From Candidatus Berkelbacteria bacterium (GTDB taxonomy: Bacteria; Patescibacteriota; UBA1384; JAGVHQ01): 32,577 bases of DNA. Both the position numbers and the translations under genes were made by a program. Below the pieces are notes generated by a model, which was not told the origin of the DNA, did not search any database, and saw only the letters and a program-made list of their open reading frames with translations. The DNA is taken from positions 1-32,577 of the forward strand of contig JAGVHQ010000027.1 in NCBI GenBank assembly GCA_020056565.1, in the 5' to 3' direction. This document shows, in pieces, positions 1-32,577 of the stretch (position 1 is its first letter; each line of letters starts with the position of its first letter).

Positions 1-1710
1 ACCACAGAGCTGTGTTCGTAACTGTTGAAGGATAGGCATTTTTTGGGCTGTTGTGGTGAGCATCACAGTGGGGTGCTCTGAGTCTTTTTTGAAAATTGTG
101 CCTATTTCAAAGATCATTGGGTTATCAATCGATTGCAGCAAGGTGCCCATCGCTTTTAGGTGACTTTCGGCGAAATCAGAGCGTAGTGCCCGTTTTCCTG
201 TTGGGACATTTTCGGGCATTACGGCACCGGTCTTCACAAAACTAGTGGTCATAATTTCCGAAAAACCGTTGGCAACTGCAAGAGAACGAATATATTCGCC
301 TTTGCCATAGAGGCTATTTTGTTGTGGGGAAGCAGCTTCGATTGTAAGGGGGATTTCTGGGATCTTCTCATACCCGATATCGCGTGCGACTTCTTCTGCT
401 AGATTCGAATTATGTTCAATGTCATTCCGATAGCTTGGTGGGTTAACACTGGCATTGCCGACTTCGCAGCCAATTTTTTTAAGAGCAGTTCGCATTTTTA
501 ATTCAGAAATGTGCGTTCCCAGCAGGGCGTTAATCGTCTCTGGATGGAAGGGAACCGTTTTTTTCCTCACCGTCGAGCTTGTTGTTTCGTACCCCTCAAT
601 ACGTACCCCAATATTATTCAGTAGTGGTATCAAATAGCCCAACGCGCGATCAACATTGGCCGTGTCTGCACCCCGTCTAAAACGAAGGCTACTTGCAGTC
701 TGAAGATTTAATCTGATTGAAGTGCGAGCAATTGGACCGGGTGCAAATGTAGCAAGTTCAATCGCTACTCGTTTTGTATTGAATGTAACTGCTGATTGCC
801 GAGCGCCGATGATCCCTGCGAGTGAGAGTACTTCGTGACCACTCCTGACAACTAAATCTCCTTTTTGAATCTGGTATTGCCCTCCGTCGAGAGCCTCAAA
901 CGACTGTTTTTTTGCCGCTGAGCTAATCGATAATCCAGAAATTAGGTCTGCATCATAGGCGTGGGCACTTTGTCCTGTTGCAAGCATGCTCAGATTAAGA
1001 ATATCCACAATCGGGTGTACTCTGTTAAGTCCTGTGTACTCAATGAGTTGAGATATTTCATGGGGAATAATAATGTCGTTTATCTTAACTAAGAGGACGT
1101 CAAGTCGCGATGCATTTCCGCGCATAATCGGAAATCCGATCGGAATCCTTTTTTTTAGTGGGTTAGTGAGTAGTGCTAGGCGCACAGGCGCCTTAATGCT
1201 TATTTCTCGCGCTAAGCCATATGCCCCTAAGATGTCGTGCCGGGGACTTTTTGTATCGATTTCTAACATGCGCGTAATCTCAAATGGGGTGCCGGTTTTT
1301 TCGTCTGGCGAAAGAATATAGATTCCGGTACTCTCATTCCCGATGCCAATTTCCTTTTGCGAAAGTAGCATCCCTTTAGACTCGACACCCCTGATCTTTT
1401 TAGCAGTTACGGTAAGCGCGCTCAGGCGGGCGCCGACAAGAGCGAGCGGAACCTTTTGGCCAACGGCGATATTATCCGCCCCGCAGACTATTTGCAGCGG
1501 GGTGGTTGAACCGTAATCAATTAATGCAAGGCGTAACCGCTCGGCATTCGGGTGTTCCCGGATAGAGATGATTTCTCCAACCACGATTCCATCAAGCCGC
1601 TGGGCAAGATATTCAGTTTCGATGCCACGTTTCGTAAGAAATTGGGCTGCCTGCGCACCAGAAAGTGTGGGGGTTAAGAAGTGGTTAACGAGCGCGAGGG
1701 GGATTCTCAT
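1..1710 (-). CDS. pheT: Phenylalanyl-tRNA synthetase beta subunit, C-terminus cut by window edge
   Basis: The reading frame is open from an ATG at 1710 to the left edge of the window, giving 570 residues of a protein that is usually about 800. The beta subunit partners PheS in the (alpha-beta)2 enzyme that charges tRNA-Phe, and it carries the editing and tRNA-binding domains. Visible in order: an N-terminal B1 part, an EMAP-type tRNA-binding domain (DGIVVGEI near residue 45, then VCGADNI), a B3/B4 editing domain (DILNLSMLATGQSAHAYD, LAGIIGA), a B5 domain (PPSYRNDIEHNSNLAEEVA) and the start of the catalytic-like core. The start overlaps the pheS stop as ATGA, so the two are translationally coupled. 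The missing part is simply outside the window; I see no frameshift. Confidence 0.95.
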   Translation of the reverse strand, partial: MRIPLALVNHFLTPTLSGAQAAQFLTKRGIETEYLAQRLDGIVVGEIISIREHPNAERLRLALIDYGSTTPLQIVCGADNIAVGQKVPLALVGARLSALTVTAKKIRGVESKGMLLSQKEIGIGNESTGIYILSPDEKTGTPFEITRMLEIDTKSPRHDILGAYGLAREISIKAPVRLALLTNPLKKRIPIGFPIMRGNASRLDVLLVKINDIIIPHEISQLIEYTGLNRVHPIVDILNLSMLATGQSAHAYDADLISGLSISSAAKKQSFEALDGGQYQIQKGDLVVRSGHEVLSLAGIIGARQSAVTFNTKRVAIELATFAPGPIARTSIRLNLQTASSLRFRRGADTANVDRALGYLIPLLNNIGVRIEGYETTSSTVRKKTVPFHPETINALLGTHISELKMRTALKKIGCEVGNASVNPPSYRNDIEHNSNLAEEVARDIGYEKIPEIPLTIEAASPQQNSLYGKGEYIRSLAVANGFSEIMTTSFVKTGAVMPENVPTGKRALRSDFAESHLKAMGTLLQSIDNPMIFEIGTIFKKDSEHPTVMLTTTAQKMPILQQLRTQLCG

Positions 1711-2723
1711 TGGAGTACCCCGGGAAATTGGTCTATTACAAAGCGGTCCGGCGTGAGAAAAGAACGGATGTCGGTGATTTTGTACTTGATCATTGCGAGT
1801 CGCTCTATACCAACTCCAAATGCGAATCCTGAGACACGCGCGGGATTATAACCGACGTTTTTTAAGACTTGAGGGTGAATCATTCCTGCTCCAAGAATCT
1901 CAAGCCAACCAGTTTGTTTACAGATTGTGCACCCTTTTCCCTCGCAGTGAATACAGGCTAGGTCAATCTCAAGTGACGGCTGTGTGAACGGGAAATAACT
2001 CGGCCGGAACCGTAATTCAATATCACGACCAAATATTGATTCAAGTGCCGCGTGGAGGGTCCACTTTAAATTCGCCACCGTTGTCCCTTGTTGTACTACA
2101 AACCCCTCAACTTGGTGGAACACGCTTGCATGGGTCGCGTCTTCTGCCTCGTATCGATACACGCGCCCAGGAACAATCACGCGCAGTGGTGGTTTAGACT
2201 TTGCCATGACGCGGATTTGCATCGGGGAGGTATGCGTGCGCAAGAGTGTCCCTTTCTGACGATTAATCCAGATCGTGTCGTGTGCTTCGCGCGCTGGATG
2301 GGCGGGGGGGATATTTAACAAATCAAAATTATATTCAGCCGTTTCAATTTCCGTGCCTTCTCTTACTTGGAAGTTCATTTTTGTAAAAAATGATACGATC
2401 TCATTGATAATTATTCCAACAGGGTGACGATGACCAATCGGTGATGCGCCGCCCGGAAACGTTGGGTCAAAATAGAGGGCTTCTGTATCTTTTTGTATAA
2501 CGGTGGGAATTGAACCAAGGAGATTTTTCGCTCGCGCTTCACGCTCGTGTAGTGCTTTTCCAAGGTTGCGACGCTCCGTTTGAGGAAGGGACTTCAGTTG
2601 GTGATACGCACGACGTAAAAGACCCTCTTTACCTAACAGAAGTTCAGTTGCGTACTCTGAACGCACACCGTGAGTGAGGATACGATCAATTTCGTCGAGT
2701 AAGGTTTGAATTGACTGTGTCAT
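1707..2723 (-). CDS. pheS: Phenylalanyl-tRNA synthetase alpha subunit
   Basis: 338 residues, normal for bacterial PheS. It is the catalytic class II subunit that makes Phe-AMP and transfers Phe to tRNA. An N-terminal coiled-coil arm (about 1-85) is followed by the class II core: HPVGIIINEI (100-109), RTHTS (162-166), motif 2 around GRVYRYEAEDATH (186-198) and FHQVEGF, and motif 3 GFAFGVGIERLAM (299-311). A C-x2-C-x4-C-x2-C knuckle (C257, C260, C265, C268) precedes the GWLEILGAGM strand; this metal-binding variant occurs in part of the bacterial family and is absent from the E. coli enzyme. ATGA overlaps link it to pheT downstream and to the small membrane-protein gene upstream. Confidence 0.97.
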   Translation of the reverse strand: MTQSIQTLLDEIDRILTHGVRSEYATELLLGKEGLLRRAYHQLKSLPQTERRNLGKALHEREARAKNLLGSIPTVIQKDTEALYFDPTFPGGASPIGHRHPVGIIINEIVSFFTKMNFQVREGTEIETAEYNFDLLNIPPAHPAREAHDTIWINRQKGTLLRTHTSPMQIRVMAKSKPPLRVIVPGRVYRYEAEDATHASVFHQVEGFVVQQGTTVANLKWTLHAALESIFGRDIELRFRPSYFPFTQPSLEIDLACIHCEGKGCTICKQTGWLEILGAGMIHPQVLKNVGYNPARVSGFAFGVGIERLAMIKYKITDIRSFLTPDRFVIDQFPGVLQ

Positions 2724-3085
2724 TTTCCAGCCCGAAAAAATAATTCAACTAAGAATAGGATACTTAATGCGAGTAATGCATTCCAAACAGTTAAAATCTG
2801 CAACGTGTTAAGAACTAAGATAAAGGTAATCCCTCCGCCAATTAAAAGACCTGATCGAATCGAAGGCATGACGGACCCGAGTACCATCTCCTTGTTAGAT
2901 TGCGCAACTCGTATGCGATAGACGATTAATGTCGCTCCAGAAGAAGCGACTAAAAAGAGGCTTGCGAAAAAACTACTCATTAATAACCGGTCGTTGGTGT
3001 TGGGTGGGAATCCAAAGACAATCAGACTGAAAATAATGAGCGAGCCAATAAGCGCAGAGCGCACCGACGTAAGGATTTTTTTCAT
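2720..3085 (-). CDS. Small integral membrane protein of unknown function
   Basis: 121 residues that I do not recognise. The protein is almost entirely hydrophobic, with about four predicted membrane spans near residues 7-27, 36-57, 78-96 and 98-117. Short loops lie between them, including a positively charged one around YRIRVAQSNKEM and an Arg at SIRSG. There is no signal-peptidase site, lipobox or catalytic motif that I can see. It overlaps rbfA by 4 nt at its start and pheS by 4 nt at its end, so it is almost certainly a real, translated cistron of the rbfA-pheST unit. No function can be assigned from sequence alone. Confidence 0.8.
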   Translation of the reverse strand: MKKILTSVRSALIGSLIIFSLIVFGFPPNTNDRLLMSSFFASLFLVASSGATLIVYRIRVAQSNKEMVLGSVMPSIRSGLLIGGGITFILVLNTLQILTVWNALLALSILFLVELFFRAGK

Positions 3086-3396
3086 TGATGACTCAGGCGT
3101 GACAGAGCGTCGTCAATTCTTGCACTTTGTTCATCAAGGCGCCACTCAAGCTGCGGAATATAGCGTAGGACCATCTTTGAATTCAGCTTTTCCTTAATAC
3201 TAAGGGAAGATCGGTTAAGAACGCTTAAGACGCGTTGGGTATGCGAGGAAACGCTGATATAAACGGTCGCGGCTCGTTTGTCTGCTCTCACAACCAAGCC
3301 GGATATCGTGATGAATCCAAGGGAGGGAAAACTTTCAGCAATGATCGCCTGCAATGATTCTTGCAGTTGTCTAGAGAAGCGTTCACGTTGATACAT
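3082..3396 (-). CDS. rbfA: Ribosome-binding factor A
   Basis: RbfA is a KH-like protein that binds the pre-30S subunit and helps 16S 5'-end maturation. The 104-residue form from the ATG at 3396 fits the family: an N-terminal helix (YQRERFSRQLQESLQAIIAE), a strand with ITISGLVVRADKRAATVYISV, then KEKLNSKMVLRYIPQLEWRLDE, which matches the usual LR..P.L.F..D pattern, and a closing helix ARIDDAL. An in-frame TTG at 3432 would add 12 residues, but homologues begin near the ATG. A GTG at 3399 is also possible. It is the first gene after the 186-nt spacer downstream of rpsI and probably starts the rbfA-pheST transcript. Confidence 0.85.
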   Translation of the reverse strand: MYQRERFSRQLQESLQAIIAESFPSLGFITISGLVVRADKRAATVYISVSSHTQRVLSVLNRSSLSIKEKLNSKMVLRYIPQLEWRLDEQSARIDDALSRLSHQ

Positions 3397-3582
3397 CACC
3401 CTTACTGTAACAGCTCGGACTCTGTTAAACAACGGGTAGAACGGGAGATATTATCAACTATGGATTGGTCCACCCATTAGACTTATTTGGTCCGGCTTCT
3501 CGATTATGCTCCTCTCGACTTCGCTCGAGACAGGCGAAGTAAACTATGCTCACCATAGGTCACTCGCTCAGAGTGGTCAAAA
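3397..3582 (-). repeat. Intergenic hairpin cluster, dispersed-repeat-like
   Basis: This is the largest non-coding stretch of the window (186 nt). It holds three perfect hairpins in a row: 6-bp stem at 3513-3518/3525-3530, 5-bp at 3544-3548/3554-3558, and 5-bp at 3561-3565/3571-3575. An alternative 7-bp stem pairs 3518-3524 with 3534-3540 and excludes the first. A heptamer TTGGTCC occurs twice as a direct repeat near 3465 and 3487. None of the hairpins is followed by a clear U-run. I see no tRNA or small ORF. The architecture resembles intergenic dispersed repeats of compact genomes, but only one copy is visible here, so repeat status is inference. Confidence 0.5.
3552..3580 (-). promoter_or_regulatory. 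Candidate sigma70-type promoter for rbfA-pheST
   Basis: Reading the minus strand, TTGACC (3580-3575) is followed after exactly 17 nt by TATGGT (3557-3552). The -35 box matches consensus at 5 of 6 positions and the -10 box at 4 of 6, including the key first two bases and last T. The -35 box starts 2 nt after the rpsI stop codon. The spacer is itself a CACTC/GAGTG hairpin. The predicted start lies near 3545, giving a leader of about 150 nt before rbfA. Confidence 0.45.
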
Positions 3583-3957
3583 CTATCGCTTAGCCCACTG
3601 CGGCGCTCGGCGAGCTCGCTTGAGACCAGGTTTTTTCCGTTCTTTAACGCGCGAGTCAGAGGTAAGGAAACCCGCGGCGCGTAGGACAGAGCGATACTCC
3701 GGGTTTAATTCGATGAGCGCGCGCGCGCTACCGCCGCGAATCGCTTCTAATTGCGATACTTTTCCGCCGCCTCGGACATGGGCGCTCAAGTGGTATGCTC
3801 CCTCTTTTCCGATAATCGAGAAAGCCGCTTGTGTGACGGGAGAAAGCTCCACTTCTTTCTCGTTGATTTTAGAAATACCAGGGCCTATGTAGACTCGTAC
3901 CCGAGCAACAGCACTCTTGCGTCGACCCGTTCCATAATAGTAGTGAATAGCAGTCAT
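3583..3957 (-). CDS. rpsI: 30S ribosomal protein S9
   Basis: 124 residues, full length for S9 (uS9). The family signature is clear: YYGTGRRKSAVARVRVY at the N-terminus, HVRGGGKVSQLEAIRGGSARAL in the middle, and a basic tail ending in RAPQWAKR, where most bacteria have KAPQFSKR. The last arginine reaches the 30S P site and contacts the anticodon arm of tRNA. The ATG at 3957 lies 2 nt after the rplM stop, with a GGGAG Shine-Dalgarno 5 nt upstream inside the end of rplM. The rplM-rpsI pair appended to the alpha operon is a common bacterial order. Confidence 0.97.
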   Translation of the reverse strand: MTAIHYYYGTGRRKSAVARVRVYIGPGISKINEKEVELSPVTQAAFSIIGKEGAYHLSAHVRGGGKVSQLEAIRGGSARALIELNPEYRSVLRAAGFLTSDSRVKERKKPGLKRARRAPQWAKR

Positions 3958-3959
3958 AT

Positions 3960-4313
3960 TTACTCCCGTACGAACTGAAGATTCTTCAAATATCGTGCTC
4001 TCAGGCGGTTACTCGGCAGCATTCGGCGAACCGCATCTTTTAAGACATTCTCGGGCTCTTTTTGAAGTCGCTCTCCCAGTGTTTTTGACGTGAGTGCCCC
4101 CGGGTAGCCGGAGTGGCGGTAATAGAGTTTTGTCGTTAATTTTGAACCGGTGACATGAATCGATCGAACTCCCGCTACTAATACCTTAATAGTTGGAACA
4201 CGATTAGCAAGATAGTCTGGGCGGTCTTTTCCACGTAACTTAACGGCAATTTCCGTTGCTACACGCCCAAGGATTTTACCTGCGACATCGATTTTAATTA
4301 TATTTTCGTTCAC
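3960..4313 (-). CDS. rplM: 50S ribosomal protein L13, short form
   Basis: 117 residues against about 142 in E. coli. The core is intact: IDVAGKILGRVATEIAVKLRGK, VTGSKLTTKLYYRHSGYPG, and LKDAVRRMLPSNRLRARYLKNL. The usual N-terminal lead of about 15 residues before the VDA strand and the last 20 or so residues are absent. The start is GTG at 4313, overlapping the rplQ stop as GTGA. A trimmed L13 fits a reduced-genome lineage. There is no sign of a frameshift, because rpsI follows after 2 nt with its own Shine-Dalgarno. Confidence 0.96.
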   Translation of the reverse strand: MNENIIKIDVAGKILGRVATEIAVKLRGKDRPDYLANRVPTIKVLVAGVRSIHVTGSKLTTKLYYRHSGYPGALTSKTLGERLQKEPENVLKDAVRRMLPSNRLRARYLKNLQFVRE

Positions 4314-4714
4314 TTCAGACTCCCCACAACCTTTTTAGGTTTAGTTTCCACTTTAGCAGTTTTCTTTTCCGCCACGACCGGTTCTTTTGCAATTAACTCT
4401 ACTCGGGAAAGTGGTGCATTGTCTCCACTGCGTGTACCGATGGAGGTAATTCGGATCGCGCCCGATGAGTCTTCGATCCGCGCGGATAGGTTTTCTTGCA
4501 TTTTTTTTGCAGCAGGAGCAGTAAGTGAAGCACGCAACTGCCGATATCCGGATAGTGTTTTTGTACGGGCAAAAGAGTTTACGCGCGCGAATACCCGGCG
4601 TACTTCTTTCGCCCTTGCTTGTGTTGTGGTTATACCCTCATACAGAATCAAGGAAGAAACAAGATTCTTCAGCAAGTGTTTTCGGGGGCCTCGTTTGCGG
4701 GAAAGTTTACGCAT
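4310..4714 (-). CDS. rplQ: 50S ribosomal protein L17
   Basis: 134 residues. It begins MRKLSRKRGPRKHLLKNLVS, the usual L17 N-terminus (bL17, near the peptide exit tunnel rim), followed by EGITTTQARAKEVRR and, near the end of the fold, DNAPLSRVELI, equivalent to the canonical RRGDNAPMA.IEL. A lysine-rich tail of about 25 residues (VAEKKTAKVETKPKK) is added after the fold. The start overlaps the end of rpoA by 8 nt, so translation is coupled to the alpha subunit, as in the standard alpha operon. Confidence 0.97.
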   Translation of the reverse strand: MRKLSRKRGPRKHLLKNLVSSLILYEGITTTQARAKEVRRVFARVNSFARTKTLSGYRQLRASLTAPAAKKMQENLSARIEDSSGAIRITSIGTRSGDNAPLSRVELIAKEPVVAEKKTAKVETKPKKVVGSLK

Positions 4715-5501
4715 GAAGTGCTATTTTTTTAACTTTTTTCTTATCTGAGGCGGTTACTTTTTCTTTCTTCGAGGATACTTTTTTGACAGAGCTTTTCGGT
4801 GCAGCTGGTTCGGTAATTTGGGACTGAATGTGCTCGAGATGATCCCCAAGAATGGTAATCGCTGCCTTAACGGCGTTAATTGGAGTAATAGTTTGATCGG
4901 TTTCGAGTGTAAGTGTTAAACGATCAAAGTTCGTCATTCCTTCCACGCGCGTGTTCTCAACCTCGTAATGGACTTTGCGGATCGGAGTAAAAATGCTGTC
5001 AATCGCGATTACCCCAATTGGTTGTTTTTCATCCCCACGCTTCTCGGTGGGTACATAACCACGACCATGCTCTACTGTTACTTCGAGGCTAATTACCCCA
5101 CCTTTTTCAAGGTTACAGATAACGTAGTCACGATCGACAAATTGGGCCCGCGAGTTCGGTGTGAAGTCTGATACTTTAACTGGTCCGGGTGTTTTCTTGG
5201 AAAGGGTAAGGTTGAGCCCTTCCTCACCCTCGAGTTTCAGCCGTGCACCTTTAAGATTCAGAATGATGTTTACAATGTCTTCCCTGACACCTTTGATGGT
5301 CGAGAATTCATGAGTCGCTCCTTCGAATCGGACGGTTGTGATTGCCGCGCCTCCAAGAGAAGAGAGTAAAACTCGCCGTAAAGCATTGCCAATTGTGACA
5401 CCGAAACCAGGTAAAAGTGGTTCAATTACGATTTCGGCCGCTCCCTCTGAAGCGAGCTGCTTGGTTACCTTAACAATTTCTGTTTCTGGAAGTTGATACA
5501 T
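4707..5501 (-). CDS. rpoA: RNA polymerase alpha subunit lacking the C-terminal domain
   Basis: 264 residues from the ATG at 5501. I chose this start because AAAGGA (5511-5506) sits 4 nt upstream; an in-frame GTG at 5516 overlapping rpsD is the alternative. The N-terminal domain is complete: FGVTIGNALRRVLLSSLGG (dimerisation and beta contact), GVREDIVNIILNLK, GRGYVP and DQTITPINAVKAAITILGDHL. After about residue 230 there is only a lysine-rich tail (SSVKKVSSKKEKVTASDKKK). The roughly 70-residue helix-hairpin-helix domain that binds UP elements and activators, and the usual linker into it, are absent. rplQ starts inside the last codons, so no room remains for a frameshifted CTD. Confidence 0.95.
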   Translation of the reverse strand: MYQLPETEIVKVTKQLASEGAAEIVIEPLLPGFGVTIGNALRRVLLSSLGGAAITTVRFEGATHEFSTIKGVREDIVNIILNLKGARLKLEGEEGLNLTLSKKTPGPVKVSDFTPNSRAQFVDRDYVICNLEKGGVISLEVTVEHGRGYVPTEKRGDEKQPIGVIAIDSIFTPIRKVHYEVENTRVEGMTNFDRLTLTLETDQTITPINAVKAAITILGDHLEHIQSQITEPAAPKSSVKKVSSKKEKVTASDKKKVKKIALHA

Positions 5502-5505
5502 GTGT

Positions 5506-5511
5506 TCCTTT
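5506..5511 (-). promoter_or_regulatory. Shine-Dalgarno deciding the rpoA start
   Basis: AAAGGA on the minus strand, 4 nt before the ATG at 5501. It favours this ATG over the upstream in-frame GTG at 5516, which overlaps the rpsD stop. Confidence 0.6.
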
Positions 5512-5512
5512 C

Positions 5513-6088
5513 TCACCGAGAATAGTACTCGACGATAAGCTGTTCGTTGATTTCTGTAGGCATTTGTTCACGTTCGGGAAGGGCACTCACGGCTACCTCT
5601 TTTTTTGTGGCGTTCACTTTGAGCCATTTTTCAACTTGGCCCTCTGATTCGCGCATACCTTTGGTTACTTCGAGGACATCACCAATCTTCAGCTGGGCCG
5701 AAGGGATGTTCATTCGTTTCCCATTCAAGCGTACAAGGCCATGAGTAATGAGCTGGCGCGCGTGAGCGCGAGAGCGGGTGAAGGCCGATCGATAGAGTAT
5801 GTTATCGGCGCGTTGCTCGAGGATCCTTAACAGCGCTTCTCCGGTATTCGTCCTCGAGCGGGCTGCGATTTGAAACATTCGTCGTAGCTGTGCTTCTCGA
5901 AGCCCATACAGCGCCTTAATTTTTTGTTTTTCCTTAAGCTGAAGAGAGAAGTTGCTCTCTTTCGTGCGTACGCGACTTGTTCCGTGCTGTCCTGGTCGGT
6001 ACGGTCGTCGTTGGAATGCTTTTATTGACCCCGTGAGATACACCCCGAGACGACGGGAAATTTTTGTCTTTGCGCGGCGCAAATCCAT
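5513..6088 (-). CDS. rpsD: 30S ribosomal protein S4
   Basis: 191 residues (uS4), a primary 16S-binding protein that nucleates 30S assembly. KISRRLGVYLTGSIKAF and RRPYRPGQHG mark the N-terminal domain, and SRAHARQLITHGLVRLNGKR is the S4 RNA-binding domain. It lacks the N-terminal zinc cysteines found in some S4 proteins, and the usual GRY.GP leader is replaced by MDLRRAKT, so the protein is slightly short. The start overlaps the rpsK stop by 1 nt (TAATG). The rpsM-rpsK-rpsD-rpoA-rplQ order is the standard alpha operon, in which S4 is the usual autoregulator; I see no leader here that could serve that role. Confidence 0.97.
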   Translation of the reverse strand: MDLRRAKTKISRRLGVYLTGSIKAFQRRPYRPGQHGTSRVRTKESNFSLQLKEKQKIKALYGLREAQLRRMFQIAARSRTNTGEALLRILEQRADNILYRSAFTRSRAHARQLITHGLVRLNGKRMNIPSAQLKIGDVLEVTKGMRESEGQVEKWLKVNATKKEVAVSALPEREQMPTEINEQLIVEYYSR

Positions 6089-6471
6089 TAGACTCTCCTC
6101 GGTTTCTTTGCCCGTACGCCGTTATGCGGGATCGGGGTTACGTCTTGAATTGAATGGACATGGATACTCGCGCCTTGGAGTGCACGGATTGAAGCGTCGC
6201 GGCCTGAGCCAGCGCCTGAAACGAAAACATCAACCCCGGCGATTGTATATGCGCGTGCTCGCTCCAACGCGTTTCGCATTGTAACCTGTGCGGCATAGGG
6301 CGTGGCTTTACGCCCACCCTTGAATCCCGAGGAACCGGCACTAGCCCAGGAAACAACATTACCAACCTGGTCGGCAATTGAAATGATGACATTATTAAAT
6401 GTGGACTGAATCGTAATTCGGCCGCGTTGGATTGGAACAATCACTTTTTTCTTTTTATGTTGCTGCGCCAT
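6088..6471 (-). CDS. rpsK: 30S ribosomal protein S11
   Basis: 127 residues from the ATG at 6471, which follows the rpsM stop after 1 nt. An open extension reaching 6597 overlaps rpsM and has no homology, so I reject it. S11 (uS11) lines the 30S platform near the mRNA exit and the Shine-Dalgarno helix. Diagnostic stretches are GRITIQSTFNNVIISIAD, GNVVSWASAGSSGFKGGRK, TPYAAQVTMRNA, VFVSGAGSGRDASIRAL and the C-terminal DVTPIPHNGVRAKKPRRV, all at their usual spacing. Confidence 0.97.
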   Translation of the reverse strand: MAQQHKKKKVIVPIQRGRITIQSTFNNVIISIADQVGNVVSWASAGSSGFKGGRKATPYAAQVTMRNALERARAYTIAGVDVFVSGAGSGRDASIRALQGASIHVHSIQDVTPIPHNGVRAKKPRRV

Positions 6472-6472
6472 T

Positions 6473-6889
6473 TTATGTCTTTTCTGATGCTTTTTTACGG
6501 CCAGATCCGACCGTAACGCGTTTACCCCGTTTCGTACGGGCATTTGTTTTTGTGCGTTGTCCTCGTACGGGAAGGTTGCGTGCGTGGCGCAGCCCACGGT
6601 AGGTATGAATTTCTTTCAGTCGTTTGATATTTTGGCTAATTGTTACCTTAAGATCCCCTTCAACCTTGTAGACAGAGATTCGTGTTCGGATACGTTCTAT
6701 CTCTTCATTCGTAAGGTCTTTGAGTCGAATGTCTTCTTTAATTCGCGCATCGTGTAATACTTTGCGGGAAAGAGTTGGGCCGATACCGAAAATGGCGGTC
6801 AGGCCAACGACAGCTCTTTTGTGCATCGGTAAAGTCGTACCGGCAATCCGAATGCTTCGTACGTCTTGTATAATTTCGCTCACTGCCAT
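6473..6889 (-). CDS. rpsM: 30S ribosomal protein S13
   Basis: 138 residues, a little longer than the usual 118-126. S13 (uS13) sits in the 30S head and makes the intersubunit bridge with L5. IRIAGTTLPMHKRAVVGLTA and FGIGPTLSRKVL form the N-terminal domain with its helix-two turn-helix. GLRHARNLPVRGQRTKTNAR is the conserved basic region before a lysine-rich tail that contacts the P-site tRNA. The start lies 2 nt after rpmJ, with GGGA upstream. The extra length is all in the tail. Confidence 0.97.
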   Translation of the reverse strand: MAVSEIIQDVRSIRIAGTTLPMHKRAVVGLTAIFGIGPTLSRKVLHDARIKEDIRLKDLTNEEIERIRTRISVYKVEGDLKVTISQNIKRLKEIHTYRGLRHARNLPVRGQRTKTNARTKRGKRVTVGSGRKKASEKT

Positions 6890-6891
6890 AG

Positions 6892-7005
6892 TTATCCCTG
6901 CCGTTGCTTATGTTTTGGGCTCGTACAGATAACCCGCACGACACCCATTCTACGGATGATTTTACAGTTACGACACATTTTCTTAACTGATGGTCTAACC
7001 TTCAT
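6892..7005 (-). CDS. rpmJ: 50S ribosomal protein L36
   Basis: A 37-residue gene found by translating between infA and rpsM. It begins [15 protein letters not shown] and ends PKHKQRQG. The zinc-binding residues C11, C14, C27 and H32 are all present, so this is the zinc (C+) form of bL36. The ATG overlaps the infA stop as ATGA, and the TAA stop leaves 2 nt before rpsM. Position infA-rpmJ-rpsM is the standard bacterial order. Confidence 0.97.
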
Positions 7006-7238
7006 CTTGTTATTCCGTTTTGGAGATTGAGGCGGCGACTGATACGACCTTTTGAGAGGTCATATGGAGTCAACTCGACGGTTACCGTGTCGCCGGGAAG
7101 AATCTTAATACGATTAAGACGCATCTTACCGGAAATATGGCCTAAAATCTCGTGTCCATTATCTAACACCACCTTGAATAAGGCGTTTGGCAGTGCTTCA
7201 AGCACTTTGCCTTGAGCTTCGATAACATCTTTATTCAT
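7002..7238 (-). CDS. infA: Translation initiation factor IF-1
   Basis: 78 residues. IF-1 is an OB-fold protein that blocks the 30S A site during initiation and helps IF-2 and IF-3. The family core is clear: [59 protein letters not shown] and a final basic segment SRRLN. A short tail QNGITR is added. The start lies 9 nt after the map stop, with only a distant GAGG upstream, so it probably depends on coupling. It overlaps rpmJ by 4 nt. Confidence 0.97.
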
Positions 7239-7247
7239 GCGTGGGCT

Positions 7248-8048
7248 CTACCTCAACTCTTCCATTCGCCCGAGAACTCGAGCGTATGCACTCAGTGTAG
7301 CGTTTTGAGGGCGACTCGTCAAGATCTCGGAGCCTTTTTGGGTAACCAAAATCGTATGTTCGAAATGGGCGGCACGTTTCCCATCGGCAGTTCTGACTGT
7401 CCATCCATCGGGGTCAGTCACAACGTGCCAATCACCCAGGGTAACCATCGGTTCGATTGCTAATGCCATTCCAGCGTTCAAGATTGGGCCGGTTCCTCGT
7501 TCGCCAAAGTTCAGGATTCGGGGTTCCATTTGGAGTTCTGGTCCAATTCCGTGTCCACAGAGATCTCGGACGATCCCGAGGTGTGCTTTTGTGATCACCT
7601 GCGCAATCGCAGCCTGTACGTCACCAAGATGAACTCCGTCGCGTACCTGTGCTATCCCTGCCATGAGAGCTGATTCTGTCACCTTAAGAAGTTGTGAATC
7701 TTGCGCATCTCTTACACCAATTATTATCGTGTGAGCAGAGTCAACATACACGCCTTCGTCTTTCACTCCGATATCGATTCCAAGGACATCACCAGTTCGA
7801 ATGCGTTCATTATTTGGAATTCCATGTACCAGGGCATCATTGAGCGAAAGACAAGTCGCGTAACGGTACCCTTTGTAATTTAGGAATGCAGCCTTAACAC
7901 GGGCTTGCTTGATTCGCTCGTAGGCGAATGCGTCCAAAGCGGCGAGGGTAATACCGGGTTTTGCGGCCTGAGCGGTAAGGGCGAGTACCCATCCTAAAAG
8001 TGGGCCGATTCTGCGCATTGTATGGATTTGTTTTTCGTTCAGTTTCAT
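7248..8048 (-). CDS. map: Type I methionine aminopeptidase
   Basis: 266 residues from the ATG at 8048 (TGATG overlap with adk); a GTG one codon upstream is possible. The enzyme removes N-terminal Met from nascent proteins after deformylation. The pita-bread active site is complete: H75 (VHGIP), metal ligands D92 and D103 (IDIGVKDEGVYVDSAHT), H166 (LCGHGIG), E199 (AIEPM) and E230 (HFEHTIL). There is no N-terminal zinc-finger extension, so it is the short bacterial type Ia form. The adk-map-infA order is typical of many bacteria, here with the exported-protein gene placed before adk. Confidence 0.96.
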   Translation of the reverse strand: MKLNEKQIHTMRRIGPLLGWVLALTAQAAKPGITLAALDAFAYERIKQARVKAAFLNYKGYRYATCLSLNDALVHGIPNNERIRTGDVLGIDIGVKDEGVYVDSAHTIIIGVRDAQDSQLLKVTESALMAGIAQVRDGVHLGDVQAAIAQVITKAHLGIVRDLCGHGIGPELQMEPRILNFGERGTGPILNAGMALAIEPMVTLGDWHVVTDPDGWTVRTADGKRAAHFEHTILVTQKGSEILTSRPQNATLSAYARVLGRMEELR

Positions 8049-8707
8049 CACTGCTTCTTTTTTAGAAATGCATTGACCGTGGTTAGTAAAGATTGTGTTA
8101 CCTCATCAATTGACGGGGTGCCGTCAACGGATATCAAGCGATTCTGCGCTCGGTAATGGTCGATTACCGGGAGTGTTTGTCGACGAAAGATGTCAAGCCG
8201 TTTTTGGATTGATTGTTCGGTGTCGTCGTGACGGACAACGAGGGTTCCGCCACATTTTTTACAGAGTATTTCAGATTTCTGATCCGAAGTTGGGGCTGTG
8301 ATTGTAGCTACTCGTTTGCAATTTGAACAAATCCGACGGTTTTCGATCCGTTCTAAAGATATCTTTTCGGGCAGCGTAATATACACCGCGAATGGCTCTG
8401 CCCCATTATATTTTTTCAGAAGAAAGTTGAAGTCGTTGTATTGTCGCATGTCACGGGGGAATCCATCAAAAACTATTCCATCAGCTTGATGTTTTTTAAA
8501 GTAGTCTTCCATTAAGCGGAAAATGAATCCGTCTGGGATGAGTTTTCCCATCGAAAGCAGCTGTTCGATTTCGGGGTCACGGTGAGTGCGGGCAAATTCT
8601 CGTAGTACGTCTCCCGTAGAAAAGACTCGACAGTCAAAATGCTTCGCAAGTAGCTGAGCCTGTGTTCCCTTACCGCTTCCTTGTGGGCCAAATAAGACGA
8701 TATTCAT
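8048..8707 (-). CDS. adk: Adenylate kinase with zinc LID
   Basis: 219 residues. It interconverts ATP + AMP and 2 ADP in the cytoplasm. The P-loop is GPQGSGKGTQ (7-16), with Q and S where most have P and A. STGDVLRE (30-37) and DGFPRDMRQ (81-89) form the AMP site. The LID domain carries C127-x2-C130 and C149-x2-C152, a structural zinc site as in Gram-positive enzymes, and RHDDTEQSIQKRL follows. The start overlaps the upstream gene as ATGA. Overall length and motifs are those of the long bacterial Adk. Confidence 0.97.
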   Translation of the reverse strand: MNIVLFGPQGSGKGTQAQLLAKHFDCRVFSTGDVLREFARTHRDPEIEQLLSMGKLIPDGFIFRLMEDYFKKHQADGIVFDGFPRDMRQYNDFNFLLKKYNGAEPFAVYITLPEKISLERIENRRICSNCKRVATITAPTSDQKSEILCKKCGGTLVVRHDDTEQSIQKRLDIFRRQTLPVIDHYRAQNRLISVDGTPSIDEVTQSLLTTVNAFLKKKQ

Positions 8708-9687
8708 TGCGCGGCAAGAATAGAAGTCCCCGACCCGAGAGCGGAGTTGTTGAGGAAAAGGGTGGGATGTGTGCCGTCTTGGGCATGACTAATACTAAGG
8801 AGGCCATTTGGGGTCTCATATGCATCGGTGAGAATACGATCAAATTCACCATAGTCTTTCAAGCGCTGCCCAGTTGGGGAGAAAACCGAAACACCTGTTT
8901 TGACATCCGACAACTTGAAGGCCACGAGAATGCGTTCGCCAGAAACTCGCAGTGCGCGGATTGGTTGAGTAAACGTTCCAACTATTACTGGATCCCCTGG
9001 CTCTGCTGAAACTCGCTTGAGTAGGTACTGGGAATCGTGGGGTGCAACGTAGTAGACTGTTTTCCCGTCTTGGGCCCACTGGGGAAGAAGAATCCCCTCT
9101 TTTTCCTTTGCGAGCGTAGAGGGCCCATCGGTGCTGAATGAATTCTTCATGAGAGTAAATGACGCACCTTCATTTGTTTGATCAAATTGTACCTTTAGAT
9201 AGGCGCTCCGGTCCGGCGATACACTTGGTGGCTGGGTGGAAGGAACTGATTCAGCAAGAACTGTCGCTTGTGCGTTACTCTGTCTAGGAAATTGGACTAA
9301 ATCAACAACAGCTCCCGCGAAATCCGAGTTTTCTCGCGCGCGGGTGACAACTAATAATTCTGAATTAGAATAGACAACATCCACATAGCCGTTCCCTGGG
9401 CCACGGGTGAGAATCTCAGAATTCTTTTTTGTAAGGTTGTAGGCGATAACTTCTCCGGTTGGGGCCGAGAACACATAAACAATTTGTTCAACCGGCGCTT
9501 TCTCAGATTGCGTTGTGCTCACGGGTGATTGGGGACTCTCCTGCGTTGGATTAGATGGGGATTCTATGGCGTTTGTGTCAGTTTCGGCGGCAGGCTTTGT
9601 TGTATCGGCACGAACGACTAAATATCCAAAACTAGCCAGCAGCAGAAAAAAAATCACTGTTGAAAATGTTTGTCGTGCGCGTTTCAT
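8704..9687 (-). CDS. Exported beta-propeller-like protein of unknown function
   Basis: 327 residues with no family I can name firmly. The N-terminus has a basic n-region (KRAR) and a hydrophobic stretch at about 9-25, ending VVRA-DT, which could be a signal-peptidase I site or an uncleaved anchor; there is no lipobox Cys. A Ser/Thr/Pro/Glu/Gln-rich linker spans about 28-66. The rest reads as repeated beta strands, with PD40/TolB-like turns at PPSVSPDRSAYLKV (153-166) and PQWAQDGKTVYYV (202-214) and a similar VFSPTGQRL at 268. It is therefore probably a partial propeller outside the membrane. It starts 1 nt after secY and overlaps adk by 4 nt. This slot in the spc operon normally has no gene. 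Confidence 0.75.
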   Translation of the reverse strand: MKRARQTFSTVIFFLLLASFGYLVVRADTTKPAAETDTNAIESPSNPTQESPQSPVSTTQSEKAPVEQIVYVFSAPTGEVIAYNLTKKNSEILTRGPGNGYVDVVYSNSELLVVTRARENSDFAGAVVDLVQFPRQSNAQATVLAESVPSTQPPSVSPDRSAYLKVQFDQTNEGASFTLMKNSFSTDGPSTLAKEKEGILLPQWAQDGKTVYYVAPHDSQYLLKRVSAEPGDPVIVGTFTQPIRALRVSGERILVAFKLSDVKTGVSVFSPTGQRLKDYGEFDRILTDAYETPNGLLSISHAQDGTHPTLFLNNSALGSGTSILAAQ

Positions 9688-9688
9688 C

Positions 9689-10960
9689 CTAGGAGAACGT
9701 ATCGTATGTGCGCATTACCACCTGTGCCTTGATGCTGCGGGTGGTCTCAATAATAACGGAGACTAAAATAAGAATGCTTGTTCCGCCCAGTACCAATGTC
9801 TGAATTTTTGTAAGGGACTGTACGATGAACGGTAAAACAGCCACGAGAGCAATAAATAGTCCTCCCAGGGTAGTGATACGAATAAGTGTTGTGCGTAGAT
9901 ATGATGACGTTTCGTTTCCGGGTCGGATGCCAGGAATAAACCCCCCTTGTTTTTGGAGGTTCTCCGCGACTTGGGGCGGCTGGAAGACAACAAATGTATA
10001 GAAAAATGTGAATGCGAAGACAAGTATGAAATACAAGACCCCATATACAATCTGATTTTCCAAGATGCGGGTGAGTGCATTCGCAGCATTCGCGATCCAC
10101 TCTGTTTTAGCTAACGCAAAGAAGCGGGCGATCACTGTGGGGAAAATCAGCATAGAAAGGGCAAAAATGATCGGAATGACCCCGGCGGAATTAACCTTTA
10201 GAGGAATGTGAGTATTTACACCTGCCCAACTTCGTTGCCCCCTTACCCGCCGGGCATAGGTTACAGGAATTTGACGTTCACCTTGCGTAATAAATACAAT
10301 TGCCGCGACCGTTAGAATGCCGATTGCAGCAAATACAAGTAAGCCGAAAATCTTTCCAGTATCTACAACCGCTAATGTGTTACGTACTTGGGTCGGAAGG
10401 CCAGAAACGATACCAAGCGCAATTAACATAGAGATTCCATTGCCAACCCCGTTTTCAGAGATGATCTCTCCAAGCCACATCAAAAGCATTGTTGTGGCAG
10501 TTGTAACAGCGAGCATTGTGGCGATCTGAATCCCATCCCATTCCGGTAGGATCCCTTGCTGGCGGAACAAAAGTAATGTCCCTATTCCCTGTAAAATTGC
10601 CATTGGGACAGTTAATAGGCGCGTGTATTGGGTCAATTTTTTGCGGCCAAACTCCCCTTCTTTCTGGAGCGCTTCTAATGAGGGAACAACGTACCCCATA
10701 AGCTGTACGACAATCGAAGCCGTAATGTAGGGTCCAACGCCCATGAGCATAATTGAGAAGTTACTTAATGTCCCACCCGAGAAGAGATCGAGTAATCCAA
10801 AAAGTTGGTTTTGGGAGAAAAACTGAGAAAGCTGGCGAATATCAACGCCCGGCAGAGGAACATGTGCAATAAAACGGGTCAAGATAAGAATCCCAATCGT
10901 TAAGAGGGCTTTGGTTCGTAGATCAGGTAAACGCCAGATTTTTATCAGGAAATTGAACAT
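9689..10960 (-). CDS. secY: Preprotein translocase subunit SecY
   Basis: 423 residues with about ten membrane spans. SecY forms the protein-conducting channel with SecE and SecG. Signatures are the first SecY motif region LDLFSGGTLSNFSIMLMGVG with PYITASIVVQLM, the EGEFGRKKLTQYTR loop, EIISENGVGNGISM, and the cytoplasmic C5-loop-like QGERQIPVTYARRVRGQR that SecA and the ribosome contact, with HIPLKVNSAGVIPIIFA after it. The C-terminal NLQKQGGFIPGIRPG segment is intact. No Shine-Dalgarno is visible before the ATG, which lies 2 nt after the nitroreductase stop, so initiation is probably coupled. The usual rplO-secY junction is interrupted by that gene. Confidence 0.97.
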   Translation of the reverse strand: MFNFLIKIWRLPDLRTKALLTIGILILTRFIAHVPLPGVDIRQLSQFFSQNQLFGLLDLFSGGTLSNFSIMLMGVGPYITASIVVQLMGYVVPSLEALQKEGEFGRKKLTQYTRLLTVPMAILQGIGTLLLFRQQGILPEWDGIQIATMLAVTTATTMLLMWLGEIISENGVGNGISMLIALGIVSGLPTQVRNTLAVVDTGKIFGLLVFAAIGILTVAAIVFITQGERQIPVTYARRVRGQRSWAGVNTHIPLKVNSAGVIPIIFALSMLIFPTVIARFFALAKTEWIANAANALTRILENQIVYGVLYFILVFAFTFFYTFVVFQPPQVAENLQKQGGFIPGIRPGNETSSYLRTTLIRITTLGGLFIALVAVLPFIVQSLTKIQTLVLGGTSILILVSVIIETTRSIKAQVVMRTYDTFS

Positions 10961-10962
10961 TG

Positions 10963-11595
10963 CTAAGAATTTATTATACCCGAATAGGGGCTCTGTTTAC
11001 ACTTTCGTACGGGCTTTCCGTGTAATCTGGGAACACGTTTAACGTGGAGATGCGGCGTATATTGATTGGGCTGCGTGACAATTGCCCAAAGATCTATACG
11101 TTCGGCTTTGTTCTTTGAGAACGGCCCACTGGGATATCCAACGGCGAGTAAAACAATCACTCGTGCACTGCGCTTGATTCCAATCAGGCGAGAAAGTGGC
11201 TTTTGTTTGAATCCGGCAATTTGGTTTACGATCAGGCCGCGTTCAAGCGCAGCAAGTGTGAATGCCATCACAGCCGCACCAACATCGTAAAGGTAAAATT
11301 GAGTAGCGCCGATACGGTCATCAAAAGCCGGGTCTGACCAAACCGCAATCATAATTGGTGCTTCCCGCGCCCATTCATTCCCTTCATTGAGATTATTATT
11401 AACTACTGTTCGCGAAGATGTATCCTGAAGGATTACAAAACGCCACGGTTGTGTGTTGTGGGATGATGGGGCCCATTGTGCCGATTCAAAAAGGGCATTG
11501 ATAACCGAACGCGGCGGCACTTTTGATAAAAAGAATTTCGTCCGAACTCTTTGCTTGAGGATAGTTGGCAACCCCAGGCCCGCTCGAGCTACCAT
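10963..11595 (-). CDS. Nitroreductase-family flavoprotein
   Basis: 210 residues. The N-terminal half matches the FMN-dependent nitroreductase fold: RVRTKFFLSKVPPRSVINAL (16-35) resembles the RRS.R.F....V dimer/FMN segment, and APSSHNTQPWRFVIL (42-56) is the strongly diagnostic FMN-binding motif. Then come IMIAVWSDP, YDVGAAVMAFTLAALERGL (103-121, the interface helix) and RVIVLLAVGYPSG (145-157), the closing strand. A basic tail of about 50 residues follows. Members reduce nitro-compounds, quinones or flavins with NAD(P)H; the substrate cannot be told here. It lies 2 nt after rplO and 2 nt before secY, so it is cotranscribed with ribosomal proteins, an unusual location. Confidence 0.9.
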   Translation of the reverse strand: MVARAGLGLPTILKQRVRTKFFLSKVPPRSVINALFESAQWAPSSHNTQPWRFVILQDTSSRTVVNNNLNEGNEWAREAPIMIAVWSDPAFDDRIGATQFYLYDVGAAVMAFTLAALERGLIVNQIAGFKQKPLSRLIGIKRSARVIVLLAVGYPSGPFSKNKAERIDLWAIVTQPNQYTPHLHVKRVPRLHGKPVRKCKQSPYSGIINS

Positions 11596-11597
11596 TA

Positions 11598-12008
11598 TTA
11601 GGTTCGCGGCGAGTGCTTTTTGGTAAGTGTTATATGCTCACCCAGAGTAAACCCAGTGGGAAGTGGTCCACCAATTAGTTTCACCTTACTTACTTTTGAT
11701 TTCACAAGGCCGGACCGGCGTAATGTTTCAAGAGTGAGTAATGTGGGTTTTAACTTTTTGACGAGCGCTTGGATAGTTACTGCGATCGGTTTTGTGCCAC
11801 GCCGTAGCTGACGTGAAAGTGCCCCACGCTGTTTAGCAATTCTGCGGATAAGAGGTGTTTGTCCGCCCTCAAACCCGGCGGAAACTTTTGAACGAGCTCC
11901 TTGGCCTTTTGTGCCTCGGCCCGCAGTTTTGCCCTGTCCGGCAGCTATTCCGCGGCCAACTCGAACCCTATTTTTTATTTGTCTTTTTGGTAGCTCGTGT
12001 AGGTTCAT
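11598..12008 (-). CDS. rplO: 50S ribosomal protein L15
   Basis: 136 residues (uL15), a late-assembly 50S protein. [20 protein letters not shown] and the glycine-rich [16 protein letters not shown] form the N-terminal extension that threads into 23S r[15 protein letters not shown] is the core signature, and the C-terminal fold ends with [19 protein letters not shown]. The ATG at 12008 lies 41 nt inside the end of rpsE, an unusually long overlap. rpmD, which normally separates these two genes, is absent. The start is supported by homologous N-termini, not by a strong ribosome-binding site. Confidence 0.97.
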
Positions 12009-12534
12009 GTTTCTCTTCTTTCTTTTTTGGACTTTCTTTTTTTACGCTGACGCGGGGAGTAACATTTTGATGAGGTATGCGGGATTTTTCGGGTCGAAAT
12101 GAGAGCAATGCTTGTTGGGTTGCCCGAATTGTATTTAATTTATTTGAAGATCCCATGCTCTTAGTAATAATGTTTTTAATCCCTGCGACTTCCGCAATCG
12201 CTCGCACTGGCCCTCCGGCGATTACTGACGTACCTTCACGGGCAGGTTTTAAGATTACCTGAACTCCCGAGAAGAAACCCGAAGTTGGGTGCGGGATTGT
12301 ACCCGCATGGAGCGGTATTGTGAATAAACTGCGCTTTGCTTTCGTAAAGGCCTTTTTTACGGCAGTTTGCACTTCTGCTGCCTTTGCTACTCCAATTCCG
12401 ACTGATCCCTGATGGTTCCCGATTACAACAACAGCTCGGAAACGGATTCGTCTTCCGCCTTTCACGGTGCGGGCAACACGATTAATTTCGATTACTCGCT
12501 CTTCAAATTCTGGCGTTACGGGTACATCTTGCAT
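11968..12534 (-). CDS. rpsE: 30S ribosomal protein S5 with lysine-rich tail
   Basis: 188 residues (uS5), about 20 more than usual. [42 protein letters not shown] and the double-stranded-RNA-binding fold are canonical, as is [23 protein letters not shown], followed by [26 protein letters not shown]5 lies at the mRNA entry site and influences accuracy. The extra C-terminal segment ([16 protein letters not shown] and on) is strongly basic, and its last 13 codons overlap the start of rplO in another frame. A GGAG sits 4 nt before the ATG. Confidence 0.97.
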
Positions 12535-12541
12535 AATGCTC

Positions 12542-12865
12542 CTATATAGTCAGACCTGCTCTACGCGCCCCGTCGCAGATTTTTTGGATAGTGCCGTGGT
12601 ACGCGCGTGCCCCTCTATCAAATACAACACGTGAGATTTTCTTTGCCAAGGCAGCTTTAGCAATTGTGTCTCCAAGCTCATCCGCCGCTTTTCCGGTTTC
12701 CCCTTTTTTGGGGCGTGCAAGCGCTGCGGCTAAGACCATGCCATTTTGATCAATTATTTGCGTGTAAAAACTTCGGTTTGAAATCGTAACAACGAGGCGC
12801 GGATATAGAGACAACTTTACTCGCATCCGAACTTTCCGTTTACGTTTAATATGAATGGAACCCAT
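12542..12865 (-). CDS. rplR: 50S ribosomal protein L18
   Basis: 107 residues (uL18), the 5S rRNA-binding protein of the central protuberance. After a short basic N-terminus (IKRKRKVRMRV), PRLVVTISNRSFYTQIID matches the canonical PRL.V..S..H.YAQ.ID with N and F substitutions. AKAALAKKISRVVFDRGARAYHGTIQKICDGARRAGL is the C-terminal signature. The start overlaps the rplF stop by 1 nt. Slightly shorter than the E. coli protein (117), mostly at the N-terminus. Confidence 0.96.
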   Translation of the reverse strand: MGSIHIKRKRKVRMRVKLSLYPRLVVTISNRSFYTQIIDQNGMVLAAALARPKKGETGKAADELGDTIAKAALAKKISRVVFDRGARAYHGTIQKICDGARRAGLTI

Positions 12866-13419
12866 TACGCTCCCTTCCCGGCGGCACCCTTACCCGATTT
12901 TCCAGGTTTGAGGATTACCCGTTCGTTCGAGTACCGGAGGCCTTTGCCTTTATATGGTTCAACGGGACGCAGTCGGCGAATACTGGCTGCCACCTCGCCT
13001 ACCTTCTGTTTATCAATTGAGGAAATAACAATTGTGTTCTTTTCCATTTTAAGTGTAACACCTGCGGGTGCAGTGTACCGAACGGGATGTGAAAAGCCGA
13101 GATTGAGCGTAAGGGCATCACCCTCGAGCGTGGCCCTCATCCCAACTCCCTTGATTTCAATGCGTCGGACATATCCCTCTTTAACCCCAACGACCGCGTT
13201 AGAGATAAGCCGTTGCCAGAGACCATGTTGCGCCTTTGCCATGTGTGTATCGTCTTTCCGATTCACAATTATTTGGGAGTCCTCAATACTTGGTACGATC
13301 ACTTCCGTGATTGAAAGTGTCGTAGTCCCCAAAGGCCCGGTCACAGACAGCTCATTGCCAGCAAGCTCAGCGCGTACGCCCTCAGGGAGTTTAATTGGAA
13401 TTTTTCCTAGTCGTGACAT
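12865..13419 (-). CDS. rplF: 50S ribosomal protein L6
   Basis: 184 residues (uL6), which lies near the sarcin-ricin loop and factor-binding site. MSRLGKIPIKLPEGVRAELA is the standard N-terminus. The C-terminal signature RRLRPVEPYKGKGLRYSNE matches RR.RPPEPYKGKGIRY with a V for P change. It ends in a short Gly/Lys/Ala tail (KSGKGAAGKGA). The start lies 11 nt after rpsH with an AAGGAAAGGG-rich ribosome-binding stretch. Confidence 0.97.
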   Translation of the reverse strand: MSRLGKIPIKLPEGVRAELAGNELSVTGPLGTTTLSITEVIVPSIEDSQIIVNRKDDTHMAKAQHGLWQRLISNAVVGVKEGYVRRIEIKGVGMRATLEGDALTLNLGFSHPVRYTAPAGVTLKMEKNTIVISSIDKQKVGEVAASIRRLRPVEPYKGKGLRYSNERVILKPGKSGKGAAGKGA

Positions 13420-13430
13420 ATACCCTTTCC

Positions 13431-13826
13431 TTAGGAGACTTCACACAGTAGCTCGCCACCGAGTCCCTTTGCACGTGCTGTTTCTCCGGTCATTACTCCT
13501 TTTGGAGTAGAAATTACAATTAAGCCATATCCACCGAGTGGTGTGGGGATTTGCGTTGCTTTCGCGTAGCGGCGTAACCCAGGTCGACTGAGACGTTTGA
13601 TCTCACGAAAAACTGGTTTTCGTGTTCCACTCAGGAGCCCTACCTTCAGTAATCCGTGTTTATCTTTTGGTTTTAATTCTTCGATTTCAAAAATATACCC
13701 TGCGTCTTTCAAAACTACAAGAATCGCAGCGCTGAGTTTGCTTTTGGGTATATTCACGTGCGACGCACAGCGAAGCGTGCCGTTACGAAGCGTTGTTAAC
13801 ATTGCACCAATTGGATCGCTTGTCAT
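13431..13826 (-). CDS. rpsH: 30S ribosomal protein S8
   Basis: 131 residues from the ATG at 13826, the length expected for S8 (uS8), a primary binder of 16S helix 21. MTSDPIGAMLTTLRNGTLR corresponds to the canonical M.DPIADMLTRIRN. RKPVFREIKRLSRPGLRRY and GLIVISTPKGVMTGETARAKGLGGELLCEV are the C-terminal domain with its STSKG-like motif (STPKG). A TTG at 13838 would add four residues, but homologues start at the ATG. It lies 5 nt after the S14 stop. S8 is the autoregulator of spc operons in some bacteria. Confidence 0.97.
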   Translation of the reverse strand: MTSDPIGAMLTTLRNGTLRCASHVNIPKSKLSAAILVVLKDAGYIFEIEELKPKDKHGLLKVGLLSGTRKPVFREIKRLSRPGLRRYAKATQIPTPLGGYGLIVISTPKGVMTGETARAKGLGGELLCEVS

Positions 13827-13831
13827 AATTC

Positions 13832-14017
13832 TCACCAACTCGCTTTCGTTATTCCGGGAATTTCACCTCGGGAGGCGTGTTCGCGGAAACAGATTCGACA
13901 CATGCCGAACATGCGCATATACCCACGACCCCTTCCACAGATGTTGCACCGGCGGATGGTACGGGTTGAGTATTTCGGTTTTCTTTTTGCTTTTTCAATA
14001 AGAGATTGTTTTGCCAT
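13832..14017 (-). CDS. rpsZ: 30S ribosomal protein S14, type Z
   Basis: 61 residues, the short zinc-binding form of uS14 (rpsN type Z). C24, C27, C40 and C43 make the zinc site in [21 protein letters not shown]. The C-terminal [18 protein letters not shown] is canonical. An AAGGA lies before the ATG at 14017, 8 nt after rplE. No zinc-free long S14 paralogue is seen in the window. Confidence 0.97.
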
Positions 14018-14025
14018 GATTTTCC

Positions 14026-14559
14026 TTACTGTTCACGAAACGGAATTCCAAGGGCCTTGATTACGGCCTCACCCTCTTCACGTGTCGCAGCAGTTGTTGC
14101 GATTGCGATTGAGAGCCCATGAATCTCTTGGACTTGTTCTGCGGCGATCTCGGGAAATGTTGTTTGTTCAGTGAATGCGATTGTAATTGCTCCAGTATCG
14201 GAAATGCTTGACCTTTTGAACCCGCGAAAATCACGGATGCGAGGCAGATCGATCGCCACAAGCTTTTTTAAAAAGTCCCACATTCGCGTGCCGCGTAACG
14301 TTACCATATATCCAACCTCATCTCCGGCACGGACCTTGAATCCAGCGATAGCTTTACGAGCTCGCGTGGCTAAAGGCTTTTGGCTCGTAATGAGCGTGAG
14401 GGTTTTTTGGACTTCGTCCGTGAATCTTTTATTCGCGCGCATTTTTCCAATCCCAACAGACACAACAACCTTCTTAATCTGCGGACGCGCATGTGGGTTT
14501 CGATTCGGGATTAATTCACTTAGTTTTTGTGTGAATTCTTTTGCAGCTAAATTAGTCAT
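14026..14559 (-). CDS. rplE: 50S ribosomal protein L5
   Basis: 177 residues (uL5), a 5S rRNA-binding protein whose loop touches the P-site tRNA and bridges to S13. [13 protein letters not shown] corresponds to [34 protein letters not shown] and [24 protein letters not shown] are diagnostic. The C-terminus [28 protein letters not shown] is complete. The start overlaps the end of rplX by 8 nt. Confidence 0.97.
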
Positions 14560-14863
14560 TAAGCGCCTCTTTGCACTTGGAGCAAATCCGTGTCCGGCCG
14601 TTTGTGTGCGTTTTTATTTTTGCTCGTGTGGGTCGGGAGCAACGTGGGCACACGATCATCAGATTTGAAACGTGAAGCGAAGCCGCTTTATCGATAATCC
14701 CACCTTGGGGATGTGAGCGGCCGGGTTTCAGGTGGACTTTCGCAACATTCAGACCCCCGACAATTGCTCGATTGGTAGCTTTAATGATTCGTTCCACTTT
14801 ACCGACCTTCGTGCGGTCTTTTCCGGTTCGAATTGTAACAGTGTCGCCAACTTTAAAATGCAT
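14552..14863 (-). CDS. rplX: 50S ribosomal protein L24, zinc-ribbon form
   Basis: 103 residues from the ATG at 14863. A second ATG at 14875 overlaps the rplN stop; I prefer the inner one because homologues begin near FKVGDTVTIRTGKD and AGGA lies just upstream. uL24 initiates 50S assembly and sits at the exit tunnel. The KOW motif is at the N-terminus, GGLNVAKVHLKPG follows, and the C-terminus carries two CxxC pairs (CPRC and CSKC, 76/79 and 98/101 counted from the upstream ATG), making a treble-clef-like zinc ribbon that many L24 proteins retain only in part. Confidence 0.95.
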   Translation of the reverse strand: MHFKVGDTVTIRTGKDRTKVGKVERIIKATNRAIVGGLNVAKVHLKPGRSHPQGGIIDKAASLHVSNLMIVCPRCSRPTRAKIKTHTNGRTRICSKCKEALND

Positions 14864-14868
14864 ATGTC

Positions 14869-15237
14869 CTACCATACCTCAGGGGCTAATGAGAGAATTT
14901 TTGTATATCCGCGCTCGCGTAATTCGCGGGCGACGGGGCCAAAGACTCGGGTGCCACGGGGTGTTCCATCGGGTTGAATCATAACCACGGCATTGTCGTC
15001 AAAGCGTATTGTTGACCCGTCGTGTCGCTTAAACGGCTTTTTCTGACGGACTACAACCGCGCGTGCTACTTCTTTAGCTTTTACACCGGCATTCGGGATA
15101 GCGGATTTAACAGTAACAACAATTTGATCGCCAAGCTGTGCCGCGCTTCGGGGCGCGCCGCGTGAAACATGAATGCATACTACGGACTTAGCGCCAGAGT
15201 TGTCTGCGACAATAAGACGAGTTTGAGGTTGAATCAT
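14869..15237 (-). CDS. rplN: 50S ribosomal protein L14
   Basis: 122 residues from the ATG at 15237, exactly the usual uL14 length. AAAGGAG lies 6 nt upstream, and the ATG overlaps the rpsQ stop as ATGA; an open extension to 15270 is within rpsQ and is rejected. [20 protein letters not shown] is the canonical N-terminus. [41 protein letters not shown] and the closing SLAPEVW are all standard. L14 forms intersubunit bridges B5/B8 and is the docking site of the silencing factor RsfS. Confidence 0.98.
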
Positions 15238-15476
15238 TGCTGCTCCTTTGGGGTAGTGACAACCTTCCAAGCTACCAGGCGTGAGCGGCGGGGAGTCGCT
15301 TCGATCGTGACATTCTCGCCGAGTGCAAATGTTCCTTCTTCAACATGAGCAAGGTAGCGGCGGGAGACAATCCGTCGCTTTCGGTATAAAGGATGGGCAA
15401 TTGATCGTTCAACTGCAACTTTAATCGTTTTGTCCCCAATCAGACCCACAATTTTTCCTTTTTTACGCTGTAACAT
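15234..15476 (-). CDS. rpsQ: 30S ribosomal protein S17
   Basis: 80 residues from the ATG at 15476, which overlaps rpmC by 14 nt and has GGGAG 7 nt upstream; a longer open frame to 15530 has no homology in its first 18 residues. S17 (uS17) is a small OB-fold primary 16S-binding protein. [20 protein letters not shown] and [20 protein letters not shown] match G.VVSDKM.KTVVV and HP.Y.K.I..SKKY.AHDE, and [11 protein letters not shown] corresponds to RPLSKTKRW.LV. Confidence 0.96.
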
Positions 15477-15672
15477 TAGATTTCTCCCGCAGAATCGTCC
15501 AAGTCCGCGCGAGCGACTTTCGCAGCGCACGTACCTTTTTCGTATTCTTCTGCTTTCCTAACCCGATCTCGTGCACTGTTCTTGTGATCTCTTCACGGGT
15601 GGTTAAAACAGCATCTGCCAATTTATGAACTGGTATTTCTCTGATTTTGGTTAATTCATCACGGGTTTTCAT
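15463..15672 (-). CDS. rpmC: 50S ribosomal protein L29
   Basis: 69 residues (uL29), two helices at the exit-tunnel rim near the docking sites of trigger factor and SRP. Sequence is more divergent than its neighbours: the usual ELR..S.EEL start is degenerate ([16 protein letters not shown]), but the closing [20 protein letters not shown] matches the conserved .VRR.IARI.T.L.E. The identity is firm from position between rplP and rpsQ. The start overlaps the rplP stop as ATGA. Confidence 0.93.
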
Positions 15673-16082
15673 CGGTTATCCTTTATGAGGAAGGTTGTTT
15701 TGACCATGAGCTTGTGGGCAGCAAGTCGCATCGCTTCTTTAGCGACTGCTTCAGGTACACCATCCATTTCGAACAATATTCGTCCCGGTCGCACTCGTGC
15801 TACAAAGTGGTCGAGTGCTCCCTTTCCGCCTCCCATACCAGTTTCTGCTGGTTGGCTTGTAACAGGGGTGTGAGGAAAGATTCGAATCCAGATTTCTCCT
15901 CCGCGCTTGACGTAGCGAGTCATTGCGCGGCGAGCTGCTTCAATTTGACGTGCGCTCAGGCGTCCTCGTTCAATCGCCTTTAATCCATATTTTCCAAATG
16001 CAAGGTCTGATCCGCGGGAGGTATTCCCGGGTAAGACACCACGGAAGACTTTACGGTATTTCAATTTACGCGGCATGAGCAT
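15669..16082 (-). CDS. rplP: 50S ribosomal protein L16
   Basis: 137 residues (uL16) from the ATG at 16082. A perfect AGGAGG lies 6 nt upstream inside rpsC and fixes the start; the open frame up to 16133 is only overlap with rpsC. L16 is a late-assembly protein next to the A site. [15 protein letters not shown] is the usual N-terminus. [39 protein letters not shown] (key parts RYVKRGG, IRIFPH and the RMG.GKG-like loop) and [12 protein letters not shown] are diagnostic. It overlaps rpsC by 17 nt and rpmC by 4 nt. Confidence 0.97.
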
Positions 16083-16737
16083 TGGTTGCCTCCTGAGCGT
16101 ATTGGCCGCGGTTAATCCAGACCTTGACCCCAATTACGCCATAGGTTGTACGCGAATGTTCGACTGCAAAATCAATGTCAGCGCGGAAATTTGAAAGTGG
16201 CAAAGACCCGATTGTAACTGTTTGGGAACGGGCGATTTCGACTCCCCCGAGTCTTCCGGATAGTCGGATTCGGACCCCTTTTGCCCCGGCGCTCATGACC
16301 TTTTCGGAAGAAAGGCGCATCGCACGTTTATACGCGATTCTCTTTTTAAGTTGATTGGAAATGTTTTGAGCAACTAAAGTCGCGTGCAAGTCGGGTTTTT
16401 TGATCTCGAGGATATTGATTTTACACTTAACTTTTTCCCCGGCTGAGCGGGAGAGATGCGCTTCAATCTTTGCTTTCAGCGCAGTGATTTCCTGTCCACT
16501 GCGCCCAATCAGTAAACCGGGTTTGGAGGTTGAGAGTATAACGGTAATATCAGCCGGTCCACGTTCAATCTCAACGAGCGCAATTCCTGCGTTTGTCGAG
16601 AAGTGGTCACGGATGAAGCGTCGGATTTCTAAATCCTGTAAGAGGTTACGGGTATAATTGCGACTACTGAACCACCGACTGCGCCACGCGCGCGTCAGTA
16701 GTGTACGCATTGCGATTGGGTTTACTTTTTGGCCCAT
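16066..16737 (-). CDS. rpsC: 30S ribosomal protein S3
   Basis: 223 residues (uS3). [12 protein letters not shown] is the family N-terminus. A KH type II domain carries the [11 protein letters not shown] loop (GxxG), and the C-terminal domain has [36 protein letters not shown] and [14 protein letters not shown]3 forms part of the mRNA entry tunnel with helicase activity. It starts 16 nt inside rplV with AAGGA upstream. Some spc/S10 clusters have a longer, charged S3 tail; here it is short. Confidence 0.97.
16089..16094 (-). promoter_or_regulatory. Shine-Dalgarno deciding the rplP start
   Basis: AGGAGG on the minus strand, 6 nt before the ATG at 16082 and inside the rpsC coding region. It selects this ATG over the in-frame ATG two codons downstream and over upstream open sequence. 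Confidence 0.75.
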
Positions 16738-17087
16738 CGTGTTCCTTTTGGTTTTGGTTGCTTCTCGTCGCTCAGCTCAATATGAACATGGCTCATTTTC
16801 TTCATCATTGGGGCACTGCGGCCTCGGGAAAAAAGAATGCGTCGCTTGAGTGCCGGCCCTTCATCCACTCGAGCAATCACACGTGCTTTATCGATATCCA
16901 TTTCCCGCTCCTTCGCAAGTGCGGTAGCAGCTTTCAGAGTCTTTAAGAGGACTACAGCCGCATGGTTCGAAGTGAAGCTCAGACGGTCCAAAGCGTCCTG
17001 GGCAAGTTGTCCACGGATGCTTGTCGCCACCAATCGAACCTTACGTGGTGCGACTCGTTGGAATCGGGCAACAGTGTGAATGCGCAT
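16722..17087 (-). CDS. rplV: 50S ribosomal protein L22
   Basis: 121 residues (uL22), which lines the exit tunnel at its constriction. RFQRVAPRKVRLVATSIRGQ is the N-terminal signature. ALKRRILFSRGRSAPMMKKMSHVHIEL is the extended hairpin tip and following strand, with FSRGRSAPM where most bacteria have PRARGRA..I; the tip is where macrolide-resistance changes arise in other species. The ATG directly follows the rpsS stop (TAAATG) with AGGGGA upstream. A 15-residue basic tail ends the protein. Confidence 0.97.
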   Translation of the reverse strand: MRIHTVARFQRVAPRKVRLVATSIRGQLAQDALDRLSFTSNHAAVVLLKTLKAATALAKEREMDIDKARVIARVDEGPALKRRILFSRGRSAPMMKKMSHVHIELSDEKQPKPKGTRWAKK

Positions 17088-17366
17088 TTATTTCCCCTGT
17101 CCCTTTTCTTGTTCACGGGCCACTTTACCCCCATGCCGTCGAAATGTACGGGTAGGAGCAAATTCACCAAGACGATGGCCAACCATATCTTCCGTTACCT
17201 TTACCGGGATAAAGATTTTACCGTTGTGCACAGTGAATTGGACTCCGATCATCTCAGGCGAAATAACACTTGAGCGGGCCCAAGTTTTAATCGGCCCATT
17301 CCCCGCGGTTACCTTCTTCATTAATCGTGCGTCAATGTAGGGTCCTTTTTTAAGTGAACGTGACAT
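17088..17366 (-). CDS. rpsS: 30S ribosomal protein S19
   Basis: 92 residues (uS19). [19 protein letters not shown] is the textbook start. [22 protein letters not shown] and [24 protein letters not shown] carry the S19 signature around GHKLGEF.PTR. It sits in the 30S head and contacts A-site tRNA through its tail. It lies 2 nt after rplB and directly abuts rplV. Confidence 0.97.
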
Positions 17367-17368
17367 AT

Positions 17369-18193
17369 CTATTTCCTTTTCCGGACGATTAACTTTGCGA
17401 GAGGATTGTGTCGACGGGTCTTAAAACCAAGCGCAGGCTTACCCCAAGGCGTTTTAGGATGCTTCAAACCAATTGGATTATTTCCTTCACCACCACCATG
17501 AGGATGAGCAGCCGGATACATTGCTTTCCCGCGAACAGTGGGGCGTTTCCCCATCCAGCGCATTCGGCCGGCTTTACCAATTCGGACGGTTGAATGAGTG
17601 ATGTTGCCAATTTTTCCGATAGATGCATTTGAACGAAGCTGGATTTTTCGGATCTCACCGGATGGGAGGCGTACGTGTGCGTAGTCACCTTCCTTAGAGA
17701 CGATCACCGCGCTTGTCCCGGCGGATTGGGCGATTCGTACTCCTCCTTGGGGGAAGAGCTCTACACTGTGTATTTCGATTCCACTGGGAATCGCTTGAAG
17801 ACTCATTCGGTTTCCAATTGAGATCTCCGCCTTTTCGTTGAATTCAATTGTGTGTCCTACTTGCAGCCCATCTGGCGCGAGGATGTAGATCATTTTTCCA
17901 CCCTCAGCTTTGACTAACGCGATCCGCGCGCTACGATTTGGGTCATACTCAATTGTTTGCACGGCCCCAGTGTGTCCTGCGAGTTGCTCAAGAGTGGAGA
18001 TGATTCGAAACCGGCGGCGTACCCCACCGCCACGGTGGCGGATTGAAATTGTACCCGATTCGTCACGTCCAGAATGCGTGCGGAGTGCACGAGTAAGGCT
18101 TTTGAGTGGCTTATTGGTCGTCAATTCCGCGAAATCAGAGTACGTAATTGCGCGTGACCCAGCAGCATTCGGTTTGACTTTTCGTAAGGCCAT
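17369..18193 (-). CDS. rplB: 50S ribosomal protein L2
   Basis: 274 residues, standard for uL2, which is needed for subunit association and peptidyl transferase assembly. [42 protein letters not shown] and the C-terminal [13 protein letters not shown] signature ([12 protein letters not shown] in most bacteria, with the conserved HPHGGGEG intact) followed by [14 protein letters not shown] are all present. The start overlaps the rplW stop by 1 nt (TAATG). Confidence 0.98.
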
Positions 18194-18561
18194 TACTTCT
18201 CCTGATCCTTTTGGTCGGCAGCACCAGCGTCTTTGGTAACAGCTTCCAGCTTAGTCTTCTCATTTTTTTTGGGGGGAGTTTCCTCAGGTGCGCTCGAGAA
18301 TTCGAATCCGGGAATTGTCATTCCTTTTTTCAAATGAATGTGTGCATATTTAACCGCAGAAACAGCTCCCTTGATCCGTTTAAAACGTCTGACCTTTGGT
18401 TTTCGCGTGGAAGTCGTAATTTTAGTAACAGTTACATTGAAAAGTTTGCTGAGCGTCCGCGCAATTTCAGGTTTTGTGCTCTTGAGTGGCACTGCGAATG
18501 TGTACACTCCAGTACCTGCACGCTGTAATGATTTTTCTGTTAAACGAGGTCTCAGGTTCAT
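18193..18561 (-). CDS. rplW: 50S ribosomal protein L23 with charged tail
   Basis: 122 residues; the uL23 fold takes about 90. It starts RPRLTEKSLQRAGTGVYTFAV, corresponding to P..TEKS......YTF.V, continues KPEIARTLSKLFNVTVTKI and RRFKRIKGAVSAVKYAHIHLKKG. L23 is the exit-site docking point for trigger factor and SRP. After the fold comes a charged tail of about 30 residues (EETPPKKNEKTKLEAVTKDA and on) with alternating Lys and acidic residues. It overlaps rplD by 4 nt. Confidence 0.96.
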   Translation of the reverse strand: MNLRPRLTEKSLQRAGTGVYTFAVPLKSTKPEIARTLSKLFNVTVTKITTSTRKPKVRRFKRIKGAVSAVKYAHIHLKKGMTIPGFEFSSAPEETPPKKNEKTKLEAVTKDAGAADQKDQEK

Positions 18562-19211
18562 TGTGCTTCCTTGAGAGTTGGGTTGGTGCGCTGTTCAAGC
18601 TGAGGAAGAGCATCTTGAGTGATAACGACCCAGTTATGCATCAGTACATCTAAAGCATTTACATCCTTGACGCAGCGACAGGTGATGTAGGGCAGGTTTC
18701 GAGTTGCCCTCAGGAGCATCGGGTCAACTTTAACGTCGATAAAAAGAATCGAACCCTCATCAATTGGCAATCCCGCAAGTGCCAAGAGTGCCTCCTTGGT
18801 TTTGGGTACGGTTAATGTAAGGGCGCTCACAACAATTACCTTTTTGTCTTTTGAACGGTCTGTAAGTACGCCACTAAGCGCCTTCCGGCGCAGCGCTGGG
18901 GAAATTTTTTGCGCATTTTCTGAATGTGTACGAGGCCCGAATGTAATTCCGCCGCCCTTCCAAAGTGGTGAGCGAATCGAACCAGCACGTGCTCTTCCTG
19001 TTCCTTTTTGGCGCCAGGGTTTTCGCCCGCCACCCGAAACCTCGGAGCGTGTTTTGGTATGAGCGGTGTTCTGTTTAAGACGCGCCCAATACATGACAAC
19101 TGCTTGTTTTATGAGCTCAGAGTTGACACTCACATTAAATACACTTTTAGGTAACGAGTTCGTACTCAGTTTTACAGGGGTAAAGACGCTGTGCGCTTTG
19201 GTGCTATTCAT
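18558..19211 (-). CDS. rplD: 50S ribosomal protein L4
   Basis: 217 residues (uL4). The extended loop is clear: RQNTAHTKTRSEVSGGGRKPW-like region followed by RQKGTGRARAGSIRSPLWKGGG and FGPRTHS, which matches the canonical WRQKGTGRAR.GS..SP.W.GGG...GP. That loop reaches the exit-tunnel constriction. The Rossmann-like C-terminal part is present (KKVIVVSALTL, GSILFID, LDVLMHNWVVIT). In E. coli L4 represses its own S10 operon through a leader hairpin; the hairpin upstream of rplC here is a candidate target. It overlaps rplC by 8 nt. Confidence 0.97.
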   Translation of the reverse strand: MNSTKAHSVFTPVKLSTNSLPKSVFNVSVNSELIKQAVVMYWARLKQNTAHTKTRSEVSGGGRKPWRQKGTGRARAGSIRSPLWKGGGITFGPRTHSENAQKISPALRRKALSGVLTDRSKDKKVIVVSALTLTVPKTKEALLALAGLPIDEGSILFIDVKVDPMLLRATRNLPYITCRCVKDVNALDVLMHNWVVITQDALPQLEQRTNPTLKEAQ

Positions 19212-19830
19212 TACGGTCCTCTGAGGTTTCTTTTTGAAGCGTTATCCATGTTCCACGTGGACCGGGGAGCGGTCCCTTGAGTAAAATCATCGGCGGTTTC
19301 ATGGTATCTTCTACCCCGATGACCTCGCGTTTGTGAAGTGTGATTTGCGTATGCCCGAGATGGCCCGGAAGACGGCGTCCTTTGACAACGCGCTGCGGAA
19401 ACATAGAACCGATTGAACCTGGGGCGCGGTGGTGGTCTGAACCATGCGTTTCAGGGCCTCGATGAAAGCCGTGTCGTTTAATAACCCCCGCGAACCCTTT
19501 TCCCTTTGAGATACCTCCAACACGTACGAGGTCGCCAGTTTTGAATTGAGAGGCGGTAAGCTTTGTTCCAACAGCAGGCGGTGTTTTGGTCTTGAATTCT
19601 TTGAGTACTCGAGTCTTAGCACCAGATTTCTTTAGATGGCCTTGGAGCGGTTTCGAATTATTCTTTGTATCGCCTCCACCAATTTGTACTGCATCGTAGC
19701 CGTCTTTTTCTTTTGTCTTTGCTTGCGTGACAGTATTGGGAGGTACGCGTAAAACCGTCACGGGAATTTCTCGTCCCGCTTTAGTAAATACGCGCGTCAT
19801 ACCGATTTTTTGAACAAGTAAGTAACTCAT
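19204..19830 (-). CDS. rplC: 50S ribosomal protein L3
   Basis: 208 residues (uL3). QKIGMTRVFTKAGREIPVTVL is the N-terminus, KGKGFAGVIKRHGFHRGPETHGSDHHRAPGSIG is the signature (F.GV.KRH.F..G..SHGS...R.PGSIG) that reaches towards the peptidyl transferase centre, and LPGHLGHTQITLHKREVIGV closes the fold. It is the first gene after a strong promoter and long hairpin in the 110-nt spacer downstream of rpsJ. TGGAG lies just before the ATG. Confidence 0.97.
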   Translation of the reverse strand: MSYLLVQKIGMTRVFTKAGREIPVTVLRVPPNTVTQAKTKEKDGYDAVQIGGGDTKNNSKPLQGHLKKSGAKTRVLKEFKTKTPPAVGTKLTASQFKTGDLVRVGGISKGKGFAGVIKRHGFHRGPETHGSDHHRAPGSIGSMFPQRVVKGRRLPGHLGHTQITLHKREVIGVEDTMKPPMILLKGPLPGPRGTWITLQKETSEDRNE

Positions 19831-19848
19831 GTACTCCAGAGCTAAAAT

Positions 19849-19904
19849 ATGTCCGGAACCATCCCTCCGCCAACTGGCGGAGAATCGGGACGTTTTCCTG
19901 ACAT
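19849..19904 (-). promoter_or_regulatory. Long structured leader hairpin upstream of rplC
   Basis: On the transcript this stretch folds into one interrupted stem: an outer 5-bp pair (19900-19904 with 19849-19853), a 1x1 mismatch, a 4-bp pair (19895-19898 with 19855-19858), a 3-bp pair (19888-19890 with 19862-19864), and a perfect inner stem (19875-19882 with 19865-19872). It begins at the predicted transcription start of the promoter at 19909-19937 and ends 18 nt before the rplC ATG. No U-run follows, so it is not a classical terminator. Its position suits an r-protein autoregulatory leader, which is inference. Confidence 0.5.
19865..19882. repeat. Short palindrome, copy 2 (CTCCGCCA/TGGCGGAG)
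   Basis: Perfect 8-bp inverted repeat around a 2-nt centre. Its inner 16 bases differ by one base from the palindrome at 20299-20314. As RNA both give a UCCGCC-AGYU-GGCGGA hairpin with a four-base loop. Confidence 0.7.
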
Positions 19905-19908
19905 GTTT

Positions 19909-19937
19909 AGTATAGCAAGCCGTTCGTGCTTCGTCAA
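19909..19937 (-). promoter_or_regulatory. Sigma70-type promoter for the rplC (S10) cluster
   Basis: TTGACG (19937-19932) and TATACT (19914-19909), separated by 17 nt, each matching consensus at 5 of 6 positions. The -35 box starts 3 nt after the rpsJ stop. The expected start is near 19902, giving a leader of about 70 nt. Confidence 0.7.
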
Positions 19938-19940
19938 ACC

Positions 19941-20264
19941 TTAGGTTTTGATTTCAATATCCACACCGGCGGGCAGGTCTAAACTCATAAGGGAATCTAT
20001 TGTTTTTGCGGATGGTTCTAGAATGTCGATTAAACGCTTGTGGATCCGCATCTCAAACTGCTCTCGCGCATCTTTATGCACAAATGTTGAACGGTTTACC
20101 GTAAAAAGCTTCCGTTCCGAAGGAAGCGGGATTGGTCCAATTACTTTTGCCCCAGTTCGCTCAGCGCTTTCGATGATTTTTTTTGCAGAACGATCGATAA
20201 TACGATAATCATAGGCACGTAAGCGGACTCGGATTCGTTGCGTTGGTTTATCTTTTGTTGCCAC
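19941..20264 (-). CDS. rpsJ: 30S ribosomal protein S10
   Basis: 107 residues (uS10, also NusE, which joins NusB in antitermination). [59 protein letters not shown] and [14 protein letters not shown] are all standard. The start is GTG at 20264. A 5-bp hairpin (20271-20283) lies just upstream of the start, and no strong Shine-Dalgarno is visible. It is cut off from the rest of the S10 cluster by a 110-nt spacer with a promoter, so it probably travels mainly with tuf. Confidence 0.97.
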
Positions 20265-20270
20265 GTTCTT

Positions 20271-20283
20271 TTAGGTTTCCTAA
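20271..20283 (-). promoter_or_regulatory. Small hairpin just upstream of rpsJ
   Basis: TTAGG and CCTAA on the transcript pair around an AAA loop, ending 7 nt before the GTG start. It could sequester the poor ribosome-binding region of rpsJ; that role is inference. Confidence 0.35.
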
Positions 20284-20298
20284 GGTGCGAATATTGGG

Positions 20299-20314
20299 TC
20301 CGCCAGCTGGCGGA
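20299..20314. repeat. Short palindrome, copy 1 (TCCGCCAG/CTGGCGGA)
   Basis: A perfect 16-bp palindrome starting directly after the tuf stop codon. A near-identical copy lies at 19865-19882, so rpsJ is bracketed by the pair. No T-run follows on the transcript strand, so an intrinsic terminator is unlikely. Confidence 0.7.
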
Positions 20315-21499
20315 TTACTTAATAATCTTTGTTACGACTCCTGCACCGACAGTTCGACCACCTTCACGAATTGCAAAGCGCAAGCCATCTTCGAGCGCAA
20401 TCGGAACAATCAATTTGACTTTAAAGCTGATCGTATCACCTGGAACAACCATTTCAGTGCCTTCTGGCAACTCGACCTCACCAGTCACATCTGTCGTTCG
20501 GAAGTAGAACTGTGGCTTGTATCCTTTGAAAAAGGGAGTGTGTCGCCCACCTTCGTCTTTGGTGAGGATATATACTTCTGACTCAAATTCCGTGTGCGGT
20601 GTTGCAGTGCCGGGCTTGGCAAGTACTTGTCCGCGCTCGATATCGGTACGCTCGATGCCGCGCAAAAGCACGCCCACGTTGTCACCTGCTTGACCTTGGT
20701 CGAGCAGCTTCTTAAACATCTCTACGCCGGTGACAACACTCTTTTTTGTGGGACGAATTCCAACAATCTCAATTTCTTCGTTTACCTTGACAACACCACG
20801 CTCTATTCTGCCAGTCGCAACCGTACCGCGGCCTTTAATTGAAAAGACGTCTTCAACCGGCATCAAGAACGGTTTGTCTGTTTCGCGAATTGGTTCAGGA
20901 ATATAGGCATCTAAGGCGTCAATCAGATCAAGGATTGACTTTTCCGCTTCTGGGTCGCCTTCCAGTGCCTTCAACGCAGATCCTTTGATTACCGGGACTT
21001 CATCACCGGGAAATTTATATTTCGTAAGTAACTCTCGCACTTCGACCTCGACGAGGTCCAAGAGCTCCTTATCGGTAACTTGATCGGTTTTGTTGAGAAA
21101 GACAACCATACGCGGTACTCCTACCTGGCGCGCCAGGAGGATATGTTCGCGGGTTTGAGGCATCGGACCGTCAGCTGCTGATACTACCAAAATAGCCGCG
21201 TCCATTTGAGCCGCACCAGTAATCATGTTTTTAACGTAGTCGGCGTGTCCAGGGCAGTCGACATGCGCATAGTGGCGTTTTTCTGATTCGTACTCTTGAT
21301 GTGAGGTCGCAATCGTAATTCCACGCGCACGCTCTTCGGGTGCGTTATCAATATCTTCGTACTTCTTTTCCTTAGCCAAGCCCTTTTTAGCAAGTACTTT
21401 GGTAATCGCCGCCGTTAGGGTTGTTTTCCCGTGGTCAACGTGCCCAATAGTACCGACATTAATGTGCGGCTTGGTTCGTTCAAATTTTCCTTCAGCCAT
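20315..21499 (-). CDS. tuf: Elongation factor Tu
   Basis: 394 residues, full length. The GTPase that delivers aminoacyl-tRNA to the A site. G1 GHVDHGKT (19-26), switch [15 protein letters not shown]3 DCPGH (81-85, with catalytic H85), G4 NKTD (136-139; most bacteria have NKVD or NKCD) and G5 GSALKAL. Domains 2 and 3 follow with GRIERG, GVEMFKK and the closing [13 protein letters not shown]. It has its own promoter and a leader with hairpins, and a strong AAGGAG 6 nt before the ATG (21511-21506). This fits the need for EF-Tu at several copies per ribosome. Only one tuf is visible. Confidence 0.98.
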
Positions 21500-21511
21500 C
21501 GATTGCTCCTT

Positions 21512-21540
21512 CCACTGAAAGTGGCGTTTCAGGCCACCTT
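21512..21540 (-). promoter_or_regulatory. Leader of tuf with mutually exclusive hairpins
   Basis: Three stems compete for the same bases on the transcript: an 8-bp stem with one G-U pair (21533-21540 with 21518-21525), a 6-bp stem (21527-21532 with 21515-21520) and a 5-bp stem with a 3-nt loop (21520-21524 with 21512-21516). The last lies directly against the AAGGAG ribosome-binding site. Such overlap could work as a translational switch; that is inference. Confidence 0.45.
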
Positions 21541-21567
21541 AAACTTCCCCAAAAAGAATGTGCTTTT

Positions 21568-21596
21568 ATTATATGGGTGTATTCCAACGAAGTCAA
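21568..21596 (-). promoter_or_regulatory. Sigma70-type promoter for tuf
   Basis: TTGACT (21596-21591), 17 nt, then a perfect TATAAT (21573-21568). The fusA stop codon TGA is part of the -35 box. The predicted start is near 21561, so the leader is about 60 nt. Confidence 0.8.
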
Positions 21597-23677
21597 GCAG
21601 TTTTCGGGATACGTTTCTGGATAATAGACTGTGCTACACCTGCTGGAACAGGTTCGTAGTGATCGAATTCCATTGTGTAGGATGCCCGTCCAGTTGTCAT
21701 GCCGCGAAGCGTTGTCGCATATCCGAACATATGCCCAAGTGGGACTAATGCATCAATTGTTTTAATTCCCACTCGTTCGCCGGTTGCAAGAATCTGTCCT
21801 CGTTTTGAGTTCAAATCCCCTACTACGTCCCCAAAAAATGATTCGGGAGTGAGAACTTCCACTTTCATAATCGGTTCCAGTAGAACCGGCGCGCCAGATT
21901 TGAAACCGCTTTGCAGTGCCATCGAGCCTGCGATTTGGAATGCCATTTCGGAAGAGTCTACATCGTGATACGTGCCGTCGTATAGGATGACGCGAATGTC
22001 GACAATCGGGTAATGGGCAATTACACCACGGTCCAAAGCCCCGCGAATACCTTTTTCGATAGCAGGTATAAACTCGCGTGGAATCGAGCCGCCAACAATC
22101 TTGTTGACGAATTCAAACCCTTCACCTCGTTCACGTGGCTCCAGCTCGAGAAAGACGTGTCCATATTGCCCTCGGCCACCAGTTTGGCGAATATACTTCC
22201 CTTCTGCTTTTGAAGGTTTTGTCACTGTTTCTTTGTACGCCACTTCGGGAGCGCCGACATTCGCCTCCACACTGAACTCGCGTTTCATGCGATCCACAAG
22301 CACTTCGAGGTGCAGCTCCCCCATACCCGCGATGATTGTTTGTTGCGTTTCTTCGTTGGCGGTAACTCGGAATGTAGGGTCTTCTTCCGCCAGTTTTTGA
22401 AGCGCGATACCCATTTTTTCTTGATCTGCCTTCGTTTTTGGTTCGATTGCAACCGAAATCACCGGATCCGGGAATTGGATTGATTCCAAGACGGCTGGAC
22501 GGGCAGGGTCGCAAATAGTTTGGCCGGTCGTTACGTTTTTAAGGCCAACAATAGCAGCGATCTCACCTGAAAAAACTTCTTTCAATTCCTCGCGATGGTT
22601 AGCGTGCAGGCGAACAATTCGTCCAACGCGCTCCTTTGAATTAGTGGAGGCATTTAAGATATAGGAACCCGCGGCAAGCTTTCCAGAGTACACTCGAAAG
22701 AACGCGAGTCGCCCGACGAACGGATCTGTCGCAATTTTAAACACAAGTGCGCAGAACGGTTCGTTGTCGTCAGTTTTAATTTCGATTTCTTCTTCTAGGT
22801 TAGGAACTTTTGCGTGAATTGGGGGCACATCTAGTGGGGAAGGAAGGTAATCAACAACACCATCAAGTAGTTTTTGTACACCAGTATTTTTCAAAGCCGA
22901 CCCGCACATTACTGGAACAATCTTGTACGCAACCGTTGCTTTGCGTAAGGCGGATTTAAGTTCGGCAATACTCGGTTGCACACCTTCAAGGTATGCGTGT
23001 AGGAGTGTGTCGTCTGTTTCGACAATCTTTTCCACTAATTCGCTGCGTGCCTTTTTGGCATCTAAGCTCATTTCAGAGGGTATTTCAAGTTCTGTTATAT
23101 CTTCACCTAATTTCCCACCCCAGGAGAAGGCCTTTTCTTCAATGAGATCAATCAAACCGTGGAAATCTGCTTCCGTACCAATTGGCAATTGGATTCGTAC
23201 GGCGTGCGGTCCGAGACGTTCTTTGATCGAGGCGTAGGCTTTTTCAAAGTCGGCCCCCATACGGTCAAGTTTATTGACAAAGCAAATTCGAGGAACGTTG
23301 TACTTATCGGCCTGCCGCCACACCGTTTCCGATTGGGGCTCGACACCGGCTACCCCGTCGAATACAACGACTCCCCCATCAAGCACTCGTAACGATCGTT
23401 CAACCTCGACAGTGAAATCGACGTGTCCGGGGGTGTCGATAATATTGACCCGGGATTTATTCCAGAAACAAGTTGTCGCTGCCGCGGTAATCGTAATTCC
23501 CCGCTCCCGTTCCTGTTCCATCCAGTCCATGACGGCCTCGCCCTCGTGCACCTCGCCAATTTTGTGGGTTTTACCGGTATAGTAGAGTATCCGCTCCGTT
23601 ACAGTGGTTTTACCGGCGTCAATATGGGCGATAATGCCAATATTACGTGTATTCTCAAGAGAGTATTCGCGGGGCAT
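21593..23677 (-). CDS. fusA: Elongation factor G
   Basis: 694 residues from the ATG at 23677, 1 nt after the rpsG stop; an in-frame TTG at 23701 would add eight residues that homologues lack. EF-G drives translocation and, with RRF, ribosome recycling. G1 AHIDAGKT (17-24), switch [10 protein letters not shown]3 DTPGH (81-85), G4 NKLDRM (135-140) and [10 protein letters not shown] are canonical. Domain IV has GGRGQYGHV and [10 protein letters not shown], and domain V ends with [22 protein letters not shown]. No duplication or truncation is seen. It lies in the standard rpsL-rpsG-fusA order. Confidence 0.98.
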
Positions 23678-23678
23678 C

Positions 23679-24149
23679 TTACATTCGGGCAAAATGAGCA
23701 AAGGCGCGATTTGCTTCTGCCATTTTGTGTACTGTGTCGCGGCGTTTAACTGCTGTGCCGGTGTTGTTGTAGGCGTCCATAAGCTCTGTTGCGAGGCGAG
23801 TAGCCATTGTTTGGGATTTACGAGCGCGGGCGCTTTCTAAAATCCAACGTAATGCTAAAGCTTGTTTTCGGTTGGGGCGAACCTCGACAGGGACTTGGTA
23901 CGTTGCTCCCCCGATTCGTTTACTGCGAACCTCTAATGCCGGTCCAATGTTTTGGATTGCTCGTTCAAAAACTGTTAATGGGTCAGTCTTTAATTTTGCC
24001 CCGGCTTCTTCCAGGGCAGAATAAACAATCGCCCGGGCGGTCATTTTTTGTCCAGAAAGCATTGTTTTATTAATTAACTGCTCAATTTCAATTGAGTGAT
24101 ATTTTTGATCGGGCTTAATCGTACGTTTTATAAACGTTGTTCTTCGCAT
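23679..24149 (-). CDS. rpsG: 30S ribosomal protein S7
   Basis: 156 residues (uS7), the primary assembly protein of the 30S head. It has the signature [22 protein letters not shown] near the N-terminus, equivalent to [33 protein letters not shown] and [12 protein letters not shown] are diagnostic, and [35 protein letters not shown] closes the protein. It lies 3 nt after rpsL and 1 nt before fusA. In E. coli S7 regulates the str operon through the rpsL-rpsG spacer; there is no room for such an element here. Confidence 0.98.
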
Positions 24150-24152
24150 GAT

Positions 24153-24566
24153 TTATGCTTTCTTCGCACCGTAGCGTGAACGGCCTTGGCGGCGGTCTTT
24201 TACACCTTCTGTATCGAGTTTTCCACGCACGATGTGGTAGCGCACACCCGGAAGGTCTTTCACTCTACCACCGCGTATCAGCACCACCGAGTGTTCTTGT
24301 AAGTTGTGTCCTTCACCCGGAATGTACGCGGTTACCTCTGTTCCGGAGGTTAAGCGCACTTTAGCAATTTTTCGTAATGCTGAGTTCGGTTTTTTAGGCG
24401 TGATCGTTGTTACCTTGATGCATACCCCACGTTTTAATGGCGCCCCAACCCTGTTCCATGTTGAGCGGTTTTTCATAAAATTCATTCCACGCTTCAATGC
24501 CGGCGTCGCGGGGGCAGCGACGTGTCGGGTTCGTCCCTTACGAATTAGCTGTGAAATAGTTGGCAT
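24153..24566 (-). CDS. rpsL: 30S ribosomal protein S12
   Basis: 137 residues (uS12), in the decoding centre. The core [41 protein letters not shown] and [17 protein letters not shown] is intact, with the lysines where streptomycin-resistance changes arise (TPKKPNS and GRVKD) in their sensitive form. Between PALKRG (22-27) and the core there is an extra segment of about 13 residues ([13 protein letters not shown]) compared with E. coli; Firmicutes such as streptococci have an insertion of similar size at the same place with another sequence. The ATG overlaps the rpoC stop by 1 nt, so rpoBC and str form one unit. Confidence 0.98.
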
Positions 24567-27500
24567 TAACGTGTTCCGTGGATTGCTTTCTTACGAGCGC
24601 TGCTTGGGTCGAAACCAGTACCTGCAGGAATCAATTTTCCAATAATCACATTTTCCTTCATTCCATTCAGGTGGTCAATCGCCCCACGTGCAGCGGCTTC
24701 AATCAATACCCCTGTAGTTTCTTGGAAACTCGCGGCGGAAAGGAAGCTCTGGGTCTTGAGCGAAACACGCGTAATCCCCATCACAACATCTTCGAATTGC
24801 ACCAGCTTTTTTCCCTTCTTCGCAAGTTCAGCATTGACAATTCCCGCGTGCAGACTGTCAATGATCTGGCCCGGTAAGAATTCAGAATCACCTTCGTCGG
24901 TCACCCGTACTTTGCAAAACATTTGACGTACGATCATCTCAATGTGTTTGGGGTTAATTGTTTGGCCTTGGGAAGAATAAATCGAAAGCACGTCTTTGAT
25001 GATGTAATCCTGTGTGGAAACTCTTCCGCGGTATTTAAGTGACTCGCCTAGGTCAAGGTGACCTTCGGTCAGTTGCTGACCCACCGTTACCTCGTCGCCG
25101 TCTTTAACAAGTACGATTTCGTTTGCTCGTAGTGGGAAACTGATCGATGCAAAGTCGGAAGAAACGACCGTAACTTGACGTTCCTTAACACGAGTAACTC
25201 CCGGAATTTTAGTTCGGATTGCTTTTACGTCTTTGGCGCTGCCGAGAATTTGCTTTGCTACAACTGGAGTGCCACTTTTGACAGTAATCTCGTAACCCTC
25301 AGGAATTTCGTATGTTTCCTCAATCTTTAGTCTTGTAATAATTTGCAGGGTTCGTTTTCCTTTTTCTGTATAGATTTTTACTGTTCCTGCAATTTGTGCG
25401 AGCGTAGCCGGGTTCTGTGGGATGCGTGCTTCAAATAACTCTTCCACACGCGGCAAACCACTCGTGATATCTTCACCCACAACTCCTCCCGAGTGGAATG
25501 TTTTCATTGTTAACTGCGTTCCTGGTTCTCCGATTGCTTGGGCAGCCATAATTCCAACCGCTTCACCATGTTTGACCATGTTACCTGTGGCCAGGTCACG
25601 CCCGTAGCAATTCTGGCAGACACCCCAGCGCGCTTGGCAGTAGAGGATCGAACGCACGAGCACATCAAATGGTTCATGGGTCTTCAGCCCAATGAGATGT
25701 TCTTCTGTGATGAGGGTGTCAGCGGGGACAATTGTTTTTCGTTCGAGCGTGATTGGCTTCACGGTTACTCTTCCAAGCAGGTGGCGCAGGTGCTCTGGAT
25801 CAGCGTGGATCACAAGCCCTTCCCTTGTTCCACAATCTTCTAGCGCTACGACCATGTCTTGGGATACATCAACAAGGCGGCGGGTAAGATACCCCGCATC
25901 CGATGTTCTCAGTGACGTGTCAGATTTACCTTTACGTGCGCCGTGAGTTGAAATGAAGTACTCAAATACATTTAATCCTTCGCGGTAGTTGGATTTAATC
26001 GGCAATTCAATAATCTCTCCACCTGGGTTTACCACGAGGCCCTTCATCCCACCCAGCTGCGTTACTTGAGTTACAGAACCGCGGGCGCCTGAAAGCATCA
26101 TGATATTCACCGGGTTATGTAGATTGAACTGGGCAAGCATTTCTTTTTCGACTTTGGCTCGGGCACTTGTCCATAGCTCAATGATCTTTAGGCGTCGTTC
26201 ATGATTGGTGATCAGTCCACGCCGATATTGCATCTCAATTTCTTCCACGATTTGGTCGGTGGCTTTGATGATCTCACCCTTTTTGGCCGGCACGTTAATA
26301 TCTGAAATTGAAATCGTCATCCCTGAGAGTGTTGCATGTCGGAAGCCTACTTTTTTAATTTCATCACTCACATCTGTGGTGACTTCGGCCCCTTCTGTCT
26401 TGAAGATATGTTCTACCAATTCTCGCAATGATTTTGAGTCCATTGGGTAATTTCTAAACCGTGCAGATTTCGGAAGAATGCCATTGAAGATAATTCGGCC
26501 GATACTTGTCTCGAGTAAGTTACCCACCTCAATCCCTGGTTCAGGCGTGTTCTCTTTGGTGACGAAGACATCTTCGATGCGAACCTTAATTGACGCTCGT
26601 ACATGTAGTTGTCCGTTTTGGTATGCGAGCATCGCTTCCTGACTGGAACCAAATATTCGTCCAGTCCCCTTAACTCCTTCTTCGATAGTGGTCAGGTAAT
26701 AACAACCGAAAACAATATCCAAACGTGGAGTAATAACCGGCTCACCTGAAGCAGGTTTTAAAACGTTTTTGGTTGAAAGCATAATGTCGCGTGCTTCTAT
26801 ATACGCCTGCTTGGAAAGCGGAACGTGTACTGCCATTTGGTCACCGTCAAAGTCAGCATTGAAGGCATAGCAAACTAATGGATGAAGCTGAATTGCTTTT
26901 CCTTCGATGAGGACGGGTTGAAATGCTTGAATTCCTAACCGGTGCAATGTTGGAGCGCGATTTAAAAGCACGTACTGCTCGGAGGTTATCCGCTCAAGGA
27001 TATCCCATACCTCCGGTGTTCCGCGTTCGATGAGGCGTGTGGCGTTTTTGACGTTGTGGACATATCCCTCGGAAATCATTTTTGAAATGACGAATGGCTT
27101 GAATAGCTCGAGCGCCATCCCCTTTGGTAGTCCACATTGGTGCAGCTTCAAGTTCGGACCGACTACAATTACCGAACGTCCAGAATAATCAACACGTTTT
27201 CCTAAGAGGTTTTGTCGGAAGCGACCTTGTTTACCGCGTAACATGTCTGAGAGTGAACGCAATTTGCGTTGCGCAGCCGTTGTTGAAACGGCCTTACCGC
27301 GCCGGACGCTGTTGTCGATTAAGGCGTCTACCGCCTCCTGCAGCATGCGTTTTTCGTTGCGGCAGATGACATCTGGTGCCCCGAGAGAAATAAGTTTTTT
27401 TAGGCGGTTATTGCGGTTAATCACTCGGCGATAGAGGTCGTTGAGGTCAGATGCAGCAAATCGTCCACCATCGAGCTGAACCATCGGTCGCAGATCAGGG

Positions 27501-28384
27501 GGAATCACCGGTAAACGAGTTGTGATGAGCCATTTCGGGTCGATCTTAGCTTTGAGCATGTCTTTTAGAACCCGGATACGCTTCAAGATCCGGCGGCGCT
27601 GGCTTCCCTGAGAGTCTTCGACTCCTTTTTCTAAGTTACGGACAACCTCATTGAAATCAATATCTTTGAGGAGCTGATGAAAGGCCTCCGCACCAATTCC
27701 AACCTTAATAATCGAACCGTACTTTAAACTGATTTCGTGGTAGCGCTGCTCGGTAATGATTTTATATTTTGCAAGCGATGAGATCTCATTTTTCGTGGCT
27801 CGGTACATGCCCTCAAGTTCTGTCAGCGGAGTAGATTGTTTTGGATCCGCTTTTTCAGTTGTATTACTGCTCTTTAATTTTCCGTGTAATTCACGGTATT
27901 CATTTTCCAGCTGGCTTAAGGCCTCGGTGCGGATTGTTTCGTCTACCTCAAGAACAATAAATCCGGCAAAGTAAATCACTTTCTCTAAGTCGTTAACCGA
28001 AAGGTTCAAAGCAAGGCCAAGAATCGATGGAACACTACGAACAAACCAAACATGCGCAACAGGAACGGCGAGTTCAATGTGCCCCATCCGCTCTCGGCGA
28101 ACAGCAGCGCGGGTTACCTCAACACCACATTTATCGCAAATGACGCCTTTATAACGAATTTTCTTGTATTTACCACAATAACATTCCCAGTCTTTAATCG
28201 GACCGAAAATACGTTCGTCAAACAATCCGTCACGTTCTGGTTTCTGTGTACGGTAGTTAATTGTTTCCGGCTTGGTGACTTCCCCATATGACCAGTTGTA
28301 TACATCTTCAGGGGACGCGATTGAGATTCGGATAGCATTAAAATCGGCGACGCGCGTATCTTGGCGTGTCTGTGCTTCTTGCAT
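24566..28384 (-). CDS. rpoC: RNA polymerase beta' subunit
   Basis: 1272 residues, without the large lineage-specific insertions of E. coli or cyanobacteria. The N-terminal zinc ribbon has C68, C70, C83 and C86. The catalytic loop [11 protein letters not shown] places the Mg-binding Asp at 511, 513 and 515. The second zinc site is C851, C916, C923 and C926. The trigger-loop segment [17 protein letters not shown] (951 onward) has Lys961 where nearly all bacteria have Arg (E. coli R933), while H964 is retained. The C-terminus [30 protein letters not shown] is complete. TAATG overlaps join it to rpoB upstream and rpsL downstream. Confidence 0.98.
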
Positions 28385-31300
28385 TAGGCCTCCTCAACCG
28401 GCTCGGGTACCGGTTCTGGTTCGTCAAGTTTCAGCTCAGTCAGTTCACGATCAAGTGTTTCTTCGTGATCTTCTTCATGCTCGGGCGTTGCCGGTGAAGA
28501 TGATCGAGTTACCTTGGGCTTTTCCTCTGCTCCAATTTTGGTTGTACCCTGCTGGGTAAGGAGCTCTACATTGAGCCCGAGGCTTTGCAACTCGCGGGTC
28601 AGGACAAAGAATGAGGCTGGAACCGATGGTTTCTGGATCTCTTCACCCCGGATGATTGCTTCATAGGCCTTACTTCGTCCGATGACATCATCAGATTTCA
28701 GAGTAAGCATCTCCTGAAGTGAGTGGGCCGCACCGTACGCTTCGAGCGCCCAGACTTCCATTTCTCCAAAGCGTTGGCCTCCAAACTGTGCTTTTCCACC
28801 GAGAGGTTGTTGAGTAACCATAGAATATGGTCCGGTGGAGCGGGCATGCATTTTGTCGTCAACTAAGTGGTTGAGTTTCATTATGTAAATAATGCCTACG
28901 GTTGTCTTTTGGTCAAATGGTTCACCGGTGCGTCCATCGCGGAGCTGGATTTTGCCACTTTCCGGTAAGCCCGCCTTCTTTAGCTCGCCTTCGATTTGCT
29001 TTACGGTAACACCCTCAAAGACTGGTGTAGCAACCTTATAATTGAGCGTTTTAGCAGCCCAGCCAAGATGGGTTTCCAGGATTTGACCGAGGTTCATTCT
29101 GGAGACTACGCCTAACGGGTTCAGAACAATATCAACAGGGGTACCATCTGGCAAATATGGCATCTCTTCTTCGGGGAGGATGACGGAGATGACACCCTTA
29201 TTGCCGTGTCGACCGGCAAGTTTATCACCAACAGAAACTTTTCTCAGTTGAGCAATTGAGATCTGAATCATCTGATATACGCCAGATGGGAGCTCGTCCC
29301 CTTGGTCCTTTGAAAACAACTTGATTCCGACGACTTTTCCGCGTTCTCCATGCGGAAGCCTCAGCGAGGTGTCTTTTACGTCTTTGGCTTTTTCTCCGAA
29401 AATTGCGCGCAGGAGTTTTTCTTCTGCAGAAAGTTCAGACTCTCCTTTCGGAGAGATTTTGCCAACGAGAATATCCCCGGCGGAAATTTCTGCTCCGATT
29501 CGGATAACACCCAACTCATCGAGGTTCGCGAGTGCTTCATCTCCAACATTTGGTATATCGCGCGTGACAATTTCCGGTCCTAATTTAGTGTCCCGTACTT
29601 CGACTGAGTATTCTTCAATATGGATTGAGGAGAAACGATCGTCTTTCACTAACCGTTCCGAAATCGCAATCGCATCTTCAAAGTTGGTGCCCCAGAAAGA
29701 GAGGAACGCAACGAGCACGTTTTGTCCCAAAGCGAGCTCGCCTTGGTCTACCGAAGCTCCGTCTGCGATCACTTCACCTTTTTTAACCTTGTCTCCTACG
29801 GAAACGATCGGTGTCTGGTTCATGCAAGTTGCTTGGTTAGAGCGGATGAATTTCTCTAGTTGTTGGCGGTGTATTTTGCCTTTGTCATCGCTTATGTGGA
29901 TTTCATTTCCGTCTACGTAGCGTATTGAACCATCAAAAGGTGCCACGAATACTTGCCCAGAGTTTTGGGCGGCGGTACCTTCGAGTCCTGTGCCAACCAA
30001 AGGTGCAGAGGCGCGTACCAGCGGCACTGCCTGGCGCTGCATGTTTGATCCCATGGAAGCGCGAGTGGCGTCATCATGCTCGACAAATGGGATAAGCCCC
30101 GTAGTTACTGATACAATCTGGCACGCAGAAACGTCAATAAATTGAATCTTCTCAACCTTTTCTTGTGAGGGGCTGCCAAATTTACGGACAACAACCCGTG
30201 GTTCGGTGATATACCCTTGCTTATCTACGGGCGTTGAAGCAGGCGCAATAATGTAGCGCTCCTCTTCCATCGCATCCATATAGACCAGCTTTTTCGTGAC
30301 CCGTGGTTTAAGGCCGGCTTTTTGCTCAACTTCAAGATACGGCGTTTCGATGAAACCGTACTCATTTACCTTTCCGTATGTTGCGAGATACCCAACGAGA
30401 CCGATGTTTGGACCTTCAGGGGTTTCGATCGGGCAGACACGCCCGTAATGGGAAGCGTGCACGTCGCGTACTTCAAACCCGGCTCGCTCCCGAGAAAGTC
30501 CACCCGGTCCGGTTGAAGAAAGCGTTCGTTTGTGCTCGAGCTCCGCCAGAGGGTTGGTCTGGTTCATAAATTGAGAAAGCTGAGAGGAAGCAAAGAACTC
30601 TTGCAAGACAGCCGCCACAGGGCGAGAGTTCACCAGTTGAGAGGCAGTCACTGTTAAGGGGTCAACAACGCTCATGCGGTCGCGAATAATGCGCTCCATT
30701 CGTAAGAACCCGACTCTCAGACGACCTTGCACGAGCTCTCCGACAGCCCTCACACGCCGGTTGCGTAGGTGGTCGATATCGTCCGGTTGGGCGGTTGGGT
30801 CGTTATTCAGGCGAATCACCTCTTTGACGATTTCAATGATGTCTTCCAGGCGCAGGATCCGGTCGCGTTCCGAGTCTTTCCCGGCGATGTTTAAGCGTTG
30901 GTTTAATTTATAGCGGCCGACCTTACCAAGGTCGTAGCGCTTAGGGTTGAAGAACAGAGCTTCCAGGAAGGTTTTAGCAGTGTCTGCGGTTGTGAGGTCT
31001 CCTGGGCGAATTCGCTTGTAGACTTCCGTGTAGCTTTCGGCACGTGTTTTTGCAGGGTCTTTGAGAAGCGTTGCCTTGATATAGTCGTGATCTGCGTTAT
31101 CATTAACGTCTTTAAACGCGGTGAGGATGTCTTCGTCTTTGTCGAGTCCCAGTGATTTTAAAAATGTCGTAATCGGTATTTTTCGTTTACGGTCAACCTT
31201 AACGGAGATAACATCGCGGTTTGAGGTTTCAATCTCGAGCCACGCTCCGCGGGACGGAATCAGTTTCGCGCCGAATAGTGTTCGCCCCCCCGATTCCTCT

Positions 31301-31710
31301 CCGGTAAATAGTACTCCATATGAGCGGACAATTTGGGAAACAACAACCCGCTCTACACCGTTGATGATAAAAGTGCCGCGATTAGTCATGACAGGGAAAT
31401 CCCCAAGAAAAATTTCAGACTCTTTTTGCTTGCCTGTTACTTTATTAATAAGGATCGCCTTGCACTTTAGAGGTGCTTTGTAGGTGAGGTTTTTTTCGCG
31501 TGCGGTCGCTTCGTCTACGCGAGGCGCTTCGAGTGCATAATCGCCGAATTCAAGGCGTAAGTTCTTACCTGTGAAATCATCGACAGGAGAGATCTCATCA
31601 ATAATCTCTTGGATACCCTCGTCAAAGAGCCAGCGATATGAATCAAGCTGTAGTTGAATGAGGTTGGGAAAGGAGACATTAATCTTCCTCTCAGAGAAAT
31701 ATTTACGCAT
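28384..31710 (-). CDS. rpoB: RNA polymerase beta subunit
   Basis: 1108 residues, a compact beta without the large insertions of proteobacterial Rpo[11 protein letters not shown], the fork/rifampicin region ([20 protein letters not shown], near 376-395), [22 protein letters not shown], the active-site [12 protein letters not shown] (828-839; the lysines equivalent to E. coli K1065 and K1073 are K830 and K838), and [22 protein letters not shown] are all present. The rifampicin pocket carries several changes at known resistance positions (see findings). After the clamp-binding C-terminus there is an acidic, proline-rich tail of about 47 residues. GAGGAG lies 6 nt before the ATG. It is preceded by obg and a promoter, not by rplJL. 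Confidence 0.98.
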
Positions 31711-31716
31711 GTTTTT

Positions 31717-31722
31717 CTCCTC
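31717..31722 (-). promoter_or_regulatory. Ribosome binding site of rpoB
   Basis: GAGGAG on the minus strand, 6 nt before the rpoB ATG; one of the strongest sites in the window and consistent with independent initiation at the head of a transcript. Confidence 0.75.
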
Positions 31723-31735
31723 ACGTTAAAATAAT

Positions 31736-31766
31736 CCACACAAGGTGGGACTTCAGTAAAGTACTG
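31736..31766 (-). promoter_or_regulatory. Small hairpins in the rpoB leader
   Basis: On the transcript CAGTA and TACTG pair around a 3-nt loop (31754-31766), followed by CCAC and GTGG around a 5-nt loop (31736-31748). Both lie in the roughly 115-nt leader. There is no U-run. A regulatory role is possible but unsupported beyond position. Confidence 0.3.
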
Positions 31767-31833
31767 CTTTTTAATTCACTGCGATTTGTATAGCTGACAC
31801 CTTTGCCTTTGTCCTGTCTGTCCGATCACCATT

Positions 31834-31862
31834 ACTCTATCGAAGACCCTTTTGTTTGTCAA
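31834..31862 (-). promoter_or_regulatory. Sigma70-type promoter for rpoBC-str
   Basis: A perfect TTGACA (31862-31857), 17 nt, then TAGAGT (31839-31834; 4 of 6). It starts 9 nt after the obg stop codon. The predicted start near 31827 gives a leader of about 115 nt. A weaker overlapping set, AGGACA-17-TATACA, lies further downstream in the same spacer. Confidence 0.7.
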
Positions 31863-31871
31863 GGGGTGTCT

Positions 31872-32577
31872 CTACGATGCTTTTGAGCGAGTATAGAGCT
31901 TACGAATTCCTTCTTTCAACTGAGGAATTCCCTGAGAGGTTTTAGAAGAAACCAGAAAGTCATGCGCAACCGATGGAGGGGTTCGAATAAGGTCACTTTT
32001 CGTTAAGACCACTAGATATGCACGTTTGAGAAGTTGGGGTGAAAAATGGGTGAGTTCCTGCTTGAGCATCTCCAGTTGAGCGGGAATGTCCTTTTCGGTT
32101 GCGTCGAGGACATAGATAAGTACGCGTGTGCGTTCGATATGCTTCAGGAATCGGATCCCTAACCCTTTACCTGTGGAAGCCCCGTCGATGAGGCCGGGAA
32201 TGTCCGCGATTACAACTCGCGGGCGGCCTTCCATTACCCCGAGGACAGGTCGCGTTGTCGTAAATGGGTAGGCACCGACTTGGGGATGTGCGTTTGTTAA
32301 TGCGGTAATTAATGACGATTTACCCGCATTAGGTAAGCCAACCAAGCCAACATCCGCTAATAATTTCAAAGATAAGGCCAGGGTGCATTGCTCACCTTTA
32401 GTGGGAGGGCTGGATTCGCGGGGAGTGCGGTTAGTGGATGAGCGGAAATGGCGGTTTCCAAATCCGCCGATACCCCCTTTGGCAACAAGGAGTTTTTCTC
32501 CAGGGTGGATAAGGTCGCTTCGTATGCCGTTTCCCGAGATTTGCGTGCCAATTGGGACGAGGATTACCAGTTCATCC
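31872..32577 (-). CDS. obg: GTPase Obg, N-terminus cut by window edge
   Basis: 234 C-terminal residues are visible; the frame is open to the right edge. Obg is a GTPase of late 50S assembly. The end of the glycine-rich Obg fold is seen in LLVAKGGIGGFGNRHFRSS and NRTPRE, then the G domain: KLLADVGLVGLPNAGKSS (G1), YPFTTTRP (switch I; T107/T108), DIPGLIDGA (G3), LTKSD (G4, with T for the usual N) and SSKTSQG (G5). The protein ends shortly after G5, so the C-terminal OCT domain of some Obg proteins is absent. A TTG inside the frame at 32369 is not the true start, because the Obg-fold sequence continues upstream of it. Confidence 0.95.
   Translation of the reverse strand, partial: DELVILVPIGTQISGNGIRSDLIHPGEKLLVAKGGIGGFGNRHFRSSTNRTPRESSPPTKGEQCTLALSLKLLADVGLVGLPNAGKSSLITALTNAHPQVGAYPFTTTRPVLGVMEGRPRVVIADIPGLIDGASTGKGLGIRFLKHIERTRVLIYVLDATEKDIPAQLEMLKQELTHFSPQLLKRAYLVVLTKSDLIRTPPSVAHDFLVSSKTSQGIPQLKEGIRKLYTRSKAS

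Follow-up and report, generated by a model that had tools for sequence, protein, structure and literature searches.

The six-bladed PD40 propeller TolB belongs to the Tol-Pal system, and Gram-positive-type bacteria have envelope-anchored propellers of the LpqB type (Gmad1, PF10647); LpqB itself, a lipoprotein encoded in the mtrAB operon, contains a GerMN domain. Propellers of such type usually bind proteins or peptides by one of their faces. In E. coli, SecYEG is served from the outer face of the membrane by PpiD and YfgM, the genes of which are encoded away from secY. PpiD and YfgM are both type II proteins, N-in, with a single transmembrane (TM) segment and a soluble outer domain, and they form one functional unit at SecYEG (PMC9643414). 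Here we report that a gene for a predicted membrane-anchored beta-propeller lies between secY and adk in a Candidatus Berkelbacteria genome and that, as judged by profile searches and gene order, it belongs to a subfamily of PD40/TolB-type propellers that is specific to the lineage, syntenic, and unusual in its place within the operon. Our search of the open-access literature found no paper joining Berkelbacteria and secY, or secY, adk and a beta-propeller; as far as that literature goes, the propeller in this slot appears not to have been described earlier.

The window, i.e. the whole stretch of 32,577 nucleotides that was analysed, carries on its minus strand the genes rplO, a nitroreductase gene, secY, the propeller gene, adk, map and infA in this order (Table 1). 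The open reading frame of the initial annotation is present as described (327 amino acids, ATG start), and its 327 codons compare with a longest frame of 224 and a mean of 89 in 1000 mononucleotide shuffles of the stretch; the GC content at the gene does not depart from that of its surroundings. The junction with secY reads ...CTCC TAG G ATG AAA, that is the secY stop, a gap of one nucleotide and the start codon, while the junction with adk reads ...CGCAATGAATATC, in which the TGA stop and the adk ATG share four nucleotides. The coupling on both sides that had been claimed is thus borne out, and close junctions are kept in the relatives. Production at ribosomal-operon levels, which had been expected as well, is a prediction that follows from the position of the gene. 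We also note that the nitroreductase-family gene (PF00881; 10963-11595) is an insertion separating rplO from secY. Only distant relatives of it turned up in the class survey, none adjoining secY, and the insertion looks specific to the lineage of the window rather than a second class-wide insertion.

Table 1 Features of the propeller gene and its immediate neighbours in the window
Feature	Position	Strand	Remarks
Propeller gene (327 aa)	8704..9687	(-)	Predicted membrane-anchored PD40/TolB-type beta-propeller; ATG start
secY	9689..10960	(-)	Directly upstream, 1-nt gap; PF00344, E 5e-101
adk	8048..8707	(-)	Directly downstream, 4-nt overlap; PF00406, E 1e-30
Single N-terminal TM segment, aa 7-25	9613..9669	(-)	Hydrophobicity; helix 2-27 in the model
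Low-complexity linker, aa 27-67	9487..9609	(-)	66% S/T/P/E/Q; predicted disordered
Beta-propeller domain, aa 68-327	8707..9486	(-)	Predicted six-bladed from the model of a relative

A six-frame search of 60 relatives with the window protein as single query gave weak matches in six (E 1e-8 to 3e-4); five of these lie visibly between secY and adk, and in the sixth (G030) the gene is split over the ends of two contigs, with secY on one of them. For the class to which the window's genome belongs, the Berkelbacteria-type Patescibacteria, secY was located in 53 of 55 genomes and all open frames in the stretches downstream were searched with an iterated profile. The propeller family was found in 18 of these 53 genomes, representing 12 families, and every one of the genes is situated behind secY in the secY-adk slot, most of them starting between 14 nt before and 1 nt after the secY stop. 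None of 40 genomes of other classes carries the propeller or a slot-type LysM gene (see below) behind secY, and in most of them adk follows secY directly. Likewise, a search of 380 genomes of the phylum placed all matches covering most of the model within the class, those beyond it being partial and confined to the anchor or to stretches resembling PD40. A search with a six-row alignment recovered the Candidatus Berkelbacteria records JACQIO010000030, CAIRFN010000012 and JAGQLE010000009, one record labelled Nealsonbacteria (PCRM01000033) and two unplaced bins. The initial annotation held that the slot normally has no gene, which applies outside the class (0/40) but not inside it, where 31 of the 53 slots hold a propeller and/or a LysM gene; its anchored propeller and the coupling to secY and adk stand.

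That the gene might be an assembly join or a chance frame was considered, since the window's own family (f1) is a single genome in our set and the window protein alone has no family match. The same slot and family recur, however, in 17 other assemblies of different genera, the frame is far longer than those in the shuffles, and a leave-one-out profile built from the other 15 members gives the window protein 59.0 bits (47.8 bits without the TM part), the best of 2000 shuffles reaching 18.4. The same gene in the same slot in relatives, together with a profile score well above the shuffles, argues for a real gene; an assembly join is rejected by the synteny in 17 other genomes, and we consider the probability of either artefact negligible. 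Absence from close relatives, with signs of a join, had been named as grounds for doubting the gene; the relatives instead have it in the same slot in 12 families. By these comparisons the propeller gene is lineage-conserved and inherited. In one genome (G036) the propeller frame is broken (L016:186-1097): its N-terminal part contains a copy of the C-terminal coding sequence, apparently through misassembly or local duplication.

Two same-genus pairs gave dN/dS values of approximately 0.18 and 0.13 for the propeller, rough figures as dS is high and near saturation, compared with approximately 0.02-0.03 for secY in the same comparison. Roughly estimated, the propeller is under purifying selection in the relatives and evolves several times faster than secY.

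The N-terminal part of the window protein has one hydrophobic segment (mean KD 2.14) with three K/R and no acidic residues on its N side; a hydrophobicity scan found no second TM segment, no AxA cleavage motif was found after the first, and the protein has no Cys and hence no lipobox. The predicted topology is type II, N-in. The S/T/P/E/Q-rich linker noted earlier is confirmed by composition (66% over residues 27-67) and has a pLDDT below 40 over most of its length in the AlphaFold model of the window protein; it is followed by approximately 260 residues of predicted strands. This model (pLDDT 60.6) has strands throughout and is too poor for blade counting; its structure matches include propellers, but with TMq values of at most 0.39 and rmsd above 10 Å among the best 50.

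Evidence for the fold comes from the family. A profile of the 16 members matches TolB chains in the PDB with E 1.2e-18, and PD40 and TIGR02800 each match seven of the 16 members, while the window protein alone has no Pfam or NCBIfam match and no meaningful match among PDB sequences. The slot family is by profile one of PD40/TolB-type propellers, which the window protein joins through its family and not alone; the PD40-like strands claimed for it are accordingly upheld for the family profile and not for the single protein. The model of a relative (L095; seven-row alignment) has a pLDDT of 78.5 (core ≈90) and 23 strands, about six times four, and contains a confidently predicted closed propeller of four-stranded blades; its Foldseek neighbours in the PDB are TolB (E 1e-11, probability 1.0) and designed six-bladed propellers. 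By homology, the window protein is predicted to be six-bladed as well. The TM segment, the family profile and this model together support the exported, anchored beta-propeller that had been proposed. Judged by strand order and not by coordinates, blade 1 of the L095 model would be closed by the C-terminal strand, its motifs FTDADE (85-90) and FSNAEADFGF (158-167) would occupy a d-a and a b-c loop, respectively, and both loops would lie on one face of the propeller. Separately, the genome bin of the window has a 519-amino-acid protein with PD40 repeats (L090:329-1888) and, by our own reading of the sequence, an M23-peptidase-like half; it may mark its contig (C32) as a stray one in the bin.

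The motifs IFTDxDE and F[SN]NAExxFG are the best conserved of the family, and both are lost in the window protein, which has ILTRGPGN and FDQTNEGASF in their places. Members of f8, f9 (G008), f12 and f24 also lack one or both, so the motifs are a trend of the family and not its definition. Since the window protein is without both, its function may have drifted from that of the family.

With TolB as the closest solved fold and the best PDB sequence-profile match, one might think of a TolB counterpart for monoderm cells that works with an energised motor in the inner membrane and a partner resembling Pal, but we regard this as very improbable: TolB_N is not found among the families matched by the 16 members, the N-terminal TM anchor is without a cleavage motif, and the OmpA/Pal domain (PF00691) is present in 0/14 propeller-bearing genomes, control genomes being positive. 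TolB proper was rejected on the missing TolB_N and Pal/OmpA.

A second gene recurs in the slot. The propeller occurs alone in 13 of the 53 slots, a LysM protein alone in 13, both in five and neither in 22; the LysM protein is thus present in 18 of the 53 class genomes, and where both occur the order is always secY-propeller-LysM-adk (n=5). The LysM slot protein is anchored, with a stalk and one LysM domain (8/8 members), and most end in a C-terminal domain of approximately 95 residues that has no Pfam or PDB family match. Outside the class this domain forms the end of larger anchored proteins. It is fused behind a clear PD40 propeller in two genomes of family f68 (G149 and G110) and follows an anchored strand-rich ectodomain, to which no Pfam propeller model matches, in G176 (f82). 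What most speaks for a link between the propeller and the LysM protein is the f68 fusion; as it is confined to one lineage, it is a hint and no proof. The genome of the window (91% complete) has no detectable LysM domain anywhere, so the pair would not be obligatory.

The SecY tree, whose root was not inferred, requires at least six changes for the propeller and at least seven for the LysM gene, both of which occur on several deep branches; this fits an ancestral propeller/LysM pair with repeated loss. Propeller and SecY distances agree weakly (Spearman 0.25, p 0.12; one row per family), and horizontal transfer of slot genes is possible as an alternative to loss.

The slot has other variants. 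In G009 a third slot gene separates the LysM gene from adk (L014:1740-2270); its product is an anchored Ig-like protein (Big_5). An anchored S/T/P-rich protein is found in the slot at L013. Families f4 and f5 have an F420-ligase-like gene as cargo: in G003 adk is one frame with an F420-ligase-like domain (L041:1306-2715; PF01996 E 2e-9, ADK E 2e-30), and a comparable ligase-like gene stands on its own between secY and adk in f5, the sister family (L018). The map gene lies directly behind secY or the propeller, with no adk in the stretch, in f12, f20, f25 and G029, where adk seems to have been lost or moved (stretches without adk: L042, L044, L051, L054, L055, L056 and L057). Finally, two other-class genomes have tandem adk-like frames behind secY (L115, L131).

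We read the slot propeller as an envelope scaffold made alongside SecY, an interpretation to which we assign even odds (approximately 0.5). Early in a Berkelbacteria-type lineage, an envelope gene would have entered the ribosomal-protein operon between secY and adk and been kept there since. The propeller would be translated right after SecY and inserted through Sec by its N-terminal helix, N-in and C-out, so that the six-bladed propeller might be held by the disordered stalk within the cell wall or outside it, one face being a putative docking platform for a partner, either a protein or a wall polymer. In several living families, and probably also in the ancestor, its neighbour would be the second anchored protein with a LysM and the new C-terminal domain. 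LysM domains bind peptidoglycan (PMC4083421), and the two proteins together could form a wall-tethered scaffold for envelope assembly. Counting against this reading, the LysM partner is separable, 13 genomes having the propeller alone and 13 the LysM gene alone; the poor model of the window protein, its lost motifs and the weak agreement of propeller and SecY distances also weigh against it. In the window's genome, where the LysM partner was not detected, the propeller would have a different partner or none.

The variety of the cargo (propeller, LysM, Ig-like, S/T/P-rich and ligase-like) is what one would see if the slot offered unrelated envelope genes a site that is convenient and strongly expressed, and if the propeller were functionally unconnected with SecY, Adk and the LysM protein. 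We think this unlikely, though worth keeping in mind; the same two families recur across the class in one order, and the C-terminal domain of the LysM protein is elsewhere fused to a PD40 propeller.

Of the roles that the initial annotation suggested, contact with a host found no support in these comparisons, and a partner of the Sec channel is possible by analogy. As an accessory of the translocon, the anchored propeller would sit at the SecYEG exit and, like PpiD and YfgM, receive or guide proteins being exported. In agreement with this, the gene strictly adjoins secY in 12 families, with frames mostly overlapping or touching, the topology is shared, and there are two anchored slot proteins, as in the PpiD/YfgM pair. 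However, many class members keep secY without the gene, both slot genes being missing from 22 of 53 slots; Pfam searches of the 16 members found no PPIase, TPR or SurA-like domains; and the products of the operon neighbours adk, map and infA are not known to bind SecY. We consider an accessory of this kind rather doubtful, and more improbable still that the propeller and the LysM protein form a lineage-specific outer-face subunit of the translocon in Berkelbacteria-type CPR, which would couple protein exit to the cell wall and replace the usual exit chaperones.

The secY-adk junction ranks among the best conserved of bacterial gene junctions, and the genomes of CPR bacteria are small; that an envelope gene has been kept there in many families suggests a core role in the poorly known CPR cell envelope. 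The propeller/LysM pair, the undescribed C-terminal domain and the propeller fusion are concrete candidates for CPR envelope factors.

In comparison with the known systems, PpiD and YfgM are likewise type II and outer-face and provide the model for serving SecYEG, but have no sequence or fold relation to the slot propeller. The LpqB-type propeller is also envelope-anchored, and Gmad1 gives weak matches in three of the 16 members (best E 9.6e-4); LpqB is a lipoprotein, whereas the window protein has no lipobox. As to PD40 (PF07676), by our own reading the slot motif SPxGxxIxxxxFSNAExxFGFxL sits at the SPDGxxIxFxS...IY hairpin, the slot family having a longer b-c hairpin loop and a conserved acidic motif, and the window copy being too diverged for Pfam. 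TolB comes nearest, in solved fold and in profile match (TIGR02800). It differs in that the slot propeller has a TM helix and a linker in the place of TolB_N, occurs in genomes without Pal/OmpA, and is encoded in the secY operon rather than with tol-pal.
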